Of a stretch of 64,000 nt of DNA, positions 1 to 64,000 are shown in pieces. The notes beneath the pieces were generated by a model. It was not told the DNA's origin. It worked only from the letters and a program-made list of their open reading frames with translations, and ran no database searches. Source of the stretch: Haloarcula marismortui ATCC 43049 (GTDB taxonomy: Archaea; Halobacteriota; Halobacteria; Halobacteriales; Haloarculaceae). The position numbers and the translations under genes were made by a program. Each line of letters opens with the position of its first letter. Positions within the stretch are counted from its first letter, which is position 1. The stretch covers positions 2,728,001-2,792,000 of the forward strand of contig NC_006396.1 of assembly GCF_000011085.1 (NCBI RefSeq), read 5' to 3'.

Positions 1-671
1 CCTTCGAGGATGCTCTCGGCTAGCCCGGGCGTGTAGATTTCGCCGTCCCGGACCATGAAGATGTTCTCGCCCGGCCCCTCGGCGACGTTGCCCTCCTTGT
101 TCAGGACGATGGCCTCGGTGTAGCCGTTCCGGCGGGCCTCCTCGCCGGCGAGCATGCTGTTGACGTACAGCCCCGTGGTCTTGATGTTGGTCGGAATCTG
201 GCTGGAGGCGTGCTTACGCCAGGACGACACCATCACGTCGACGCCCTCTTCCAGCGCTTCCTCGCCCAGATACGCGCCCCACGGCCACGCTGCGATAGTG
301 GTCTTCGTCGGGCAGTCTTTCGGGCTCACGCCGAGCGAGTCGAAGCCGTAGTAGACGATGGGGCGGATGTAACACGACTCGAACCCTTCCGTCTCGATGA
401 GTTCCGTCGTCGCCTCGGTGAGTTCGTCTTTGCTGAACTCGATGTCGAGGTCGTAGGGTTTCGCGGACTTGTACAGGCGGTCCAGATGTTCCTCCCAGCG
501 GAAGATGGCCGGTCCTTGTTCAGTGTCGTAACAGCGAACGCCCTCGAAAACGCCGGTCCCGTAGTGCAGCGCGTGTGTGAGAACGTGCGTCTGTGCGTCT
601 TCGAAGTCGACGAACTCGCCGTCCATCCAGATCCGGTCGGTCCCCTCGAACATCTCCGGGCGGTCGCTCAT
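1..671 (-). CDS. ilvE: Branched-chain amino acid aminotransferase, 3' end cut by window
   Basis: This PLP-dependent fold-type IV aminotransferase interconverts branched-chain amino acids and their 2-oxo acids, the last step of Val/Leu/Ile synthesis. The visible 223 residues start MSDRPEMFEG and include HYGTGVFEGVR (about 36-46) and the Schiff-base lysine in TNIKTTGLYVNS (K164). GNVAEGPGENIF, a family signature, follows. About 85 C-terminal residues lie outside the window. The ATG at 671 overlaps the stop of a short upstream frame and has a GGAGG at 681-685, a strong ribosome binding site, which supports this start. Confidence 0.93.
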   Translation of the reverse strand, partial: MSDRPEMFEGTDRIWMDGEFVDFEDAQTHVLTHALHYGTGVFEGVRCYDTEQGPAIFRWEEHLDRLYKSAKPYDLDIEFSKDELTEATTELIETEGFESCYIRPIVYYGFDSLGVSPKDCPTKTTIAAWPWGAYLGEEALEEGVDVMVSSWRKHASSQIPTNIKTTGLYVNSMLAGEEARRNGYTEAIVLNKEGNVAEGPGENIFMVRDGEIYTPGLAESILE

Positions 672-745
672 CGCACGACCCCTCCGGTGAGCTGACAGTC
701 GCGGTGCCCGCGGGTGGTGCCTCCTGCTGTCTCGTCGTGTGTCAT
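668..745 (-). CDS. Possible 25-codon leader ORF overlapping the ilvE start
   Basis: The frame begins with ATG at 745, reads MTHDETAGGTTRGHRDCQLT then five more residues, and stops with a TGA that overlaps the ilvE ATG (ATGA). An AT-rich element, ctcttaacc, lies about 25-30 bases upstream. A leaderless transcript could therefore begin at this ATG. The GGAGG for ilvE lies within this ORF, which suggests translational coupling. No run of Val/Leu/Ile codons is present, so this is not a classical attenuator leader. I do not recognise the peptide. It may simply be chance coding in a 5' leader. Confidence 0.4.
   Translation of the reverse strand: MTHDETAGGTTRGHRDCQLTGGVVR
681..685 (-). promoter_or_regulatory. 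Shine-Dalgarno GGAGG for ilvE
   Basis: GGAGG on the minus strand ends nine bases before the ilvE ATG. It is worth noting because most starts in this window look leaderless. It implies that ilvE is translated from an internal position on a longer mRNA. Confidence 0.55.
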
Positions 746-885
746 ATCTACCCCATTGATTCCCGTGGTTAAGAGTGTTGACGATACCCCCGCGGGTCAG
801 GGTCGCGTTGTCTCGTACGGCCAGTACGGAGCACTGCCCCGGCGAGCACAAACGCTTTAGTGGAATCTGGCCGTCCGCACCGCAC

Positions 886-1116
886 ATGTCCTTCCTGAAG
901 CGGTCGCTCCACCGCAGCGTCGCTGTCCTGTTGCTTCCGCTGGGCCTGCTCCTGATTCAGACCGAGGTCATCACGCGAAATCTCTCCGGTGTCGTCGAAT
1001 CACCGGTGCCCGGGCTCTCTCGGGCCGTGGGTATCGCTTTGTTCACTGGAGCGACGCTGTACCTCGTCGCCAGCGGTCTCAGACAACTTGCAGCGGCGGC
1101 GGATACTCCCCTCTGA
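886..1116 (+). CDS. Small two-helix membrane protein, unknown function
   Basis: A 76-residue protein beginning MSFLKRSLHR. It has two hydrophobic segments, about residues 9-25 (VAVLLLPLGLLLI) and 48-64 (IALFTGATLYLVASG), with a short polar loop between them. The ATG at 886 was chosen because a TATA-like cgctttag lies 26-33 bases upstream, as in a leaderless haloarchaeal gene. The frame is open further upstream, but that part looks non-coding. The family is not recognised. It lies divergently from ilvE and shows no operon partner. Confidence 0.65.
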   Translation: MSFLKRSLHRSVAVLLLPLGLLLIQTEVITRNLSGVVESPVPGLSRAVGIALFTGATLYLVASGLRQLAAAADTPL

Positions 1117-1252
1117 CTCGCAAACTGGTCCAGTCCCGTGATTGCTGGAAATAAACACTGGCTGTCTTCTTCCCACACTGTCGGACGTTGCTCTCTCAAT
1201 AATTCTGCGGCACGGAGTGGCGACTACTCTGTCTCAGCTACAGCCACCAGTA

Positions 1253-1927
1253 TCAGTCGAACCGCTCTAGCAGGCTGGCACCTTCGACGTACACGAGGCC
1301 CTCGCGCTCGGCGTAGGCCCGTGCCGCTGCCGGGGGGAGCGCTGCTCCCGTCTCATCGTCCAGCATCTCACAGACGACAGCGGCTTCGGGCTGGTCGGCT
1401 GCGGCCGCGAGCGCGAGCGCAAGTTCGGTATGGCCTTCGCGGTCAGCGAGGCCGTCCGGGGCCGCCCGGAGAAGGTGAACGTGGCCCGGTGACCGGAAGG
1501 CATCGCTGAACGCGTCCGGGTCTGGGTCCGCCGCGACGGCGGCCAGTTCCTGAATCGTCAGCGAGCGGTCGTCGTCGGTGATGCCGGTAAAGGTATCGCG
1601 GTGATTCACCGTCAGCGAGAACGAGGAGCGCTCGTCGTAGGCGAGGTCGTGGTCGGCCGCCGTCGGGTGGCTGAGGACCTCCTGCATGAAGGGGAGCTCT
1701 AGCGCCTCGGCAACGCGGTCCGAGAGCGCGACGCAAACGAGGCCCCCGGCGTCGTTGCGCATCCGGGCGACGGCATCGGGGCTGACGGCCCCGGCCGGGT
1801 AGACGAGGTCGGTCTCACCTTCGCGGTCGGCGGCGTCGTGGATCAGCACCGGCTCGCCGCGGGCGAAGGCGGCGACGGCGTCGGCCACGCTGTCGGCGTC
1901 AACGGCGGTTTCCTCACTCCGAGACAT
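1253..1927 (-). CDS. ribB: 3,4-dihydroxy-2-butanone 4-phosphate synthase
   Basis: RibB converts ribulose 5-phosphate to 3,4-dihydroxy-2-butanone 4-phosphate plus formate, supplying the four-carbon unit of riboflavin. The 224 residues match the usual single-domain size. The acidic metal/substrate motif DREGETDL lies at about 34-41, followed by [26 protein letters not shown] and GHVHLLRA match the active-site strands of the family. Its start overlaps the end of the riboflavin kinase gene by 14 bp. The two therefore form one operon, with ribB downstream. Confidence 0.95.
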
Positions 1928-2612
1928 GCACGATCACCTCGTCACCGTCGGCCAGTTCCAGTACCTCGCGGAGCTTCTCGGGCGCGATTACTTCGAGTTG
2001 CTCCTCGCCGTGGTGGGTCCGCTCGGGGGCGATGACGTGGGCCGGCTCGTACTCGCTGTCGCTCCCTTCTATCGAGGCGGGGTAGCAGTACGCGGGACCG
2101 TACGTCCGCTCGTCGTCCTCCCAGCCCTCGATGGTGACGGGCTCGATGGCGCTCATCCGCGCTCGCTTGCGAACACTCTCGGCCGTGAGTTCGAGATTGA
2201 GAGTGCCTGCAAAAGGCTCGTACCCAAGCCGTTCGATGAACTGTTCCATGTAGCCCGGGAGCGTGATGTAGTGGCGACCCTCGCCCATCCCCGAGGTAAC
2301 GACCCCGGTCAGGTCGACGCTGGCGTCGGATTCGAAGATCCGTCGGTAGTCAGCGTATTCGGACTGGAGGCGGCGCTCACCGTCGCCAGTCAGCTCCACC
2401 TCCTGCCCGTCGCTGACGATGTCCCGGGCCAGCAGTCCGGCGTCTTCGAGCCGCTGGAGCCGCCGCGAGGCGGTCTGGTTCGAGGCGTCCAGCCGTTCGG
2501 CGAGATCGGCACAGGACACTTTCGTCGACTCATCGAGCGCACCGTCGAGGGCGAGCAGTTTCAGCGTCGCCAGCTCGTCCCGACCGACGCCCTGTCCCGT
2601 TGATTCAGCCAT
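1914..2612 (-). CDS. ribK: CTP-dependent riboflavin kinase with N-terminal DNA-binding domain
   Basis: Archaeal riboflavin kinase makes FMN using CTP. This 232-residue form has a winged helix-turn-helix at about 12-80 ([20 protein letters not shown]) and the RibK barrel after about 95 ([23 protein letters not shown]). This architecture is known as RbkR, a kinase that also represses riboflavin genes. The start [10 protein letters not shown] at 2612 was chosen because the helix-turn-helix follows directly. An in-frame ATG at 2645 ([10 protein letters not shown]) is a real alternative and would place the promoter over the upstream palindrome. It is followed by ribB, overlapping by 14 bp. Confidence 0.92.
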
Positions 2613-2652
2613 GCGCTGCAGTAGGGATTCCCGCCGGATAAGCATACCGAAG

Positions 2653-2668
2653 GTGGAATGCATTCCAC
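2653..2668. promoter_or_regulatory. 16-bp perfect palindrome upstream of ribK, candidate autoregulatory operator
   Basis: GTGGAATGCATTCCAC is a perfect 16-bp inverted repeat 40 bases upstream of the chosen ribK start. It overlaps an AT-rich stretch that could be the TATA element of the alternative start at 2645. The downstream gene encodes a kinase fused to a DNA-binding domain, so autoregulation is a natural inference. No binding data can be seen from sequence. Confidence 0.55.
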
Positions 2669-2802
2669 TTTTGGAACGGAGAGAAACTGAGACAGGGTTG
2701 GTCCTGAAAGCGCGTTTTACTGTTTGTGCTGGATACAATTTAACCCGCTGCCTAACATGTTCAGCCACATCACACTGCTGTGATAGGTTCCGGTCCGTCG
2801 CC

Positions 2803-3783
2803 TCAATACTCCACGAGCGCGTCCCGCTCCCAGAACTCGCTCGACTTCTCCAGTTTCGGGACCCACGTGTTCTCATCCTCGGCGAGCATCGTCACGCGGG
2901 AGTCTTCGACCTCCTTCAGCACGTCGTGGTCGGGGAGGTACTCGCCCATCTCTCGTGTGAACTCCCGGACCTCGCTGTGGTCGGGCATCGAGTCGCGGTC
3001 GAGGCGGCCCCGCGAGTGGCCGACGTGCATATACGCCTTCATCTCGACGAAGTCCGCGTCAGCCCGGTCACACATCGCCGCGTACCACTCGGGATGGTGC
3101 ATGTTGTGGCCCTTGACCAGCGTCGTCCGGATGACGGTGCGGGTGTCGTCTTTCTCGGCCAGCACGTCCAGCGTGTCGATGAGCGAGTCCCAGGCGTCGT
3201 CTTCCATCGCCTGCACCGTCGAGTCGAACGTCTGTCGGTCTGCGGCGTCGACGGAGACGTACAACTGGGTCGGGTCACACCGCTCCAGCATCTCTGTGTT
3301 GGTCCCGTTAGAGACGAGGAACGTGGTGATGTCCCGATCATGGAACTCCTCGATGAGTTCCGGCAGGTGGGGGTAAAGGGTCGGTTCGCCGTCCAGCGAG
3401 ATGGCGACGTGGCGCGGCTCCATCGCCTGGTCGAACACTTCACGCGGGACTTCGTCGTTGCCGCCGAAGCCGGAGAGGAGTTTCCGCTGGAGTTCCACGG
3501 ACGCGTCGGCGACTGCCGCGGGGTCGTCCCACTCCACGTCGCCGAGTTCGTAGGCGTGGCCGGCGTGGTCCCGCCAGCAGAACACGCACCGCTCGTTGCA
3601 TTTCACGACCGGCGTCATCTGGATGCATCGGTGGGACTCGATACCGTAGAAAATGTACTTGTAACACTTCCCTTCGCCGCGAAGGGCGTTTTTCGTCCAG
3701 CCGCAGGTCTGGGCGGCCGTGTGGTTCTCGCTGTGGTAGGCCGGGTCCGAGACCTGCTTCGGACCGCCGTCGGCGTCACTCAT
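2803..3783 (-). CDS. taw1: 4-demethylwyosine synthase (radical SAM, Taw1/TYW1)
   Basis: Taw1 uses SAM and pyruvate to form the tricyclic 4-demethylwyosine base at G37 of tRNA-Phe. The radical-SAM motif CNERCVFCW lies at C62/C66/C69. The second Fe-S cluster ligands are visible as C27, C40 and C53, in [15 protein letters not shown] and SHRCIQMTP. Length is 326 residues from [10 protein letters not shown], within the archaeal range. An ATG five codons upstream (3798) is a possible alternative. It is a stand-alone gene on the minus strand, with ribK-ribB downstream after a 190-bp gap. Confidence 0.93.
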
Positions 3784-3862
3784 TGCTGTCGGCTTCAAGA
3801 GCCAGCGGCAAAAACTCCCGGATGTTGTGAGTCAGCAGCGATGCTTCGGGACTGTGTCGAAC

Positions 3863-4000
3863 TTACGTCAGCTTGACGATAGGGTTGCTCATATGGTGAC
3901 CGACAACATTGCCGTTCTCCATGATCCGGTCGTAGCCATCGTCGTCAACTTCGATTCGGGTTTCGCTGTCCTTCTGCATCAGATAGAGTGTTTTGTTCAT
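3863..4000 (-). CDS. Small 45-residue protein, unknown
   Basis: The frame reads MNKTLYLMQKDSETRIEVDD and ends HMSNPIVKLT, with haloarchaeal codon use (GAC, GTC, ATC) and acidic composition. The repeated strand-like pattern TLYLMQKDSETRIEVDDDGY suggests a small beta-rich fold. A TATA-like tctatac lies about 40-45 bases upstream on the minus strand. No motif of known function is visible. It sits between taw1 and a zinc-ribbon gene. The coding look and clean stop make a real gene likely. Confidence 0.6.
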   Translation of the reverse strand: MNKTLYLMQKDSETRIEVDDDGYDRIMENGNVVGHHMSNPIVKLT

Positions 4001-4143
4001 ACACCTGTGGATGACCCTGATAGGCAAGACCAGAACTACTAGGTGTATAGATACGCGCTGTGATGTATGCTATATGTATCAAACCATGCCGGAAATGTAC
4101 TTCAGCCGGAAGATTTTGGGGGTTCGACGTTGAGTGTATTAGT

Positions 4144-4311
4144 ATGGGTGTGCTTGACACGGTATCGGAGCTGTTTAGCTCCGGAGAACAACACTACAGG
4201 TTCCGCTGTGATGACTGCGGGACCGAGTTCGCACAGCGCGCGGCGACGGTCGAAGACCTGAGCTGTCCGGAGTGTGGCGCTGACACGGTGCGGCCGGCCG
4301 AGGCGACGTGA
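4144..4311 (+). CDS. Small zinc-ribbon protein
   Basis: A 55-residue protein, start MGVLDTVSEL. It has a four-cysteine zinc ribbon, CDDCGTEF and CPECGADTV, about 17 residues apart, and an acidic helix-like N-terminus. Such haloarchaeal zinc micro-proteins are common and mostly uncharacterised. Upstream in-frame starts exist from 4060, but the conserved-looking part begins at MGVLDTV, so that start is preferred. The next gene is convergent. No function is inferred beyond zinc binding. Confidence 0.75.
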   Translation: MGVLDTVSELFSSGEQHYRFRCDDCGTEFAQRAATVEDLSCPECGADTVRPAEAT

Positions 4312-4338
4312 GAGCGGGCGGTCAGCACGCTGGCCGCA

Positions 4339-4911
4339 TCAGCGGCCCAGATTGTAGAACTCGTCGTTCGGGCGGATGTCGGCGAGCTGTGCGAGGCGGT
4401 TCGAGAGGTTGAAGAAGGCCGCAACGCTGCCGATGTCCCAGATGGCGCGGCGGCTGTAGCCGTGTTCCTCCAGCCGTTCGAGGTCTTCGTCCTCGATACG
4501 GGCTGGCGATTCTGTCAGTTTGACGGCAAAATCAAGCATCGCCTTGTGCGTCTCGTTAATCTCGGCCGTCCGATGGTTCGCGGCGACCTGCTCGGCGAGC
4601 TTGGGCGCGTCAGCGTAGATACGCAGGAGCGCGCCGTGGGCGACGATGCAGTAGAGGCAGTCGTTGACGCCGCTGACGGCGACGATAATCATCTCGACCT
4701 CTTCTCGTTCGAGCGCCGTCTCCTCGACTAAGGCGTCGTGGTACGCGAAGAACGCCCGGAAATGCGAGGGGCGATACGCCATCGCCGGGAAGATATTCGG
4801 CGTGAAGCCGGCGCGGTCGGTTTCCTCTGCGATACGCTCCTGCAGGTCCTCGGGGAGGTCGTCGATGTCCGGGGTATCGAACCGAGCCATCACTGTGTCG
4901 GAGTCTGCCAT
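4339..4911 (-). CDS. AhpD-like peroxidase-related protein (carboxymuconolactone decarboxylase fold)
   Basis: A 190-residue all-helical AhpD-fold protein, probably involved in peroxide detoxification. The redox centre is CLYC at C85/C88 with H92 (NDCLYCIVAHG), preceded by a glutamate in EREEVEMIIVAVSG, as in AhpD. The N-terminal DLPEDLQERI segment and GFTPNIFPAMA are typical of the peroxidase-related subfamily. The start MADSDTVMAR was chosen; the frame extends 17 codons upstream without conserved content. The in vivo reductant is unknown. Confidence 0.85.
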   Translation of the reverse strand: MADSDTVMARFDTPDIDDLPEDLQERIAEETDRAGFTPNIFPAMAYRPSHFRAFFAYHDALVEETALEREEVEMIIVAVSGVNDCLYCIVAHGALLRIYADAPKLAEQVAANHRTAEINETHKAMLDFAVKLTESPARIEDEDLERLEEHGYSRRAIWDIGSVAAFFNLSNRLAQLADIRPNDEFYNLGR

Positions 4912-5058
4912 ACCACCTGTCCGTCCGGCCCCGGCTTGAAACTTGGTTGCCTGCCTGCCCATGCCGGCGAGAGCCGGTGTATAGTTCTTGCGGGGACGTG
5001 GCCCGATGCCGAACAGCCACGCCGGCTCTTTTGCTAGACGGCATGACTGTTCGTATGC

Positions 5059-5532
5059 ATGTCAACGACAACAGAAACGACACAGACGTACGATGTCAGT
5101 ACCGGCAACTGGAAAGCCGGTGTTCTCGGCGGTATCGCCGGCAGCGCCGTCATGGGCGCATTGATTCTCGTGATGAACACAGCGACGCTCGCCGTCGCAA
5201 TCCCGTCCCTGTACGGGCTCGCACCGCCGCCGAGCCCGGCGGCTGGGCTCGTCGTCCACCTCTCGCACGGCGCTGTGATGGGCGTAATGTTTGCCGGGCT
5301 AGCGAGGGTCCTCAGTCTGGAATCGTCCGGCAAACTGCTTGGACTCGGCGTCGGCTGGGGCGTCGCCACATGGGTGCTCTTCGCCGCGCTTCTGATGCCA
5401 GTCTGGCTCGGCGCGGTCGGCTCGCCGGCCTCGCCGCCGTTCCCGAACTTCGCGCCGCCGTCGCTGCTGTGGCACGTCGTCTACGGGGCTGTCCTCGCGG
5501 TCGTCTACGCTGTGACTGCCGACCGCATCTGA
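5059..5532 (+). CDS. Multi-pass membrane protein, unknown
   Basis: A 157-residue protein with four probable membrane helices: about 19-45 (VLGGIAGSAVMGALILVMN), 62-85 (AGLVVHLSHGAVMGVMFAGLA), 93-117 and 135-154. Glycine-rich helices and a conserved-looking histidine (VVHLSHGAVMG, LLWHVVYGAVL) recall a haloarchaeal family of unknown role. It is convergent with the TrmB-like regulator downstream. The start ATG at 5059 follows an AT-containing promoter region. Confidence 0.75.
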   Translation: MSTTTETTQTYDVSTGNWKAGVLGGIAGSAVMGALILVMNTATLAVAIPSLYGLAPPPSPAAGLVVHLSHGAVMGVMFAGLARVLSLESSGKLLGLGVGWGVATWVLFAALLMPVWLGAVGSPASPPFPNFAPPSLLWHVVYGAVLAVVYAVTADRI

Positions 5533-5548
5533 GGCGATTGGCTCATCG

Positions 5549-6073
5549 CTACTGCTCCTGAAACACGGTCCACTGCCGCTCGTCAGTTTTGGCATCGGCT
5601 ATCGCCTCGACTTTCTCGCGCTGCAGGTCGTCCAGCTGTGCGGTCGCCAGCCGAACCCACGACAGGAACTCCTCGCGGAGCCGCTCACGCACTACTTCCG
5701 GCGGCTGCGGCGTGTAGACGTACACGTGTCCACCCTCCGGCCTGATTCGCCGGCGCTTCTCGACGACGCCGAACGCCGCGAGATGGTTGAGATGGCGTGC
5801 GACGACGCTCCGGTCGTAGCCGATCTGTTCGGCCAGTGCCGCCACAGTCAACTCACCGCCTTCCATCACGCAGAGACAGATGTCCAGCTCGGTCCCGGAC
5901 ATATCGAAAACCGTCTTGAGCAGGGTTTCCAGTGACGGCTCGCTAACCGCCGTGTCTCCTGTCTCAGTCGCCGCCATCGGCTCGCCGCAGCACGTCGGCC
6001 GATTGTCGCCGATGCCGACGCCGCCACAGGTCACACACTCGAACAGCCGCGTTTCGTCAGCGGGGGGTGTCAT
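5549..6073 (-). CDS. TrmB-like helix-turn-helix transcriptional regulator with N-terminal zinc knuckle
   Basis: A 174-residue protein. It opens with a short zinc-binding element, CVTCGGVGIGDNRPTCC, then a winged helix-turn-helix at about 55-110 (TVAALAEQIGYDRSVVARHL, LAAFGVVEKRRR). The C-terminal helix (EVVRERLREEFLSWVRLATAQLDDL) probably dimerises. It resembles haloarchaeal TrmB/ArsR-type regulators. The ligand and targets cannot be told from sequence. The gene faces the Fe-S carrier gene divergently and is convergent with the membrane protein before it. Confidence 0.8.
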   Translation of the reverse strand: MTPPADETRLFECVTCGGVGIGDNRPTCCGEPMAATETGDTAVSEPSLETLLKTVFDMSGTELDICLCVMEGGELTVAALAEQIGYDRSVVARHLNHLAAFGVVEKRRRIRPEGGHVYVYTPQPPEVVRERLREEFLSWVRLATAQLDDLQREKVEAIADAKTDERQWTVFQEQ

Positions 6074-6218
6074 ACGACGGGCTACTCGCCCCGCTCGTAG
6101 AAGGTTCAGGTATGTTCAGGGTAACTACGGATAGGTGCCCGCGGGCCGCGGTTTCGCCCCCGTGATATAGATGTTAGTCCAAAGGTCTAAGCCCTCCCGG
6201 GACGGAATACAATTCACT

Positions 6219-6593
6219 ATGAGCACTGAGACAGAGGACGCCAACGACCTGCGCGAGCGAATCACGAACTTCCTGCGCCGCAACTTCCCCCAGATCCAGA
6301 TGCACGGCGGAAGCGCGGCCATCGAGGAAATCGACCGCGAGGAAGGCAGCGTCACGATCCGCCTCGGCGGCGCCTGTTCCGGCTGTGGCATCTCGCCGAT
6401 GACCATTCAGGCCATCAAGACGCGTATGACCAAGGAGATCCCGGAGATCAACGAGGTCACCGCCCGAACTGGGATGGAACAGCAGGAAGGGATGTCCGGC
6501 GGCAGCGGCGGCATGAGTCCGTCCTTCCCCGGCGAGTCCCGCGGCGGCGACGTTGGCGGCGACGATGACGAAGGCCCCGAAGCGCCGTTCTGA
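6219..6593 (+). CDS. NifU C-terminal domain Fe-S carrier protein
   Basis: A 124-residue protein with a NifU-C/NfuA domain that carries or delivers [4Fe-4S] clusters. The cluster motif CSGCGISPMTI has C53 and C56, preceded by VTIRLGGA. The tail after residue 88 is glycine-, serine- and aspartate-rich, apparently disordered. The start MSTETEDAND at 6219 fits a short leader after the AT-rich ggtctaagccc. It is separate from the sufU/sufS genes 13 kb away. A T7 run follows the gene. Confidence 0.88.
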   Translation: MSTETEDANDLRERITNFLRRNFPQIQMHGGSAAIEEIDREEGSVTIRLGGACSGCGISPMTIQAIKTRMTKEIPEINEVTARTGMEQQEGMSGGSGGMSPSFPGESRGGDVGGDDDEGPEAPF

Positions 6594-6608
6594 GGCCAGT
6601 TCTCGATC

Positions 6609-6615
6609 TTTTTTT
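6609..6615 (+). terminator. T-tract terminator after the Fe-S carrier gene
   Basis: Seven consecutive T residues begin about 16 bases after the stop codon. Archaeal transcription often ends at such oligo-T runs without a hairpin. The next gene on the same strand, carS, starts 120 bases further on. Confidence 0.5.
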
Positions 6616-6737
6616 AGACTCGTGACCAGCAACGGGTGTCGGCGTGCCCGCGTAAGTCCCAGAGTCTGTGGCCACTCTCGCCAACCCCATCGCAGCGAGT
6701 CACACAGGTTAAGACGACGGGGGCAGACGGCGGGGAT

Positions 6738-7283
6738 ATGGAGACGGTCGACACGGTCGTCTGGGCGCTGTGGGCGATGTTGCCGGCGTACATCCCGAAC
6801 AACGCCGCGGTGCTCGCCGGTGGCGGCAGACCGATAGACGGTGGCCGAACGTGGGGCGGGCGGCGAGTGCTGGGCGACGGCAAGACCTGGCGCGGGACGC
6901 TGATCGGCACCGCCGCCGGAACAGCGCTTGCGCTCGGACTCACGCAGGTCACGCCCAGCGTGAGTGCCGCACTGGGGACCGACCTCCCGACGTTTTCGCT
7001 CCGCGCGGGACTCGGACTCGCGTTCGGCGCGATGCTTGGAGATATCGGTGCGTCCTTCCTCAAACGCCGGACTGGCCGCGAGCGCGGGGCGGCGTTCCCC
7101 GGGCTGGACCAGTTGGATTTCGTCGTCGGAGCGTTGCTCTGTGCGTTCGTGGCCGCGCCGTCGTGGTTCACCGAGACGTTTACGCTCCCGGTGCTGGTCG
7201 TGGTCGTCGTTGCAACGCCGGTGCTACACGTCGTGACCAACGGTATCGCCTACCTGCTCGGCCTGAAAAACGAGCCGTGGTAA
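6738..7283 (+). CDS. carS: CDP-archaeol synthase
   Basis: CarS transfers CMP from CTP to digeranylgeranylglyceryl phosphate, making the activated precursor for archaeal polar lipids. It is an integral membrane enzyme. The 181 residues contain [11 protein letters not shown] near the N-terminus, the substrate-loop motif [11 protein letters not shown] (about 46-56) and the family signature [15 protein letters not shown] (about 94-108). About five membrane helices are visible. Start MetGluThrValAsp at 6738 gives the expected length. Confidence 0.92.
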
Positions 7284-7345
7284 CGCGGCTGGGACTCGCA
7301 GACTGCACCACAGAACTACGTGTATCCTCTACAAAGCCGTACTCG

Positions 7346-7618
7346 ATGGCCCTGGCCAGTTCCCTCCCGGTCGTTAGCCATGCCCCGCCGGTCATTCGAC
7401 GCGCGACGGCTGCCGGCGTGCTCTGTACGGCGGTCTTTCTGCCAGCCATGTACGTACTCCTGCACGCGTACGTCGTCCTCACAATCAGCGTCGGTCCCGT
7501 CAACATGCTCAACAGACTGACCGACTTTGCCCTCGTCGCCGGCGGCGTGACGGCATTTGTTGGGGGATTCGTTTCACAGTGCGTGCTCGGAACTGTGTCC
7601 GCTGAGATGACTGCGTAG
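7346..7618 (+). CDS. Small two-to-three-helix membrane protein, unknown
   Basis: A 90-residue protein starting MALASSLPVV. Hydrophobic segments lie at about 22-46 (AAGVLCTAVFLPAMYVLLHAYVVL) and 61-82 (FALVAGGVTAFVGGFVSQCVLG). No recognised domain is present. It lies between carS and hemC with 62- and 56-bp gaps. The frame is open far upstream over carS, but this start places the protein downstream of carS with sensible composition. Confidence 0.55.
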   Translation: MALASSLPVVSHAPPVIRRATAAGVLCTAVFLPAMYVLLHAYVVLTISVGPVNMLNRLTDFALVAGGVTAFVGGFVSQCVLGTVSAEMTA

Positions 7619-7674
7619 CGACATCGAATCGGCGAAGAAGTGCGTTTTTACGCGCTGACCGAGGAGTGTCGGGT

Positions 7675-8844
7675 ATGACAACACGCGGGGAGACACTGCA
7701 ACTGGCGACGCGGGGCTCTGACCTCGCGTTGCGGCAGGCGGCGACGGTTCGGGATTCGCTGAGCAGTCGCCGACTGGCAGTCGAACTCGTCGAGGTGGAG
7801 ACGACGGGCGACCAGATACGGGACGAACTCATTCATCGACTGGGGAAAACTGGCGCGTTCGTGCGTAGCCTCGACGAAAAGGTTCTCGACGGCGAACTCG
7901 ACGCGGCGGTTCACTCGATGAAGGACATGCCGACTGAACGGCCCGAGCGCCTCGTTGTCGCGGCGGTCCCCGAGCGGGCCGCCGCCGAGGACGTGCTGGT
8001 GACGCCTGACGGCCGCTCGCTCGAAGAACTGCCCGAGGGCGCGACCGTCGGGACGTCGAGCCTGCGACGCAAGGCGCAGTTGCTCGCCGAACGCGACGAC
8101 CTCACCGTGGAACCGCTTCGGGGCAACGTCGACACGCGTCTCGCGAAGCTGTTGGCCCCGTCGCTCCAGCAGGAACATCAGGAGCGCCACGAGGCCGAAC
8201 AGGAACACGAGGGCGACGCCGGCGACGGGGACGACGCTGACCCCGACACTGACGAAGAAGAAGAACACCCCTACGACCGCACGGTCGAGGAGTGGTTCGA
8301 CGACCTCACCGAATTCGAACGGCGGGCGATGGAGCGGGACCCGGACGTCGAGTACGACGCCATCGTGCTGGCGAAGGCAGGCCTTCACCGGGCCGGTCTC
8401 ACGCGCTACGTCGGGATGTCCGACCTTGACCCCGACCAGTTTGTGCCGGCTCCGGGACAGGGCGCACTAGCGGTGACCGCTGTCGACGGCGACCTCGCGC
8501 TGGACATCAAAGACCGGCTGGACGACCCCCAGACGCGTATCGAGACGACCGTCGAGCGGACGATTCTCGAAGAACTCGGCGGTGGCTGTGTCGCGCCAAT
8601 CGGCGTCCACGCCCAGCTGGAAGGAGGTGTCGTCCACACGCGGGTGCGCGTCCTCTCACAGGATGGCACCGAGGAAGTCTCGGTCGGCCGCGACGTCCCG
8701 GCCGAGTACCACATTGAGTCGGCACAGGACCTCGCAGCGGAACTCGCCGAACAGGGCGCTGACGACCTCATCGCCGAGGCCAAGCGGGACTCGACGGAGG
8801 CAGACGACGACGCTTCGACGGCGCGGGAGGAAGACGAGGAATGA
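7675..8844 (+). CDS. hemC: Hydroxymethylbilane synthase (porphobilinogen deaminase)
   Basis: HemC polymerises four porphobilinogens to hydroxymethylbilane. The N-terminal TRGSDLALRQA, KTGAFVRSLDEKVLDGELDAAVHSMKD and GTSSLRRKAQLL motifs are all present. The dipyrromethane-anchoring cysteine is C305 in GGGCVAPIG. At 389 residues it is longer than bacterial forms. The extra length is an acidic insert of about 55-60 residues between RLAKL and YDAIVLAKAGL (around 164-220). A GTG three codons upstream is possible, but the ATG at 7675 starts the conserved part. Its end overlaps cobA by 4 bp. Confidence 0.96.
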   Translation: MTTRGETLQLATRGSDLALRQAATVRDSLSSRRLAVELVEVETTGDQIRDELIHRLGKTGAFVRSLDEKVLDGELDAAVHSMKDMPTERPERLVVAAVPERAAAEDVLVTPDGRSLEELPEGATVGTSSLRRKAQLLAERDDLTVEPLRGNVDTRLAKLLAPSLQQEHQERHEAEQEHEGDAGDGDDADPDTDEEEEHPYDRTVEEWFDDLTEFERRAMERDPDVEYDAIVLAKAGLHRAGLTRYVGMSDLDPDQFVPAPGQGALAVTAVDGDLALDIKDRLDDPQTRIETTVERTILEELGGGCVAPIGVHAQLEGGVVHTRVRVLSQDGTEEVSVGRDVPAEYHIESAQDLAAELAEQGADDLIAEAKRDSTEADDDASTAREEDEE

Positions 8845-9602
8845 CGGACGCTGCACCCGGCAAGGTGTATCTGGTCGGCTCCGGTCCCGGCGACCCAGAC
8901 CTGCTGACGGTCAAGGCAAAGCGCCTGCTGGAGGAGGCCGACGTGGTGTTGCACGACAAGCTCCCCGGCCCCGAAATCATCGGGATGATTCCCGAGGAGA
9001 AACGCGAAGACGTGGGCAAACGCGCCGGCGGCGAGTGGACGCCCCAGGAGTACACTAACGCCCGACTGGTCGAACTCGCCGAGGAGGGTAACACCGTTGT
9101 CCGACTGAAAGGCGGCGACTCGATGGTGTTTGGCCGCGGCGGCGAAGAACTGGCCCATCTCGCGGAAAACGGGATTCCGGTCGAGATTGTCCCGGGTATC
9201 ACGAGCGCGATAGCCGGTCCCGAAGCCGCCGGGATTCCGGTCACGCACCGCGATTACACGTCTTCAGTCTCCTTTGTCACCGGCCACGAGGACCCGACGA
9301 AGGACGAATCGGCCGTCGACTGGGACGCGCTGGCCGCGACGGGCGGCACGCTCGTCGTCCTGATGGGCGTTGGCAAGCTCCCGCAGTACACCGACGCCCT
9401 GCGTGACGCGGGGATGGACCCCGATACGCCGGTCGCGCTCGTCGAACGCGCGACATGGCCGGACCAGCAGGTCGCCACCGGGACGCTTGACACCATCGTC
9501 TCCGTTCGTGACGAGGCCGGCATCGAACCGCCCGCAATCACTGTCATTGGCGAGGTTGCCGGCGAGCGCGAGCGGGTGCTGGAGTTCCTGGAGGGGTACT
9601 GA
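8841..9602 (+). CDS. cobA: Uroporphyrinogen-III C-methyltransferase
   Basis: This SAM-dependent enzyme methylates C2 and C7 of uroporphyrinogen III to give precorrin-2, the entry to sirohaem, cobalamin and the archaeal alternative haem route. The 253 residues show LVGSGPGDPDLLTVKAKRLL at the N-terminus, VVRLKGGDSMVFGRGGEE (about 89-106) and the SAM-binding VPGITSAIAGPEAAGIPVTH. Length fits a stand-alone CobA, without the CysG oxidase part. It overlaps hemC by 4 bp and hemD by 1 bp. Confidence 0.96.
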   Translation: MTDAAPGKVYLVGSGPGDPDLLTVKAKRLLEEADVVLHDKLPGPEIIGMIPEEKREDVGKRAGGEWTPQEYTNARLVELAEEGNTVVRLKGGDSMVFGRGGEELAHLAENGIPVEIVPGITSAIAGPEAAGIPVTHRDYTSSVSFVTGHEDPTKDESAVDWDALAATGGTLVVLMGVGKLPQYTDALRDAGMDPDTPVALVERATWPDQQVATGTLDTIVSVRDEAGIEPPAITVIGEVAGERERVLEFLEGY

Positions 9603-10384
9603 TGCGCGAGGAACCACGTCTGCGCGTAGCCGCTTTCCGGCCTGACGATGACCGCTTAGACGATGCAGTCGAACTCATCGAATCCCTCGGCGCTGACCCG
9701 GTTCCGGACCCGATGCTTGCGATCGAACCGGCGACGGCCGACGATGCCGAGGCCACCGGCAGGCAAGTCACGCCCCGTTCTGACGCCGACTACGTCGTCC
9801 TGACGAGCAAGACCGGCGTCGAACTCGCCGCCGAAGCCGGCTGGGACGCCGGCGAGGCGACGGTATGTGCTATTGGCGATTCGACCGCCGAGGCGCTCCA
9901 CGAGGCCGGCTACGGCGTCGACATCATCCCCGCCGAGTACTCTTCGACGGGACTCGTCGAAACGCTGTCCGGAGCGGTGGCCGGCGCAAGGGTCGAAGTC
10001 GCCCGGTCGGACCACGGCTCCGCGGTGCTAACTGACGGACTGGAGGCCGCTGGTGCATACGTCCACGAAACCGTGCTGTACCGGCTGGTCCGTCCGGAAG
10101 GCTCGGGCGAGTCCGCGGAGCTGGCCGCAAGCGGGGACCTCGACGCGGCGCTGTTCACGTCATCGCTCACGGTCGAACACTTCCTCGATGCGGCTGCGGA
10201 CCTCGGTCTCCGCGAGGCTGTCATCGACGGACTGAACGAGGCAACTGTCGCCGCAATCGGCCAGCCGACGCGAGAGACGGCCGAGGACGCCGGCATCTCG
10301 GTCGATGTCGTTCCCGACCAGGCCGACTTCGAGGCGCTGGCCTGCGAGGCTATCGAGGCGGCCGCTCCGACTCACCACGAGTAA
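9602..10384 (+). CDS. hemD: Uroporphyrinogen-III synthase
   Basis: HemD inverts ring D and cyclises hydroxymethylbilane to uroporphyrinogen III. The 260-residue protein has the two-lobed pattern of a poorly conserved family: DADYVVLTSKTGVELAAE near 60-78, VCAIGDSTAEALHEAGYGVD, and near the C-terminus VAAIGQPTRETAEDAGISVDVV. It is the third gene of hemC-cobA-hemD, starting on the last base of cobA's stop. The operon context strengthens a call that sequence alone would leave less sure. Confidence 0.93.
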   Translation: MREEPRLRVAAFRPDDDRLDDAVELIESLGADPVPDPMLAIEPATADDAEATGRQVTPRSDADYVVLTSKTGVELAAEAGWDAGEATVCAIGDSTAEALHEAGYGVDIIPAEYSSTGLVETLSGAVAGARVEVARSDHGSAVLTDGLEAAGAYVHETVLYRLVRPEGSGESAELAASGDLDAALFTSSLTVEHFLDAAADLGLREAVIDGLNEATVAAIGQPTRETAEDAGISVDVVPDQADFEALACEAIEAAAPTHHE

Positions 10385-10415
10385 CGTTTCGGTTCGGTTT
10401 TGGCGTCTCCCCGAG

Positions 10416-11141
10416 CTACTCTGTGGCTTCTTCGACGGCTTTGCCGTTGTCCATCTCAGCCCGCAGCGTCGCCAGTTCGTTCTCGACGGCCCGCTCGCCG
10501 GAGAGGCGGTCGAGTTCCTGGTCGATTGAATCGCCCTCGTCGAGTACGGATTCAAGCTGGCCGCTGGCTTCGAGTTCCTCCAGTGCGGCCGCGCGTGCCT
10601 CCATCTGTTCCGTGCGTTCCGTGGCGCGTTCGATGGAGCGGTGTACGTCGGCCATCGTATCGCCAGCACCGGTAAACGCCTCCGAGACCCGTGCCGACGC
10701 TTCGGCGGCCTGATAGCGGGCTTTCATCGTCTCTTTTTTCGTCCGGAACTGCTCTATCTGGCTGCTCAGTTCGGCCCGCTTGCCGACCAGTCGGTCCTGT
10801 GTCTCCTGTAAATCGTCTATCTGACCCGTCAGCTCCGTTATCTGGCTGACGTTCACCTGCTTTTTCTCCAGTGCCCGGCGCGCGAGGTCGTCACGACCCT
10901 CCTGCAGGGCGGCCCGGGCCTGTGTGTCGTGTTTCTCGACGTTCGACCGCAACCGGGTTCGGTGTATCTCCAGCCGTTTCTTCTGAGTCGTCACGTCGGC
11001 GATACCGCGAGTCACGTCCTGCAGTTCGTCCCGCATCTGTTCGTAGGAGTAATCTAGCTCCGCTGTCGGGTCCGATGTCCGATTGAGCAGCGCGTTGAGT
11101 TTGGCGCGGATCGCGAACGCGAACCGCCGGAGGAGGCTCAT
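10416..11141 (-). CDS. pspA: PspA/IM30 family membrane-stress protein
   Basis: A 241-residue almost fully helical coiled-coil protein of the PspA/Vipp1 (ESCRT-III-like) family, which binds and stabilises membranes. The N-terminal amphipathic helix MSLLRRFAFAIRAKLNALLN is followed by PTAELDYSYEQMRDEL, the family signature near residue 28. Long heptad helices run to about 170, with an acidic C-terminal tail. A TATA-like ttattataac lies about 90 bases upstream, suggesting a leader of about 65 bases, unlike most genes here. It is convergent with hemD. Confidence 0.88.
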   Translation of the reverse strand: MSLLRRFAFAIRAKLNALLNRTSDPTAELDYSYEQMRDELQDVTRGIADVTTQKKRLEIHRTRLRSNVEKHDTQARAALQEGRDDLARRALEKKQVNVSQITELTGQIDDLQETQDRLVGKRAELSSQIEQFRTKKETMKARYQAAEASARVSEAFTGAGDTMADVHRSIERATERTEQMEARAAALEELEASGQLESVLDEGDSIDQELDRLSGERAVENELATLRAEMDNGKAVEEATE

Positions 11142-11357
11142 CGGGACCGCTCCGTGAGGCAGATAACTCGATTCGGCTCCGACTGTGGCTTGGTCGTAAC
11201 AGCATTCATGTCACAGAGTAGGACTGATGCGGTTATAATAACAGGGTTTCACTCGGTTTAGGACGAGTTTAATCGGCTAAAACGACTGAAATCAGTGACT
11301 ATTCGACCTTACTGTCTGGCTACTTGATGAGGTGCCGGGAGCAACGAACACGTGACG

Positions 11358-11612
11358 ATGACACGAACCCTACTGCGCACGGTCGGGACGCTGGCGCTCG
11401 CACTGACACTCCTCACTGGTGCGGCCGCGGCCGTACCGGCAGCCGATGGGGACGACACGACGAACGCCGTCGGCCCGCCCGGCGGCCTTCCGGATCAGGT
11501 CCCTGACTTCGTGACGGCGATCGTCGAAGCGGTTCAGGAGTTCCTCGCCAGCGGGAGCGACGCCAGCCCCGGACCGGCCATGAGTGACGTGGCAGGCGAG
11601 GTCGGTGGCTAA
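11358..11612 (+). CDS. Small secreted protein with signal peptide
   Basis: An 84-residue protein. The hydrophobic N-terminus TLALALTLLTGAAAAVPAAD (about 10-29) looks like a Sec signal peptide with an AXA-type cleavage site. The mature part is acidic and glycine/proline-rich, with a short amphipathic helix (VPDFVTAIVEAVQEFLA). A GTG two codons earlier (11352) is an equal alternative start. The next gene starts two bases after this stop, so the two are probably one operon. The family is not recognised. Confidence 0.6.
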   Translation: MTRTLLRTVGTLALALTLLTGAAAAVPAADGDDTTNAVGPPGGLPDQVPDFVTAIVEAVQEFLASGSDASPGPAMSDVAGEVGG

Positions 11613-11613
11613 C

Positions 11614-12171
11614 ATGAACGGGAAGCTACTTGCTATGGGTGGCGTCATCGCGCTCTTGCTAGCGGGTGTCGGCGGGGCGTTCGTCGCCGGTATCGGCCCG
11701 TTTCAGGCGGAAAGCAGCGGCGAGGACATCTCGGAGTTCCCGACGGAAACAGCTGAAGCCACCGAGAGCGACACTACAACCACCGATACTGGCGATACCG
11801 GGGATTCTGACGGCGGCGCGGCAAGCACCCCACCGTTCGCGTTCACTGTCGATTCCATCGAAGAGTGCGGGCAGACCTGTCGTGACGTGACCTCCACGCT
11901 GACGAATCAGCAGAACAGTACGGCGGATGACATCACCGTCTACACACGGATTTACGCCGGGAATTCCACTGATGGCGACGTAGTCTGGGAGGGCTCCGAG
12001 GACGTCGGGACACTCGAAGCAGACGGATCCTACACCACGACCCGGCGCGTCGACCTGTCGTTCGGTGACGCCTACGCTATCGAACAGGCGGACGGCTGGA
12101 TAACCATCCGGACAACTGTTGAGACAGCCGACCAGACTGTCACACTCAGCGACCAGCGGAAGGTCGCCTGA
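11614..12171 (+). CDS. Exported or membrane-anchored protein, unknown
   Basis: A 185-residue protein with one N-terminal hydrophobic segment (LLAMGGVIALLLAGVGGAFV), a Thr/Asp/Glu-rich linker (about 40-72) and a beta-rich C-terminal domain from about 75. That domain starts AFTVDSIEECGQTCRDVT, with two cysteines that could form a disulfide, and has strands such as DDITVYTRIYAG. This layout is common for haloarchaeal cell-surface proteins. Start MNGKLLAM is two bases after the upstream stop. The function is unknown. Confidence 0.7.
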   Translation: MNGKLLAMGGVIALLLAGVGGAFVAGIGPFQAESSGEDISEFPTETAEATESDTTTTDTGDTGDSDGGAASTPPFAFTVDSIEECGQTCRDVTSTLTNQQNSTADDITVYTRIYAGNSTDGDVVWEGSEDVGTLEADGSYTTTRRVDLSFGDAYAIEQADGWITIRTTVETADQTVTLSDQRKVA

Positions 12172-12246
12172 CCGGGCAGGCCGCTCTACTACGAATGCCC
12201 GCGCGTCTGAACGTTTTTATGCCGGAGCGCACCTATCCCCGGTACG

Positions 12247-13767
12247 ATGACTACGACCGACCCCGTTCCAGCGCTCGCCGACCGCGCGGCCGCCTGCGCC
12301 GACCGACTCCGAGCGGCCGACCGCGTGTTGCTGGCCTCCCACATTGACGCCGACGGGCTGACCAGCGCCGCCATCGCCACCGCGGCGCTGTCACGGGCCG
12401 GCATCCCTGTCGAGACCGTCTTCAAGAAGCAACTCGACGCCGCCGAAATCGAGAGCATCGCAGCCCACGAGTACGACACTGTCTTGTTCACCGACTTCGG
12501 CTCGGGCCAGCTAGACGTGATCTCCGAGCACGTCGCCGCGGGCGATTTCGAGGCAATCATCGCCGACCATCACCAGCCGTCAGACCCGGATGATTGCCAC
12601 CCCGACGCGGTCGTCGCCACCGACGGCTACGCCGACTTCGAGACGCATCTCAATCCGCTGCTGGAAGGCATCAATGGCGCGTCGGAGCTTTCGGGCGCAG
12701 GCGCGGCGTACGTCCTCGCCCGCGCACTCTCGACCGGCGAGACGGACAACCGCGACCTCGCCGCGCTGGCGGTTGTCGGCGCAGTCGGGGACATGCAGGC
12801 CGTCGGCGGCGAACTCGTTGGAGCCAACGCTGGTCTCGTCGAAGAGGGGATTGCTGCCGATGTGCTGGAGGAGGGTACCGACCTTTCGCTGTACGGCAAA
12901 CAGACCCGACCGCTGCCGAAACTGCTCGAATACGCCACTGAAGTCCCGATACCGGGCATCTCGAACAACCAGGCCGGTGCGACGCGGTTCCTTGAAGGCC
13001 TCGGGCTGGAGTTGAAAGCCGACGGCGGCCGGTCGAGCGATGAGAGACCGGCTTCGGGAGGCGCGCGGAGCGCGTCTGCCGGCAACTGGCGCACTTGGGC
13101 TGACCTCTCCGATGACGAGCGCCAGACTGTCGCCAGTGGGCTGGTCCAGCGTGCTGTCGAGCGGGGCGTCCCGGCGGACAAGATAGAGACGCTCATCGGC
13201 ACGACTTACACGCTGACTGCGGAACCGCGCGGGACGGAACTCCGGGACGCAAGCGAGTTCTCGACGCTTTTGAACGCCACCGCCCGCTACGAGCGAGCGG
13301 ACGTGGGGCTGGCAGTGTGTCTCGGCGAGCGTGACGCGCCGCTTGAGCGGGCGCGGACGCTACTGTCGAACCACCGCCGGAACCTCTCGGAGGGCCTCAC
13401 GCTGGTCAAGGAGCGCGGCGTCACGCCGGCGGGGACCGTCCAGTGGTTCGACGCCGGTGACGCCATCCGCGAGACCATCGTCGGCATCGTCGCCGGGATG
13501 GCGCTGGGGACCGATGGTGTCGATTCGGACAAGCCCATCATCGCGTTCGCTAGCACCGACGAAGACGAGACGAAGGTGTCCTCTCGGGCGACCGGCCCGC
13601 TGGTCGGCCGGGGCGTCGACCTGTCGGTCGTGATGCGCGACGCCGCTCAGTCCGTCGGCGGCGACGGCGGCGGGCACGACATCGCGGCGGGTGCGACTAT
13701 CCCTGCCGGGGAGGAGTCGGCGTTTATTGAAGCGGCTGACGAGATTATCAGCGACCAACTGTCGTAG
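12247..13767 (+). CDS. RecJ-like DHH-family phosphoesterase / exonuclease
   Basis: A 506-residue archaeal RecJ/GAN-like protein of the DHH superfamily, expected to hydrolyse phosphodiester bonds in single-stranded nucleic acid with Mn2+. Motif I HIDADGLTSAA (about 37-47), the DHH motif IIADHHQPSD (about 106-115) and the DHHA1-type glycine-rich end GGDGGGHDIAAGATIP are visible. Around residues 259-280 there is a Ser/Arg/Gly-rich segment (SSDERPASGGARSASAG) encoded by palindromic GC-rich DNA; it looks inserted. A TATA-like gtttttatg lies about 30 bases upstream of the ATG. Confidence 0.9.
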   Translation: MTTTDPVPALADRAAACADRLRAADRVLLASHIDADGLTSAAIATAALSRAGIPVETVFKKQLDAAEIESIAAHEYDTVLFTDFGSGQLDVISEHVAAGDFEAIIADHHQPSDPDDCHPDAVVATDGYADFETHLNPLLEGINGASELSGAGAAYVLARALSTGETDNRDLAALAVVGAVGDMQAVGGELVGANAGLVEEGIAADVLEEGTDLSLYGKQTRPLPKLLEYATEVPIPGISNNQAGATRFLEGLGLELKADGGRSSDERPASGGARSASAGNWRTWADLSDDERQTVASGLVQRAVERGVPADKIETLIGTTYTLTAEPRGTELRDASEFSTLLNATARYERADVGLAVCLGERDAPLERARTLLSNHRRNLSEGLTLVKERGVTPAGTVQWFDAGDAIRETIVGIVAGMALGTDGVDSDKPIIAFASTDEDETKVSSRATGPLVGRGVDLSVVMRDAAQSVGGDGGGHDIAAGATIPAGEESAFIEAADEIISDQLS

Positions 13768-13858
13768 CGGAGACATCCCGCGCGACGGCGCAACGTCCGA
13801 CTCCCACCGCCAGTATCAGCAATAAAAGCTATACGTCCGCTTCTCCGAACACCCCACG

Positions 13859-14092
13859 ATGGACTCTCGGGGCCTGTTCGATATCGCACTTGTCGTCGTT
13901 GCTGGCCTGCTAGCCTACACTGAGACGTTCGGCTTTGCGAACCCGCGGACGACGCTACAGGAGATTCTCACAGCTATCGCCGGGCTGGATATCCGTGTCT
14001 TTCTCGTTCTGGGTGGCATCTTCGGCATCTGTTTCGTCGCGTACCTCACGATGTATCTCCCGCAGAAGGACGCACGCACGATACAACGCTGA
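13859..14092 (+). CDS. Small two-helix membrane protein, unknown
   Basis: A 77-residue protein with helices at about 7-25 (FDIALVVVAGLLAYTETFG) and 46-66 (VFLVLGGIFGICFVAYLTMYL), ending in a charged tail. A TATA-like caataaaagctata lies about 27 bases upstream of the ATG, supporting the start. No domain is recognised. It precedes the DUF5783 gene by 42 bases and may share its transcript. Confidence 0.65.
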   Translation: MDSRGLFDIALVVVAGLLAYTETFGFANPRTTLQEILTAIAGLDIRVFLVLGGIFGICFVAYLTMYLPQKDARTIQR

Positions 14093-14134
14093 ACATCGGG
14101 CCATCTTTATCCCCAGCCCTGTACCGTTCTGGCA

Positions 14135-14452
14135 ATGACAACGTTCGATCCCGAGAAGTTCGAGGACAAGTACGCGAACTACTTCCCAGAACTGCAGAAG
14201 GCCTACAAGAACGCCTTCGAGCGGATGAACGACACGTACGACTCCGAACTGGTCCACGCGATCGACCAGCAGATCCTCAACGAGTCAGAGCCGTTCTACG
14301 ATGACGGCGAGTTCAGCGTCGAATTACCTGAGAACCCGACAGAGCGGCTCTCGGCGGTCATCGTCGACGACGAGAAACTCGACGCCGTGCTCTCGGAATA
14401 CGTCGACGAGATCGAGCGCGAACTGCGCCGCGTGTTCGACATCGACGACTGA
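14135..14452 (+). CDS. DUF5783-type small cytosolic protein
   Basis: A 105-residue acidic, mainly helical protein (MTTFDPEKFEDKYANYFPEL at the start). It resembles a family found only in haloarchaea, DUF5783, with no known role. Codon use and length look genuine. The stop is followed by a short AT-rich stretch and a convergent gene. No catalytic motif is visible. Confidence 0.75.
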   Translation: MTTFDPEKFEDKYANYFPELQKAYKNAFERMNDTYDSELVHAIDQQILNESEPFYDDGEFSVELPENPTERLSAVIVDDEKLDAVLSEYVDEIERELRRVFDIDD

Positions 14453-14530
14453 CTGCACTCGCCGCGGTTCGGCAATTGCTTTGTTATTCCTGTTCTGCCG
14501 GTGTCCCCGACGAAAGCGGGCGGTGATGCC

Positions 14531-15604
14531 CTACTCGTCGGGCATCATCGTCTCATTCGGTTCGGGAGCCGGAGTCGAATCCGGTTCCGACGGCACCGTG
14601 CCGCCACCCATTCCCGTTCCGGGGAGCGATCCGCCAGGTCCGGACTCGCCGGACTCGGCGGTCTGTGGTGCGTCTGCGGGTGATTTCTCGCCCGTGACGA
14701 GGAAATCAAGCAGATTCCCGACCAGCTGCTCGTTGTCGGCTCGGTAGAGGAACTCCTGCGTGAACACGTTCGTGTCACCGACAGTGACGACGTTCCCCGA
14801 GCGGGCAACGACGCCGTACGTGTCCTGTCGCCGGGTCTTCGAGAGCGTTGTCTGTTCCGTCGTCGTGAGTGCGGTGTCACCGCCCTGAACGGGGATCGCG
14901 GCGTAGAAGACCGCTCGGTCGACGCCTTCGGTGAGTTCCGTATCGCCCGTCGGCGTCGCGTAGACGTTCTGGTAGTTCGTGTCGTACTCGTGCATGTTGT
15001 ACAGGTAGCCGTTCCCGTACGAGAGGCCGTACTGGCTCGCCAGTGGGGCCATCGGCTTGGTTACGCTATCCGACCGAATCGGGCCGAACAGTCCCAAGCC
15101 GGCGGGACTCGCCTGTGACGGCTCGTTCAGCAAGAGTACGCGACCGCCCGCGTCGCTGAACGCGGAGAGGCCGTTCAGCTCGCTCTCGGTGTAGCGCTGT
15201 TCTGCGCCGAGAACGACGAGGGCGTCAGCCGAGCGGAGTGACTCGTTGAACGGGCTCCCGCTCTGTCGCTCACCGACGTGATAGCGGACTGTCGCCCCGT
15301 TCTCGGTCAGGGTCGAGACAAGCGGCGTGAGCGCTTCGCGGTCGATATCGCCGGCGTGAGCGACGTCGATAACGACGACTTTCTCGGACGCGTCGGCCGA
15401 CATCGAGAGGTCACCGCTCTCGTCCGCCGGAGTCGCAACGGACTCGCCGCTGTTGAACGACGGGGCATTCACCTGACTTACATCGGGGGCCGATTGCGCA
15501 CCGCCACCAATCGCGACGGTGCCGACAATCACCGAGAGGACGAGTATCCCGATGAAAAATCCTGCTCGAATGACCGGACTCGAACGTGAGCTATCGGCTG
15601 CCAT
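14531..15604 (-). CDS. Membrane-anchored DUF4350-type protein
   Basis: A 357-residue protein with one N-terminal membrane helix (AGFFIGILVLSVIVGTVAIGGG), then an extracytoplasmic domain with a GATase/Rossmann-like pattern: KVVVIDVAHAGDIDREALTPL, ADALVVLGAEQRYTESELNGL and GGRVLLLNEPS, typical of DUF4350. The tail after about 310 is Pro/Gly/Glu-rich. ATG at 15604 lies one base from the end of the S49 peptidase gene; a GTG at 15613 would overlap it. The two genes appear co-translated, so a joint role in envelope protein handling is plausible. Confidence 0.78.
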   Translation of the reverse strand: MAADSSRSSPVIRAGFFIGILVLSVIVGTVAIGGGAQSAPDVSQVNAPSFNSGESVATPADESGDLSMSADASEKVVVIDVAHAGDIDREALTPLVSTLTENGATVRYHVGERQSGSPFNESLRSADALVVLGAEQRYTESELNGLSAFSDAGGRVLLLNEPSQASPAGLGLFGPIRSDSVTKPMAPLASQYGLSYGNGYLYNMHEYDTNYQNVYATPTGDTELTEGVDRAVFYAAIPVQGGDTALTTTEQTTLSKTRRQDTYGVVARSGNVVTVGDTNVFTQEFLYRADNEQLVGNLLDFLVTGEKSPADAPQTAESGESGPGGSLPGTGMGGGTVPSEPDSTPAPEPNETMMPDE

Positions 15605-15605
15605 T

Positions 15606-16532
15606 TCAGGCACCTCCCTGTGCGGTGCTGTTGTAGACGACCTGTTGATTCTCCGGCGTGCCGTATATCATGAGGAAGTGGACTGTGTCGACGCCCTGGA
15701 ACGTGTACGGTGCGCCTTTGGCGGCGACGGTAGCGTTCCCGCCGGCCTCACTCCCGCCAGTGAGGAAGAGCAGCCCTCGCGGGTCCGCGGGGTTGTGGTA
15801 CACGACTTGATACTCCGAGATATCAGCGGCTCCGGCCGCGCCGGCTATCGCGGCTTCGAGTCCACCGACCTCATCCGCATAGCCGGTCTGGACCGCGCGA
15901 CCGCCCTGATAGGCCGACGCTTCAGCGACCGTCTCGCGGGAGACATTGAGCCTGTCACCGCGTTCGGCCATGACTGCTCCGACGAAGGCTCGCTTCATCG
16001 ATTCGAGGCTCGCGTAGTACTGGTCGCGCGTCATCCCTCGATGGGCCTTGTCGGGGCCAGTGGTGGCGGCGGGGCTCAGACCGTCGCTCGGCGCGGTTCC
16101 GATGACACCCACGTGGCCAACGAGACTGGCCGGCGTCACGTAGATGCGGTCGCTCGGGACCGCGGTGTAGTACGCGCCGGAGGCGGCGTACTGGTCGACG
16201 CTTGTGTACACCGGTTTCTCCGCCGAAAGCCGCTTGACGGCTAGATACATCGACTCACTGGAGGCGGCGCTTCCCCCGGGACTCGATATCCGGAGGACGA
16301 CCGCTTCGACTGACTCGTTGCTGCGGAGTTCGCGGAGCTTCTGTACCGTGTCCTGTGAGCTAGAACTGGAAATCGTTTCGTCGATATTCACTACAGCGAC
16401 GTACTGTTCGTCACCCTCGGCGACCGACGCCGCATACGGCACGACGGCGGCACCAATGAGAATGGCAATAACCGCAAGTACCGTATACGACTGGAGGGCA
16501 GTTGCGACCCGTCTATCGATTGGGTTGTTCAT
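15606..16532 (-). CDS. S49-family membrane peptidase (SppA/protease IV-like)
   Basis: A 308-residue Ser-Lys peptidase likely to degrade signal peptides or membrane-protein fragments. After an N-terminal helix (YTVLAVIAILIGAAVVPYAA) come the oxyanion-strand motif VVLRISSPGGSAASSESMY and the nucleophile motif DQYAASGAYYTAVPSDRIYV. The ASLVGHVGVIG strand follows. The candidate general-base lysine lies in TTGPDKAHRGMT. Start MNNPIDRRVA was chosen; a ttttattatt promoter element lies about 30 bases upstream. The gene is followed without a gap by the DUF4350 protein. Confidence 0.88.
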   Translation of the reverse strand: MNNPIDRRVATALQSYTVLAVIAILIGAAVVPYAASVAEGDEQYVAVVNIDETISSSSSQDTVQKLRELRSNESVEAVVLRISSPGGSAASSESMYLAVKRLSAEKPVYTSVDQYAASGAYYTAVPSDRIYVTPASLVGHVGVIGTAPSDGLSPAATTGPDKAHRGMTRDQYYASLESMKRAFVGAVMAERGDRLNVSRETVAEASAYQGGRAVQTGYADEVGGLEAAIAGAAGAADISEYQVVYHNPADPRGLLFLTGGSEAGGNATVAAKGAPYTFQGVDTVHFLMIYGTPENQQVVYNSTAQGGA

Positions 16533-16655
16533 GCGACAACATTGATTCGCTGTCACGTTGGAATAATAAAAGGATAGCCTGAATTGCTGGCTCAGAAGTC
16601 GCCGTCCCGGAACGACATGGGAAGTTTCCTTACTGTCGACCTGCAATCGACACCC

Positions 16656-18665
16656 ATGGACCAACGCAAGCCGCCAGCCACGGAGGAAGGCTGGTACGCG
16701 CTGCACGATTGCCGGAGTATCGACTGGGATGCTTGGCGCGAGGCTCCCCAGCGAGTCCGCGACCGTGCGCTCTCTGAGGGGATCGGCTTCCTCGACGCGT
16801 ACGAAGCCGTCGAAGACGCCGACGAGGGCCAGACGGCGGTGTACACCGTCATGGGCCACAAGGCCGACATCATGATTCTCCACCTGCGGCCGACGATGGG
16901 CGACCTCGATGCGGCCGAGCGCCATTTCGAGCAGACAGAGTTCGCCGCCTTCACCGAACAGGAGTTCTCCTACGTCTCTGTGACGGAGGCGTCGGGCTAC
17001 ACCGAGAAATCCCGCGAGTACTTCGAGGGCGAAGTGGACGACGACTCCGGGCTGGCCCAGTACATTCAGGCCCGGCTCCACCCCGACGTGCCGGACGAGG
17101 AGTTTGTCTGCTTCTACCCGATGAGCAAGCGCCGCCAGCCCGACCAGAACTGGTACGACACGTCCTTCGAGGAGCGGGCGGCCCACATCAAACGGCACGG
17201 CGACATCGGCCGTGGCTACGGGAGCGAGGTGAGCCAGATGATTGCCGGCTCCATCGGCTTCGACGACTGGGAGTGGGGCATCACGCTCTGGAGCGACGAT
17301 ATGCGCCACATCAAGGAACTGCTGACCGAGATGCGCTTTGACCCTTCGACCTCGCAGTTTGCCGAGTTCGGCCCCTTCTATGTCGGCCGGAAGTTCGACC
17401 CGTCCGAGTTACCGGCTGTGCTGGCCGGCCAGCGGGTGCCGACCGACGACGCATCGGTTCCGGAGACACCGGCGGACGTCGCGGAACATGAGCACGCACC
17501 GGCCGATGCCGGTGCGAGTCACAGCCACGCCGAAGAGCCAACGGCGAGCGGTGCACAGACAGGAGCACACGCCGGCGGAGACACCGACAGCCACGGCGGC
17601 ACCCACCCCGGGAGCGCCAGCGAGGGCGACCATCCACATTCCGAGGAGTCGTCCGACGAGGACGACTCGGGGTCGTCGAGTAGCTCAGGCGGCCGGCCGG
17701 ACGTTTCAGCTGACTTCGAGGAGATAGACGACGCCGCACAGCGACTCGGTCGGCTGGGGCTGCACGAGGGCGACGCGTACGACGCCGGCGACTACGCGCT
17801 GGTGTTCCACTCCTCGGCCGACGCGGAGGACATCGTCGACGACGTGTCCGACCTCGAGAGCAACTTCGACCACTACGACCGCCACGTCCAGACGGCCGTG
17901 CGCGCCGACAGTGGCCAGACGTACGTCGTCAGCATCTGGACGGCGAAAGACGCCGCCGAGACGGCAGCCGGATTCCTGAAGGATATCGACGGTGTCGACG
18001 AACAGCTCGGCGGCTCCCTCGGCGAGGGTGTCGAGGGCAGCGAGACTGCGGATGACAGCGACGCTCAGGCCGCTGAATCGTCCCAGTCCATCCGCGAGAC
18101 GCTCGAATCGGCGGGCGTCTACGCCGGGCAACCGCACGGCGAGGACGTGTACGCACTGGTCGTGTACTCCGAAGCCAACGCGGAAACGCTCGACGAGGAA
18201 GTCACAGACCTCCGGAGCGCGTTCGAGCGCTACGACACGCACGTCCAGACCACGGTGTACGGAGACACCGACGGCGATGTCGCGGCCGTCGCGTCGCTGT
18301 GGGACACCGAGGACGCCGCCCAGACCGCCAGCGACTATCTCACCGACCTGCCCGGCGTCGTCGGCCGCCACGGCGAGGGCGACGGGTTCGGGACGATGGG
18401 GATGTTCTATACGGTCAAGCCAGAATACCACGAGGACTTCGTCGAGAAGTTCGACACTGTCGGTGGTCTGCTCAAAGAGATGGACGGCCACCGCGAGACC
18501 TCGCTGCTGTTCAACCACGACGACGAGAACGACATGTTTATCGCGAGCCAGTGGGACTCACAGAAGGATGCGATGGCCTTCTTCCGCTCCGATGACTTCT
18601 CGGAGACGGTCGACTGGGGCCGAGACGTGCTAGCCGACCGACCGCGGCACGTGTTCCTGGCCTGA
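16656..18665 (+). CDS. pitA: PitA-like haem protein: chlorite-dismutase fold plus ferredoxin-like repeats
   Basis: A 669-residue multidomain protein. Residues 1-265 form a chlorite dismutase/HemQ-type domain with the likely proximal haem histidine H181 in KRHGDIGRGYG. Residues 270-345 are a linker with many His, Glu and Ser (HEHAPADAGASHSHAEE). Two similar ferredoxin-like domains follow (about 362-455 and 480-565; compare DHYDRHVQTAV with ERYDTHVQTTV). A final antibiotic-monooxygenase-like domain ends near 669. It resembles haloarchaeal PitA. The substrate is unknown; coproporphyrin or oxidant chemistry is only a family-based guess. The ATG at 16656 follows ttccttactg, a weak TATA. Confidence 0.88.
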   Translation: MDQRKPPATEEGWYALHDCRSIDWDAWREAPQRVRDRALSEGIGFLDAYEAVEDADEGQTAVYTVMGHKADIMILHLRPTMGDLDAAERHFEQTEFAAFTEQEFSYVSVTEASGYTEKSREYFEGEVDDDSGLAQYIQARLHPDVPDEEFVCFYPMSKRRQPDQNWYDTSFEERAAHIKRHGDIGRGYGSEVSQMIAGSIGFDDWEWGITLWSDDMRHIKELLTEMRFDPSTSQFAEFGPFYVGRKFDPSELPAVLAGQRVPTDDASVPETPADVAEHEHAPADAGASHSHAEEPTASGAQTGAHAGGDTDSHGGTHPGSASEGDHPHSEESSDEDDSGSSSSSGGRPDVSADFEEIDDAAQRLGRLGLHEGDAYDAGDYALVFHSSADAEDIVDDVSDLESNFDHYDRHVQTAVRADSGQTYVVSIWTAKDAAETAAGFLKDIDGVDEQLGGSLGEGVEGSETADDSDAQAAESSQSIRETLESAGVYAGQPHGEDVYALVVYSEANAETLDEEVTDLRSAFERYDTHVQTTVYGDTDGDVAAVASLWDTEDAAQTASDYLTDLPGVVGRHGEGDGFGTMGMFYTVKPEYHEDFVEKFDTVGGLLKEMDGHRETSLLFNHDDENDMFIASQWDSQKDAMAFFRSDDFSETVDWGRDVLADRPRHVFLA

Positions 18666-18695
18666 CGAACGGCCACCAGCCAGCCTACTTCTCCG

Positions 18696-19454
18696 TTATC
18701 GACCAGCGACGAGCCGTAGCCGTCGGTAGTCTGCGACCCAGGTGTCACCGTCGAAAAGCGTCGGGCGGAGCCGGTCCTCGACAGCCGACAGCACTGCCGC
18801 TTGCTCGCTGTCGTCGACACCGGCGAAGAATTCGTCGCCGAACATCTCAATCCAGTTCCGGAGCCCCTCTTCACCGCCGTCGAGCGGCGTCGGTCGGTCG
18901 AATAGCCGTGAGAACTGCAGTTCGAGCCCGTGCGCTTCGACTCGCGGCGCGTACTCGCCGATACTCGGAAAGTACCACGGACGACTGGCGTCGTAGCCCC
19001 GCACATCCAGTTCGGCGATGAGTGCGTCGGTTATGGCCGCCACGTTGCCCTGCCCGCCGAACTCCGCGACGAACCGCCCGCTCTCGGTCAGCGCGTCGGC
19101 AACCGTCGACAGGACCGCGTCGTGGTCTTCACCGGGAATCCAGTGTAGCGCTGCGTTCGAAAATACCGCGTCGAACGGCCTGTCGGCGGTGTAGGACCGC
19201 ACGTCCGCCTGCTCGAACGTGAGGGTCGGATAAGCGTCTCTGGCCTGTGCGACCATCTCCGCCGACGCGTCGATGCCGACCACCTCGGCACCGCTGTCTG
19301 CGATTTCTGCCGTCAGGTGGCCGGTGCCACAGCCAACATCCAGTACCTGCTCGCCGGGGTGAGGGTCCAGCAGGTCGACGACCGACTGACCGTGTTCGTG
19401 GACGAACCCGTGGCGGTCGTCGTAGTCGTCGGGGTCCCAGTCGTTGCCTGGCAT
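18696..19454 (-). CDS. Class I SAM-dependent methyltransferase
   Basis: A 252-residue methyltransferase. Motif I VLDVGCGTGHLTAEIA (about 37-52), the acidic SAM-ribose residue in VVGIDASAEMVAQA, FEQADVRSY and FDAVFSNAALHWI are all present. The last motif and the overall length resemble trans-aconitate 2-methyltransferases, but the substrate cannot be assigned. N-terminal DPDDYDDRHGFVHEHG is family-typical. It is convergent with pitA and has 56 bases to the sufU stop upstream. Confidence 0.85.
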   Translation of the reverse strand: MPGNDWDPDDYDDRHGFVHEHGQSVVDLLDPHPGEQVLDVGCGTGHLTAEIADSGAEVVGIDASAEMVAQARDAYPTLTFEQADVRSYTADRPFDAVFSNAALHWIPGEDHDAVLSTVADALTESGRFVAEFGGQGNVAAITDALIAELDVRGYDASRPWYFPSIGEYAPRVEAHGLELQFSRLFDRPTPLDGGEEGLRNWIEMFGDEFFAGVDDSEQAAVLSAVEDRLRPTLFDGDTWVADYRRLRLVAGR

Positions 19455-19510
19455 GGCCTGTGCTATCCCGAGATGGAGTCAAAAGAATACCGACGGTGGT
19501 TCCGCCCGCG

Positions 19511-19939
19511 TTAGTCGTCGTCTTCGGTCACCGTTCGGTCGATGTCTTTCTCACCGAAGAAAATGTCTGCCCCGTCTTGGGCCACCTTCTCGGCAAGAAC
19601 GGCACACTTGACGCGCATCGGCGAGATGTCGACGCCGAGCATCTCTGTGATATCGTCGCGGTCCATCGCTTTCAGGTCTTCGACCGCCATCCCAGCTAGC
19701 TCCTGTGAGAGCATCGACGCGGAGGCCTGTGAGATGGCACAGCCGTCGCCCTGGAAGGCGACCTGCTCGATGGTTTCCTCGTCTTCGTCGAGGACGACAT
19801 CCATCCGTATTTCATCGCCGCACATCGGGTTCTCACCGATGTGGGTAAACGTTGGGTCCTCGATCTCCCCGTAGTTCCGGGGGTTCTTGTAGTGATCGAG
19901 GATCTGCTGCCGGTACATATCCGAGCCACCGATACCCAT
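19511..19939 (-). CDS. sufU: SufU-type Fe-S assembly protein
   Basis: A 142-residue NifU-N/IscU-fold protein that receives persulfide sulfur from cysteine desulfurase. The three conserved cysteines are C40 (NPMCGDEI), C67 (GDGCAISQAS) and C112 (RVKCAVLAE). The residue D42 next to C40 is typical of the Zn-binding SufU type. MYRQQILDHYKNPRNYGE is the diagnostic N-terminus; an internal ATG at residue 8 is an alternative start. The cognate desulfurase sufS lies 1.3 kb away on the same strand, separated by two unrelated genes. Confidence 0.93.
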   Translation of the reverse strand: MGIGGSDMYRQQILDHYKNPRNYGEIEDPTFTHIGENPMCGDEIRMDVVLDEDEETIEQVAFQGDGCAISQASASMLSQELAGMAVEDLKAMDRDDITEMLGVDISPMRVKCAVLAEKVAQDGADIFFGEKDIDRTVTEDDD

Positions 19940-20069
19940 AATTGAACTATGATACGGCTGTCAGTCGGAAAAACGTTCCGAGGTATCGATTCGCATGTCC
20001 GATGTCCTGTGATAGGAGCCGCGTTGACGGCCTGTGAGAACCGACAGGCTCCCTTCTGCCAGTAGGTAG

Positions 20070-20076
20070 TATTTAC
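20070..20076 (+). promoter_or_regulatory. TATA-like element for the phosphatase gene
   Basis: tatttac is centred 29 bases before the GTG at 20102, the spacing expected for leaderless haloarchaeal transcription. It decides the GTG start, since the protein has no other Met. Confidence 0.5.
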
Positions 20077-20101
20077 TAATCTAGCTCCGTTCTGTGAGCC
20101 C

Positions 20102-20581
20102 GTGGGAGAGAACACTGCTCCGTCTCCGACTGACCATGCCGTTCGCCCCGTGGGGTTCGTCAGCGATGAGCCGGTGATTCGCCAGATCGGCGACCGGACG
20201 CTGTATCTCGGCAACAAACACGCGGCACGCGGGGTGCACGACCAGTCCTTCGAACACGTGCTTTCGGCGACGAGTGAGTCTTATCCGCTCACGACCGCCC
20301 ACCACCCGCTTATCGATGGCTCGGGCAACGAATGGGCGGCGTTCGAAGCGGCCGTCGATACTGCCCGGCGCTTCGTCCGAGCGGACGGCCCGGCGCTGAT
20401 TCACTGCAAAGCCGGCGTCTCCCGGAGTGCGACGCTGATCGCGACAGCTATCGCTGCCGAAGAGACCCGGCCGCTTTCTGACGCACTTGCGGCCGTCCGG
20501 GCAGCCCGACCGATTGCGACTCCGAACCCGGCGCTGTATAAGCTAGCCGTCATTTATCTCGCTGCAGATGAGTCCCACTGA
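20102..20581 (+). CDS. Dual-specificity / tyrosine protein phosphatase
   Basis: A 159-residue cysteine-dependent phosphatase. The P-loop HCKAGVSRS has H101, C102 and R108, and the substrate may be phosphotyrosine, phosphoserine or another phosphoester. The general acid is probably D72 in PLIDGSGNEW. It starts with GTG; the translated protein has no internal methionine, and a TATA element lies at the right distance. A second GTG at 20150 is possible. It lies between sufU and a cupin gene, divergent from sufU. Confidence 0.85.
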   Translation: MGENTAPSPTDHAVRPVGFVSDEPVIRQIGDRTLYLGNKHAARGVHDQSFEHVLSATSESYPLTTAHHPLIDGSGNEWAAFEAAVDTARRFVRADGPALIHCKAGVSRSATLIATAIAAEETRPLSDALAAVRAARPIATPNPALYKLAVIYLAADESH

Positions 20582-20597
20582 TCGATGCCCAGTGGAT

Positions 20598-21137
20598 CTA
20601 CTCAGTGACGGCGTTCTCGTCCTTCTTGACGACCTCGTCACGGATCCGGTCGACCCACAGTGCAATCGGCCAGTCGTCTGTCTGGTACGGTGCAGCCCCG
20701 TCGAGCAATTCGAGGCGTCCGACAGAGTCCGGCGGCATTGTGACCAGTCCCTCGTGACCGGTTTCACCCACTGCCTCGATCTTGTGTCGGGCCCCACCGG
20801 GTAGATAGACGAACTCGCGTGGTTCAGCCCGGAGCACCTGCTCGCCTCCGTCTTCGCGTTTCAGCGTGTATCTGGCGGCACCATCGAGACACAGACACAC
20901 CTCGTCGAAACTGGGCGCGTGCGTGTGCCAGTCGATGACCGCGCCAGGGTCCATCTCGAAGTACAGCAGCTTGAATTCGTTCGTGGTACACACCGGATAC
21001 GACCGGATGTCGCCACTGCCCTGCTCGAAGTGGCTGGCGTCGTCAAGCGACACCTTGTACATTTTCTGCTCGGGGAGGTGCGTGTAATCGAGTGATTCCG
21101 GCGTCAGTGACGACTCCGTCTCATCGGTATCAGTCAT
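20598..21137 (-). CDS. Cupin-domain protein
   Basis: A 179-residue single-domain cupin. The metal-binding motif 1 is visible as WHTHAPSFDEVCLCLDG (two His and one Glu), and the second motif as VYLPGGARHKIEAVG. The N-terminus carries a beta-strand extension (YTHLPEQKMYKVSLDDASHF). The function could be an isomerase, a dioxygenase or only ligand sensing. It is convergent with the phosphatase gene, and its 3' end lies 16 bases from that gene's stop. Confidence 0.8.
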   Translation of the reverse strand: MTDTDETESSLTPESLDYTHLPEQKMYKVSLDDASHFEQGSGDIRSYPVCTTNEFKLLYFEMDPGAVIDWHTHAPSFDEVCLCLDGAARYTLKREDGGEQVLRAEPREFVYLPGGARHKIEAVGETGHEGLVTMPPDSVGRLELLDGAAPYQTDDWPIALWVDRIRDEVVKKDENAVTE

Positions 21138-21248
21138 CGTCCCGACAAAAGTTATCGGCGGAGTGTCATATAGCTGCCGTGCACACCGGCGCTATATTAC
21201 AACTGAAAATACCACCAGTTACATCCCATATAGGGACTGAGCGCCCGA

Positions 21249-22496
21249 TTACGCGAACAACTGCCGGGCGTCGTCGATAGCCGACACGAGCTTGTCCACT
21301 TCCTCACGCGTGTTGTAGATGTAGAACGAGGCTCGCGCAGAGGCGGGGACGCCCATCTTGTCGTGGAGCGGCTGCGTGCAGTGGTCGCCAGCGCGGATGG
21401 CGACGGCGGAGTCGTTGAGGATCGAGGAGAGGTCGTGGGCGTGGACCGAATCGAGGTTGAACGAGACGAGGCCACCGCGCTCTGTTCCCACAGACGGACC
21501 GTACGTTTCCACGTCACCCTCTTCACGGAGTTGTTCCAGTGTGTACTGGGCGAGTTGTTCCTCGTGGCGCTGGATCCGTTCCATGCCGATGTTGTCGAGG
21601 TAGTCACAGGCCTCTGCCAGCGCGATGCCCTGCGCGATGACTGGGGTGCCGGCCTCGAACTTCCACGGAAGGTCGTTCCACGAGGCATCCTCGAAGGTGA
21701 CTTTCTTGATCATCTCGCCGCCGTAGAGGTACGGCTCCATCTCCTCGAGAATGTGTTTCTTGCCGTAGAGGACGCCGATGCCGGTCGGACCGGCCATCTT
21801 GTGCCCGGAAAAGGCCAGGAAGTCGGCGTCGATGGCTTCCACGTCGACTGGGCGGTTCGGGACCGACTGTGCGCCGTCGACGAAGATGTACGAATCGTGG
21901 TCGTGGGCGATGTCCGCCAGTTCCGAGACGGGATTGACCGTGCCGAGCGTGTTCGAGACGTGGACGACACTGACCATCGCGGTGTCGTCGGTGATGATCT
22001 CGCGGGCGTGGTCCATGTCGAGCGTCCCGTCCTCGTCGACACGGATATAGCGGCAGGTCGCACCGGTCTTCTTGGCGATTTGCTGCCAGGTGACCAGCGA
22101 GGCGTGGTGTTCCATCTCCGTGAGAACGACCTCGTCTTCGGGCCCGAGTTCGTTCAGGCCCCAGGCGTAGGCGACGAGGTTCTCGCTCTCAGTGGTGTTC
22201 TTGGTAAACACGATCTCCTCGCGCTCGCCGGAGGCACCGATGAACTCGGCGACGCGGTCGTGGGCGTCCTCGTAGGCGACACTGGCCTCCTGACTGAGCT
22301 GGTGGAGACCGCGGTGGACGTTGGCGTTGGTCGTCCGGTAGTAGTCGGCGATGGTCTCGACGACCGGTTCGGGCGTCTGCGTGGTGGCCGCGTTGTCGAG
22401 ATACACCACTTGCTCGCCGCCGAACTCGCGCTGGAGGATGGGGAAGTCCTCGCGGAGACGCTCCACGTCAAGTACTTCAGATTCAGCGTGTCCCAT
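21249..22496 (-). CDS. sufS: Cysteine desulfurase, SufS type
   Basis: A PLP enzyme that removes sulfur from cysteine for Fe-S cluster assembly. The 415 residues are full length for group II desulfurases. The Schiff-base lysine is near residue 233 in FLAFSGHKMAGPTG. The catalytic cysteine is near 373 in AIRAGDHCTQPLH. YLDNAATTQTPEPVVE and FTKNTTESENLVAYAWG are diagnostic. Start MGHAESEVLDVERL. Its partner sufU lies downstream with the cupin and phosphatase genes between. Confidence 0.96.
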   Translation of the reverse strand: MGHAESEVLDVERLREDFPILQREFGGEQVVYLDNAATTQTPEPVVETIADYYRTTNANVHRGLHQLSQEASVAYEDAHDRVAEFIGASGEREEIVFTKNTTESENLVAYAWGLNELGPEDEVVLTEMEHHASLVTWQQIAKKTGATCRYIRVDEDGTLDMDHAREIITDDTAMVSVVHVSNTLGTVNPVSELADIAHDHDSYIFVDGAQSVPNRPVDVEAIDADFLAFSGHKMAGPTGIGVLYGKKHILEEMEPYLYGGEMIKKVTFEDASWNDLPWKFEAGTPVIAQGIALAEACDYLDNIGMERIQRHEEQLAQYTLEQLREEGDVETYGPSVGTERGGLVSFNLDSVHAHDLSSILNDSAVAIRAGDHCTQPLHDKMGVPASARASFYIYNTREEVDKLVSAIDDARQLFA

Positions 22497-22579
22497 TAGT
22501 TCTGTTCAGGGGCTCAACAGGCAACATTCCTTCGGTTCACCTAGAACTCTTCCCGGCCGGTAGCGGCCGTTTCTTTGCC

Positions 22580-23044
22580 CTATCCGGAGTCAGAGTCGGA
22601 CTCAGACACGGATTTGGCGGCCATCGCGTGCTGTTCCCGATAGGTCTCAAGCAGGTAGTTGTCCCAGACGAGATCGCCGAGGATGTGGGCGTACAGCACG
22701 ACGGCAGTAAACAGCGCTAGCGGCTCGGAGACGAGCCAGATACCGAACACGACCACGCCGCCGATGAGGTGATGGCTGAGGAGTCGCTGGAGCGGCCAGA
22801 GGTCCTGCGGGCCGAAGATTTCATTTTGGTCGAACATCACGATCTTCGGGTTCCGGAGACAGCGGCGGAGTGCGGCCCAGTCGCCGGTTTCTACTCGGGC
22901 AACGGCGAAATGATCGAAGTCGATGGCGACGCCGACAACCACTGCGTAGCCGACAGCGGCCCACCAGGGGAGCGGGATCGGCAAAACGACAACGCCGGCA
23001 GCCCCGACGGCCGCAGAGACGATCGCGTGGTCTCGGGAATACAT
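22580..23044 (-). CDS. YdjM/DUF457-type membrane metal-dependent hydrolase-like protein
   Basis: A 154-residue membrane protein. Conserved His/Asp motifs of the family appear as RDHAIVSAAVGA, AIDFDHFAVAR, LSHHLIGGVVVFG and YAHILGDLVWDNYL, which could bind a metal. About four membrane helices are visible. Members are called LexA-binding inner-membrane-associated hydrolases in bacteria, but activity is unproven. The tail is Ser/Asp-rich. It stands alone between sufS and the DUF424 gene. Confidence 0.75.
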   Translation of the reverse strand: MYSRDHAIVSAAVGAAGVVVLPIPLPWWAAVGYAVVVGVAIDFDHFAVARVETGDWAALRRCLRNPKIVMFDQNEIFGPQDLWPLQRLLSHHLIGGVVVFGIWLVSEPLALFTAVVLYAHILGDLVWDNYLLETYREQHAMAAKSVSESDSDSG

Positions 23045-23106
23045 ACGTCCCCCTCGATGGGCGTTCGCAAAGACTGTCGGGGTCGGGCTGCCAGTCGCGA
23101 CCGCAG

Positions 23107-23397
23107 TTACATCCAGAGCAGTTGTGCGTGGCGCGTCTCGCCCAGATCGAGGACGTTCTCTTCGTCGACGAAGCCGTGCTCGACGGCAACGTTGACAGCG
23201 TCGTCACCGACAATGTTGGCGACCGAACAGCGGGCGAGACTATCGACGATTTCGTCTTCGGTAGCCGTTTCGCCGCCGTAGAACTCCTCGTTGACGGTGA
23301 GCGATACAGGGCCGTTTTCGAACGTTTCGCCCATGATGTCGGGGTCACAGACGGAGACGAGCAACCCCTCGTCGGTGTCGCGTTCGTTGAGTATCAT
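23107..23397 (-). CDS. DUF424 family protein
   Basis: A 96-residue archaeal protein. The N-terminal sequence MILNERDTDEGLLVSVCDPD and the MGETFENG signature match DUF424, which is widely conserved in archaea and of unknown function. SVANIVGDDAVNVAVEHGFVD is a second conserved block. The start overlaps the end of the TPR gene by 4 bp (ATGA), so they are translated together, upstream gene first. Confidence 0.82.
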   Translation of the reverse strand: MILNERDTDEGLLVSVCDPDIMGETFENGPVSLTVNEEFYGGETATEDEIVDSLARCSVANIVGDDAVNVAVEHGFVDEENVLDLGETRHAQLLWM

Positions 23398-24122
23398 TCA
23401 AGCAACTGCTGTTCGGCCTCCTCGCGCATCTCGTCGACCTCCTCGGCCAGTTCCTCGGCGCGGTCGAACTCGCCGACCTCTTCGAGGGCGCGGGCCTTCT
23501 CTTCGAGCACGTCGGCGTTGCGGAAGCCGAGGCGGACTGCGTTGTCGAACGCGTCGATAGCTTCGTCGGCCAGCCCTCGTTCGAGCAGGAAGAAGCCGCG
23601 GTTGTACCAGCCCTCACCGAAGCGGGGGTCGATTTCGACGGCGCGCTCGGCGTGTTCGAGCGCCTGTTCGGAGCGGCCGGATTTCCACAGCGCGTATGCG
23701 AGGTTCGTCTCGGCCGTAGCGGCGTGGTCGGACTCCTCGTCGAAGTTGAGGGCTTCCTTGTACGCGCCGATGGCGGCGTCCCACTCTTCAAGTTCCGCGT
23801 GGGCCGCGCCCTTGTTCGTCCAGGCTTCCTGCTTGAGTCGGTCGTCGTCCGTGTACTGGGCGACCCGCTCGAACGTCTCGGCGGCCTGTTCGTGGCGGTT
23901 GATGTGCATATACTCCAGACCGACATCGAGCAGTTGCCCGGGGTCGACGGCGTCAGAGGAGATGTTCCGCTGGTCCAGTAGGTCAGTGACAACACGGGAG
24001 TCGACGGGGTCGACCTTGTCCGGGTCCACCTCGAACTCTGGCGGTTCGAGATCGAACCCCTCGTAAGGGTCGTCGAATCCCTGCCCTTCGGAGAAGGCGT
24101 GATCGTCGTCGTTGTCTGTCAT
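23394..24122 (-). CDS. TPR-repeat protein
   Basis: A 242-residue protein made of about four tetratricopeptide repeats (about 70-215), for example ALNFDEESDHAATAETNLAYA, ALEHAERAVEIDPRFGEGWY and AIDAFDNAVRLGFRNADVLE. An acidic N-terminal region of about 60 residues precedes them. TPR proteins act as scaffolds. The partner is unknown, but the 4-bp overlap with the DUF424 gene suggests a joint role. Start MTDNDDDHAF at 24122; a frame extension upstream is ignored. Confidence 0.85.
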   Translation of the reverse strand: MTDNDDDHAFSEGQGFDDPYEGFDLEPPEFEVDPDKVDPVDSRVVTDLLDQRNISSDAVDPGQLLDVGLEYMHINRHEQAAETFERVAQYTDDDRLKQEAWTNKGAAHAELEEWDAAIGAYKEALNFDEESDHAATAETNLAYALWKSGRSEQALEHAERAVEIDPRFGEGWYNRGFFLLERGLADEAIDAFDNAVRLGFRNADVLEEKARALEEVGEFDRAEELAEEVDEMREEAEQQLLE

Positions 24123-24301
24123 ACCTCCTGATTGACGGCCAATCCGGTTAAGGGCTACGTCCACGACTCGTCAGGATTCAGGCGGCAAGCGTCCGGATTC
24201 CCGGCCATTCGGGACTCGCTGATGCCGGATGCGTTCATCGTCTTCACAGGGACATCCTTGCGGTCGTTTTCGGGGCCCTGACCGCGGTATCCATTGCTTT
24301 C

Positions 24302-24319
24302 TTGCGGACCGGTCCGCAA
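24302..24319. promoter_or_regulatory. 18-bp perfect palindrome before thpR
   Basis: TTGCGGACCGGTCCGCAA is a perfect 18-bp inverted repeat with no spacer, ending nine bases before the thpR ATG. A T-rich stretch (ttgcttt, 24294-24300) immediately upstream could be the TATA element. That would put the palindrome between promoter and transcription start, a classic repressor site. Confidence 0.55.
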
Positions 24320-24328
24320 TCCTCGCAT

Positions 24329-24892
24329 ATGTCAAAGCGCCTGTTCGTCAGCGTTGACCTCGACGGGCTGGGCGACGCTGTGGCGGCCGTTCAGGACCGG
24401 TTCGACGGCGTGTCGGGCCTTCGACTGACCGACCCCGGGCAGGCCCACGTCACGCTGAAGTTCCTCGGTGACACCGCGCCGGACCGGGTTGCTGATGTCG
24501 TCGCCGCCCTCGAAGCCGCGGTCGAAGACAGCGGTGTCGAGCCGTTCGAAGCCGATATCGGCGGTCTCGGCGTCTTTCCGTCGCTGTCCTACATCAGCGT
24601 CGTCTGGGTCGGCGTTCGCGACGGTCAGGGCGGCCCAGAACTGACTGCACTGCACGAAGCTATCGAAGACAGGACCGTCGCGATGGGGTTCGATTCGGAG
24701 GATCACGAGTTCACGCCGCATGCAACCATCGCCAGAATGGACCACGCTGGGGGCAAAGAGACAGTACAGAACATCGTCGAGAACGACGACCCTGACGTGG
24801 GATGCCTGCAGGTCACGGAAATCCGACTGAAAGAGAGTGAGCGTGGGCCTGGCGGCCCGACGTACCGGACCGTCGAGTCGGTGTCGCTGTGA
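24329..24892 (+). CDS. thpR: RNA 2',3'-cyclic phosphodiesterase (2H family)
   Basis: A 187-residue 2H phosphoesterase that opens 2',3'-cyclic phosphates on RNA ends. Both signature motifs are present: H40-V-T42 in AHVTLKFLG and H131-A-T133 in FTPHATIARM. MSKRLFVSVDL is the typical N-terminus. The start at 24329 places the protein directly after an 18-bp palindrome. The neighbours give no operon partner. The TPR/DUF424 pair is divergent. Confidence 0.92.
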   Translation: MSKRLFVSVDLDGLGDAVAAVQDRFDGVSGLRLTDPGQAHVTLKFLGDTAPDRVADVVAALEAAVEDSGVEPFEADIGGLGVFPSLSYISVVWVGVRDGQGGPELTALHEAIEDRTVAMGFDSEDHEFTPHATIARMDHAGGKETVQNIVENDDPDVGCLQVTEIRLKESERGPGGPTYRTVESVSL

Positions 24893-25070
24893 GCGTGTGC
24901 CTCACAGCTCCCGGTTCGAGTGCGATGTGGACGGTGCCCGCGGATAGATAATGTTATAGTTCTGGTAATAACTGGGCCGCGGCGTCGGCCGTGTCGTATC
25001 ATTGTCGGTATCCACGTTGAATCGGTCAATTAGGCACCCGAGTCGCTATCCACGGCGTACTGGCTGCCCG

Positions 25071-25086
25071 TTTAGGTCAGCCAAAA
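25071..25086. promoter_or_regulatory. Dyad TTTnGGnnnnCCnAAA before the metal transporter
   Basis: The sequence tttaggtcagccaaaa has dyad symmetry of the form TTTNGGNNNNCCNAAA. It lies 51 bases upstream of the ZIP transporter start, just before a T-rich TATA-like gtgacaatttttatc. Its form recalls haloarchaeal DtxR-family metal-repressor sites, but the match is from memory and imperfect. Confidence 0.35.
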
Positions 25087-25136
25087 CAAATCAGGTTAGT
25101 GACAATTTTTATCGGTCCGAGCGGCGTAGGGCCGAT

Positions 25137-25949
25137 ATGGTCGCCGTCGAGAACGTTGTCTTCGTGTTCGTCGCGGGGTTGCTTACGGCGCTCGCCACCG
25201 GCCTCGGTGCGATCCCGTTTTTCCTGGTGGATGAGTTCTCCGACCGCTGGAACGTCCTGCTGTGGGGGCTGGCGTCGGGGATCATGGTCGCCGCCTCGCT
25301 GTTCGGCCTCGTGCGAGAAGGACTCGCCTACGGATCGCCGGTGCTGCTGGTCCCCGGTGTTCTGGCCGGGGTTGGGCTTGTCGCTGTAGCACACGAACTG
25401 CTAGACGATTTCGACCAGTCCCCCAAGCAGTTCGAACAGGCGGATTTCACCAAGCTGCTGCTGATTCTGGGCATTTTGACTGTCCATAGCTTTCCGGAGG
25501 GCGTGGCTGTCGGCGTCTCCTTCGCGGAACTCGGGCTGGAGGCGGCTACGCCCGAATCCGCCGTTGGCATCGTCGGCGTCTCTGTCCCGCTGTTGGCGGT
25601 GTTTATGACGGTCGCCATTTCTATCCACAATATTCCGGAAGGGACTGCCATCGCCATCCCGCTTCGCTCGCTCGGTGTCAGTGAGTGGAAGATGGTCTGG
25701 TGGGCGGTGTTCTCCTCACTCCCACAGCCGGTCGGGGCCGTTATCGCGTATTACTTCGTCACGCTGGCGAAGGCGTTCCTCCCGTTCGGCTTCGGCTTCG
25801 CCGCCGGGGCGATGGTGTACCTCGTACTCACAGAGTTCGTCCCCGAGGCGCTGGAGTACGGGGACGGCTTGCCGGGTGGGGGCAAACGCGAGCTACTCAC
25901 TGGCATCGCTGTCGGTGTGTTGGCGATGGTGCCGCTGGCGTTTGTTTAG
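25137..25949 (+). CDS. ZIP-family metal transporter
   Basis: A 270-residue integral membrane protein with about eight helices, importing Zn2+ or other divalent metals. The two transport motifs of the family are H117-S-F-P-E (HSFPEGVAVG) and H164-N-I-P-E (HNIPEGTAIA), on helices four and five. A charged loop (DDFDQSPKQFEQADF) lies between helices three and four. A tttttatc TATA element is about 25 bases upstream, and an inverted repeat precedes it. Confidence 0.9.
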   Translation: MVAVENVVFVFVAGLLTALATGLGAIPFFLVDEFSDRWNVLLWGLASGIMVAASLFGLVREGLAYGSPVLLVPGVLAGVGLVAVAHELLDDFDQSPKQFEQADFTKLLLILGILTVHSFPEGVAVGVSFAELGLEAATPESAVGIVGVSVPLLAVFMTVAISIHNIPEGTAIAIPLRSLGVSEWKMVWWAVFSSLPQPVGAVIAYYFVTLAKAFLPFGFGFAAGAMVYLVLTEFVPEALEYGDGLPGGGKRELLTGIAVGVLAMVPLAFV

Positions 25950-26461
25950 AAGGGGAGCTTGTTCCGGATGACCGTGAGATCGACGAAGGCCTTCAGCGGG
26001 TCGTCGTAGTCATCGACGCGGGTTTCCATCCGGTAGTTCGAATGGTCGACAGCGAAGAAGTACGGTCCGGGTTCGTCCAGTGACTCCCGCGCGCCGCCGT
26101 CGTCTGTCGATGCCTCATAGATATCTGACCCCTCGGGTTGGACCGCTGTCTGGCTAAACTCGGGGTTCCCCGGCGGTGTCTGGTTGGGCTCCCGACCCTT
26201 GATATATGTGTCGTACTGCTCAAACTGCTCGCGGTCGGTGAAAAAGTACACGTTGAACGGGATATCCGCCTTGACAATATACTGTAGCTCACCGCCCGGG
26301 TCGGACACGTCCGGGATTTCCTCCTTTATCCACGCCTCATGTGGATTGATTCTGACATCCTGTTGCACGCTGACGACGACCTCTCCGCCACCACCCAAGC
26401 AACCAGAGCCGACGGCTGTTGCACCGACACCCATTGTCTGGAGGAATTTCCGGCGCTTCAT
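25946..26461 (-). CDS. Tat-exported lipoprotein, unknown
   Basis: A 171-residue protein. The N-terminus MKRRKFLQTMGVGATAVGSG carries a twin-arginine motif and then CLGGGGE, a lipobox cysteine, so it is exported folded and lipid-anchored outside. The beta-rich mature domain includes YIVKADIPFNVYFFTDREQF and GPYFFAVDHSNYRME, similar to haloarchaeal proteins of unknown function. It is convergent with the ZIP transporter gene, overlapping its stop by 4 bp. Confidence 0.78.
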   Translation of the reverse strand: MKRRKFLQTMGVGATAVGSGCLGGGGEVVVSVQQDVRINPHEAWIKEEIPDVSDPGGELQYIVKADIPFNVYFFTDREQFEQYDTYIKGREPNQTPPGNPEFSQTAVQPEGSDIYEASTDDGGARESLDEPGPYFFAVDHSNYRMETRVDDYDDPLKAFVDLTVIRNKLPF

Positions 26462-26552
26462 CCTTTGATAATCAGGGCTACGGGTTACTTAGTTCTACGT
26501 CCGCAGTTATAGCCGCTGATAACGGGCCATGACCAGCTCGAAAAGGAAGGAA

Positions 26553-26558
26553 TTTAAA
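26553..26558 (+). promoter_or_regulatory. TATA box of the L39e-L31e-aIF6 operon
   Basis: TTTAAA, a consensus haloarchaeal TATA box, lies 27-32 bases before the rpl39e ATG, at the spacing for a leaderless transcript. Confidence 0.6.
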
Positions 26559-26584
26559 CCACGGCACGGAACAAGCACCATACC

Positions 26585-26737
26585 ATGGGTAAGAAATCGA
26601 AGGCTACGAAGAAGCGACTGGCCAAACTCGACAACCAGAACAGTCGAGTCCCGGCCTGGGTCATGCTCAAGACGGACCGCGAGGTCCAGCGCAACCACAA
26701 ACGACGCCACTGGCGGCGCAACGACACTGACGAATAA
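26585..26737 (+). CDS. rpl39e: 50S ribosomal protein L39e
   Basis: A 50-residue basic ribosomal protein ([20 protein letters not shown] at the start) lining the exit tunnel of the large subunit. The conserved [20 protein letters not shown] and C-terminal HWRRNDTDE match archaeal L39e. The stop TAA overlaps the ATG of L31e by one base. It is unusually basic for this acidic proteome, as expected for the family. Confidence 0.95.
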
Positions 26738-27015
26738 TGAGCGCCAGTGACTTCGAGGAGCGTGTCGTCACCATCCCGCTCCGAGACGCGCGAGCTGAAC
26801 CGAACCACAAGCGCGCAGACAAGGCGATGATCCTCATCCGCGAGCACCTCGCCAAACACTTCTCTGTCGACGAGGACGCCGTCCGCCTCGACCCCTCGAT
26901 CAACGAGGCGGCCTGGGCCCGCGGTCGCGCCAACACGCCGAGCAAGATCCGTGTTCGCGCCGCCCGCTTCGAGGAAGAGGGCGAAGCCATCGTCGAAGCA
27001 GAGACCGCAGAGTAA
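26737..27015 (+). CDS. rpl31e: 50S ribosomal protein L31e
   Basis: A 92-residue large-subunit protein. [21 protein letters not shown] and the following [20 protein letters not shown] match archaeal L31e. The C-terminus is acidic ([14 protein letters not shown]). It starts one base inside the L39e stop and precedes aIF6 by two bases, in the conserved archaeal order L39e-L31e-eIF6. Confidence 0.95.
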
Positions 27016-27017
27016 CG

Positions 27018-27683
27018 TTGCTCCGCGCGGCTTTCTCCGGGTCGTCGTACGTGGGTGTGTTCGCCCGTGCGACCGACGACTGCGTGCTGGTTCGCCCAGA
27101 CTTAGACGAATCGCTACTCGACGACCTGAGCGACGAACTCGACGTTCCGGCTGTGCCGACCACCGTCGGCCGGTCCGGGACCGTCGGCGCGCTCGCGACT
27201 GGCAACGAGAACGGGCTTGTCGTCTCCGAACGCGTCCGCGAGACCGAAATCGAGCGGATTCAGGACGTCGTCGACGTGCCTGTGACACGACTGCCCGGCC
27301 GGATCAACGCCGCCGGCAACGTCGTCTGCTGTAACGACTACGGCGCGTACGTCCACCCCGACCTCTCCAGAGACGCCGTGCAGGCAGTCAAAGACGGGCT
27401 TGACGTCCCGGTCGAACGCGGCGTCATCGCCGGTGTCACGACCGTCGGGACCGCCGCCGTCGCCACCAACAAGGGCGTTCTCTGCCACCCGAAGGCCACG
27501 GACGGCGAACTTGACGCGCTTGAGGACATCCTCGACGTGCCGGCCGACATCGGGACCATCAACTACGGTGGCCCGCTCGTCGGTTCCGGGCTGCTCGCCA
27601 ACGACCACGGCTACATCTGCGGTTCGGACACCTCCGGACCGGAACTGGGCCGTATCGACCAGGCGCTCGGCTACATCGACTGA
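27018..27683 (+). CDS. eif6: Translation initiation factor aIF6
   Basis: A 221-residue anti-association factor that binds the 50S subunit. The five-fold pseudo-symmetric repeats are visible, for example [54 protein letters not shown] and [16 protein letters not shown]. Translation appears to start at TTG (27018, giving [15 protein letters not shown]), since the conserved region begins right there and no ATG precedes. It directly follows L31e with a two-base gap, so it is in the same operon. Confidence 0.94.
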
Positions 27684-27703
27684 CGCGACTTCTATTTTAC
27701 CGC

Positions 27704-27869
27704 TCAGGACGGATGCTGGTGGCTGAGTTTTTCTGCCACCACGCCCGGAACAGGGACGCCGCAGTCACCACACGTCCATGACCGGTCGGTCCCGCCCCCG
27801 CTCCAGCGTCAGGTCCTGCTTGAACCGCAGCGTCGCACCGCACTCACACTGGTAGGTCGTTTCGCTCAT
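27704..27869 (-). pseudogene. Small zinc-ribbon gene with a frameshift
   Basis: From ATG at 27869 the frame reads MSETTYQCECGATLRFKQDL and on to RGRDRPVMDVW before TGA. In the other frame the same DNA continues DRSWTCGDCGVPVPGVVAEK and ends LSHQHPS. Joined, they would make a 53-residue protein with two zinc knuckles (CECG and CGDC). The break coincides with a tandem GACCGACC; deleting one GACC restores one frame of 54 codons including the stop. The gene is therefore probably inactivated by a 4-bp duplication, or the sequence has an error there. Confidence 0.6.
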
Positions 27870-27937
27870 ATCTCGACATACGTGGTGTCCCGGCAAATTC
27901 GCCGGGGTCAGTGACCATGACAGGTCGTGTCAAAGAG

Positions 27938-27944
27938 TAATATA
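27938..27944 (+). promoter_or_regulatory. TATA box of the zinc-ribbon micro-protein gene
   Basis: TAATATA lies 22-28 bases upstream of the ATG at 27966, consistent with a leaderless transcript and supporting that this tiny gene is real. Confidence 0.5.
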
Positions 27945-27965
27945 GTGTGCTCACGAACACTACAT

Positions 27966-28103
27966 ATGGTCCAGCGAACACCGCCCGCGGAAGACCAGAA
28001 CAGCCTCATCTGCCGGAAGTGTGACTACTCGACAGGTGTACTCCGCCCGTCCTGTCCGGAGTGTGGCGGCGATATGGTGTATGCGCCAGAACCCAGCGAA
28101 TAG
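27966..28103 (+). CDS. Zinc-ribbon micro-protein
   Basis: A 45-residue protein, MVQRTPPAEDQNSLICRKCD at the start, with a four-cysteine zinc ribbon: CRKC, then CPECGGDM ten residues later. A TATA box (TAATATA) sits at the right distance. It is placed between eif6 and rpl18a, so it may act on ribosomes or RNA, though no function is known. A strong hairpin follows the stop by about 25 bases. Confidence 0.72.
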   Translation: MVQRTPPAEDQNSLICRKCDYSTGVLRPSCPECGGDMVYAPEPSE

Positions 28104-28128
28104 GTTCTGAAACATCTGGTTCTGGATA

Positions 28129-28156
28129 GTCCGGCCCCTGTCGGTCTGGGCCGGAC
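28129..28156 (+). promoter_or_regulatory. Strong 9-bp hairpin between zinc-ribbon gene and rpl18a
   Basis: GTCCGGCCC and GGGCCGGAC form a perfect nine-base-pair GC-rich stem with a ten-base loop. No T-run follows. It may be a terminator-like or processing element after the zinc-ribbon gene. Confidence 0.45.
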
Positions 28157-28215
28157 AGCGGTGAGTATGCCTCGGATATGTCGCGGACAGTTGCGTTACT
28201 CGAAAAAGGCGGAAG

Positions 28216-28230
28216 GGGAAGATACTTCCC
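28216..28230. promoter_or_regulatory. Inverted repeat around the rpl18a TATA element
   Basis: GGGAAGATACTTCCC has six-base arms around ATA. The AT-rich centre lies about 28 bases before the rpl18a ATG, at TATA position. A protein bound here would block the promoter, so it is a candidate operator. Confidence 0.4.
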
Positions 28231-28252
28231 TACCCTGCCCGCATCTGCGTGT

Positions 28253-28426
28253 ATGAGCACGTACACTGTTCGCGGTAGTTTCCCGGCCCGAGACGGCCCA
28301 CAACAGTTCGAGAAGGAGGTTGAGGCGCCAAACGAAAACGTCGCTGAAGAGCGCGTTTACAGCGACTTCGGCTCCCAGCACAACCTCAAGCGCACGCAGA
28401 TCACGATCGAGGAGGTGGCAGCATGA
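28253..28426 (+). CDS. rpl18a: 50S ribosomal protein L18Ae (LX)
   Basis: A 57-residue archaeal ribosomal protein LX/L18Ae (MSTYTVRGSF at the start, EKEVEAPNENVAEERVYSDF, LKRTQITIEEV). The start at 28253 was chosen because the conserved sequence begins at this Met; the frame is open 25 codons upstream. Its stop overlaps the prefoldin alpha ATG by 4 bp, giving the standard archaeal cluster rpl18a-pfdA-ftsY. Confidence 0.92.
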   Translation: MSTYTVRGSFPARDGPQQFEKEVEAPNENVAEERVYSDFGSQHNLKRTQITIEEVAA

Positions 28427-28887
28427 TGGGCGGTGGCGGCGGTGGCGGCGGTGGCGGTCAGATGCAGCAGGTCGCACAGGAGATCGAGCAGATGGAGCAG
28501 GAAGTCGAGGCTATCGACGAGGAAATCGAGCGCCTCCGCGAGAAGCAGACTGACATCGACGAGGCCATCGAGGCCATCGAGACGCTCGACTCAGGGTCCA
28601 CGGTGCAGGTCCCGCTCGGCGGCGACGCCTACATCCGCGCAACGATCGAGGACATCGACGAGGTCGTCGTCTCCCTCGGTGGCGGCTACTCCGCAGAGCG
28701 CGAGCAGGACGGCGCTGTCAGCACGCTGGAAACAAAGAAGGAGACGCTGGACGACCACATCAGCGACCTGCAGGAAGAGAAGGCCGAAGTCGAGACCGAG
28801 ATGGAGGAACTCGAACAGCAGGCCCAGCAGATGCAACAGCAGCAGATGCAGCAGATGATGCAACAGCAAGAGCAGGAAGACGAGTAA
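28423..28887 (+). CDS. pfdA: Prefoldin alpha subunit
   Basis: A 154-residue prefoldin alpha, part of the hexameric jellyfish-like chaperone that passes nascent proteins to the thermosome. Two long coiled-coil helices (about 14-53 and 100-150) flank a beta-hairpin region with VQVPLGGDAYIRATI and VVVSLGGGYSAER, as in the family. Oddities are a run of ten glycines after MM at the N-terminus and a Gln/Met-rich C-terminus. It overlaps rpl18a by 4 bp and precedes ftsY by 7 bp. Confidence 0.94.
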   Translation: MMGGGGGGGGGGQMQQVAQEIEQMEQEVEAIDEEIERLREKQTDIDEAIEAIETLDSGSTVQVPLGGDAYIRATIEDIDEVVVSLGGGYSAEREQDGAVSTLETKKETLDDHISDLQEEKAEVETEMEELEQQAQQMQQQQMQQMMQQQEQEDE

Positions 28888-28894
28888 GGCCGCC

Positions 28895-30184
28895 ATGTTC
28901 GACGGACTGAAGGACAAACTCAGCGGGTTCACGAGTGACGTCGAGGAAGACGTCGACGACGACGCACTCGAAGCGGAGGACGAACCGGACGCCGACGAGG
29001 CGGATGGGGAAGCGCCCCCCGATCAGGCGACTGAATCCGATCCCGTGGCGGACGCGCAGGCGTCCGAAGGCGACACAGCGGAACCAACAGCCGAAACCGA
29101 CCAGCCACAGGCTGATTCTGAACCGCCAGCCGCAGATTCCGAGGCGACAGCTGAGTCAGCCACAGCGTCGGCCACGGCAGTCGAAGACGCGGATGCGGTC
29201 CCCGACGAAGAGTCACACCCGGATGACGCCGCGGAGACCGAAGAGGACGCGGCGACCGAAGCCGAGTCGGAGTCTGACGAAGACGACGATGACGGCGGCC
29301 GCGGCCTCGCCGCGAAGGCGAAGCTTATGGCGACCGGGAAGACGGTCATCGAGGAGGAAGACCTGCAGAGCCACCTCGACGACCTCGAACTGGCGCTGCT
29401 GTCGAGCGACGTGGAGATGAGCGTCGCCAACGAGATTCTCGACGGCGTCAAGGAGAACCTCACGGGCCAGACCCGCCGACGGCTCTCCAGCACGGGGAAC
29501 CTCGTTCGAGACGCGCTCCGGGAGTCGCTGTACGATGTCATCAACGTCGGCCAGTTCGACTTCGACGAACGTGTCCAGCAGGCAGACAAGCCTGTCACCA
29601 TCGTGTTCACCGGCGTCAACGGCGTCGGGAAGACGACCTCGATTGCGAAACTCGCCCAGTACTTCGAGGACCGTGGACTCTCGACGGTGCTCGCCAACGG
29701 CGACACCTACCGCGCTGGCGCAAACGAGCAACTGGAGAAACACGCCGAGAACCTCGATAAGAAGATCATCACTCACGAGCAGGGGTCGGACCCGACGGCG
29801 GTCGTCTATGACGCCGTCGAGTACGCCAAGGCCAACGACATCGACGTGGTGCTGGGTGATACGGCCGGCCGACTCCACACTTCCGACGACTTGATGGCCC
29901 AACTGGAGAAGATCGACCGCAACATCGATCCGGACATGACGCTGTTCGTGGACGAGGCGGTCGCAGGTCAGGACGCCGTCAACCGGGCGCGCGAGTTCAA
30001 CGATGCGGCCGAAATCGATGGGGCGATTCTGACGAAAGCCGACGCTGATCCGCAGGGTGGCGCGGCTATCTCTGTCGCGCACGTCACCGGGAAGCCGATC
30101 CTCTTCCTGGGAACCGGGCAGGACTACGACGACCTCGACCCGTTCGATCCCGAGGAAATCGTCGACAGTCTCATCGGCGAGTAG
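28895..30184 (+). CDS. ftsY: Signal recognition particle receptor FtsY
   Basis: A 429-residue SRP receptor GTPase. A long acidic, alanine-rich N-terminal A-domain (about 15-135) is followed by the N and G domains. The P-loop is GVNGVGKTTS (about 240-249), followed by DTAGRLHTSDDL, then TKADADPQGGAAIS with the guanine-binding TKAD. FLGTGQDYDDLDPFDP is the typical C-terminus. It is the last gene of the rpl18a-pfdA-ftsY cluster; ffh lies 4.3 kb further on. Confidence 0.96.
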   Translation: MFDGLKDKLSGFTSDVEEDVDDDALEAEDEPDADEADGEAPPDQATESDPVADAQASEGDTAEPTAETDQPQADSEPPAADSEATAESATASATAVEDADAVPDEESHPDDAAETEEDAATEAESESDEDDDDGGRGLAAKAKLMATGKTVIEEEDLQSHLDDLELALLSSDVEMSVANEILDGVKENLTGQTRRRLSSTGNLVRDALRESLYDVINVGQFDFDERVQQADKPVTIVFTGVNGVGKTTSIAKLAQYFEDRGLSTVLANGDTYRAGANEQLEKHAENLDKKIITHEQGSDPTAVVYDAVEYAKANDIDVVLGDTAGRLHTSDDLMAQLEKIDRNIDPDMTLFVDEAVAGQDAVNRAREFNDAAEIDGAILTKADADPQGGAAISVAHVTGKPILFLGTGQDYDDLDPFDPEEIVDSLIGE

Positions 30185-30456
30185 GCCTCAGACTTCGCGG
30201 TTATTGTTGCTGCAATATCTGGGCTATGAGCAGCTATTGTCGACCCTGATTGTGGAGAACTCGGAGCGGCCGCGCGCTCTCGCCGGGAATGCACTGCGTA
30301 CGATGCAGCAAATATCACCACATCAACGGAGGTGTGGTCGTTTTCGCCGACAGGAGCGCGTTGAAGTCGACCGCTGCTCATCATTGACTCACGCAGTATT
30401 GGAGCGTGACACTATGCATACAATCGAACGACGCGACGGGTCTGGCGATGTCGTGA

Positions 30457-30681
30457 ATGGGGAAGACAGCGATGCCTGACGGACGCAACTGTCGGCAAGT
30501 CGCGCCGGCTGATGTCGCACCTGAACTCATTGAGCCGTTCCCGGGTGACCGTCGTCCCCCTGTTGACGAGCCACGGCTCGTAACTGACGGGGGTGAGCCG
30601 ATGCCCGGTGTGCCAGGTGACGGTGACGACACCTGCGGCTGCGGGAGGTCCCGCAGGTATGGGGACTGCTGCAGGTACTGA
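30457..30681 (+). CDS. Small SEC-C-motif-like protein
   Basis: A 74-residue frame, MGKTAMPDGRNCRQVAPADV at the start, ending CGCGRSRRYGDCCRY. The end matches the pattern of the zinc-binding SEC-C motif (CxCGxxxxYxxCC) found at SecA C-termini and in small stand-alone proteins. The middle is proline/aspartate-rich and unlike a known fold. ATGs at 30457 or 30472 could start it. Six-base stems after the stop (30681-30699) may end transcription. It lies alone after ftsY. Confidence 0.5.
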   Translation: MGKTAMPDGRNCRQVAPADVAPELIEPFPGDRRPPVDEPRLVTDGGEPMPGVPGDGDDTCGCGRSRRYGDCCRY

Positions 30682-30699
30682 CCCGTTAGGTTCACGGGT
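30681..30699 (+). terminator. Hairpin after the SEC-C-like gene
   Basis: ACCCGT and ACGGGT form a perfect six-base stem with a seven-base loop starting at the stop codon of the small gene. No long T-run follows. The call is tentative. Confidence 0.3.
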
Positions 30700-30968
30700 T
30701 ATCGTGTCGCTAAACGGCGACCAACCGGGTTTTGACCGCGGAACGGGTGTCTCACTCACAGTGTAGGGCAGGGTAGCACGACCTGAGGACGCAAATACTA
30801 TGCACTCGATAATCGCTCGGAAACAGTGTGCATAATTATACCCCGAGTATCGAACCACACCGTAGCACGTCGAAGCTCGTGTGATCGAAGCGTATAACGG
30901 TCCGTGAACCGGTCGAAATACCGGAGTCGGGCTAATCAGGGTCTGAAACAGATTGTTTTGCCAACCGG

Positions 30969-30984
30969 CACACCTTCGGGTGTG
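30969..30984 (+). ncRNA. CACACC(UUCG)GGTGTG hairpin, possible structured RNA element
   Basis: A perfect six-base stem is closed by a UUCG tetraloop, one of the most stable RNA loops. It lies between two other hairpins in a gene-free stretch and is followed by a short AT-rich run. Whether it is transcribed is unknown. Confidence 0.3.
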
Positions 30985-31037
30985 GCTAATTCGTTCTGTC
31001 GCTGCTCCGTCAGACGCTTAGCAGGTCATTCATAAAC

Positions 31038-31058
31038 TGCCCGGGTTCTCTCCGGGCA
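31038..31058. promoter_or_regulatory. Dyad TGCCCGG-n7-CCGGGCA before the glycoprotein gene
   Basis: A perfect seven-base inverted repeat with a seven-base spacer lies directly after a cataaac TATA-like element and ends six bases before the ATG at 31065. It could be an operator or an RNA hairpin at the start codon. Confidence 0.4.
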
Positions 31059-31064
31059 AACGCT

Positions 31065-31604
31065 ATGGGACGACCCACATCTCGACGGAATGTTATCAAA
31101 ATCGCAGGCGGCGCACTTGTGGCGCTTGCTGGCTGTAGTGACACTGGCGGTAGTACGGAGTCCGACGGCGGCGGTGCCGAAGCGCCGGGTACATCTACGG
31201 CAGCAGGGCCTGACGCGATGACGGAAGCCGGTACAGAGTCCGAGACAGACACTGCGGACCAGACCGAGGAAGAAACCGGACTGGATACCGAGACGGAACT
31301 GGGCGAGAACGAAACCGATGCTCTCGGAAACGAGACCGAGATGTCGGATACTGAAACAGATCTGCCCGGCAATGAGACCGGAGTACCGGGGAACGAAACT
31401 GAAATGCCTGGCAACGGGACCGAGGCTCCAAGCAACCAAACAGGCGTGCCCGGTAACGAAACGGAAATACCAGAGAACGAAACTGGGACGGCCGGAAACG
31501 AGACTGCGGTTCCGGGCAACGAAACTGACCTGCCCGGCAATGAGACCGGAACGGCTGGGAACGAGACAGGCAACGAGACGACCGAGAACGACACCGGAAC
31601 GTAA
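31065..31604 (+). CDS. Tat lipoprotein with tandem PGNET glycosylation-sequon repeats
   Basis: A 179-residue protein. The Tat signal TSRRNVIKIAGGALVALAGC ends in a lipobox cysteine, so it is anchored outside the cell. After a Ser/Thr/Glu-rich segment, residues from about 84 to the end are near-perfect repeats of about seven to eight residues such as LPGNETG, VPGNETE and TAGNETA. I count 14 N-X-T sequons. This is probably a heavily N-glycosylated, extended, mucin-like stalk. No enzymatic domain is present. The repeats also repeat at DNA level, so copy number may vary between strains. Confidence 0.8.
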   Translation: MGRPTSRRNVIKIAGGALVALAGCSDTGGSTESDGGGAEAPGTSTAAGPDAMTEAGTESETDTADQTEEETGLDTETELGENETDALGNETEMSDTETDLPGNETGVPGNETEMPGNGTEAPSNQTGVPGNETEIPENETGTAGNETAVPGNETDLPGNETGTAGNETGNETTENDTGT

Positions 31605-31655
31605 GCCGCTGCCGCCGTGCCGGGCCTCGTTCTGCTCGGCCGGGTGAGATTGTTG

Positions 31656-32306
31656 CTACTCTCGGGCGGCCTCGACGGCGTCGACGAACGCCGCGGCCTG
31701 TTCGCGGACGCCGTCCATGTCGTCGTTTTCGATGGCCTCGTAATTGACCAGCGCCGAGCCTGCGCCAACGGCGACCGCGCCGGCATCGAAGAACTCATCC
31801 ACGTTATCGGTCGAGACACCACCGGTCGGCATAATCGGCACATCACCGAGTGGGCCCTGCAGCGCGCCGATGTGGGCCGGGCCGACCGTTTTCGCTGGGA
31901 ACATCTTCAGGATATCCGCGCCCGCTTCCATCGCGTCGGCGGCCTCCGTCGGCGTCATGACGCCCGGGATAGCGAGGACGCCCTCGCGGTTGCACACGTC
32001 GATGACGTCCTCGTTGAGGTTTGGCGCGAGGACGAACTCCGCGCCGGCTTCGATGACGTTGCGGGCGGCGGCGGCGTCCATGACCGTGCCGGCCCCGATG
32101 ATGGCGTCGGTGTCGTCGAGTGCCTTGTCGACGGCGGCGATCATGTCCGAGCAGCGCTTCGCGTCGGCCGTCAGTTCCAGTGCTGTGACGCCGCCCTCGT
32201 GGACGGCTGTCGCCACGTCGACCATCTTTTCCTCGGGAATCCCGCGCAGGACTGCTGTGACACCACTGTCGACCAGTTCCTGTTGTACCGCCTGTTTGCT
32301 CGTCAT
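31656..32306 (-). CDS. kdgA: KDPG/KHG aldolase
   Basis: A class I aldolase that cleaves 2-keto-3-deoxy-6-phosphogluconate (or 4-hydroxy-2-oxoglutarate) to pyruvate and an aldehyde, in the semi-phosphorylative Entner-Doudoroff route of haloarchaea. The 216 residues contain the Schiff-base lysine K134 in DILKMFPAKTVG, E44 in TALELTADA, and IIGAGTVMDAAAA and PTGGVSTDN. Start MTSKQAVQQE. No kinase or dehydrogenase is nearby, so substrate choice is uncertain. The next upstream gene is a cupin. Confidence 0.9.
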   Translation of the reverse strand: MTSKQAVQQELVDSGVTAVLRGIPEEKMVDVATAVHEGGVTALELTADAKRCSDMIAAVDKALDDTDAIIGAGTVMDAAAARNVIEAGAEFVLAPNLNEDVIDVCNREGVLAIPGVMTPTEAADAMEAGADILKMFPAKTVGPAHIGALQGPLGDVPIMPTGGVSTDNVDEFFDAGAVAVGAGSALVNYEAIENDDMDGVREQAAAFVDAVEAARE

Positions 32307-32361
32307 GGGCGCAACTGTGACGGGGTGGCTGAAAAGCGTGTCTGAACCGCCGGACCGCTCG

Positions 32362-32736
32362 TTACGCGTCAGGGTCGTACGGGCGCGCGATGTCGGTCGG
32401 CGGTGCGCCGACGCCAAGCACAGTGACTGATTCGTCGGCATCGGCGGGGTTGTGCGCGTGGTGCGGGCTGTCCGGTTCGGCGACAAACACCTCGTCGGCC
32501 GAGACGACGTACTCCCCGTCGGGCGTTTCGACGTGAAGCGTGCCTTCGAGCACGTAGAACAGTTCCTCGCGCGTCTCGTGGTAGTGGTAGGTCCGCGAGA
32601 GGTCTTCGCCGGGTGCCATCTCGTAGGTAGCCGCGTGGAGTGCGTGGAGTTCGGCGGCGTCGGAGATGCCGCGCCGGTCACAGGGGTAGTCCGCAGTTTC
32701 CGACAGCGACTCGGGGTCGATCTGGTGATAGCCCAT
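32362..32736 (-). CDS. Cupin-domain protein
   Basis: A 124-residue single cupin domain. The metal-binding pattern appears as YHYHETREELFYVLEG (His, His, Glu) and the second motif as AEPDSPHHAHNPAD. Start MGYHQIDPES at 32736 was chosen; 13 further codons upstream look non-conserved. The gene lies between kdgA and the AEC transporter on the same strand with gaps of about 50 bases. Function is unknown, perhaps sugar-related by context, which is only a guess. Confidence 0.8.
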   Translation of the reverse strand: MGYHQIDPESLSETADYPCDRRGISDAAELHALHAATYEMAPGEDLSRTYHYHETREELFYVLEGTLHVETPDGEYVVSADEVFVAEPDSPHHAHNPADADESVTVLGVGAPPTDIARPYDPDA

Positions 32737-32784
32737 ATCGTCGGTGGGGGCGTCGGCGGGCAAAAGCGTGACCACGCTGGGGCA

Positions 32785-33693
32785 TCAGGTGAACAGCCAG
32801 ACGAGGAGCGAAAGCGTTCCGATGGAGACCACTGTTGATGTGAAGACATTCAGCGAAGCGAACGCCGCGTCGCCGCCGAGTTCCGTCGTATAGACGTACG
32901 TCGACACTGCCGTTGGGGTGCCGAGCATCACGACCGCTGCGCCCAGCGCCGTCGTGTCCATCGACAGCGAGGAGTACACCAGCCACGCCAGCGCCGGCAT
33001 CCACAGCACCTTCAGCCCGACGACGCTGACGGTCTTCTGCAGGTCCGACACCGGGAGGTCCGTGTCGAGCGTCGCACCGATACACAGCAGGGCGACTGGC
33101 AGCGCCAGTTCGGCCGGCGGGCCGAGCGCACTGATGAGTGACTCCGGAACGGATAGCGACAGGACCGAGGCTGTGATGCCCGCCGCCAGCGCGATGAGTA
33201 CCGGGTTCGTCACGAGTTTCCTGCACTCGCTCAGCAGCGAGGCGTCGCTCCCGTTGATGCGGACCAGCAGGAATACCGTCACCGGGACGTGGGTCACCGC
33301 ACCGATCCCGAGGATGACGCTGGCGACGGCCGTCGCTTCGCTGCCCATCGTTGCCGCCACGAGTGGCAGACCGAGAAACCCCATGTTGCTGTGATACGAC
33401 TGGACGACGGAGACGCTGCGGCGGTCGGCGGACTCCAGCCGACGGTGGACGAGCCAGCCCAGTGTTATCGTCAGCGCGATGATAACCCAGAACCCCCCCA
33501 GCAACGCCGGCGAAATGATTTCCTGTAATGGGCGGTCATACGTGGACCGGAATATGAGTGCCGGCAGCGCGACGGTAAAGACGAGTGTGGTGAGAATATC
33601 CGTCCGTCGCTCGGTCAACAGCCCGAAATGGCCGGCGGCGACGCCGCCCGAAAGAAACGCGATCATGAATCCGAGCTGTCCGAGAACGGCCAT
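32785..33693 (-). CDS. AEC-family transporter
   Basis: A 302-residue membrane protein with about ten helices, of the auxin efflux carrier/malonate transporter family. Conserved elements are TVALPALIFRSTYDRP in helix two, VVQSYHSNMGFLGLPLV mid-protein and LGTPTAVSTYVYTTELGGD near the C-terminus, the usual P-x-x-x-x motif region. The substrate may be an organic acid. The ATG at 33693 was chosen over one four codons upstream. A caaaaag element lies about 25 bases upstream. Confidence 0.85.
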   Translation of the reverse strand: MAVLGQLGFMIAFLSGGVAAGHFGLLTERRTDILTTLVFTVALPALIFRSTYDRPLQEIISPALLGGFWVIIALTITLGWLVHRRLESADRRSVSVVQSYHSNMGFLGLPLVAATMGSEATAVASVILGIGAVTHVPVTVFLLVRINGSDASLLSECRKLVTNPVLIALAAGITASVLSLSVPESLISALGPPAELALPVALLCIGATLDTDLPVSDLQKTVSVVGLKVLWMPALAWLVYSSLSMDTTALGAAVVMLGTPTAVSTYVYTTELGGDAAFASLNVFTSTVVSIGTLSLLVWLFT

Positions 33694-33795
33694 GTTGTTC
33701 CCCAACCGGTTCGTCTTTTTGACCCTTTCGTCACGGGCAGAAACAGTATCAGCGGAGAAGCTGGAGAGAGTTCACAGAGAATTGGAACTAATTCT

Positions 33796-33817
33796 GAAGG
33801 ATTTTTGAAAAATCTTC
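33796..33817. promoter_or_regulatory. AT-rich inverted repeat before a Tat-exported protein gene
   Basis: GAAGGATTTTTGAAAAATCTTC is nearly palindromic (GAAG-ATTTTT / AAAAAT-CTTC with one bulged G), 55 bases upstream of the ATG at 33872. Low GC compared with its surroundings. It may be an operator, a promoter-proximal structure or a terminator-like element. Confidence 0.35.
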
Positions 33818-33871
33818 TCAATATCCCTCTCCCTGGTGAACTGTGGAGGCGGAGACAGCCTCCAGAGCACC

Positions 33872-34384
33872 ATGGCTGGAAGCAAACAATCGACACGGAG
33901 ACAGGTTCTCCGGACAACAGCAGCCCTCGGCGTCGCAGGTGTTGGGCTGTCTGTGACTGGAGCAACTGCAGCGAACCCAGGAAAGGGAGATGAGCGCGGT
34001 GCGGGGAAAGAGTTTGGTCGTGTCTATGCGAACGACGTACTCTGGCGGACAAACGTTGTGAACGTCCTTGACGAGCGTCCCGACCCGGAAGACAAAATCT
34101 ACTTCCTGCATGATGGAAGCAGACCGATCGTGGCTAACGAGAAGGTGAGCGCCGACCAACGCTCACCGTTCGTCTCCGAGTCAGCATCCGGTGACCGGGA
34201 CTGGAACGGTGGGCAATGGACGCACTTCTCAGCAGAGGTGACTGACATTGCGGCGTTCAATGACGACGCACCGCTGGCAACCGATAGCGATATCCTAGAC
34301 AAAGACTACATCAGCGTCACTCTCGGCCGCCCTGGTTTCGGCCCACCCGACTTCTTTGTCTGCCCACTGAACGGTCGCGCATAG
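33872..34384 (+). CDS. Tat-exported protein, unknown
   Basis: A 170-residue protein. The N-terminus STRRQVLRTTAALGVAGVGL is a Tat signal followed by an AXA-type site (TGATAANP). The mature domain is rich in Asp, Gly and aromatic residues (NDVLWRTNVVNVLDERPDPE, DKIYFLHDGSRPIV). Cysteine is nearly absent, with one in FFVCPLNG. The start at 33872 was preferred over a Met 12 codons upstream because the Tat signal begins there. The family is not recognised. Base composition is slightly lower in GC than the neighbours. Confidence 0.65.
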   Translation: MAGSKQSTRRQVLRTTAALGVAGVGLSVTGATAANPGKGDERGAGKEFGRVYANDVLWRTNVVNVLDERPDPEDKIYFLHDGSRPIVANEKVSADQRSPFVSESASGDRDWNGGQWTHFSAEVTDIAAFNDDAPLATDSDILDKDYISVTLGRPGFGPPDFFVCPLNGRA

Positions 34385-34492
34385 CGACATCCCTACAACC
34401 ACTTTTCTGATTGCTGTCGGCTCACGGCTCCAGGGGAGTCGGGCGCATGACAACAAGCCTTTACCCGCACCGTCGCGTATCTCGCGCCAACA

Positions 34493-35902
34493 ATGGTACT
34501 CGACGATCTTGGGAGTTCACTCCGGGGGACGCTTGACGACCTCCGGGGGAAATCCCGGCTCTCTGAAGAAGACATCGAGGACATCGTCAAGGAGATTCAG
34601 CGGTCGCTGTTGCAGGCCGACGTGGATGTCGGGCTCGTACAGGACCTCTCCAACAGTATCGAAACACGCGCGCTGGATGAGGAACCGCCGGCGGGGACGA
34701 CCCCGCGGGACTGGGTCCTGCGAATCGTCTACGAAGAACTGGTCGACCTCGTCGGCGAGTCGACCGAACTCCCGCTGGAAGAGCAGACGATTATGCTCGC
34801 CGGCCTGTACGGGTCGGGGAAGACGACGACGGCCGCGAAGATGGCGTGGTGGTTCTCGACGAAAGGGCTCCGGCCGGCCATTATCCAGACTGACACGGAC
34901 CGGCCCGGCGCATACGACCAGTCCAAGGAGATGGCCGAGCGCGCTGAGGTGGACTTCTACGGCGACCCCGACGAGGACGACCCGGTGAAGATCGCCCGTG
35001 ACGGGCTGGAAGCGACGGAGAACGCGGACGTTCGCATCGTGGACACGGCGGGCCGTGACGGCCTGAACGAGGAACTCATCGAACAGATCGAGCGCATCGA
35101 GCAGGAGGTCCAGCCCGACCGGGACCTGCTCGTACTGGACGCGGCGATGGGCCAGAGCGCCAAGAGCCAGGCCGCCGACTTCGAGGCGGCCATCGGCATC
35201 GACGGCGTCGTCATCACGAAACTCGATGGGACGGCGAAAGGTGGGGGCGCGCTCGCAGCGGTCAACGAGACCGACTCCACCATCGCCTTCCTCGGCTCCG
35301 GGGAGACGGTCAAGGACATCGAGCGGTTCGAGCCCTCCGGGTTCATCTCCCGACTGCTCGGGATGGGCGACCTCAAGCAGCTCACCGAGCGCGTCGAGCG
35401 CGCGATGGAGGAAACCCAGGAAGGCGACGAGGAGGACTGGGACCCCGAGGACATGCTGGAGGGGCAGTTCACCCTCAAGGACATGCGCAAGCAGATGCAG
35501 ACGATGAACAACATGGGGCCGCTGGACCAGGTGATGGACATGATCCCCGGTCTGGGCGGCGGGCTGATGGACCAGCTCCCTGACGACGCGATGGACGTAA
35601 CCCAGGAGCGGATGCAGGACTTCGATGTCATCATGGACTCGATGACGGAGGAGGAACTGGAGAACCCCCGTGTCGTCGGCCAGTCCCGGACCAAGCGCAT
35701 CTGCCGTGGGTCCGGCAAGCCCGAGGAGCGGGTGCGTGAACTCCTCCAGCAACACAAGCAGATGGAGCAGATGCTCAAGCAGTTCCAGGGTATGGGCGAC
35801 GGCGACATGGAGCGGATGATGAAACAGATGCAGCAGGGCGGTGGCGGCGGTGGCGGCATGGGCGGTATGGGTGGCGGCGGTATGGGGCCGTTCGGCGACT
35901 GA
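34493..35902 (+). CDS. ffh: Signal recognition particle protein SRP54
   Basis: A 469-residue SRP GTPase that binds signal peptides and 7S RNA. The N-domain start [21 protein letters not shown]-loop [10 protein letters not shown] (104-113), [24 protein letters not shown] and the Met-rich M domain from about 320 are all present. The C-terminus is a glycine-methionine-rich tail ([19 protein letters not shown]). It is one of several proteins here with such a tail. TATA-like gcctttac lies about 28 bases upstream. Confidence 0.96.
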
Positions 35903-36011
35903 CGCCGCTGCGTCGATTCGCGGAACGCGATGCGCGACGTTATTTTTGATGATCTATGTTCGAAATCCGGGCCAGAACTAAGGGTTGGCCCGTTCTACAG
36001 ATGAAGCGAGC

Positions 36012-36410
36012 ATGTACGAAATTGTCGCTGGGATAGACAAAAGTGAGGCTCGTGGGACCGCCATCGCTGAATCGATAACCGAGATTCCGATGGACGCCAG
36101 CCAGGTCCGTGTCACGCTGTTACACGACTTCGAGGAGAACCCTGAAGGCGCGTCCGTCGACCAGGTGGCCTCCGTGCGCCGAGCACGGGAAGTCCTCGAG
36201 GATGCTGGCGTCGAGGTGGCTCTGGAAGAGTCAAGCGGCGAACCGGCCGACGCGATCCTCCGGTTGGCCGACGAGCAGGACGTCGATATGATTGTCGTCG
36301 CCGGACGCAAGCGGACGCCGACAGGCAAGGTGCTGTTCGGCAGTGTCACACAGAGCGTGATTCTGGGCACGGACCGATCCGTGCTGGTCTGCAGCGGCGA
36401 AGAGGAGTAA
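36012..36410 (+). CDS. Universal stress protein (UspA family)
   Basis: A 132-residue UspA-fold protein. The ATP-binding signature is visible as VVAGRKRTPTGKVLFGSVTQSVI (G-x2-G-x9-G-S pattern). Start MYEIVAGIDKS matches the usual short beta-strand opening. A Met nine codons upstream is a less likely start. It is adjacent to the thioredoxin-fold gene in convergent orientation, its stop nine bases away. Role in stress signalling is inferred from family. Confidence 0.85.
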   Translation: MYEIVAGIDKSEARGTAIAESITEIPMDASQVRVTLLHDFEENPEGASVDQVASVRRAREVLEDAGVEVALEESSGEPADAILRLADEQDVDMIVVAGRKRTPTGKVLFGSVTQSVILGTDRSVLVCSGEEE

Positions 36411-36418
36411 CGCCGCAG

Positions 36419-37102
36419 TCAGACGCCGTATACTTCTTCGACTCGCTCAGCGAGCGGCGACGGGTCTGTCCGGCCAGTGATCCGTTCGACAGGCTTGCCG
36501 TCCTCGAACAGCACGACAGCGGGGGCCGCGTTGACCCCGACCGACTGACAGAACTCCGGGGAGCGCTCGCCGGCGATGCCGCCGACCGGGACGCCGTCCG
36601 GGAATGCGGCCAAAACGTCATCTAACTCCGCTTTCATTGCTTCGCAGGGATCACAGAACAGCTTCCACACAGTCACGACACACCGGTCGTGGGCGTCGAC
36701 GAACGCCTCGTAGCTGTCGTCGTCGAGGTGTTTGACTCCCTCGGGGACCGGTGTTTCCGGCCCCAGTTCGGTCGCCATCTGTGCCATCGTCGTCAGCTCC
36801 ACGGTGGTGTAGGAGTCGTCGACGTTCGACCGCAGGGTCAGGAACGTGGCAAACTCCTCGCGTGACACGTCGAGTTCGTCGACCCGCTGGGCCGCTTCAG
36901 CGGCCGAATCGAGGCCGAACACGTCGGCGACGGACTCGTGGAACTCCGCGTTGCCCATCGTCACGTAGGTGTCGTAGTACACCTCGCGGTCGGCCTCGAA
37001 CGCTTCTGTCGTGCTGACCTCGTCTGTTTCCTCGTCGATGACGACGACACCTTCAGATTGCAGTGCGTCGAGCAGCGATTCGGGGGATTGTGTGTCCGAC
37101 AT
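36419..37102 (-). CDS. Thioredoxin-fold protein ending the ABC transporter operon
   Basis: A 227-residue cytosolic protein. The C-terminal half is a thioredoxin fold with the redox motif C150-D-P-C153 (VTVWKLFCDPCEAM), cis-Pro region NAAPAVVLFEDGKPV and RITGRTDPSPLAERV. The N-terminal 120 residues are acidic, helical and unlike thioredoxin. CDPC is atypical against CGPC of classical thioredoxins. The ATG at 37102 abuts the livF stop at 37103, so it is cotranscribed with the transporter. Why a redox protein is there is unknown. Confidence 0.82.
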   Translation of the reverse strand: MSDTQSPESLLDALQSEGVVVIDEETDEVSTTEAFEADREVYYDTYVTMGNAEFHESVADVFGLDSAAEAAQRVDELDVSREEFATFLTLRSNVDDSYTTVELTTMAQMATELGPETPVPEGVKHLDDDSYEAFVDAHDRCVVTVWKLFCDPCEAMKAELDDVLAAFPDGVPVGGIAGERSPEFCQSVGVNAAPAVVLFEDGKPVERITGRTDPSPLAERVEEVYGV

Positions 37103-37846
37103 TCAGACACCTAGGTACTTATCGCGGGTCTCTTGGTCGTTTTGCAGTTCCTCAGCGGGCCCTTCGAAGACCACCTGCCCACGGTCAAGCACGTAACATC
37201 GGTCGGCGATTTTCATTGCTGCGACGGCGTTCTGTTCGACCAGCAGTATCGTCGTCCCGTCCTCGCTGATACGTTCGATGGCGTTTTCGACAGACTCGAT
37301 GATCTGTGGTGCCAGCCCCTCGTATGGCTCGTCGAGCATCAACAGGTCGGTGCTCTGGTGGAGCGCGCGAGCGATGGCGAGCATCTGCTGTTCGCCTCCG
37401 GAGAGCGTGCCGGCCTTCTGGGAGCGCCGTTCGTCGAGTCTCGGGAAGTACTCGTAGATCTCCGCCGCCGACATCCCTTCGTCGCGGAAATCGAGCTTCC
37501 GCCGCCAGGTGTTGGATTTGTTGCGGACGGTGTCCGCGAGGTGGAGGTTCTCGGCGACGGTCAGGTCAGTGAACACGCGCCGTTCCTCCGGGACCAGCGA
37601 GATACCGCGGACGGCGATGTCCTCCGGCGGAGCGTTGGTGATGTCCGTTCCGTCGAACTGGATCGCACCGCTCCGAACGTCAGGCGGCGTCGCCCCGGAG
37701 ATACACCGGAGCGTCGAGGTCTTTCCCGCGCCGTTACGGCCCAGCAGGGCCGTGATTTCGCCGTCGTCGACGCTCATCGACACATCCTGGATGATGTGGC
37801 TCTCGCCGTAGTAGCCGTTGATGTTGTCCACGTCGAGTAGCGTCAT
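37103..37846 (-). CDS. livF: Branched-chain-amino-acid-type ABC transporter ATPase (LivF-like)
   Basis: A 247-residue ATPase of the LivF subfamily. Walker A is GRNGAGKTSTLR (about 36-47), the signature is LSGGEQQMLAIARAL (about 146-160), Walker B is LLMLDEPYEGLAP, and the switch histidine is replaced by Gln in TTILLVEQNAVAAM, which is normal for LivF. Overlaps livG by 4 bp. It is paired with livG, livM, livH and a binding protein, forming a HAAT-family importer. The true substrate (amino acid, amide or other) is not determinable here. Confidence 0.93.
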   Translation of the reverse strand: MTLLDVDNINGYYGESHIIQDVSMSVDDGEITALLGRNGAGKTSTLRCISGATPPDVRSGAIQFDGTDITNAPPEDIAVRGISLVPEERRVFTDLTVAENLHLADTVRNKSNTWRRKLDFRDEGMSAAEIYEYFPRLDERRSQKAGTLSGGEQQMLAIARALHQSTDLLMLDEPYEGLAPQIIESVENAIERISEDGTTILLVEQNAVAAMKIADRCYVLDRGQVVFEGPAEELQNDQETRDKYLGV

Positions 37847-38601
37847 TCCTCGACACCTCCCAGATACGCTTCCTGTACCGCAGGGTCGTTCTGTACCTCC
37901 GTCGGCGTCCCCTCCGCGATGACCGACCCACGGTTGAGGACGACGATGCGGTCGGAGATGTCGAAGACGATCTCCATGTCGTGCTCGACCAGCAGGAACG
38001 TCAGATCGAGCTCATCCTTGACGCGTTTGATGAGGTCGACGGTCGATTTCGTCTCGTCGGGCGACATTCCCGCCGTTGGCTCGTCCATCAGCAGCATATC
38101 CGGCTCGGCGGCCAGCGCGATGCCGAGTTCGAGCCGGCGCTTGTTCCCGTAGTCAAGGCTGTCGGCTTGGTCCTCCCGCTCGTCGTACAGACCGACTGAT
38201 TCGAGGACCTCGTTCGCCAGTTCATCGACCGCCGGGTAGCTGTTCTGATTCCGGAAGAAATTGAACCGGAACGAGCCGTGCTCGGCCGCCAGCGCCGCGA
38301 TGGTTGCGTTCTCCTTGACGGTTAGTTCGGGGAAGATAGAGGCTGTCTGGAAAGACTTGCTCATCCCTCGCTGGACGACCTCGTGCGGGTCCATTCCGAT
38401 GATGGAATCTCCCTGGAACGCGATCTCGCCGTAGCTCGGTTCGAGCCGTCTGGTGACGAGGTTGATGAACGTCGATTTCCCCGCACCGTTGGGGCCGATG
38501 AGGCTCACGCCCTCGCCCTGTTCTATCTCCAGATCTACCTCATCAACGGCCGTGAGGCCGCCGAACTGCTTGGTGAGCTGTTCCGTTTTGAGGACCGTCA
38601 T
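37843..38601 (-). CDS. livG: Branched-chain-amino-acid-type ABC transporter ATPase (LivG-like)
   Basis: A 252-residue ATPase of the LivG subfamily: Walker A GPNGAGKSTFINLV (about 36-49), Q-loop region VQRGMSKSFQTASIF, Walker B LLMDEPTAGMSPDETK and switch His in FLLVEHDMEIV. The ABC signature is degenerate: in the expected place stands DSLDYGNKRRLELGIALAAEP, close to the LSYGxQRRLEIARAL form of LivG. Its start overlaps the end of livM and its end the start of livF. Confidence 0.93.
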   Translation of the reverse strand: MTVLKTEQLTKQFGGLTAVDEVDLEIEQGEGVSLIGPNGAGKSTFINLVTRRLEPSYGEIAFQGDSIIGMDPHEVVQRGMSKSFQTASIFPELTVKENATIAALAAEHGSFRFNFFRNQNSYPAVDELANEVLESVGLYDEREDQADSLDYGNKRRLELGIALAAEPDMLLMDEPTAGMSPDETKSTVDLIKRVKDELDLTFLLVEHDMEIVFDISDRIVVLNRGSVIAEGTPTEVQNDPAVQEAYLGGVEE

Positions 38602-39689
38602 TCGTCCTCACCTCCGACGACCATGTCACGAACGTAGTCGATACCGCCCCAGATCCCGTTGGGGAAGAGGATGACAGCGACGACGAACACAACGCCGAGG
38701 ATGAGGTGCCAGAACGGGCCGAGTGTCTCGAACCCGCTGACGATGTTCTCGATGTACAGGTACAGCCCGGCACCGAACAGCGGCCCGAACAGCGAGCCGA
38801 CACCGCCGAGCACAGTCATGATGACGATACGACCGGATTCGGTCCAGTACAGCGACTGCAGGGGCACGTAGTTCCCCTCGATGGTGAACAGGCTCCCGGC
38901 GATGCCAGCGAAGGCCGCCGAGATGATAAACGCCATCAGCTTGTACCGCCAGACGTCCAGCCCGACGAACTCTGCCCGCCGCTCGTTCTCGCGAATTGCG
39001 CGGAACACGGTCCCGTACGGCGAATGGAGGATGCGGTTCGCCATCGCGACCGACAGCACCGTCATGACGGCCACGAACACGTACAGCATGTTGTCGACCA
39101 GCATCGACAGCGGGAACGGCACCCCGCCGTGGATGTCGATGACGCCCAGCAGGCTGCCGATGTCCACGGAGGTGAAGCCGTTCTCACCGTTCGTCAGGAA
39201 GGCCAGCGGCGAGGCCGCCAGGTAGAACGACATCTGGCCGAACGTCAGCGTCAGGATGGCGAAGTAAATCCCACCGCGGCGCAGCGACAGGAAGCCGACA
39301 ATCCACGCCAGCAACACGGCAAACGCCGTGCCGGCGAGCAACACCAGTAGCGGCGAGCTGCTGACGCTCGCGCTGAAGATGCCGGCGGCGTAGGCCGCGC
39401 CGCCGAAGAAGACGGCGTGACCGAACGACAGCAGACCGGTGTACCCCAGCAGGATGTCGAACCCGACGGCGAAGATGCCGTAGATGAGCATCAGCGTCGC
39501 TAGCTGCGTGTAGCCGTCGAGGAAGTTGTTGAACAGGAACGGGAAGACGGCCACGCCCACGACCGTTAACAGGACCGTCGAGATTTCCCGGTCGCGGAAG
39601 TCAGCCCATCGGTCCGCGAGGCCACCGGTGACCTCTGCATCCGTATCGGCCGCCGCCGTGGCAGTCGCGTCGCGCGGTTCGTCGCTCAT
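38598..39689 (-). CDS. livM: Branched-chain-amino-acid-type ABC transporter permease (LivM-like)
   Basis: A 363-residue permease with about nine to ten membrane helices. Family motifs include GYTGLLSFGHAVFFGGAAYA and the loop RAIRENERRAEFVGLDVWRYK, which contacts the ATPases. An acidic, Thr/Ala-rich N-terminus precedes the first helix. Overlaps livH and livG by 4 bp each. It is co-translated with them. Confidence 0.93.
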   Translation of the reverse strand: MSDEPRDATATAAADTDAEVTGGLADRWADFRDREISTVLLTVVGVAVFPFLFNNFLDGYTQLATLMLIYGIFAVGFDILLGYTGLLSFGHAVFFGGAAYAAGIFSASVSSSPLLVLLAGTAFAVLLAWIVGFLSLRRGGIYFAILTLTFGQMSFYLAASPLAFLTNGENGFTSVDIGSLLGVIDIHGGVPFPLSMLVDNMLYVFVAVMTVLSVAMANRILHSPYGTVFRAIRENERRAEFVGLDVWRYKLMAFIISAAFAGIAGSLFTIEGNYVPLQSLYWTESGRIVIMTVLGGVGSLFGPLFGAGLYLYIENIVSGFETLGPFWHLILGVVFVVAVILFPNGIWGGIDYVRDMVVGGEDE

Positions 39690-40645
39690 GAGACATCCAC
39701 CTCCGAGCCCAGCAGCCCCTGCGGACGCACCAGCAGGACCAGTGCTGCGAGCGCGTAGATACCGACCTGGCTCCAGGCGGCGTAGCCGGTCTGGATTAAG
39801 AGTACCTGCAGCGTGCCCAGCATCAGCCCGGCGATCACGGCCCCCTCTATTTTCCCGACGCCGCCGATGACGACAGTCAGGAACGCCGGAACTAACTGTT
39901 CAGTCCCGATGTTGGGGTTGACGTTAGCGAGCGGGCCGCCGACGACGCCAGCCACGCCAGCGAGTGCGGCACCAATGCCGAAGACGACGAGGTACGGTCG
40001 GCTCAGTTTGATCCCAAGCAGGCGGACCATCTCGCCGTCGAGGGTCCCGGCTTGGACGATGAGGCCGAAGTCAGTGTACTCGACAAGTGCGTACACGCCA
40101 AGTACAAGGACCGCCGTAATCGCGATGACGCCGAGTCGCCAGCGCGGGAAGTTTCCCACCACGGGCAGCGCGATGGGACCGGATGCCCACGAGGGCTGTG
40201 GGAACGGCTGGCTGCTCCCGCCAAGCAGCGCCCGAAGCAGTTCCTGGACGATGATCGCGAGCCCGAATGTCACGAGAATCTGGTCAGTGTCGGGTCGGTC
40301 GTAAAACGCCTGTGCGATGAACCGCTCCATCAGTAGTCCGATAATGAACACGACAATCGGCACGATGACCAGTGCGGCGACGAATCCCAGTCCGATACCG
40401 TATGACTGGATTCCCCATTCCGCTAACTGACCGTTGTTCAACGGAACCTGTCCAGTTATGAACAGCCCCAGATACGCGCCAACGAGGTACAGCGCCCCGT
40501 GGGCGAAGTTGACGAATTTCAGCGTCCCGAGGATAATCGACAGTCCAACCGCGAGCAGGACGTAAATCGCACCCTGTTGTAACCCATTCAGCAAGATGGT
40601 GAGGATATCCGCGAGTAGCGTCACGTCGGATTCCCCCCACTGCAC
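39686..40645 (-). CDS. livH: Branched-chain-amino-acid-type ABC transporter permease (LivH-like)
   Basis: A 319-residue permease with about eight membrane helices. LILGTLKFVNFAHGALYLVGAYLG and MVRLLGIKLSRPYLVVFGIGAAL match the family; the second is the coupling region. Translation starts at GTG, either 40645 or 40624. The preceding binding-protein gene is separated by 111 bases that contain two hairpins and an AT-rich TATAAAT/ATTTATA element, so livHMGF may have its own promoter or differ in expression. Confidence 0.92.
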   Translation of the reverse strand: MQWGESDVTLLADILTILLNGLQQGAIYVLLAVGLSIILGTLKFVNFAHGALYLVGAYLGLFITGQVPLNNGQLAEWGIQSYGIGLGFVAALVIVPIVVFIIGLLMERFIAQAFYDRPDTDQILVTFGLAIIVQELLRALLGGSSQPFPQPSWASGPIALPVVGNFPRWRLGVIAITAVLVLGVYALVEYTDFGLIVQAGTLDGEMVRLLGIKLSRPYLVVFGIGAALAGVAGVVGGPLANVNPNIGTEQLVPAFLTVVIGGVGKIEGAVIAGLMLGTLQVLLIQTGYAAWSQVGIYALAALVLLVRPQGLLGSEVDVS

Positions 40646-40705
40646 TCTGCTCGTACTATCTGCGTATTCCTAATCATGCTAGTTTTTGTGTATCAAGTAA
40701 GGCAA

Positions 40706-40741
40706 CCTCATGCACTATAAATCATGAGGGGAACGGTCCCC
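40706..40741 (-). promoter_or_regulatory. Two hairpins and TATA element between binding-protein gene and livH
   Basis: CCTCATG/CATGAGG (40706-40729, ten-base loop holding ACTATAAAT) and GGGGA/TCCCC (40728-40741) are inverted repeats right after the binding-protein stop, overlapping by two bases. Read on the minus strand the loop gives ATTTATAGT, a good TATA box. They may stabilise the binding-protein mRNA, partly end transcription or supply a second promoter. Confidence 0.5.
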
Positions 40742-40756
40742 TGTCCGGATTATGAC

Positions 40757-42148
40757 CTATTCGTCGCCGTACTCGCCGAGTTCGCACTCCGCGGCCGGCC
40801 CGGAATCGCACGCGTATCCGACATCGTCTCGGGACGTGATCTCGACGATGTCGATGAAGTTCCCGTCAGACTGTTCGCTCGCTGGCAGCCCCTGAGCAAC
40901 CGGAATGTCCCGCTGGGCCTGGTGGTCGCAGGCACGCATCGTCTCCTGGCCCATGCCGATGTTGCTGTACTCGTAGTCCTCCAGCTGGCGGATGACCTCC
41001 GGCGGGTAGAACGTGCCTGCCCGCTCGGCGGCGGCCGCGTACTGGAGCGTCTGCGAGTAGGCGAGCTGGGCCGGCCCGGACGGGACGCGGTCGTACTCGT
41101 CCTGGAACGCCTGCGTGAACGCGTTCGACGCCTCGTTGTCGATCTGGGAGTCCCAAGCGATCGTCCCGTAAATGCCTTCGATGGACCCACCGGCGGCCTG
41201 TGCCATCGGGCGGTTGTACAGCGGGACGACGAGCTCCATGTCCTCGTCGATACCGGCATCGACGGCCTGCGAGACGGAGTTTGCGCCGTCCAGCCCGTAG
41301 TGGTTCAGGACGAGCACGTCCGCGCCGCTGTTTGCGGCCTCCGAGAGATACGAGGAGAAGTCGCTGGTCCCGAGCGGCGTCGGGACGCTGTCGACTTCTT
41401 CCCAGCCGATTTCTGAGAGGAACTGGTTCATCGAGTCCTGCTGGGTCTGGCCCCAGGAGTAGTCGGCGTACAGTTGGTAGAAGGAGTTGTCTGAGCCGTA
41501 CTCGCTTTCAAGCACCGGTGCGAGCGCCTGGCCGGTCATGTACGCGTTGAACATCTCCCGGAACCCGTACCGGGCGCAGTCTTTCCCAGTCGTGTCGTTC
41601 GAGTGGGTCAGACAGGCCATGAACATGACGTTCTCCGTCTGACAGAGGCCCTGCACGGCGATGGCCACTGCACTTGAAGAGCCGCCTGAGATCATCACCA
41701 CGTCGTCTCGGTTAATCATCCGCGAAGCGGCCTGCCGGGCGGTGTCGGCGTCGGTTGCGGTGTCCCCGTTTACTGAGTCGACCGTGTACCCGAGGACGCC
41801 GTCGCCGCTGAGAGCCTCGAAGCTGTCCACCCAGCCACCCCCGTTATTGAGGTGTTTCTGGGCGAGTTCGTACGCCCGGAGTTCGTCCTGTCCCTCAGAG
41901 GAGTAGGGACCGGACTGTGGAACGTTGAATCCGAACGTGACCGTGTCGCCCTCGACCGGGAAGTTCCCGAGCGACGGGTAGTCGTCGCCGCCGTCGCCAC
42001 CACCATCGCCACCATCGCCGCCGTCGCCACCACCATCGCCACCGTCGCCACCGGAACAACCGGCCAGTCCCGTCAGCCCTGCCACACCTGCGACGCCCGT
42101 ACTCTTCAGCAACTGTCGTCGGTTGACCGAACTGCCATTAGTTGGCAT
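40757..42148 (-). CDS. ABC transporter substrate-binding protein (periplasmic-binding fold type I)
   Basis: A 463-residue Tat-exported lipoprotein. MPTNGSSVNRRQLLKSTGVA contains the twin arginines; AGLTGLAGCSGG contains the lipobox. A Gly/Asp linker of about 25 residues (GGDGGDGGGDGG) follows. The ligand-binding domain has FGFNVPQSGPYSSEGQDELRA and TARQAASRMINRDDVVMISGGSSSA, typical of branched-chain/amide-binding proteins. It is transcribed first in the operon; livHMGF follow. Start at 42148 is nine codons inside an open frame. Confidence 0.9.
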   Translation of the reverse strand: MPTNGSSVNRRQLLKSTGVAGVAGLTGLAGCSGGDGGDGGGDGGDGGDGGGDGGDDYPSLGNFPVEGDTVTFGFNVPQSGPYSSEGQDELRAYELAQKHLNNGGGWVDSFEALSGDGVLGYTVDSVNGDTATDADTARQAASRMINRDDVVMISGGSSSAVAIAVQGLCQTENVMFMACLTHSNDTTGKDCARYGFREMFNAYMTGQALAPVLESEYGSDNSFYQLYADYSWGQTQQDSMNQFLSEIGWEEVDSVPTPLGTSDFSSYLSEAANSGADVLVLNHYGLDGANSVSQAVDAGIDEDMELVVPLYNRPMAQAAGGSIEGIYGTIAWDSQIDNEASNAFTQAFQDEYDRVPSGPAQLAYSQTLQYAAAAERAGTFYPPEVIRQLEDYEYSNIGMGQETMRACDHQAQRDIPVAQGLPASEQSDGNFIDIVEITSRDDVGYACDSGPAAECELGEYGDE

Positions 42149-42279
42149 GTTCCATACGGTGTCTGTATCTATCATAATAGTTTCGGTAGGTTAATCAACG
42201 ATTTCACGTCTGTAGACCGACACATCCCGGATAAATGGCGATCCGTAGCGTTATTCCGATCTGAATGGTTTGTTATAGC

Positions 42280-43122
42280 ATGGCGAGGACTATGGGATGG
42301 CGGCTACTCGTCCTCATCGTCGTCGTTACCGCCGGCTGTGGCGGGTTCGGGTTCAGCGACGGCGACGACCCGGTGACACCTGCTCCGGTGCCGACCAGTT
42401 CTGCGACCACCTACCCGACTGGCGTCGGCCCAACGGGCGTCACCAGCCCATCCCTCCTCGGCTCCGCACACGGGGACCGCCTCAACGGAAGCGGGTACAC
42501 GGTGACGATGAACCGGACCGTCAGATATGCAAACGGGTCATTGCGGTCCCACCTTCGAGTCCACGTCGCGCTGGACGCGAACCGGACACACCTCGCTAAC
42601 ATATCTGTCCGTGGCCACGCGGCCCCGGTGCTCCTTGGTCGACCGCCGGCGACTGCGTCGTTCTGGTCCGATGGCGATAGGTATCTCCGCCGACTCGCGC
42701 GCGACAATCAAACGATCTACAACGAGTACGACCCGCCGGATAGCTACGCCGGAACGTGGCGGTACTGGGTTCATACCGCCGCGCTGAACGGCCGTCCTGC
42801 CGCCGACGTGACCCGGACCGTTGCCCCGTTCCACACTCGGACCCGACAGTCCCAGCAGCCAGATGGGACTGTCTATGTCATCAGGGGCGACCGGCTGCGG
42901 GAAAACACGACATCGACAGCGTGGACGAGCCGGGAGAACGCAACACTTGTCGCCCACGTCACTCAGTCAGGGCTCGTCCGCGACTACCGGACCGAGTACA
43001 CGACGGTCACGGACGGCGGCGACCCGGTCACTGTCACCAGAACTGTTCGGTTTACAGGGGTTGGGAACACGACGGTCGGGCCGCCACCGTGGCGCGACAA
43101 GGCCCAGTCGACTCCCGGCTGA
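42280..43122 (+). CDS. Exported lipoprotein, unknown (haloarchaeal DUF7537-like)
   Basis: A 280-residue protein with a lipoprotein signal, MGWRLLVLIVVVTAGCGGFG, then a Thr/Pro-rich linker and a beta-rich domain (VTMNRTVRYANGSLRSHLRV, TYNEYDPPDS-like segments near 120-150). Several NxS/T sequons are present. Similar haloarchaeal lipoproteins of unknown function are abundant. Start at 42280 (MARTMG) was chosen; the Met four codons on is equally good. Followed by a T-run, then mgtE halves. Confidence 0.72.
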   Translation: MARTMGWRLLVLIVVVTAGCGGFGFSDGDDPVTPAPVPTSSATTYPTGVGPTGVTSPSLLGSAHGDRLNGSGYTVTMNRTVRYANGSLRSHLRVHVALDANRTHLANISVRGHAAPVLLGRPPATASFWSDGDRYLRRLARDNQTIYNEYDPPDSYAGTWRYWVHTAALNGRPAADVTRTVAPFHTRTRQSQQPDGTVYVIRGDRLRENTTSTAWTSRENATLVAHVTQSGLVRDYRTEYTTVTDGGDPVTVTRTVRFTGVGNTTVGPPPWRDKAQSTPG

Positions 43123-43147
43123 GGGGTCGCCAGCGCTATCAGGGGGC

Positions 43148-43154
43148 TTTTTTT
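43148..43154 (+). terminator. T-tract terminator after the lipoprotein gene
   Basis: A run of seven T begins about 26 bases after the stop codon and 23 bases before the next ATG. It could end the upstream transcript. It may also be part of the promoter of the next gene. Confidence 0.45.
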
Positions 43155-43177
43155 CGCTCGCCGTCCTTCGCCCTGCA

Positions 43178-43756
43178 ATGACTGTCCGCGAGGTGGCACT
43201 CGAGGCCTACCGGGAAGCGCTACCGGTGCTGGCGCTCAGTGCGGTCGGCGGCCTCTTCGCGGGCGTTGTCCTTGGCGGCATGGACGCGGAGTTACAGGAC
43301 GTTGCGGGACTGCTCGTACTCGTGCCGGCGCTGCTTGCCACTCGGGGGAACGTCTACGGCTCGCTCGGCGCACGTCTGGGGTCGGCGCTTCATCAGGGGC
43401 TTATCAACCCGAGGTTCTCTTTTGACGACGACCGTATCAACGCCGCCGTCGCGGCGGCACTGGCAAACGGTGTCCTCATCAGCGGCGTCGCCGCGGTGAT
43501 GGCTGTCGCCCTGCTCGCGCTGGTCGGGCGACCGTCGGCCCCCCTCACAACCCTCGTCGCCATTGCGCTCATTGCGGGCTTTGTCTCCGGGCTGTTGTTG
43601 ACTATTGCCGTCGTCTCGGTCGTGTTCGTCGGCTACCGCCGTGGACTTAATCCGGACACACTGGCCGGCCCGGTCGTGACGACGACGGGCGACGTGGTCG
43701 GCATCGCCACGCTGTTGGGCGCGACCCGCCTCGTCCTCGCGCTGGGGGGTGGTTGA
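43178..43756 (+). CDS. Half-size MgtE/SLC41-type divalent cation transporter, first copy
   Basis: A 192-residue membrane protein with about five helices, equal to the transmembrane domain of MgtE without its cytosolic N and CBS domains. The ion-path motif is VLVPALLATRGNVYGSLGARL; the second block GPVVTTTGDVVGIATLL holds the metal-binding aspartate typical of the family. It stops one base before the start of a second half-protein. The two likely form one heteromeric transporter, resembling eukaryotic SLC41 with two homologous halves. Confidence 0.85.
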   Translation: MTVREVALEAYREALPVLALSAVGGLFAGVVLGGMDAELQDVAGLLVLVPALLATRGNVYGSLGARLGSALHQGLINPRFSFDDDRINAAVAAALANGVLISGVAAVMAVALLALVGRPSAPLTTLVAIALIAGFVSGLLLTIAVVSVVFVGYRRGLNPDTLAGPVVTTTGDVVGIATLLGATRLVLALGGG

Positions 43757-44323
43757 ATGGCGGAGTTCGCGTCCCAGTGGTCGGTTTCGGGTATCGTCCG
43801 GACGATGTTTCCCATTCTGGTGGTGCTCACGGCAATCGAACTCGGTAGCGGTCTCGTCCTCGATACCTTCGAGGGAACACTGCTGCAGTATCCGTCGCTA
43901 CTCGTGCTCGTTCCGGTGACAATCGGGATGGCGGGCAACCTCGGCAGCATCCTCGCGGCGCGGTTCTCGACGGCGTTTCACCTCGGCCTCCTGTCGTTTG
44001 CGGTGACTGACGACCGACTGGCCGGCAACGCGATCGCCACTGTTGCCCTCGCGGTGACGCTGTTCCCGCTCGTCGGCGCTGGCGCGTGGCTCCTCCAGGC
44101 CGTCATCGGCGGCACTGCACTCCCGCTCCGGACGGTCGTCCTCGTCGCACTCGTCAGCGGGAGTCTGCTGGCGGTGCTGGCTATCGTCGTCACGACGGTG
44201 ACGACCTACGCCGCCTACCGGTTCGAACTGGACCCAGACGACGTGGTCATTCCCGTCGTCACGAACGTCTGTGATGTGCTGGGCGTGGTGGTGTTGTTCG
44301 GCACTGTCCGTGTGCTCGTGTAA
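43757..44323 (+). CDS. Half-size MgtE/SLC41-type divalent cation transporter, second copy
   Basis: A 188-residue relative of the preceding gene product. The corresponding motifs are LVPVTIGMAGNLGSILAARF and IPVVTNVCDVLGVVVLFG. About five membrane helices. The ATG directly follows the previous gene's TGA, so translation is coupled. Mg2+ is the likely substrate by family, though other divalents cannot be excluded. Confidence 0.85.
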   Translation: MAEFASQWSVSGIVRTMFPILVVLTAIELGSGLVLDTFEGTLLQYPSLLVLVPVTIGMAGNLGSILAARFSTAFHLGLLSFAVTDDRLAGNAIATVALAVTLFPLVGAGAWLLQAVIGGTALPLRTVVLVALVSGSLLAVLAIVVTTVTTYAAYRFELDPDDVVIPVVTNVCDVLGVVVLFGTVRVLV

Positions 44324-44446
44324 GGCGTCAGCGTCGGCGCTTCGGTATCCGCTGTCCAACACAGCCACCGCTGCCCGGCAGCCACCGTCCTGAAATCGAC
44401 CGACGCTATCGATGGGCATTTGCGGGCCAGGGTCGTACGTTTCAGC

Positions 44447-45493
44447 GTGCAGTCGCTCGTCGCCGCAGTGCTCGGCCATCCGGCAGTCGCTGTCCTCGGA
44501 GATGTCGCTGTCCGGGTCCTCCGTATCACGTTTTTCCTCTCCTTTGGCGTGTTCCTCGCCGAACTGGCGGTCGCGTTCGGGCTGGTCGAGAAGATCGCCG
44601 TCGTCTCGCGCTATCTCACGTCGCCGGCGAACCTCCCGGACGAGGTCGGGACCGCTATCCTGACGACGACGGCATCGACGACCGCCGGCTACGGCATGCT
44701 CGCCGACTTCCGGGAGTCCGGCGCGCTGTCCGACCGCGCGACGATAATCGCCGTCATCATCAACACGTTCTTTGGCTTCGCTCAGCACATTATCACGTTT
44801 TACGCGCCGATACTCATCCCGATTCTGGGCTTTCGCGTCGGGGTGCTGTACGTCGCGACGCGGGGACTCATCGCGCTGGCAATTACGCTGACTGGCATCG
44901 CCGCCGGCGCGGTCCTGCTGGACGCATCCAACGTCGGCCGGTCAGGCGCAAATACGGACCCGGCCCCCGACGGCGGGACCGCTGGCGACGCAGCCGACGT
45001 GTTCGATGACCGTCCAGAGACCCGCCGAGCGGCCGTCAGGGCCGCGTTCGACGCGACCACGGACAAAGTTCGGGACATCCTGCCGCGACTAGCGGCTATC
45101 TACGCCGTCGTCTCGCTACTGCTCGCCTACAGCGATGAACTGCTGACACTCATCGGTAGTAACGGGGCGTCTGTGACGACTGCCGCTGACGGGTTCGCCG
45201 GGCTCCTTGGCTTGCCCGGCGCGGCCATCCCTGTTATCGCCGCCTACGCGCTCGATACGACCTCGGGGGCGACGGTCATCGCACCGCTCATCCGGAACGG
45301 GACCTTCTCCGCCCGGACCGCCGTGGCGACGATGCTCGTCGGCGGCATCATCTCGTTTGCCGTCTCGACGTTCAAGCGCTCGATCCCGTTCCAGTACGGC
45401 ATCTGGGGTCGGGAGTTCGGCTCGAAAGTTATCGTCGTCAACACGGGGCTGAAAATAGTCTGGATCGCGCTGGCGCTTGTCGTCTTACTGTAG
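44447..45493 (+). CDS. Nucleoside-recognition (Gate) domain membrane protein
   Basis: A 348-residue membrane protein with about nine helices in two related halves. Residues after the first helix (SRYLTSPANLPDEVGTAILT and TASTTAGYGMLADFRESG) and the second-half SGATVIAPLIRNGTFSARTA resemble nucleoside-recognition/gate domain proteins. An Asp-rich loop near 170-190 separates the halves. The start is uncertain: GTG at 44447 was chosen, and TTG at 44420 is the alternative. Function is unknown, perhaps ion or nucleoside related. Confidence 0.75.
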   Translation: MQSLVAAVLGHPAVAVLGDVAVRVLRITFFLSFGVFLAELAVAFGLVEKIAVVSRYLTSPANLPDEVGTAILTTTASTTAGYGMLADFRESGALSDRATIIAVIINTFFGFAQHIITFYAPILIPILGFRVGVLYVATRGLIALAITLTGIAAGAVLLDASNVGRSGANTDPAPDGGTAGDAADVFDDRPETRRAAVRAAFDATTDKVRDILPRLAAIYAVVSLLLAYSDELLTLIGSNGASVTTAADGFAGLLGLPGAAIPVIAAYALDTTSGATVIAPLIRNGTFSARTAVATMLVGGIISFAVSTFKRSIPFQYGIWGREFGSKVIVVNTGLKIVWIALALVVLL

Positions 45494-45511
45494 TGCGGAG
45501 CCGTGGCCCCG

Positions 45512-46246
45512 TCAGTCAAACGTGTAGGCCATCATCACTTCGTCGACCTGTTCGCCGTCGACGGTGTAGTGGTTCCGCCGGATTCCCTCGGTGTGCCAGC
45601 CGTGGTCTTCGAGGAACACCATCGCGTTCTCCGTGATCGCTGGCACGCTGTTGTACAGCTTCCGGTAGCCGTTGGCTTTCGCCCAGTCAAGCCCGCGTTG
45701 CATGAGCTGGCTGCCGATGCCCTGGCCACGCTGTTCCTCCCTGACACCGACGGTGAGCTGGGCCGTCTCGCGAAGCTTGTCCAGCTGCGGGATGTCGAGG
45801 TGACACCAGCCGATGACCGCCTCGTCAACTGTCGCGACGAAGAACACTCTCGATTCGACTGTGTTGTGCCGTGTGACGGCATCCTCGTACAGCAACTGTT
45901 CGGCGACGCTCTCGGCGACAACGTACGTCCCGTCGCTTGAGACGTTCCGAATGGTCTGGACGAGCCCTTCGAAATCGTCGTTGTGGGCCGGTCGAATCGT
46001 GTACGTCAGCCCGTTCGTGGTGTGTTCCTCGACTGAGCCGACATCGAGCGCCAGCGTCAGTGTCCCACCGTCGTCCTCGATGTACCCCTTCGACAGAAGG
46101 TGCGTCAGGGCCTTCTCGAACGCTTCGGGAGAGAGGTCTACCATCTCACGGACTCTATGCCGTGCCGCCGTCCCGTGTCGTTCGACGTACTGGTACACCT
46201 CCATCGCCGCGCTCGTTTCGAATGTCGGCCGTTCGACAGCGTCCAT
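45512..46246 (-). CDS. GNAT N-acetyltransferase with N-terminal winged-helix domain
   Basis: A 244-residue two-domain protein. Residues 10-65 look like a winged helix (AMEVYQYVERHGTAARHRVREM, AFEKALTHLLSKGYIEDDGG). Residues about 80-244 are a GNAT domain, with acetyl-CoA motif A VGVREEQRGQGIGSQLMQRG and AITENAMVFLEDHGW. It could be a sensor that acetylates a small molecule or protein and binds DNA. Neither is known. It is convergent with the Gate-domain gene. Confidence 0.85.
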   Translation of the reverse strand: MDAVERPTFETSAAMEVYQYVERHGTAARHRVREMVDLSPEAFEKALTHLLSKGYIEDDGGTLTLALDVGSVEEHTTNGLTYTIRPAHNDDFEGLVQTIRNVSSDGTYVVAESVAEQLLYEDAVTRHNTVESRVFFVATVDEAVIGWCHLDIPQLDKLRETAQLTVGVREEQRGQGIGSQLMQRGLDWAKANGYRKLYNSVPAITENAMVFLEDHGWHTEGIRRNHYTVDGEQVDEVMMAYTFD

Positions 46247-46369
46247 ACCGGGTGTATCTACTAGCAGATTATTAACAATTGTTATTTGGTAACACGAAAC
46301 AGGAAACGTGGTGGGAGTTCTCCCGGACTGGTCATAGTCGAATGTGATGGGTTGTGCCTGACTATCGGC

Positions 46370-47263
46370 TCAGGCCGTGTCCGGAATCGGGTCAGAGATG
46401 ACAACGGCGTCGCCCTCGATAACGCAGTTCCCCTCTGAATCATCGACGGCTGTGGCCAGGCGGAACCGGTTGTCCTGAATGCGTTCGACGACCTCACAGC
46501 GGGCCGTGACCTCTTCGTCGATGTCGACGGGTCCCTGATAGCTCAGTTCTTGCGAGAGGTAAATCGTCAGTCCAGGGAGCCGCGCCAGAGCCGCGCTGAT
46601 GATGCCGGACACGAGCGTTCCGTGGACAATCCGGCGGCCGAACCGCGTTCCGTCCGCGAACGTCGCGTCAAGGTGGAGTCTGTTCGTGTCGCCACTCGCT
46701 TCGGCGAAGGCCTCCACGTCAGCCTTGGATATCGTCTTGCTGAACTCGACGTGGTCACCCACGTCGATACCGTCGGCAGTCCCGTAGCTCTCGAACGTCC
46801 AGTCCTCGTTCTCGTACAGCGTGTCCGGCCGGGTGAACCGCTTTTGCTGGGACTGGTCGTTGGACATTCTCACCGCCCGAGAGAGGTGCGGGATGTAGTC
46901 CGAGAGGTCGGTCGTCGTGACGATGCCGACGAGTGACCCGTCCTCGACGACGGGCAGCTTCTTGATATTGTTCGTCTGGAGTCGGTCGACGGCCGCTTGC
47001 ATGTCCGCGTCGGGGGCGACCGTCACCAGTGTCTCGGCCATCACGTCGCCGACTGACAGCGCTCTGGTATCCCCTTCGGCTGCGGTGACGGCGACGATAT
47101 CGCTCTCCGTAATGATACCGACGCAGCTGCCGTCGTCCTCGACAACGAGCGAGCCGATGTCCTCGTCGCGGAGGCGCTGGGCCGCCTCAATGACCGGAGC
47201 GCTGGGACTGATGGTTTTGACAGGTGTCCGCATGATTTCCCTGACTGGCAGCGGGACGAGCAT
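46370..47263 (-). CDS. CBS-pair protein fused to a MaoC hot-dog dehydratase domain
   Basis: A 297-residue fusion. Residues 7-125 are two CBS motifs (PVREIMRTPVKTISPSAPVI, SLVVEDDGSCVGIITESDI; then VGDVMAETLVTVAPDADMQA, LPVVEDGSLVGIVTTTDL), which usually bind AMP, ATP or SAM. Residues 165-290 are a MaoC-like (R)-enoyl-CoA hydratase with active-site D192/H197 in AEASGDTNRLHLDATFA. An internal Met133 begins the MaoC part, so a separately translated hydratase is possible, but one frame runs through without a stop. Confidence 0.85.
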   Translation of the reverse strand: MLVPLPVREIMRTPVKTISPSAPVIEAAQRLRDEDIGSLVVEDDGSCVGIITESDIVAVTAAEGDTRALSVGDVMAETLVTVAPDADMQAAVDRLQTNNIKKLPVVEDGSLVGIVTTTDLSDYIPHLSRAVRMSNDQSQQKRFTRPDTLYENEDWTFESYGTADGIDVGDHVEFSKTISKADVEAFAEASGDTNRLHLDATFADGTRFGRRIVHGTLVSGIISAALARLPGLTIYLSQELSYQGPVDIDEEVTARCEVVERIQDNRFRLATAVDDSEGNCVIEGDAVVISDPIPDTA

Positions 47264-47350
47264 TGTACCGAGACCCAGACATGGCAGACGTATAACAGTC
47301 CGCCCGGCGACACCGCCACGCTTGTGTCGCCGGCCGCTAACATCTGTGTG

Positions 47351-48307
47351 ATGCGATGGGGCGTGTTCGGCGTTGTCGTTGTCCTCGTGGTCGCTACTGG
47401 CTGTAGCGGGTTCGCCGGCTCGCCGTCGCAGTCGGCAGGGACCGCCGTCGACAGTCAGCCGGCAGTCAACGTTCCGGAGTCTACCGTCACCGTGACGGTC
47501 ACGGCTGTCGTCGACGGTGACACGATACAGGTCGCCTACGAGAACGGGACCAGTGACACGGTCCGGCTCGTCGGTGTCGATACGCCCGAAGTCCACACGG
47601 AAAACGACCCCGCGGAGTTCGAAGGTGTCCCCGAAACTGACGACGGGGCATCCTGCCTCCGCGGGACCGGCACGAACGCGTCGTCGCTCGCTAAACAGCG
47701 GCTCCTTGGCGAGACGGTCGGGCTCGCGTTCGACCCGAACCTGAACCGGCGCGGCTACTACGACCGACTGCTGGCCTACGTTGTCAACGACGAGACGCTG
47801 TTCAACTACCGGCTTGTCGAGACCGGTCACGCGCGTGTGTACGACAGCGAATTCGAACGAGCCGAACTATTCTACGCCGCCGAGGATGCCGCCCGTTCTG
47901 ACCGGCGCGGGCTCTGGCGCTGTACGGACCCGGGCGAAGTGATTCGAACGGCTATCGCCGATGGCGGGACTGAGAGCGCCAGCGGCGTCGAAATTGCGGA
48001 AATCCACGCCGATGCGGCAGGCAACGACAACGAGAACCTGAACGACGAGTACGTCACGCTCACGAACACCGGCGATGCGACCCTCGACCTCTCCGGGTGG
48101 ACGGTCAGCGACGCTGTGGGCCACCAGTATATGTTCACAAACCTGACCCTCGACTCGAACGGCTTGGTAACTCTCTACACCGGCAGCGGCACCGACACTG
48201 AGACAGAGCGGTACTGGGGCCGGAACGGGGCGGTCTGGAACAACGACGACGACACCGTCATTGTCAAGAACGCCAGCGGCGCGACGGTCTTTCGACAGTC
48301 GTACTGA
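47351..48307 (+). CDS. Secreted lipoprotein nuclease with lamin-tail domain
   Basis: A 318-residue exported protein. The signal MRWGVFGVVVVLVVATGC ends in lipobox C18. A staphylococcal-nuclease-like domain (about 48-205) shows VVDGDTIQVAY, RLVGVDTPEVHTENDP (Asp/Glu active site) and the later GYYDRLLAYV. From about 220 a lamin-tail/LTD domain follows (IAEIHADAAGNDNENLNDEY, LDLSGWTVSDAVGHQYMF). The nuclease core seems complete. It probably degrades DNA or RNA outside the cell as a nutrient source. The role of LTD may be binding. Confidence 0.9.
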   Translation: MRWGVFGVVVVLVVATGCSGFAGSPSQSAGTAVDSQPAVNVPESTVTVTVTAVVDGDTIQVAYENGTSDTVRLVGVDTPEVHTENDPAEFEGVPETDDGASCLRGTGTNASSLAKQRLLGETVGLAFDPNLNRRGYYDRLLAYVVNDETLFNYRLVETGHARVYDSEFERAELFYAAEDAARSDRRGLWRCTDPGEVIRTAIADGGTESASGVEIAEIHADAAGNDNENLNDEYVTLTNTGDATLDLSGWTVSDAVGHQYMFTNLTLDSNGLVTLYTGSGTDTETERYWGRNGAVWNNDDDTVIVKNASGATVFRQSY

Positions 48308-48329
48308 CGCTGTCACGCCGCCACGGCAG

Positions 48330-48336
48330 TATAAAT
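48330..48336 (+). promoter_or_regulatory. TATA box of the molybdopterin membrane oxidoreductase gene
   Basis: TATAAAT lies 23-29 bases before the ATG at 48359, the clearest TATA box in this part of the window and consistent with a leaderless mRNA. Confidence 0.55.
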
Positions 48337-48358
48337 CAATCCAGTGCTAACAGTACCC

Positions 48359-49414
48359 ATGACCATCCGCCGGCTGACGCCGACGCCACGGGCGGTCGAC
48401 TGGGGACTGTTCGGGGCAGTGGCAACGCTGCTTGCCACTGGTGTCGCCACCATCTTCGCAGGCATCCCCAGCAGCGCGTGGATAATCGACCTCCACGCAC
48501 TCTCTGGCGTGGTCCTGACGCTTCTGTTGCCGGTGAAGCTTCGTCGTGTCTTCCACCGTGTCGCTCCGTCGCGGCTGACCGGTACTCGTGTCCTCTCGGT
48601 CGGTCTGGCCGCCGTCACACTGGGCGCGCTCGGCACCGGCGTCTGGTGGATATTCGGCGGCACGCTCGACCTCGGCCCGTGGGGCTTGTTTCACCTCCAC
48701 GTCGCGCTCGGCCTGCTGGTCCCGCCACTGCTACTGGTGCATCTCCGCGCGCGGTTCTACTCGCCGGCACAGGCCACCTGTGGCGGCCGCCGGGACGTTC
48801 TCCGGTACGCTGGCTTGGTGACCGCGGGGGCACTCCTCTGGCGAGTTCAGGGGCCGGTCAACGACGCACTTGACACGGCCGGCGCTGACCGCCGGTACAC
48901 CGGGTCACGGGAGGAGGGGACCGACGACGGCAACCGATTCCCTGTCACTAGCTGGGTCGCCGACGACCCGGACCCGGTCGACGCGGCCGATTGGTCGCTG
49001 TCGGTCGCCGGCCGGGTCGCCCACGAGGCAAGCTACGTCGCTGGCGACCTCTCGCCGGACGCGACCGAATCGGCGGTGCTTGACTGCACGAGCGGCTGGT
49101 ACTCTGGCCACGAGTGGCAGGGCGTTCGCGTCGGCGACCTGCTCGACGCCGCCGACCCCGACGACGCGGCGGCGTGGGTCCAGTTCCGCTCTATTACTGG
49201 CTATCGCTGGAGCCTCCCGCTGTCGGAGGCCCGCGATGCTGTGCTGGCCACCCACGTCGACGGCGAGCGCCTGGCCCACGGGCACGGCTACCCGCTCCGA
49301 CTCGTCGCGCCCGGCCGTCGAGGGTTCCAGTGGGTGAAGTGGGTCGAGTCAGTGCGGGTCAGCAAGCGCCGCGAACTCGGGGAGTGGCTTGCGATATTTG
49401 TGAGCGGGCTCTGA
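48359..49414 (+). CDS. Membrane cytochrome b561-like domain fused to molybdopterin oxidoreductase domain
   Basis: A 351-residue fusion. The first 160 residues have about four helices with candidate haem histidines (IIDLHALSGVV, FHLHVALGLLVPPLLLVHLR). The C-terminal half (about 195-345) is a sulfite-oxidase-type molybdopterin domain, with the Mo-ligand cysteine C243 in AVLDCTSGWYSGHEWQGV and RGFQWVKWVESVRVS. It would pass electrons between quinone and a Mo-dependent substrate. The substrate is unknown. The start at 48359 is fixed by the TATA box. Confidence 0.85.
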   Translation: MTIRRLTPTPRAVDWGLFGAVATLLATGVATIFAGIPSSAWIIDLHALSGVVLTLLLPVKLRRVFHRVAPSRLTGTRVLSVGLAAVTLGALGTGVWWIFGGTLDLGPWGLFHLHVALGLLVPPLLLVHLRARFYSPAQATCGGRRDVLRYAGLVTAGALLWRVQGPVNDALDTAGADRRYTGSREEGTDDGNRFPVTSWVADDPDPVDAADWSLSVAGRVAHEASYVAGDLSPDATESAVLDCTSGWYSGHEWQGVRVGDLLDAADPDDAAAWVQFRSITGYRWSLPLSEARDAVLATHVDGERLAHGHGYPLRLVAPGRRGFQWVKWVESVRVSKRRELGEWLAIFVSGL

Positions 49415-49506
49415 ATGCCGTCTCACCCCTCGAAAGGGAAGCTTACCGCGCATAGCTGTCATTGAAGCTACCACTAACGAAGTACCGCTGCGCGATAGCA
49501 GGAGGC

Positions 49507-49851
49507 ATGAACTGGCGGCACCCCGCTCGATTTGCCGGTCCGTCGAACACCGCCGTCGCCCTGTGGGCGGTCGCCGTCGCTTTTTTCGGCGTCGGCGACC
49601 TCGTCACGACGCTCATTGGCTACAGCATTACGGGCGTGACCGAACTTAGCCCCGTGGTCAAACTACTGCTGGAGGAGCACGCGGTGCTGGTGCTGACCGG
49701 CCTGAAAGCCACCGTGTTCGTGGGCTTTTTCGCCGTCTGGAAGTACGTCTCTCGGCCGTATTCCATCGGCGTCCCACTTGGACTGGCGCTACTGGGCGTT
49801 GCGGTGACAGCGTGGAACACCGGCATTATCCTCACGGCTGTACTGGCCTGA
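49507..49851 (+). CDS. Small membrane protein, unknown (DUF5658-like)
   Basis: A 114-residue protein with about three membrane helices: 15-38 (TAVALWAVAVAFFGVGDLVT), 57-80 (HAVLVLTGLKATVFVGFFAVW) and 88-112. DLVTTLIGYSITGVTELSPVV in the first loop resembles the haloarchaeal DUF5658 pattern. ATG at 49507 was chosen, with GGAGG right before it at 49501-49505, closer than usual. The function is unknown. Confidence 0.65.
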   Translation: MNWRHPARFAGPSNTAVALWAVAVAFFGVGDLVTTLIGYSITGVTELSPVVKLLLEEHAVLVLTGLKATVFVGFFAVWKYVSRPYSIGVPLGLALLGVAVTAWNTGIILTAVLA

Positions 49852-49909
49852 GCCCCAGCGGTCGGCCGCTCCCAGTACCCGTGGTGTTCTGTGCCGGCAG
49901 TCACGCACG

Positions 49910-50533
49910 CTATACCAGCGCGTCGATAGAATCCCAGAGGTCCGGCCCGCCGTCATCGCCCGACTCGTAGTGAATCGGCACGAAGCCCGCGTTGCGTGCG
50001 CCCTCGACATCGGTTTCGTACTCGTTGCCGACCATCACGTACTCGTCGGCCGGCAGCTCCTCTCGGACCCGGTCGAACGGTGCGCTGTCGGGCTTGTGTG
50101 CGCCGACCTCGTAGGAGGCGACAAAGAGGTCGAACAGGTCGGTCAGCCCGTGATGGTCGAGCTTGGCGACCTGCCGCTCCCGGATACCGTTGGTGACAAT
50201 CGCGAGCTGATTGTCAGCGGCAAGTGCGGTCAGGCTGTCCCGGGCTGCGTCGGGGACGGTCGTCGATGCGAACTCGGTCTCCCTGAGTGTCTCGACCAGC
50301 GCGTCGAGGTCTGTGTCGGCCCCGGCCGCCTCCACGACGGCGGCCATCGACTGGCGGTACGGGTCCGGCTCCAGCGCCTCGAAGACCGTGTAGAACGCCT
50401 CCTTGCTAACGGCCCGGAGCTCGTCCGTGTACTCGATACCGTGGGCCTCGATTGCTCTTCGGACGATGTTCTTGTACGGCTCCGGATAGTGGACGACCGT
50501 GTCATCGAGGTCAAAACAGATGGTCGTCGTCAT
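49910..50533 (-). CDS. HAD-superfamily hydrolase
   Basis: A 207-residue phosphatase-like HAD protein. Motif I is CFDLDDTVV with D8 and D10; motif II is IVTNGIRERQ; the Lys is in GAHKPDSAPF; motif IV is VMVGNEYETDVEGARN. The cap region is helical (about 20-90). The substrate is unknown, perhaps a sugar phosphate or nucleotide. Its start overlaps the end of the UPF0201 gene by 4 bp, so the three genes UPF0200-UPF0201-HAD form one operon. Confidence 0.88.
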   Translation of the reverse strand: MTTTICFDLDDTVVHYPEPYKNIVRRAIEAHGIEYTDELRAVSKEAFYTVFEALEPDPYRQSMAAVVEAAGADTDLDALVETLRETEFASTTVPDAARDSLTALAADNQLAIVTNGIRERQVAKLDHHGLTDLFDLFVASYEVGAHKPDSAPFDRVREELPADEYVMVGNEYETDVEGARNAGFVPIHYESGDDGGPDLWDSIDALV

Positions 50534-50952
50534 GTGTCCTCGTCGTAGACCGGCTGGCCGTCCTCAGTTGGCGGCGCGACGTAGTCGATGTACTCCTCGG
50601 CCGTCGGTTCGGTGACGGTCACGTTCACGTGGATGTCGCCCAGTTCCGAGGGGTCACCGACCGCGAAGTTGATTCGCCCCTCGAACGCTGCTTGCTTTTT
50701 GACATCGAACGCGAAGGTGTCACCCTCTAGGTTGTCGAAGAAGACTGACCGGGCCGTATCTAGGATCTCCCGCCGGTGGAGCAGCTCGGAGAATCCGTCC
50801 ATCGTGTGCACCTCCGCAACGAGTGCGCCCTGCTGGTGGGTCGGGTCGGCCTCCGGGAAGAGATTTCGAACTGCATCCGCGACCCGGTCGGTTACTTCGG
50901 TGTCGTTGACGGGGGCTTCGATTCGGATGTCGACGGAGTAGACGGCGCTCAT
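50530..50952 (-). CDS. UPF0201-family protein (RNA-binding-like)
   Basis: A 140-residue archaeal UPF0201 protein. It begins VYSVDIRIEAPVNDTEVTDR and includes AVRNLFPEADPTHQQGALVA, with an acidic C-terminus. The family is conserved next to UPF0200 genes in archaea, and an RNA-related role has been suggested, but activity is unproven. It overlaps UPF0200 by 4 bp and the HAD gene by 4 bp. Sequence shows no catalytic residues. Confidence 0.85.
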   Translation of the reverse strand: MSAVYSVDIRIEAPVNDTEVTDRVADAVRNLFPEADPTHQQGALVAEVHTMDGFSELLHRREILDTARSVFFDNLEGDTFAFDVKKQAAFEGRINFAVGDPSELGDIHVNVTVTEPTAEEYIDYVAPPTEDGQPVYDEDT

Positions 50953-51512
50953 TGGTTGAGTGCCTCCGGGCCGTCCCGAATCAGTGTGCGAACGGTCCGC
51001 TGGAACGCGGCCAGCGTCTCCGTGTTCTCGATAGTCACGTCGGCCAGCTCCATGGCCTCGCCCATCCCGAACCCGAGTTCCCGATCGTCGCGGTCCTCGA
51101 GCGACTCGCCACCGTCTTCCGCTGCGGTGTCCCGTCCGCGAAGGTCGAGCCGCTTGGCCCGCAGTTCAAACGGAGCGTCTATCTCGACGAGCAGGAATGT
51201 GTCGCCGAACGCCGTTTCGAACGCCTCGACTTCCACGTCCGACCGGATGCCGTCGACGAGGACGGTATCGTTCGATTCGAGTTCCGCCTCGATCATCGGT
51301 AGCGAGCGCTCGGCGATGGCGGCGGGGCCGTTTTCTTCCCGAAGCGCCTTCGCGACTGTTCCGTGGTCCGTTGCGGGGTCGAGCCCGCGGTCACGGCACT
51401 CTTCGCGGATGACGTCGCCCATCGTCACGACCGGTACGTCCATCTCGGCGGCGACGTTCGCTGCCTCGCTTTTCCCGCTGCCCGGCAGCCCGACGATACC
51501 GATAACTGTCAT
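50949..51512 (-). CDS. UPF0200 nucleotide-kinase-like protein
   Basis: A 187-residue P-loop protein close to dephospho-CoA kinase. Walker A GLPGSGKSEAANVA starts at residue 8 (lysine K14). DGIRSDVEVEAF and LVEIDAPFELRAKRLDLRGR resemble the lid and base regions. UPF0200 proteins are conserved in archaea with an adjacent UPF0201 gene, here overlapping by 4 bp. The substrate is uncertain. Start MTVIGIVGLP at 51512. Confidence 0.87.
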   Translation of the reverse strand: MTVIGIVGLPGSGKSEAANVAAEMDVPVVTMGDVIREECRDRGLDPATDHGTVAKALREENGPAAIAERSLPMIEAELESNDTVLVDGIRSDVEVEAFETAFGDTFLLVEIDAPFELRAKRLDLRGRDTAAEDGGESLEDRDDRELGFGMGEAMELADVTIENTETLAAFQRTVRTLIRDGPEALNQ

Positions 51513-51563
51513 TGCCGGGCGTAATCGAGCAGCGGGCAAAAGCCCTCCCGTTCGGATCGGTCT

Positions 51564-52406
51564 TCACCGTTCGCGGACAACGACGAACTCCGCGAGGTCG
51601 CGCAGGTACTCCATCGACTGGGACTCCGGGGCGTCGATGGTCGACAGCGACTCGAGGGCGGCGTCGGACTCGGCCCGCGCTCGCTCGTTTGCCTCCTCGG
51701 TCGTCAGCTCCGTCACTTCCACCAGCGACGGTCGCTCCATCTCCGCGTCGGTCCCAGCCGGCTTGCCCAGGGTTTCGGCGTCGGCCGTCGCATCGAGTAC
51801 GTCGTCGCGCATCTGGAAGGCTACGCCAACCCGTTCAGCGTACTGACCGACCGCCTCAACCGTGTACGGGTCCGAGTCAGCGGCAATCGCCCCCAGCTCT
51901 GCCGCAGCGCGGAACAGCGCCCCGGTTTTCCGGCGAGCCAGTTCCATGTACTCCTTCTCGTTGGAGGGCTCTGCGACCAGTTCCATCGCCTCGCCCTCGC
52001 CCAGTTCGACCATCGACTCGGAGACGGTCTGCATGGCGCGCTCGTCCGTCGAAAAGAGATTGAACGCTTCGCCGAGTAGGCCATCGGAGGCGATGATGGC
52101 CGGGCCGTGGCCGAAGGCCTCCCAAGCGGCCGGGGACCCCCGGCGGAGTTCTGACTCGTCGATGATGTCGTCGATGACCAGCGAGGCGTTGTGGACGAGT
52201 TCGATGCCGACTGCGAAATCGACGGCATCGGCCGGCTCCCCACCCAGCGCCTCACACACCAGCACTGTCACCGTCGGCCGCACTCGCTTCCCCCCAGAAA
52301 GCGCCACGTGGCGCACTTCGTCTGCGAGTTCCTCCGGCTCCACGCTGTCGAGAACCGCCTCCAAGCGCTCCTCGACCCGGTCGCGCCGGCGCTCGAGATA
52401 CTCCAT
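51564..52406 (-). CDS. Polyprenyl (geranylgeranyl-type) diphosphate synthase
   Basis: A 280-residue trans-prenyltransferase condensing isopentenyl diphosphate onto an allylic primer for archaeal lipid or quinone chains. The first aspartate motif is D79-D80-I-I-D83 in VHNASLVIDDIIDES; the second is FQMRDDVLD (D201, D202, D205); GGKRVRPTVTVL is the early motif. The residue five before the first Asp is Ala, which by the usual rule favours longer chains, so C20 or longer is likely. It sits upstream of the UPF0200 operon with a gap of about 50 bases. Confidence 0.9.
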   Translation of the reverse strand: MEYLERRRDRVEERLEAVLDSVEPEELADEVRHVALSGGKRVRPTVTVLVCEALGGEPADAVDFAVGIELVHNASLVIDDIIDESELRRGSPAAWEAFGHGPAIIASDGLLGEAFNLFSTDERAMQTVSESMVELGEGEAMELVAEPSNEKEYMELARRKTGALFRAAAELGAIAADSDPYTVEAVGQYAERVGVAFQMRDDVLDATADAETLGKPAGTDAEMERPSLVEVTELTTEEANERARAESDAALESLSTIDAPESQSMEYLRDLAEFVVVRER

Positions 52407-52467
52407 TACCGCTCCCTTAGGACTACCATAAAAAGTACCTTGTCACCCGCGATTCAGTGTGTAGCGG

Positions 52468-53418
52468 CTACTGGAACTGCTCGATGAGTGCCGGGACGAC
52501 CTCGAATAGGTCGTCCTGGATGCCGTAGTCGGCGATATCGAAGATCGGCGCGTTCGGGTCGGTGTTGATGGCGACAATCGTATCCGAGCCCTTCATCCCG
52601 GCGACGTGCTGGACGGCCCCGGAGATGCCGATGGCGATGTACACGTCTGGGGTGACGACCTTCCCGCTCTGGCCGACCTGGCGGTCCTTCGCCAGCCAGC
52701 CGTTATCGATGAGCGGCCGCGAACCCGACACCGTCGCGTCCAGCGCCTCAGCGAGGTCGTGGATGATATCCAGATTCTCCTCTTCCTCGATCCCGCGGCC
52801 GACAGACACCAGCACGTCGGCGTCGGTGATGTCGATATCGCCACCGCCGACCTCCTCAAAGCCCTTTACCGTGGACCTGACGGCGCTCTCGTCGATGGTC
52901 GCGTCGAACGCCTCGATTGCGGCGTCGCCGTCCGTTTCAATTGTCGGCCATTCGGCCGGGCGGATGGTCACGGCCGCCTGATCGGCGTGGACATCAATCG
53001 TCGTCTCGGCTTTCGAGCCGTACAGCTCTCTGGTAGCGGTGAGGCCGTCCTCGGCGTCGATGTCGACCACGTCGGTTACGAGCGGTCGGTCCAGCCGGTT
53101 GGCGACTGCCGGCGCGTAATCGAGGCCGTTGACGCTGTTGGGCATCAGGAGGACGGTCGGGTCCAGCTCCGTGGTCAACTGGGTGACAACCTGCGTGTAC
53201 ACGTCGTGGTTGAACTCCTCGCCGATGTCGACAGTGTGGACGGTGTCGACGCCCTCACGGTTCAACTCCGCCCCGAACGCTTCGACATCGCCGCCGATGA
53301 CGGCGGTGTGTAGCTCGCCACCGAGTTTGTCGGCGAGATCGCGACCGGCTGCTAACTGTTCCAAGCTCACTGGTCGGAGCTCCCCGCGCCGGTGTTCGGC
53401 GATAGCGAGGACTGACAT
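52468..53418 (-). CDS. etfA: Electron transfer flavoprotein alpha subunit
   Basis: A 316-residue FAD-binding subunit of ETF, which carries electrons from acyl-CoA and other dehydrogenases. The C-terminal FAD domain shows VSGSRPLIDNGWLAKDRQVG, GISGAVQHVAGMKGSDTIVA and INTDPNAPIFDIADYGIQDD, all typical. The N-terminal domain (VLAIAEHRRGELRPVSLEQL) is the usual Rossmann-like half. The gene begins on the last base of etfB's stop codon. Confidence 0.94.
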   Translation of the reverse strand: MSVLAIAEHRRGELRPVSLEQLAAGRDLADKLGGELHTAVIGGDVEAFGAELNREGVDTVHTVDIGEEFNHDVYTQVVTQLTTELDPTVLLMPNSVNGLDYAPAVANRLDRPLVTDVVDIDAEDGLTATRELYGSKAETTIDVHADQAAVTIRPAEWPTIETDGDAAIEAFDATIDESAVRSTVKGFEEVGGGDIDITDADVLVSVGRGIEEEENLDIIHDLAEALDATVSGSRPLIDNGWLAKDRQVGQSGKVVTPDVYIAIGISGAVQHVAGMKGSDTIVAINTDPNAPIFDIADYGIQDDLFEVVPALIEQFQ

Positions 53419-54209
53419 TAGCTGGTCACCCCCTTCTCCGCGAGCAGTTCAGCCAACTCGGTCGCCGTCTCTTCGGGACTCCCCTCGAACACTGTCGCCT
53501 CGCCCTCAGTTTCAGGCTCGTACAGCGAGGTCTGTTCGAGCGGGCTTTCGATTTCGGACGCGTCGAGGCCAATATCTGCTAGGCCGTGCTCCGCGAGCTC
53601 CTTACTCTGGGCCTGCCGGATGCCCCGAAGACTCGCGTAGCGTGGGTCGTTGATCCCGGTCTGTATCGTCAGTACGGCCGGAATCTCGATGTCGGTGAGT
53701 TCCTCGACGCCGCCTTCCAGTTCCCGGTGGACGCTGGCAACACCCGCCTCCAGATCGAGGTCAAGATCGTTGACGACAGCGCCCCACTCCATGTCGAGCT
53801 TATCGGCCAGCGTGACACCGGTCGCCCCGAACCCGTCGTCGGCTGACTGGACACCGGTCAGCACCAGATTGGGGTCTTCCTCGGCAGCGACGGCGGCCAG
53901 TACTTCGGCCTTCGTCTCGGGGTCCAGCAGGCCGGCGTCGGCGAGTGCGTCGTCCCAGACACGGATCGCACGGTCGGCCCCTTTTGCCAGTGCCTGCCGG
54001 ATTGTCTCATCCGTCTCGGACGGGCCGACGGTGACAGTGACGACCTCGACATCGTCGTGGGCCTCCTTTATTTGGACGGCCGCTTCGACAGCGTACTCGT
54101 CCCACTCGTTGAGGTCGGCTGTGACGTACCGGTCGTCGATAGCGAGTCCGTCGATTTCGAACTCGTCGTCGACGGCCGCCACCTCCTTTACCGTGACAAG
54201 GATTTTCAT
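53418..54209 (-). CDS. etfB: Electron transfer flavoprotein beta subunit
   Basis: A 263-residue ETF beta subunit, which binds AMP and pairs with EtfA. It begins MKILVTVKEVAAVDDEFEID and includes LNEWDEYAVEAAVQIKEA, VTVGPSETDETIRQALAKGA and LTGVQSADDGFGATGVTLAD, the family signature. It sits upstream of etfA, the usual order. No dehydrogenase or EtfD-type partner lies near, so the electron acceptor is not indicated. Confidence 0.94.
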   Translation of the reverse strand: MKILVTVKEVAAVDDEFEIDGLAIDDRYVTADLNEWDEYAVEAAVQIKEAHDDVEVVTVTVGPSETDETIRQALAKGADRAIRVWDDALADAGLLDPETKAEVLAAVAAEEDPNLVLTGVQSADDGFGATGVTLADKLDMEWGAVVNDLDLDLEAGVASVHRELEGGVEELTDIEIPAVLTIQTGINDPRYASLRGIRQAQSKELAEHGLADIGLDASEIESPLEQTSLYEPETEGEATVFEGSPEETATELAELLAEKGVTS

Positions 54210-54290
54210 ACTCGAACTCCGACCGGACAGCGAATAAACGTTTTCGAACCAGAAACCACGCCCGGCTTGTTTACACTCACCTGCTCCGGG

Positions 54291-55385
54291 TTACTCGTCG
54301 AAGTCGGTGATGTCCTCATTCGGGAACGAAATGAGGTTCTCCCGACCGATACGGAGCTTGTCGATGCGGCCCTCTTCGTCCATCGATGAGAGTAACTGCG
54401 ACACCTTCGCGTTCGACCAGCCGGTCTCAGAGACGATACGGGCCTGTTTCATCCGTCCGCCGTTCTCTTCGAGGAGCCGCTCAACGCGTTCCTCGTCGCT
54501 CAGGAGTTCGACATCGACATCATCCGAGGTTCCGGTATCGCTCGCTCGCGCTGCCGTCCCGGTGCTGTCGTCTCCGTCGTCGTTCTCGGCTCCAACCGAT
54601 GGTAGTGCGTCAGTGTACCCCGTTTTGAACATGTAACCGACGGCCCCGACGAGCAGCACCATCAGTATGACCCCGCCGATCCAGGCCGAACCGATGCCGC
54701 TGAAGATCGACTCCGGGGCCTCCGTTGGCGTTCGAGTATCCGGTTGTTCCCCAGTGTACACAACGGACAGGTACCCTGGCTCGAACGTCCGTTGCCCCTC
54801 GAAAACTAGCTTTCCGTCGTCGACGGCGCTCGGGGCGCTTTCGACCCCGTATCCGGACGGTGGTGAGATGACGAATCGCTGGTCGGCGGTCAGTGTCCCA
54901 AACCACGTGCCGTCCGTGGAATTGAACGCGTCCCCGACGACGATGTTCTCGTCGGTGACGACCGCGAAGTTCGTCCACGTGAATTCGAGAATCAGCTGTC
55001 CCTTTCGGTCTGACACCTCGTACCGACGTTCGACATCGGTGATCTCCATCTCGCGACCGGTAACCGTACTGGCCTCGTCTTTAGCCTCCCGGAACGCCGG
55101 CAGCCACACTCCCTCGCCGTCCTCCTCCGCGAACTGCTCACCGGTGTCTCTAAACCACTCAGTCTCAGTCTCCTCAAGCGCATAGGTGTCCGTTATCGTC
55201 CACTTGGCGTCGCCGTTTGACTGTATCTGGAGGGCGAACGTCGTGTTCTCCGCGACCGGTGCCGGTGTCCCGGTCGTCTGTTGGGCGGGAATATCATCCG
55301 TCGCTGCCGCTGTCGCAAGCGGCGGGGTCGCCAACAGGGCAAACAGGACAAGGAGGAGGAGGGCACCTGAAACCCGCGGGGTCAT
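54291..55385 (-). CDS. Membrane-anchored protein with C-terminal helix-turn-helix domain
   Basis: A 364-residue protein. A signal peptide (GALLLLVLFALLATPPLATA) leads an extracellular beta-rich domain (about 30-220). A membrane helix follows (SAWIGGVILMVLLVGAVGYMF, about 235-255), an acidic linker, and a cytosolic winged helix (RVERLLEENGGRMKQARIVS, NAKVSQLLSSMDEEGRIDKL). The layout is a one-component sensor with DNA binding at the membrane, a pattern seen in haloarchaea (DUF7345/DUF7343). It faces the exported-protein gene at 55540, which could be a target. Confidence 0.82.
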   Translation of the reverse strand: MTPRVSGALLLLVLFALLATPPLATAAATDDIPAQQTTGTPAPVAENTTFALQIQSNGDAKWTITDTYALEETETEWFRDTGEQFAEEDGEGVWLPAFREAKDEASTVTGREMEITDVERRYEVSDRKGQLILEFTWTNFAVVTDENIVVGDAFNSTDGTWFGTLTADQRFVISPPSGYGVESAPSAVDDGKLVFEGQRTFEPGYLSVVYTGEQPDTRTPTEAPESIFSGIGSAWIGGVILMVLLVGAVGYMFKTGYTDALPSVGAENDDGDDSTGTAARASDTGTSDDVDVELLSDEERVERLLEENGGRMKQARIVSETGWSNAKVSQLLSSMDEEGRIDKLRIGRENLISFPNEDITDFDE

Positions 55386-55539
55386 TCTCGTTCATCGATG
55401 AACGTTCTGGGGGCAAAACCCTTTCCATCCAAGAATAAAACGTCAGCGGACGCTTTGAAAGGTCTCGTGCCTTCTCAGGCAATTATTGAGATATGGAGAA
55501 TGGGGAGATTTTTGTACGGTGGGTGAGTATTCATCGCTG

Positions 55540-56772
55540 ATGCGTCCCCTCCCCGCAGTCGGTGTAATCCTCCTCATGGTCGTTTCCGTGGCTGCCCCGG
55601 TGACCGGGTTCGCTCCGCCGGCCCAGACCGCTGGGGGCAGCGACCAGTTACCACAGGTCACGCCCGTCGACAACACGACGAACCATCTCGCCATCCCGGC
55701 CAGTGACGTCAGGTCAACGACGTACAACCGGTCCTCGATCGATGTCGGCGTCGCGGTTGCGGCCGGCTCCAGTGACCTTCGGAGCGATTACGCGACGACG
55801 ACCTTTGAACGACAGTTCTTCCAGCAGGACAGCGAGACTGCCCGCGACCGCCTCGTCGACGAGACACTGACCGATATCGAAAGTCAGCGAACGAGTCTGG
55901 AACAACGGAACGAGGCCGCTATCCAACAATACGCCAATGGTGTAATCACCGCGACTGAGTTCCTGCGGCAGCTGGCATTGATCGACGCTGAGTCCCGCCA
56001 GTTGGCCACCCAACTTGACCGGATCCGGGCGACCGCTGGCACCGCACCGGACTACTCACTCTCACCGGCTCAGCGCTTCCGTCTGGAAAACAACAGGGGC
56101 GTGCTCAAGACGTATCGCGGCCCGATAAGCCAGCGTATCAGTGCTGAAACCGCCGGTGAGACTGAGCCGAATGCGGTGTACGTCGAAGCATCACTGGAGG
56201 GGTATATGCTGTCGACGGTCTCGGACGGCCAGTACACGCGCGAGACGTATCTCGGTCAGGACCGCGAACAGACGGCAGTCGACCAGTTCGCACAGACTAA
56301 CGACTCCCTCGGTGCGGTCAACACGCGGGCGGAGAACCTCTATCCGTGGCTCTACAGCGAGCAGTACCCGTCCGTTCAGACGTACGGCCGGAGTGCTATC
56401 TACCAGATTCAGGCCGACCATCCGAACGGACGGCTGACCGCGTATCTCGACGGCGGCACGGCAAATGTTTTCTACGAAACCCAGACCCTCGACCTGACGA
56501 CGGTCGACCGGTCGGAAGTGGCGACAAACGTGAATCAGTCAGTTCGCGTCCGAGTCCAGCAGTCCTTCGAGTCCGGACCATTGCTCGTCACAGTCATTGA
56601 CAACAGTACGGGCTCTACGGACGATGCGACCGTCAAAATAAACGGTAAACGAATCGGCACGACCGGCACAGACGGCGCCCTCTGGACGGTCGAACCTCGT
56701 GGGGAGTACACGGTTACTGCTATCACACAGGACGGCGACCGGGTTCGAGTGCCTGTCAGTGGGTCGGTGTAG
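55540..56772 (+). CDS. Exported protein, haloarchaeal DUF7096-like
   Basis: A 410-residue secreted protein with signal VGVILLMVVSVAAPVTGFAP. It contains long polar helices (RLVDETLTDIESQRTSLEQR, FLRQLALIDAESRQLATQLD) and a C-terminal beta domain (SGPLLVTVIDNSTGSTDDAT). It resembles uncharacterised haloarchaeal DUF7096-type proteins. Start MRPLPAVG at 55540 has a T-rich gatttttgtac about 28 bases upstream. The helix-turn-helix membrane gene is divergent. The role is unknown. Confidence 0.75.
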   Translation: MRPLPAVGVILLMVVSVAAPVTGFAPPAQTAGGSDQLPQVTPVDNTTNHLAIPASDVRSTTYNRSSIDVGVAVAAGSSDLRSDYATTTFERQFFQQDSETARDRLVDETLTDIESQRTSLEQRNEAAIQQYANGVITATEFLRQLALIDAESRQLATQLDRIRATAGTAPDYSLSPAQRFRLENNRGVLKTYRGPISQRISAETAGETEPNAVYVEASLEGYMLSTVSDGQYTRETYLGQDREQTAVDQFAQTNDSLGAVNTRAENLYPWLYSEQYPSVQTYGRSAIYQIQADHPNGRLTAYLDGGTANVFYETQTLDLTTVDRSEVATNVNQSVRVRVQQSFESGPLLVTVIDNSTGSTDDATVKINGKRIGTTGTDGALWTVEPRGEYTVTAITQDGDRVRVPVSGSV

Positions 56773-56798
56773 CGACGCAGGAACCGTGGGACTCGCTG

Positions 56799-57419
56799 TT
56801 ATTCGGGCACTTCTGCAATCGTTGTGATCGCACGCGGACTGCCCGGGCGGGACTGTTGAATGTGATGTTCGAACTCCTCGTACCCGGCCTTGGTGAACAT
56901 CCGGTCAGCCTCCTCCTCGTCGTAAAACAGCATGATAGCATCGGCCATCTTCTGGAAGACAGTCGAGTTTGGATAGTCGGGGCCGACGATGAGGACTTTG
57001 CCGCCGGGCTTGGTCAGTCGGCGACACTCAGCAAGCGCGTCGACGGGATTGGGCCAGTACTCGATTGACCCCGAGGACCACACCGCGTCGAAACTGTCGT
57101 CTTTGAACGGGAGTCGTTCGGCGTCACCGAGGTGGTAGCGTACGTCGCCGAATTTCCCGAACTTCTCGAAAGCCTTCGAGAGCTGGTGGGGGCTCTGGTC
57201 GAGCCCGTACACCGTATCGACGTGTTCGAGCAGCCCCTCAGTGGCGAAGCCGGTGCCACAGCCGACATCGAGGACCTTGTCGTCGGGCGAAAGGTCGAGC
57301 ATTGCGATCGCCTCGTCGCGCATCCGTTCGTCCCAGATGAAGGGGTTGATCTGGTCGTACACCTTCGAGAGATACTTGTAGAACGTCCGCGCGCGGGCTT
57401 TGTTCTCGAGGACTCCCAT
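56799..57419 (-). CDS. SAM-dependent methyltransferase, MPBQ/MSBQ-type
   Basis: A 206-residue methyltransferase. Motif I is VLDVGCGTGFATEGLLEHVD (about 50-69), then VYGLDQSPHQLSKAF, LGDAERLPFKDDSFDAVWSS and GGKVLIVGPDYPNSTVF. The SIEYWPNPVDAL region resembles methyltransferases acting on plastoquinol or menaquinone precursors, so quinone methylation is a reasonable guess. It lies upstream of, and divergent from, the ATP synthase operon. Confidence 0.82.
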   Translation of the reverse strand: MGVLENKARARTFYKYLSKVYDQINPFIWDERMRDEAIAMLDLSPDDKVLDVGCGTGFATEGLLEHVDTVYGLDQSPHQLSKAFEKFGKFGDVRYHLGDAERLPFKDDSFDAVWSSGSIEYWPNPVDALAECRRLTKPGGKVLIVGPDYPNSTVFQKMADAIMLFYDEEEADRMFTKAGYEEFEHHIQQSRPGSPRAITTIAEVPE

Positions 57420-57534
57420 TACTGCCAGCTTAGGACTTGGCGGTCATAATTCCCCGGATTTCGGCCGCTGTATCACACGGGGAAACTTCGCAACTACCAA
57501 ATAGCCGCTCTGGCAACGCTCACATGATTAGAGA

Positions 57535-57867
57535 ATGCCACGGCCAGAAGTTCTTGACAGGATACAGGAGGCCGAGCAGGAGGCCGACGAGATCGTCGAA
57601 GAGGCCGAACAAGACCGCGAAGACCGCATCGCGGAGGCTCGCGAGGAGGCCGACGAGATACGCGAATCCGCGCGGGAAGAGGCCGAGGCGGCTGCCGAGG
57701 ACCGTCTTGAATCGGCTCGCGAAGAGATCGAGGCCGAACGCGAGCAAATCATCGAAGACGGTGAGAGCGCTCGCGACGACCTCGAACAGCAGGCAAGTGA
57801 ACAGATCGACGAGGTAGTCGAATACGTCACAGACCTGTTTGAGGAGGCGGTGCATGCTCAGACCTGA
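57535..57867 (+). CDS. atpH: A-type ATP synthase subunit H
   Basis: A 110-residue coiled-coil peripheral-stalk subunit, nearly all charged residues (EAEQEADEIVEEAEQDREDR, ARDDLEQQASEQIDEVVEYV). It pairs with subunit E in the stator. ATG at 57535 is the first of the operon H-I-K-E-C-F-A-B. An AT-containing ccaaatag about 30-38 bases upstream may be the promoter. It overlaps subunit I by 14 bp. Confidence 0.9.
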   Translation: MPRPEVLDRIQEAEQEADEIVEEAEQDREDRIAEAREEADEIRESAREEAEAAAEDRLESAREEIEAEREQIIEDGESARDDLEQQASEQIDEVVEYVTDLFEEAVHAQT

Positions 57868-59725
57868 GAAGATGTGCCGCGTCTCGGTGACGGGGTCGAA
57901 ACGCGCGATGGAGCAGACTATTGAGGCCGTCCACGACCTCGATATGCTCCACGTCACCGAGTATGATGGCTCCTGGGACGGATTCGAACCGGGGAACTCG
58001 CTTACCGGAACCAACGAGGTTTCGGACAAGCTCGTCACGGTTCGCTCGCTACAGTCCATTCTGGACGTCAGTGAGGAGGACGCCGGCCCAACCCGAGTTG
58101 TCACCGACGAGGCGATCGAGGAGCAACTCGACGAGGTTCGGACAGCGGTCAACGAACTCGACGACCGGCGTGACGATATCCGGGACGAACTCAACGAACT
58201 CCGCCTCGACCACGCCGGGTTCCTGCTCGCCGCCGAGGAGAAACTGGCTATCGAGGCCCAGAAGGGTGAAGCGCCACTCACCTTCGCAACGACGGAAAAC
58301 GCCTTCATCGCTGAGGGCTGGATTCCGAACGAGCGCTACGAGGCGTTCGAGCGGGCCCTTTCGAGTACTGTCGGCGATGCTGTCGACATCGACCGAATCG
58401 AGATTGCCGAGTACAATAGTGAGGGGCACGCGGAGTCTCACGAAGAAGTCGAGCGCGAGGGCGGCAACGGCGGCGAACCCGTCGGCAGTTCCGTCGACGC
58501 TCCTGAGCCGGAGAGCGAGAGCCAACCGCAGGAGACCGTCGCTGACGGCGGTGTCATCACGATGGGTGACGACGCGCCGCCGGTTATTCAGGACAATCCG
58601 AGCGGTGTCCGGCCCTTCGAAGATCTCGTCGAGGTCGTCAACCGACCGAAGTACGGCGAGTTTGACCCGACAGTCGCCTTCTTCCTGACGTTCCCGGCCT
58701 TCTTCGGGTTCATGATCGGTGACCTCGGCTACGGGCTGTTGTATCTGGCGCTGGGCTATGGGCTGTACTCGAAGGTCGACAGTGACGTGTTGAAGAGCCT
58801 CGGTGGCGTCGGTATGTGGGCTGGTGGGTTCACCGCGCTGTTCGGTGTGCTGTACGGCGAATTCTTCGGGCTTCACCAGCTTGGGGAAATTGTCTGGGGT
58901 GGCAGTCCGCCGATGCACAAGGGCCTCCAGCCGACCTACTCCGGCTACGCGCTGGCCTGGCTGACGATGAGCCTGCTCGCCGGGACGGTTCACCTCGCTG
59001 CGGGTTGGATCTTCGACTTCGTCGAGAACCTGAATCACAGCCTCTGGGACGCGATCACCGAGAGCGGGTCCTGGCTGCTGATGCTATTCGGCCTCTGGGC
59101 GTGGGTGTTCTCCGGCGCGAACGGCGCAGCACCTGACTTCCTCTACACCGCCGAGGCAGGAGTCTTCGCCGGGAACCCGTACGCGTGGGGCTTCACGGGA
59201 CTGCCAGCGATAAACCTCTTCACGATTCCGGGACTGGGCGCGCCGTTCTCGGCGTGGCTCATCCTCTTCTTCGCTGGTCTCGTTTTGCTGGCGCTTGCCG
59301 ACCCCATTGAGGTCGTCGAGTTCCTCAACGTGCTCGTGAACGTTCTGTCGTACACACGACTGGCCGCTGTACTGCTGGCCAAGGCAGGGATGGCCTTCGT
59401 GGTCAACCTGCTGTTCTTTGGCGCCTACTCACACCATGGGGAATTCCACTTCCTCATCGGGCACGGGCCCGAATGGGCGGTCGCCGAATACGGCGCGGAA
59501 GCGATCATGTTCCCCGGGCTCGTTCACTCTGGTATCGCCGGCGCGCTGGTCGGTGTTCTCATCCTCGTGATCGGTCACCTGCTCGTGCTGGTGCTCGGTA
59601 TCACCAGCGCCGGACTGCAGGGCGTCCGACTTGAGTACGTGGAGTTCTTCGGCAAGTTCTTCGAAGGCGGCGGGAAGCGGTACAACCCGTTCGGCTACGA
59701 ACGCAACTACACGACTGAGGACTGA
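57854..59725 (+). CDS. atpI: A-type ATP synthase subunit I (a-subunit)
   Basis: A 623-residue membrane subunit providing the ion half-channels. The soluble N-terminal arm (about 1-260) starts MLRPEKMCRVSVTGSKRAME, with an acidic insert near 195-240. It is followed by about eight membrane helices. PKYGEFDPTVAFFLTFPAFF leads into them and LSYTRLAAVLLAKAGMAF holds the conserved arginine thought to face the rotor. It is full length for the archaeal family. Start at 57854 gives the standard N-terminus. Confidence 0.93.
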   Translation: MLRPEKMCRVSVTGSKRAMEQTIEAVHDLDMLHVTEYDGSWDGFEPGNSLTGTNEVSDKLVTVRSLQSILDVSEEDAGPTRVVTDEAIEEQLDEVRTAVNELDDRRDDIRDELNELRLDHAGFLLAAEEKLAIEAQKGEAPLTFATTENAFIAEGWIPNERYEAFERALSSTVGDAVDIDRIEIAEYNSEGHAESHEEVEREGGNGGEPVGSSVDAPEPESESQPQETVADGGVITMGDDAPPVIQDNPSGVRPFEDLVEVVNRPKYGEFDPTVAFFLTFPAFFGFMIGDLGYGLLYLALGYGLYSKVDSDVLKSLGGVGMWAGGFTALFGVLYGEFFGLHQLGEIVWGGSPPMHKGLQPTYSGYALAWLTMSLLAGTVHLAAGWIFDFVENLNHSLWDAITESGSWLLMLFGLWAWVFSGANGAAPDFLYTAEAGVFAGNPYAWGFTGLPAINLFTIPGLGAPFSAWLILFFAGLVLLALADPIEVVEFLNVLVNVLSYTRLAAVLLAKAGMAFVVNLLFFGAYSHHGEFHFLIGHGPEWAVAEYGAEAIMFPGLVHSGIAGALVGVLILVIGHLLVLVLGITSAGLQGVRLEYVEFFGKFFEGGGKRYNPFGYERNYTTED

Positions 59726-59943
59726 TCGCGCGCTTCCTTTCTTGTCGGGCTAATTGTCGCTGTTTACTGCCGGTTTTGCCAATTGCGTCGCGGGTGTCGA
59801 CTGCTACACGCTCACAACCGACTACAGCTGAGCCCCTAAACCGCCCGAACAGCACGCTGACGAACCGTTTTGGGAAGCTTTATGAACTACGTGGATTCAC
59901 ATACGCCTGTTCGGACACGAGCAATTCCAGAGACTACACATCC

Positions 59944-60204
59944 ATGATCGAAACCATCGCACTCCTTGTCAACGCAGTACTGCAGGAAGGTACCGCCAGT
60001 GCTCCAGCTATTCCGGCTTCAGCCGGCGCAGCACTCGCAGTCGGACTCGCCGCGCTCGGTTCGGGGTATGCGGAACGTGGGATCGGGGCCGCCGCCGTCG
60101 GCGCAATCGCAGAAGACGAGAGCATGTTCGGCCGCGGGCTCATCCTGACAGTCCTGCCGGAAACGCTCGTCATTCTCGCGCTTGTCGTCGTCTTCGTCGT
60201 CTAA
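59944..60204 (+). CDS. atpK: A-type ATP synthase subunit K (rotor proteolipid)
   Basis: An 86-residue proteolipid with two helices, forming the c-ring. The N-terminal helix is AGAALAVGLAALGSGYAERG-like (about 26-45); the ion-binding glutamate lies in the second helix, LTVLPETLVILALVVVFVV. Length fits a simple two-helix K subunit. The ATG at 59944 sits 218 bases after subunit I, an unusually wide gap in this operon. Confidence 0.92.
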   Translation: MIETIALLVNAVLQEGTASAPAIPASAGAALAVGLAALGSGYAERGIGAAAVGAIAEDESMFGRGLILTVLPETLVILALVVVFVV

Positions 60205-60226
60205 CAACACTCCGTTTTTTCCAATA

Positions 60227-60811
60227 ATGAGCCTTCAAACAGTCGTAGAGGATATCCGCGACGAGGCCCGCGCGCGTGCTCAGGAGATTAGCGACGCGGC
60301 CGACGAACGTGCCGAGGAGATTATCGCCGACGCCGAGGCTGACGCCGACCAGATCCGCGAGGAACGCGAGGCTGAGGTCGAGCGGACCATCGAGCAGGAG
60401 CGAGAGCAGCGACTCTCCTCTGCGAAGCTCGAGGCCAAACAGGCTCGACTCAACGCCCGGCGTGACATCCTCGAAGACGTTCACGGCGACGTCGAGGACG
60501 CGCTTGCGGCCCTCGAAGGGGACAGACGAGAGGAACTGACACGCGCACTGCTTGACGCCGCTGTCGATGAATTCGACGACAGCGACGAGCTGTCGGTGTA
60601 TGGCCGTGCGTCGGACCAGTCGCTTCTCGAGGATGTACTCGATGACTACGACGGCGCGACGTACGCCGGTGAGCGGGATTGCCTCGGCGGCGTCGTCGTC
60701 GAGAGCAACGAGTCACGAGTCCGTGTGAACAACACGTTCGATTCCATTCTTGAGGACGTCTGGGAGGACAACCTGAAAGCAATCAGCGACCGCCTGTTCG
60801 AAGACCAATGA
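60227..60811 (+). CDS. atpE: A-type ATP synthase subunit E
   Basis: A 194-residue peripheral-stalk subunit with a long charged N-terminal coiled coil (about 1-85; DADQIREEREAEVERTIEQE) and a globular C-terminal domain (LGGVVVESNESRVRVNNTFD) that docks to the head. Start MSLQTVVEDI at 60227. A short T-run precedes it, after subunit K. The end overlaps subunit C by 4 bp. Confidence 0.93.
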   Translation: MSLQTVVEDIRDEARARAQEISDAADERAEEIIADAEADADQIREEREAEVERTIEQEREQRLSSAKLEAKQARLNARRDILEDVHGDVEDALAALEGDRREELTRALLDAAVDEFDDSDELSVYGRASDQSLLEDVLDDYDGATYAGERDCLGGVVVESNESRVRVNNTFDSILEDVWEDNLKAISDRLFEDQ

Positions 60812-61881
60812 GTTCGCGAACGGGAACGAGCGGCCAGGGAAGCAACTACGAGTACGTCATCGCACGGGTCCGTGCCCGCAGCGCGTCCCTGTTCGACGAT
60901 GACGACTACCGGAAGCTGGTCCGCATGGGGACGGGCGAAATCGCCCGCTTCATGGAGGAAACGGAGTACGAGACCGAAATGAATGCGCTCGGCTCCCGGT
61001 ACGACGGCGTCGACCTCGTCGAGTACGCGCTGAACCGCAACCTCGCGAAACACTTCGACGACCTGCTTCGCTGGTCTGAGGGCGCGCTGTACGACTACAT
61101 TGCCCGTTACCTGCGGAAATTCGACGTGTGGAACGTCAAGACCGTCATTCGCGGGCTCTACTCGGACGCGGAGCGGACCGAGGTCGAAGACGACCTCATC
61201 CGGGCCGGCGAGTTCAGTGACCGACGTATCGAGGACCTGCTGAACGCCGGCTCTATCGAGGAGGTCGTCGAGCAACTCGACGACACCATCTTCGGTGACA
61301 CGCTGGCCGAAGCGTTCGACGTATACGAGGAAAGCGGCGTTCTCGTGCCGCTGGAGAACGCGCTCGACCGCGCGTTCTACGAAACCCTGCTGTCGGGGCT
61401 TCCGGATAACCCAGAGATCGACAGCCCGACCGGGCTGTACGTGGAGTTCCTGGAGACGGAAGTCGACTTCCGGAACCTTCGGAACGCGCTCCGGCTGGCC
61501 CGAAGTGGCGCGGACATCGACCCCTCGGAGTACTTCATCGAGGGCGGACAGCTGTTCGACGCACAGGAGGTTGCACAGCTGTCGACGAACCTCGACCAGC
61601 TGGTCAGCGCCGTCCGCGAGAGCAAGTACGGCGACGACCTTGACCAGGCGCTGTCGGCGCTTGAAGAAGCCGACAACCTCATCGACTTCGAGCGGGCGCT
61701 GGACGCGGCGCTGCTCGAATACGCCGACCGGCTCTCGAATCGCTACCCGCTGTCGGTCTGTCCGGTGCTGTCCTACGTCCTCGCCAAGGAACGCGAGGTC
61801 GACAACATCCGGGCCATCGCCCGCGGTCGCGAGGCCGGCCTCGGCCCCGACGAAATCGAACAGGAGCTGGTGATACTATGA
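60808..61881 (+). CDS. atpC: A-type ATP synthase subunit C
   Basis: A 357-residue central-stalk subunit (V-type d / A-type C), funnel-shaped and all-helical, that links the rotor ring to the D/F shaft. YEYVIARVRARSASLFDDDD, RNLAKHFDDLLRWSEGALYD and VKTVIRGLYSD match the family. It overlaps subunit E and subunit F by 4 bp each. Confidence 0.94.
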   Translation: MSSRTGTSGQGSNYEYVIARVRARSASLFDDDDYRKLVRMGTGEIARFMEETEYETEMNALGSRYDGVDLVEYALNRNLAKHFDDLLRWSEGALYDYIARYLRKFDVWNVKTVIRGLYSDAERTEVEDDLIRAGEFSDRRIEDLLNAGSIEEVVEQLDDTIFGDTLAEAFDVYEESGVLVPLENALDRAFYETLLSGLPDNPEIDSPTGLYVEFLETEVDFRNLRNALRLARSGADIDPSEYFIEGGQLFDAQEVAQLSTNLDQLVSAVRESKYGDDLDQALSALEEADNLIDFERALDAALLEYADRLSNRYPLSVCPVLSYVLAKEREVDNIRAIARGREAGLGPDEIEQELVIL

Positions 61882-62201
61882 GTCAGGAGATCGCTGTCAT
61901 CGGAAGCCCGGAGTTCACGACGGGCTTTCGGCTAGCTGGCGTCCGCAAGTTCGCGGACGTGCCTTCCGACGAGAAAGACGAGCAGCTCGACGACGCCGTC
62001 GAGGAGATGCTCAACGACGACGACGTCGGTATCGTCGTGATGCACGACGACGACCTGTCGCATCTCTCACGCGGTGTCCGGCAGGATGCGGAGACGAGTG
62101 TCGAGCCGGTGATGGTCACGCTCGGCGGCGGCACTGGGAGCGGCGGACTGCGTGAACAGATCAAGCGAGCCATCGGTATCGACCTGATGGACGAGGACTA
62201 A
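61878..62201 (+). CDS. atpF: A-type ATP synthase subunit F
   Basis: A 107-residue shaft subunit with a CheY-like fold: [20 protein letters not shown] at the start, [20 protein letters not shown] in the middle, and a C-terminal helix. It overlaps subunit C by 4 bp and precedes subunit A by two bases. Confidence 0.94.
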
Positions 62202-62203
62202 CC

Positions 62204-63964
62204 ATGAGTCAAGCAACAGACACAGACGTCCGTGAGGACGGCATTATCGAAAGCGTCTCGGGACCGGTCGTAACGGCTCGGGACCTCGACGCCCGGATGA
62301 ACGACGTCGTTTACGTCGGCTCGGAAGGGCTGATGGGCGAGGTCATCGAGATTGAAGGAAATATCACCACGATTCAGGTGTACGAGGAGACCTCCGGTGT
62401 CTCCCCCGGCGAACCCGTCGAAGGGACGGGCTCGCCCCTCTCCGTGGACCTCGGGCCGGGTATGCTCGACGCCATTTACGATGGTGTCCAGCGCCCGCTC
62501 GATGTGCTCGAAGAGAAGATGGGGTCGGCGTTCCTCGACCGTGGTGTCGACGCGCCGGGCATCGACCTGGAGAAGACCTGGGAGTTCACCCCTGAAGTCG
62601 AGGAAGGCGACGAGGTCGAGGCCGGCGACATCGTCGGCACCGTCCCCGAAACGCCGAGTATCGACCACAAGGTGATGGTCCCGCCCGACTCCGAGGGTGG
62701 CGAAGTCGTCGCCATCGAATCGGGCAACTTCAACGTCGAAGAGACCGTCGTCGAACTGGATAACGGCGAAGAAATCCAGATGCACCAGGAGTGGCCGGTG
62801 CGCCAGCAGCGACCAACCGTCGAGAAGGAGACCCCGACGGAACCGCTCATCTCCGGCCAGCGCGTGCTCGACGGGCTGTTCCCGATTGCGAAGGGCGGAA
62901 CGGCCGCCATTCCCGGTCCGTTCGGGTCCGGGAAGACGGTCACCCAGCACCAGCTCGCCAAGTGGGCCGACGCGGACATCGTCGTCTACGTCGGCTGTGG
63001 CGAGCGTGGCAACGAGATGACTGAGGTCATTGAGGACTTCCCGGAACTCGAGGACCCGACCACCGGCAACGCGCTGATGGACCGGACCTGCCTCATCGCC
63101 AACACGTCGAATATGCCCGTCGCGGCACGCGAATCCTGCGTGTACACGGGGATTACCATCGCGGAGTACTTCCGCGACATGGGGTACGACGTGGCGCTGA
63201 TGGCTGACTCCACCTCACGGTGGGCCGAGGCCATGCGTGAGATTTCGTCCCGACTCGAGGAGATGCCGGGTGAGGAGGGGTACCCCGCGTACCTCTCCGC
63301 TCGCCTGAGCGAGTTCTACGAACGTGCCGGGTACTTCGAGAATATCAACGGCACCGAGGGCTCCGTCTCAGTTATCGGGGCCGTCTCACCGCCGGGCGGG
63401 GACTTCTCCGAGCCGGTCACCCAGAACACGCTGCGTATCGTCAAGACGTTCTGGGCGCTCGACGCGGACCTGGCCGAACGCCGGCACTTCCCCTCTATCA
63501 ACTGGAACGAGTCGTACTCGCTGTATCGCGACCAGCTCGACCCGTGGTTCGAGGACAACGTCCGAGCCGACTGGCCGGAGACGCGCCAGTGGGCTATCGA
63601 CACGCTGGACGAGGAAGCGGAACTGCAGGAGATTGTCCAGCTCGTCGGGAAGGACGCGCTGCCGGAGGACCAGCAGCTGACGCTCGAGATCGCCCGCTAC
63701 CTGCGCGAGGCGTGGCTCCAGCAGAACGCCTTCCACGACGTGGACACGTTCTGTGAGCCCGAGAAGACCTACCGCATCATGGACGCCGCCAAGACGTACA
63801 ACGATGCGGCCTTCGAGGCGCTGGATGCCGGTGTCCCCGTCGAGGAGATCACCGACATTGACGCCGCGCCGCGGCTCAACCGTATCGGCGTGCAGGAAGA
63901 CTACAACGAGTACATCGACGACCTCGAAGACGACATCGAGTCTCAACTGCGGGAGCTGTACTAA
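62204..63964 (+). CDS. atpA: A-type ATP synthase catalytic subunit A
   Basis: A 586-residue catalytic subunit. The P-loop [17 protein letters not shown] lies near 237-253, with the arginine-finger region and [20 protein letters not shown] following. The non-homologous region typical of A/V-type A subunits is present at about 115-190. [20 protein letters not shown] is diagnostic. No intein is present in the P-loop region, unlike some archaeal A subunits. Confidence 0.97.
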
Positions 63965-63966
63965 CA

Positions 63967-64000
63967 ATGAAAGAGTATCAGACAATCACAGAGATCAGCG
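63967..64000 (+). CDS. atpB: A-type ATP synthase subunit B, 5' end only
   Basis: Only 11 codons are visible (MKEYQTITEIS), two bases after the stop of subunit A. The start MKEYQTITEI fits the usual subunit B N-terminus, which regulates and helps bind nucleotides. The rest lies beyond the window. Confidence 0.85.
   Translation, partial: MKEYQTITEIS

Follow-up and report, generated by a model that had tools for sequence, protein, structure and literature searches.

In the 64,000-nucleotide stretch of Haloarcula marismortui ATCC 43049 DNA analysed here (the window), a conserved haloarchaeal gene for a four-cysteine mini-protein has probably been broken recently. We name this family of 54-residue proteins ZR54. 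The frame of the window copy is best read as broken by a single surplus G in a short run of this base, rather than by a duplication of GACC. With modest confidence, we consider the break to be a real loss and rank this explanation above an error in the deposited sequence. The original prediction had described two half-frames of a small cysteine protein on the minus strand, together with a GACCGACC tandem. Coordinates, strand and tandem are all borne out. A recent pseudogene and a sequencing error were among the readings offered at that time, and these two are the ones that remain live after our analysis.

The layout of the broken gene is given in Table 1. A profile built from 10 congeneric proteins matched the Haloarcula marismortui genome in two pieces lying in different frames, with profile positions 1-25 at 27795-27869 and positions 24-54 at 27707-27799. 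Besides these two halves, the profile search (E <= 0.001) found no second ZR54 copy in the genome. Upstream of the gene, the AT-rich stretch CACTATATTAnTCTTTGACACG is nearly invariant across 11 aligned sequences, that of the window among them.

Table 1. Features of the frameshifted ZR54 gene in the window.
Feature	Positions	Strand	Remarks
ZR54 copy, frameshifted, of the 54-aa Cys4 family	27704..27869	-	166 nt; 54 codons and a stop would take 165
First half, open from ATG 27869	27765..27869	-	34 codons and a stop; holds the first Cys pair (CECG) alone
Second half, profile positions 24-54	27707..27799	-	second Cys pair CGDCG; other frame
G run	27795..27799	-	GGGGG versus GGGG in the closest relatives; the frameshifting difference, from alignment
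GACCGACC tandem	27784..27791	-	3' of the G run; not the lesion; substitutions versus relatives
Upstream region common to ZR54 and the divergent small Cys gene	27870..27965	not assigned	

According to the favoured reading, the extra G, at about codon 24, would be present in the living cell as a real mutation, probably produced by polymerase slippage in the G run. It would shift the frame so that translation ends after 34 codons, leaving off the second Cys pair. In the frame of the second half, translation reveals no start codon (ATG, GTG or TTG) from the preceding stop up to its Cys pair. A product with a single Cys pair should be unable to form a four-cysteine metal site, so that a null allele is expected.

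The nature of the lesion was deduced from relatives. Pairwise alignment with the genes of two congeners, G005 and G047, gives a single inserted base and no further gap (GCTGGAGCGGGGGCGGG here, GCTGGAGCGGGGCGGG there). The multiple alignment shows the same extra base against those relatives that it holds on this strand. In all 59 related loci examined (24 from the genus, 21 named and 14 from the order, several genomes falling in two of these sets), 22 residues separate the two Cys pairs. If the G run is shortened by one base, 54 residues are obtained and the spacing is 22. The original prediction attributed the break to a 4-bp duplication, removal of one GACC giving a clean frame of 54 codons. 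Leaving out these four bases does open the frame, which speaks for a duplication; the resulting protein has 53 residues, not 54, with 21 residues between the Cys pairs. Moreover, the alignment puts the extra base upstream of the tandem, and GACCGACC is present in none of the 24 congeneric genes. Close relatives have ACC AGC/AGT CGG at the tandem site and the window has ACC GAC CGG. GACCGACC is thus a product of substitutions. A GACC duplication is thus a highly improbable lesion. Four-base tandems are commonplace in the window and not commoner than chance (295, versus a mean of 332 and a range of 292-401 in 30 single-base shuffles). A hairpin that might confuse sequencing was not found at the site, where the local DNA folds no better than shuffles (z of 0.46 for the window and -0.26 for a relative). 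Finally, a 33-base stretch of the site has no exact match in viral contigs.

The gene was then compared across the genus, as had been suggested. Among 32 congeneric genomes, 25 gave a match: 24 have an uninterrupted frame and Haloarcula marismortui alone is split. The seven genomes without a match include three incomplete assemblies. The shifted frame is therefore common to no relative, and the view that a conserved zinc-ribbon-type mini-gene is frameshifted here is upheld. The intact protein has 54 residues in 18 of the 24 loci, the other six matching from profile position 3 or 4; the small Cys4 protein first described stands, with a length of 54 rather than the 53 residues claimed. In the order, 120 of 293 sampled genomes match ZR54, Haloarcula marismortui included and again alone in being in two pieces; the absences in this search are soft, as it scored a limited number of candidates per genome. 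An internal TGA is observed in a more distant match of the order (G048, E 3e-9) and also in a weak one (G079, E 4e-4). Several genomes, such as G115, G195, G170, G194, G074 and G289, match only partially.

These comparisons bear on two further explanations. Programmed ribosomal frameshifting might join the two halves, and the sequence of both is indeed conserved in Haloarcula marismortui. However, the shifted arrangement occurs in no congener, all 24 genes being uninterrupted, so there is no conserved recoding site and we give this mechanism almost no credit. The second explanation, also put forward in the original prediction, is a phase-variable contingency gene, with the G run or the GACC tandem acting as a switch by slippage. 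The difference does amount to one unit of a short G run with a tandem nearby. Yet neither repeat is conserved among homologues: the tandem is missing from every congeneric gene, and, across the whole gene, G runs reach at most 3-4 bases in 23 of 24 congeners and 5 in the other. The codons at the site also vary (CGG GGC, CGC GGT, CGT GGC). This variation and the unconserved tract lengths indicate that selection maintains no tract. A run of five is also short by the standards of contingency tracts. It is thus very unlikely that slippage turns this small Cys4 protein on and off and that cells with and cells without ZR54 coexist in a population; if true, it would be a case of haloarchaeal phase variation in a micro-protein encoded beside the L39e-L31e-eIF6 genes.

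The substitution pattern tells how recent the break may be. For pN/pS, the window copy was read in the family register. The ratio ranges from 0.13 to 0.33 against 14 relatives and overlaps that of nearest-neighbour pairs of intact genes (0.03-0.30), so that relaxed constraint after inactivation is not seen. Versus the closest relative, G005, we counted 11 synonymous and 5 nonsynonymous changes (ratio 0.15). All four cysteines are retained and the last 16 residues are identical to those of G005. Constraint, cysteines and upstream region being kept, the break is either very recent or an error. From these sequence comparisons, the gene would have been maintained until very recently, or may still be. 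Third positions hold 11 of the 16 changes in the whole gene versus G005, and these changes therefore look like in-frame evolution rather than random miscalls.

A cluster of substitutions is observed just 3' of the insertion, in codons 28-40 (27749-27787, minus strand). It contains 12 of the 16 differences from G005, in 39 bases. Twelve differences in these codons are reached by none of 91 pairs of intact genes, and eight by nine of the 91. Between G000 and G005, equally dense 13-codon stretches are rare (851 of 147,991); yet 71 of 463 genes hold one somewhere.

In 22 of the 24 congeneric loci, the genes for L39e, L31e and eIF6 are followed by ZR54 on the opposite strand. In the remaining two, ZR54 lies beside LX. 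Outside the genus (L052 and L057-L079), none of the tested eIF6 neighbours was found within about 1.5 kb of ZR54 in 14 of 14 order loci and in 10 of 21 named loci. The eIF6 locus was recovered in six of the seven congeners without a match, one incomplete genome giving no eIF6. In five of them (L141-L145), ZR54 gave no match and the small Cys gene that comes next lies directly after eIF6, the matched ends being 108-187 bp apart. The same interval measures 271-348 bp in the 20 ZR54-bearing loci with both flanks matched. In the sixth, L140, no tested gene follows eIF6. The short interval suggests a clean loss of ZR54 in these five congeners, or a gain in the others. As five congeners lack ZR54 at its customary position next to eIF6, the gene seems to be of a dispensable kind, and its loss would be tolerated.

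The main competitor of a real mutation is an error of sequencing or assembly. In that case, the cell would have an intact 54-codon gene and the deposited G run would be one G too long. We regard this as a serious possibility, though the less probable of the two. The split is unique to Haloarcula marismortui among the 25 congeners with a match, the site is a homopolymer, where a surplus G is a well-known type of sequencing error, and continued constraint elsewhere in the gene is just what would be expected from an error. These three observations fit an error equally well.

A baseline was obtained by comparing 800 kb of the Haloarcula marismortui genome with 800 kb from each of G005 and G047. 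Genes were called coding-like when third positions held a share of at least 0.55 of the changes, and we counted those intact in both other genomes. With G005 as a reference, 452 coding-like genes (451 kb) are intact in Haloarcula marismortui, 5 are partial and 2 are flagged as frameshifted. With G047, the corresponding numbers are 428 (423 kb), 3 and 3. ZR54 is flagged in both sets. The other flagged frames, frame 14 of G005 and frames 162 and 902 of G047, were judged from their translations alone to be spurious or 5' over-extended (Arg/Ser-rich, or with the shift ahead of a later plausible start). On the same reading of translations, we judged that, in some 450 kb of conserved coding DNA, ZR54 is the sole true gene body with a frameshift. 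Applied to the two congeners, this procedure flagged 0 and 2 frames in G005 (6 and 5 partial) and 4 and 6 frames in G047 (12 and 7 partial). Over the 800 kb compared, the Haloarcula marismortui assembly thus has no excess of frameshifts over the two congeners. If there are no other events, frameshift errors are bounded at about 6.6e-6 per base (95%), which amounts to about 0.1% over the length of ZR54; the baseline is blind to frameshifts in the outer 8% or so at each end of a gene and to genes not common to the three genomes. Hence the local error rate looks low, as we judged no other frameshift to affect a true gene in about 450 genes (450 kb). A real frameshift is also likelier to survive in a gene of the dispensable kind. 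These two arguments favour a real mutation over an error. The genome of Haloarcula marismortui ATCC 43049 was reportedly determined from shotgun Sanger reads around 2004. During these comparisons, we observed that a membrane-protein-like frame of 306 residues (L109, G005:C6 about 196041-196954) is frameshifted in G005, where one base is missing in a G run; this frame is whole in G000 and G047.

Homopolymer corrections were needed in another resequenced halophile, Halomonas elongata. In the available part of that report, 72 corrections in unique regions are described, 48 of them indels, 37 of which lie in polynucleotide runs, and three corrections concern a C/G run with one base in excess (PMC5552945). 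These errors resemble the present case in being one-base homopolymer indels in an otherwise sound gene. In contrast, the older Halomonas elongata genome was 454-sequenced (PMC5552945), and the region studied here has no frameshift excess over two congeners. Disrupted genes of haloarchaeal genomes have been surveyed, with Haloarcula marismortui among the curated genomes; the accessible text of this survey does not mention the ZR54 locus (PMC4500146). No title on this locus was found among the literature matches listed.

When three ZR54 proteins were compared with Pfam and NCBIfam, no model reached its cut-off, and PHROG gave no match for one ZR54 protein. Five structure models have pLDDT values of 56.6-71.7, the best one (71.7) having a pTM of 0.49. 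A fold search of the PDB with this middling model returned no match at E <= 0.001; the top rows are NAC-like, with E above 1. Homology with ribosomal protein L34e was considered and rejected, the best profile match to a solved chain having a non-significant E of 0.083. With no family model and no significant fold match, the term zinc ribbon rests on the cysteine pattern, the four cysteines being invariant in 21 of 21 ZR54 proteins. From this pattern, we infer that ZR54 may bind zinc.

The nearest functional class is that of the C(P)XCG zinc-finger micro-proteins, which are also haloarchaeal, under 70 residues and equipped with two Cys pairs. The first pair of ZR54, CxCG, fits the motif, whereas the second, CxxC, lacks the P and is followed by a G that is not strictly conserved. 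A family of the order, f4, matches ZR54 only partially (E about 1e-3); our guess is that f4 may be the Haloferax C(P)XCG family. These micro-proteins have been studied in Haloferax volcanii (see also PMC10716476). As reported in the consulted portions of these studies, 16 of 16 chosen genes could be deleted, 12 of the 16 mutants having a condition-dependent phenotype (PMC6562870), and some of the proteins bind zinc while others do not (PMC11241148). By analogy, loss of a ZR54-type gene without obvious harm is plausible.

The event itself is nothing more unusual than a recent gene loss or a slip in sequencing. Its main value is one of correction: a conserved gene is best read as having one extra G, not a GACC duplication. 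The still unnamed family to which we refer as ZR54 deserves a name, given its 120 matching genomes in the order sample. Should the lesion be real, the strain would be a natural knockout for a small Cys4 protein, encoded next to eIF6 and ribosomal genes in most of the Haloarcula relatives examined.

A second small Cys gene diverges from ZR54 at 27966-28103 (plus strand). With ATG 27966 as the start, its product would have 45 residues; it contains two Cys pairs, CRKC and CPECG. This gene is unnamed and has only sub-cut-off matches to zinc ribbons. It is present at 22 of the 24 congeneric ZR54 loci.

Follow-up and report, generated by a model that had tools for sequence, protein, structure and literature searches.

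A predicted headless lipoprotein of Haloarcula with a dense array of N-glycosylation sequons: a candidate glycan-coated stalk

Results

The window analysed here is a 64,000-nucleotide stretch of the Haloarcula marismortui ATCC 43049 genome (contig NC_006396.1, positions 2,728,001 to 2,792,000 of the forward strand), and coordinates below are those of the window. A short open reading frame for a putative lipoprotein lies between ftsY and a kdgA-like aldolase gene, which together border a syntenic slot with the following features.

28895..30184, + strand: ftsY, upstream border of the slot
31017..31036, + strand: conserved 20-base element CTTAGCAGGTCATTCATAAA with a TATA-like ATAAA, ending 28 nt before the ATG
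31039..31057, + strand: inverted repeat GCCCGG-N7-CCGGGC between the probable TATA box and the ATG, imperfectly conserved in the alignment
31065..31604, + strand: headless sequon-array lipoprotein ORF, 179 aa from an ATG start, open over its full length in 15 orthologues
31065..31136, + strand: Tat-type signal peptide, twin Arg at residues 7-8 and lipobox LAGC (Cys24), with a sub-threshold Pfam Tat_signal match
31137..31307, + strand: Gly/Glu/Thr-rich linker ahead of the array, residues 25-81, seen in the sequence
31308..31595, + strand: sequon array, residues 82-177, with 14 NxT, the majority being NET at a 7-residue step, from sequence, repeats and counts
31656..32306, - strand: kdgA-like aldolase, downstream border of the slot, named from a reading of its sequence

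The N-terminal signal, MGRPTSRRNVIKIAGGALVALAGC, has a twin arginine in SRRNVIK followed by the uncharged h-region IAGGALVALAG and the LAGC lipobox. The Pfam Tat-signal model gave 13.8 bits, below its cut-off of 22.7; the RR, the GG of the h-region and LAGC are invariant in 15 of 15 orthologues. The first-pass annotation had placed the protein outside the cell on the strength of the Tat signal and lipobox, and the sequence supports this prediction: we infer that the protein is exported, lipidated via Cys24 and tethered to the membrane on the outside. Pfam found no domain in it, DUF4397 (PF14344) being absent, and NCBIfam and PDB sequence searches returned no match. The mature part contains 40 Asp/Glu and no Lys or Arg. 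An AlphaFold model built with the 15 orthologues (pLDDT 48.7, pTM 0.09) had no secondary structure, as expected for a disordered chain. Conservation across the orthologues led us to drop the reading of the frame as a chance or antisense ORF.

Upstream of the gene, CTTAGCAGGTCATTCATAAA is near-identical in all 15 species and has no second occurrence in the genome at up to 3 mismatches. Its position fits a leaderless mRNA, and we therefore regard it as the probable core promoter. The ~830 bases between ftsY and the lipoprotein gene (30185-31016) hold no convincing gene, and Rfam and tRNA scans of this gap found no RNA gene. Further upstream, a prefoldin-like ORF (28423-28887, + strand) starts with MMGGGGGGGGGGQMQQ, its poly-Gly being encoded by a 9-base tandem repeat at 28429-28457.

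Sequon asparagines occupy residues 82, 89, 103, 110, 117, 124, 131, 138, 145, 152, 159, 166, 170 and 175, so that the earlier count of 14 NxT in fewer than 100 residues is exact. All 14 Asn of the mature protein lie within NxT, and 11 of the 13 spacings are 7 or 14 residues, most of them 7. Shuffling the mature residues 20,000 times gave 2.70 ± 1.40 NxT with a maximum of 9; the sequons, conserved and within the predicted exported region, thus exceed chance (14 vs 2.7). At the DNA level, Tandem Repeats Finder (TRF) reported repeats with periods of 21, 42 and 84 and matches of 59-71%, which confirms the DNA repeats first described, though the copies have diverged. A search of the genome (4,274,642 bases, 9 contigs) with a DNA pattern of fixed G+C-rich letters gave zero matches, the pattern being too strict. 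Elsewhere in the window, a Tat lipoprotein resembling a substrate-binding protein (40757-42175, - strand) has a GGDGGD linker that derives from a tandem repeat at 41983-42053.

Orthologues with 9-15 NxT between ftsY and kdgA were present in 15 of 32 genomes of the genus Haloarcula, our own included; carriers identified by name include H. amylolytica, H. vallismortis, H. argentinensis and H. sebkhae. The length variation anticipated by the first-pass annotation is therefore seen between species, at one genome per species: the count of NxT ranges from 9 to 15, and the steps include gaps of 7 and of 14 residues. In three orthologue genomes, ~3 kb of other DNA separates ftsY from the lipoprotein gene; this insert, in related genomes, includes a nitrite/sulfite-reductase-like ORF.

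The same slot holds other lipoproteins in the genus, which the first-pass annotation had overlooked. Seven other genomes encode a Tat lipoprotein with a similar signal peptide and a DUF4397-type head (two verified by Pfam, the other five assigned by evident similarity), two encode a headless Glu/Thr-repeat lipoprotein free of sequons, and one encodes a headless form with three NxT. Of the 32 genomes, 31 were examined at the slot, and 6 of these 31 gave no slot lipoprotein gene. In 8 of the 10 genomes whose slot gene is of a non-sequon type, that slot gene was the best match to the query anywhere in the genome. Common descent is supported by this result, although the matches themselves are weak (E 1e-9 to 1e-3). 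We had expected the lipoprotein next to ftsY to predate the genus, but in 40 genomes from other genera of the family neither a DUF4397 nor a sequon lipoprotein comes after ftsY. In a rooted ftsY+kdgA tree, the sequon form is one clade with moderate support; the tree does not settle the order of headed and headless forms. Beyond the slot, a 182-aa Tat-signal protein is encoded ahead of an ffh-like gene (33836-34384, + strand). By tblastn it occurs at that place in only two other sequon-form Haloarcula genomes (G003, G023), and so was gained or lost recently.

In the mature parts of the 15 orthologues, NxT accounts for 185 of 190 Asn and NxS for one more; 157 of the 185 NxT sequons have Glu at X, and 124 of 170 inter-sequon intervals are 7 residues. 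Pairwise pN/pS was 0.18 for sequon Asn, 0.05 for sequon Thr, 0.11 for X and 0.43 between sequons. Amino-acid changes counted on the tree were fewer in sequon Asn columns than in other columns (0.58 vs 2.41, p=0.0003) and fewer at sequon Thr than in other Thr columns (0.33 vs 1.19, one-sided p=0.03), with silent changes more frequent (4.17 vs 2.75). Glu at X and Glu elsewhere did not differ in constraint (p=0.16), and X also accepts G, D, V, M, A, Q, S and K in sequons that retain their N and T. The residues that separate the sequons vary freely. Where an Asn is lost, 13 of 19 alignment cells hold Thr and none holds Asp, although Asp is one transition away, which is the pattern expected from selection for the sequon. 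For all these comparisons the counts are small, the column roles were set on the same alignment, repeats can misalign, and cells are not independent events. Sequon N and T persist although their codons have changed silently, and the middle Glu has no special conservation, so the data point to the sequon itself as the selected unit.

A single base change turns TET into NET, and the orthologues have ACC/AAC and ACT/AAT at the same columns. The early-branching genomes G012 and G020 have Thr at two columns where most have Asn, which suggests gain of sites. Genome G029 has two exact adjacent 21-base copies, as duplication of a unit would leave.

Similar arrays recur across Halobacteria, another point that had been missed. 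Among 392 Halobacteriales genomes, 61 carry the pattern NETx4NETx4NET in some protein, and they represent 22 of the 95 genera sampled; the reversed control pattern gave zero matches. The loci that were read encode mostly other surface proteins. Headless NET-array Tat lipoproteins occur in four genera: Haloarcula, another genus of the same family (L120/L122), and one in each of two other families (L181 and L198), with signal peptides that are unlike. From these different signals and places we infer that the headless forms arose separately. DUF4397-type proteins in several haloarchaeal families (L196, L197, L098 and L119, of which only L119 is verified by Pfam) have NET-rich stretches beside or inside the domain.

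Oligosaccharyltransferases of the STT3 family (PF02516) scored above the cut-off at two places in the genome. The two frames, L128 and L129 (G000:C8:382011 and 2868472), have 951 and 793 codons, and only one of the pair has to be the classical AglB. Tat is the export route of most haloarchaeal lipoproteins (PMC2945643). Among the N-glycoproteins of Haloferax volcanii are HVO_1624, a protein with a Tat lipobox, and two Tat substrates, HVO_1945 and HVO_C0054 (PMC8241124), so N-glycosylation is compatible with Tat export.

Discussion

We consider it probable that the gene encodes a membrane-tethered, disordered, acidic, headless stalk coated with AglB-dependent N-glycans. The product would be a Tat-exported lipoprotein free of any globular domain, held by Cys24 on the outer face of the membrane, with a very acidic mature chain of 155-156 residues that is predicted to be disordered. 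The membrane oligosaccharyltransferase AglB would N-glycosylate many of the 14 sites, which come about once per 7 residues. The outcome would be a stiffened, hydrated bottle-brush of negative charge that lies within the space beneath the S-layer or extends through it. The glycan-coated stalk of the first-pass annotation remains the best reading of the signal, the array and the selection on sequons, with glycans on the sites as its prediction; occupancy in dense sequon arrays may be low. S-layer spacing, hydration, shielding and adhesion would all fit such a brush, phage shielding and adhesion being guesses. The array probably originated within Haloarcula: single-base Thr-to-Asn changes (TET to NET), together with duplication of 21-base units, would have converted the Glu/Thr-rich linker of a lipoprotein encoded at this locus, and selection on N and T would then have kept the array. 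X is mostly Glu and thus more uniform than a free position, and ancestry from TET explains the Glu.

The same Glu-rich repeats could belong to an unglycosylated acidic spacer of a halophile, an E/T/G/N-rich disordered tail in which NET arose from 21-base duplication and composition and not from selection for glycans. Linkers in neighbouring lineages are E/T-rich without Asn, the DNA repeats have a 21-base period with two exact copies in one genome, and X favours Glu, all of which speak for a spacer. We nevertheless judge it unlikely, because N and T persist in repeat units whose silent sites have diverged strongly, just 5 of 190 Asn lie outside NxT, and Asp, although acidic and one transition away, never substitutes for Asn. 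The regular spacing (124 of 170 intervals) and the strong preference for Glu at X could also mean that NET heptads act as a binding motif at the peptide level, with a divalent cation, the S-layer lattice or some other envelope protein as partner, and are sequons only incidentally. This is less probable again, given the range of residues accepted at X while N/T are kept, a Glu at X that is constrained no more than Glu elsewhere, and inter-sequon residues that vary freely.

A further reading, in which loss of the DUF4397 head left behind a functionless lipoprotein gene that is now decaying, would agree with the headed lipoproteins in the slot of other Haloarcula and with the six genomes of the genus in which the gene was not found. 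It is very improbable, since all 15 species keep the frame, signal and lipobox intact, every class has a pN/pS below 1 and the promoter element is near-identical; on this conservation we dropped the decaying-pseudogene reading.

Compared with these alternatives, we favor the glycan-coated stalk. A broader possibility, which we hold tentatively, is that haloarchaea repeatedly turn lipoprotein linkers into small lipid-anchored 'N-mucins', headless glycan brushes being convergent and then selected, because Glu/Thr repeats are one base from N-E-T sequons. The components are of known kinds; what is new is a headless, dense sequon array that is selected and apparently invented more than once. If its sites are used, the protein would be a minimal genetically encoded glycan brush of 179 residues with about one site per 7 residues. 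In its host species the S-layer N-glycan is partly known, and it would offer a clean substrate for how AglB handles dense sites and Tat-exported chains. It also bears on what occupies the gap between the membrane and the S-layer, and on how single-base steps can create a new class of glycoprotein. Since a mature chain without Lys or Arg would not be cut by trypsin, standard proteomics could miss such proteins.

Within Haloarcula, the closest comparison is with the DUF4397 (PF14344) Tat lipoproteins, which occupy the same ftsY-kdgA slot with a similar signal peptide, whereas the window protein lacks DUF4397; L119, from another genus, has a sequon-rich stalk ahead of its DUF4397 head. Animal mucins are O-glycosylated. 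The first-pass label 'mucin-like' therefore serves as an analogy only, as the candidate sites here are N-linked and not O-linked and the mature chain has only 155-156 residues. The window protein resembles animal mucins and halomucin of Haloquadratum walsbyi, a secreted protein of 9159 aa (PMC4378361), in the idea of an extracellular, hydrated protective coat and in its Thr-rich chain; it differs in being small, predicted to be lipid-anchored and equipped with N-sequons, with O-glycosylation of its many Thr possible. The N-glycoproteins of Hfx. volcanii (SLG, HVO_2160, HVO_1624) are exported proteins with NxS/T, as is predicted for the window protein, one Tat lipobox protein being among them; HVO_2160, the largest protein of its species, has 19 confirmed N-glycosylation sites (PMC8241124), compared to 14 candidate sites in 96 of 179 residues here. 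With haloarchaeal Tat lipoproteins of the TatFind/TatLipo class (PMC2945643), the window protein shares the twin-arginine signal, the lipobox and an acidic Gly/Thr/Glu linker after the Cys, but it has no globular domain past the linker, and the linker itself is the NxT sequon array.
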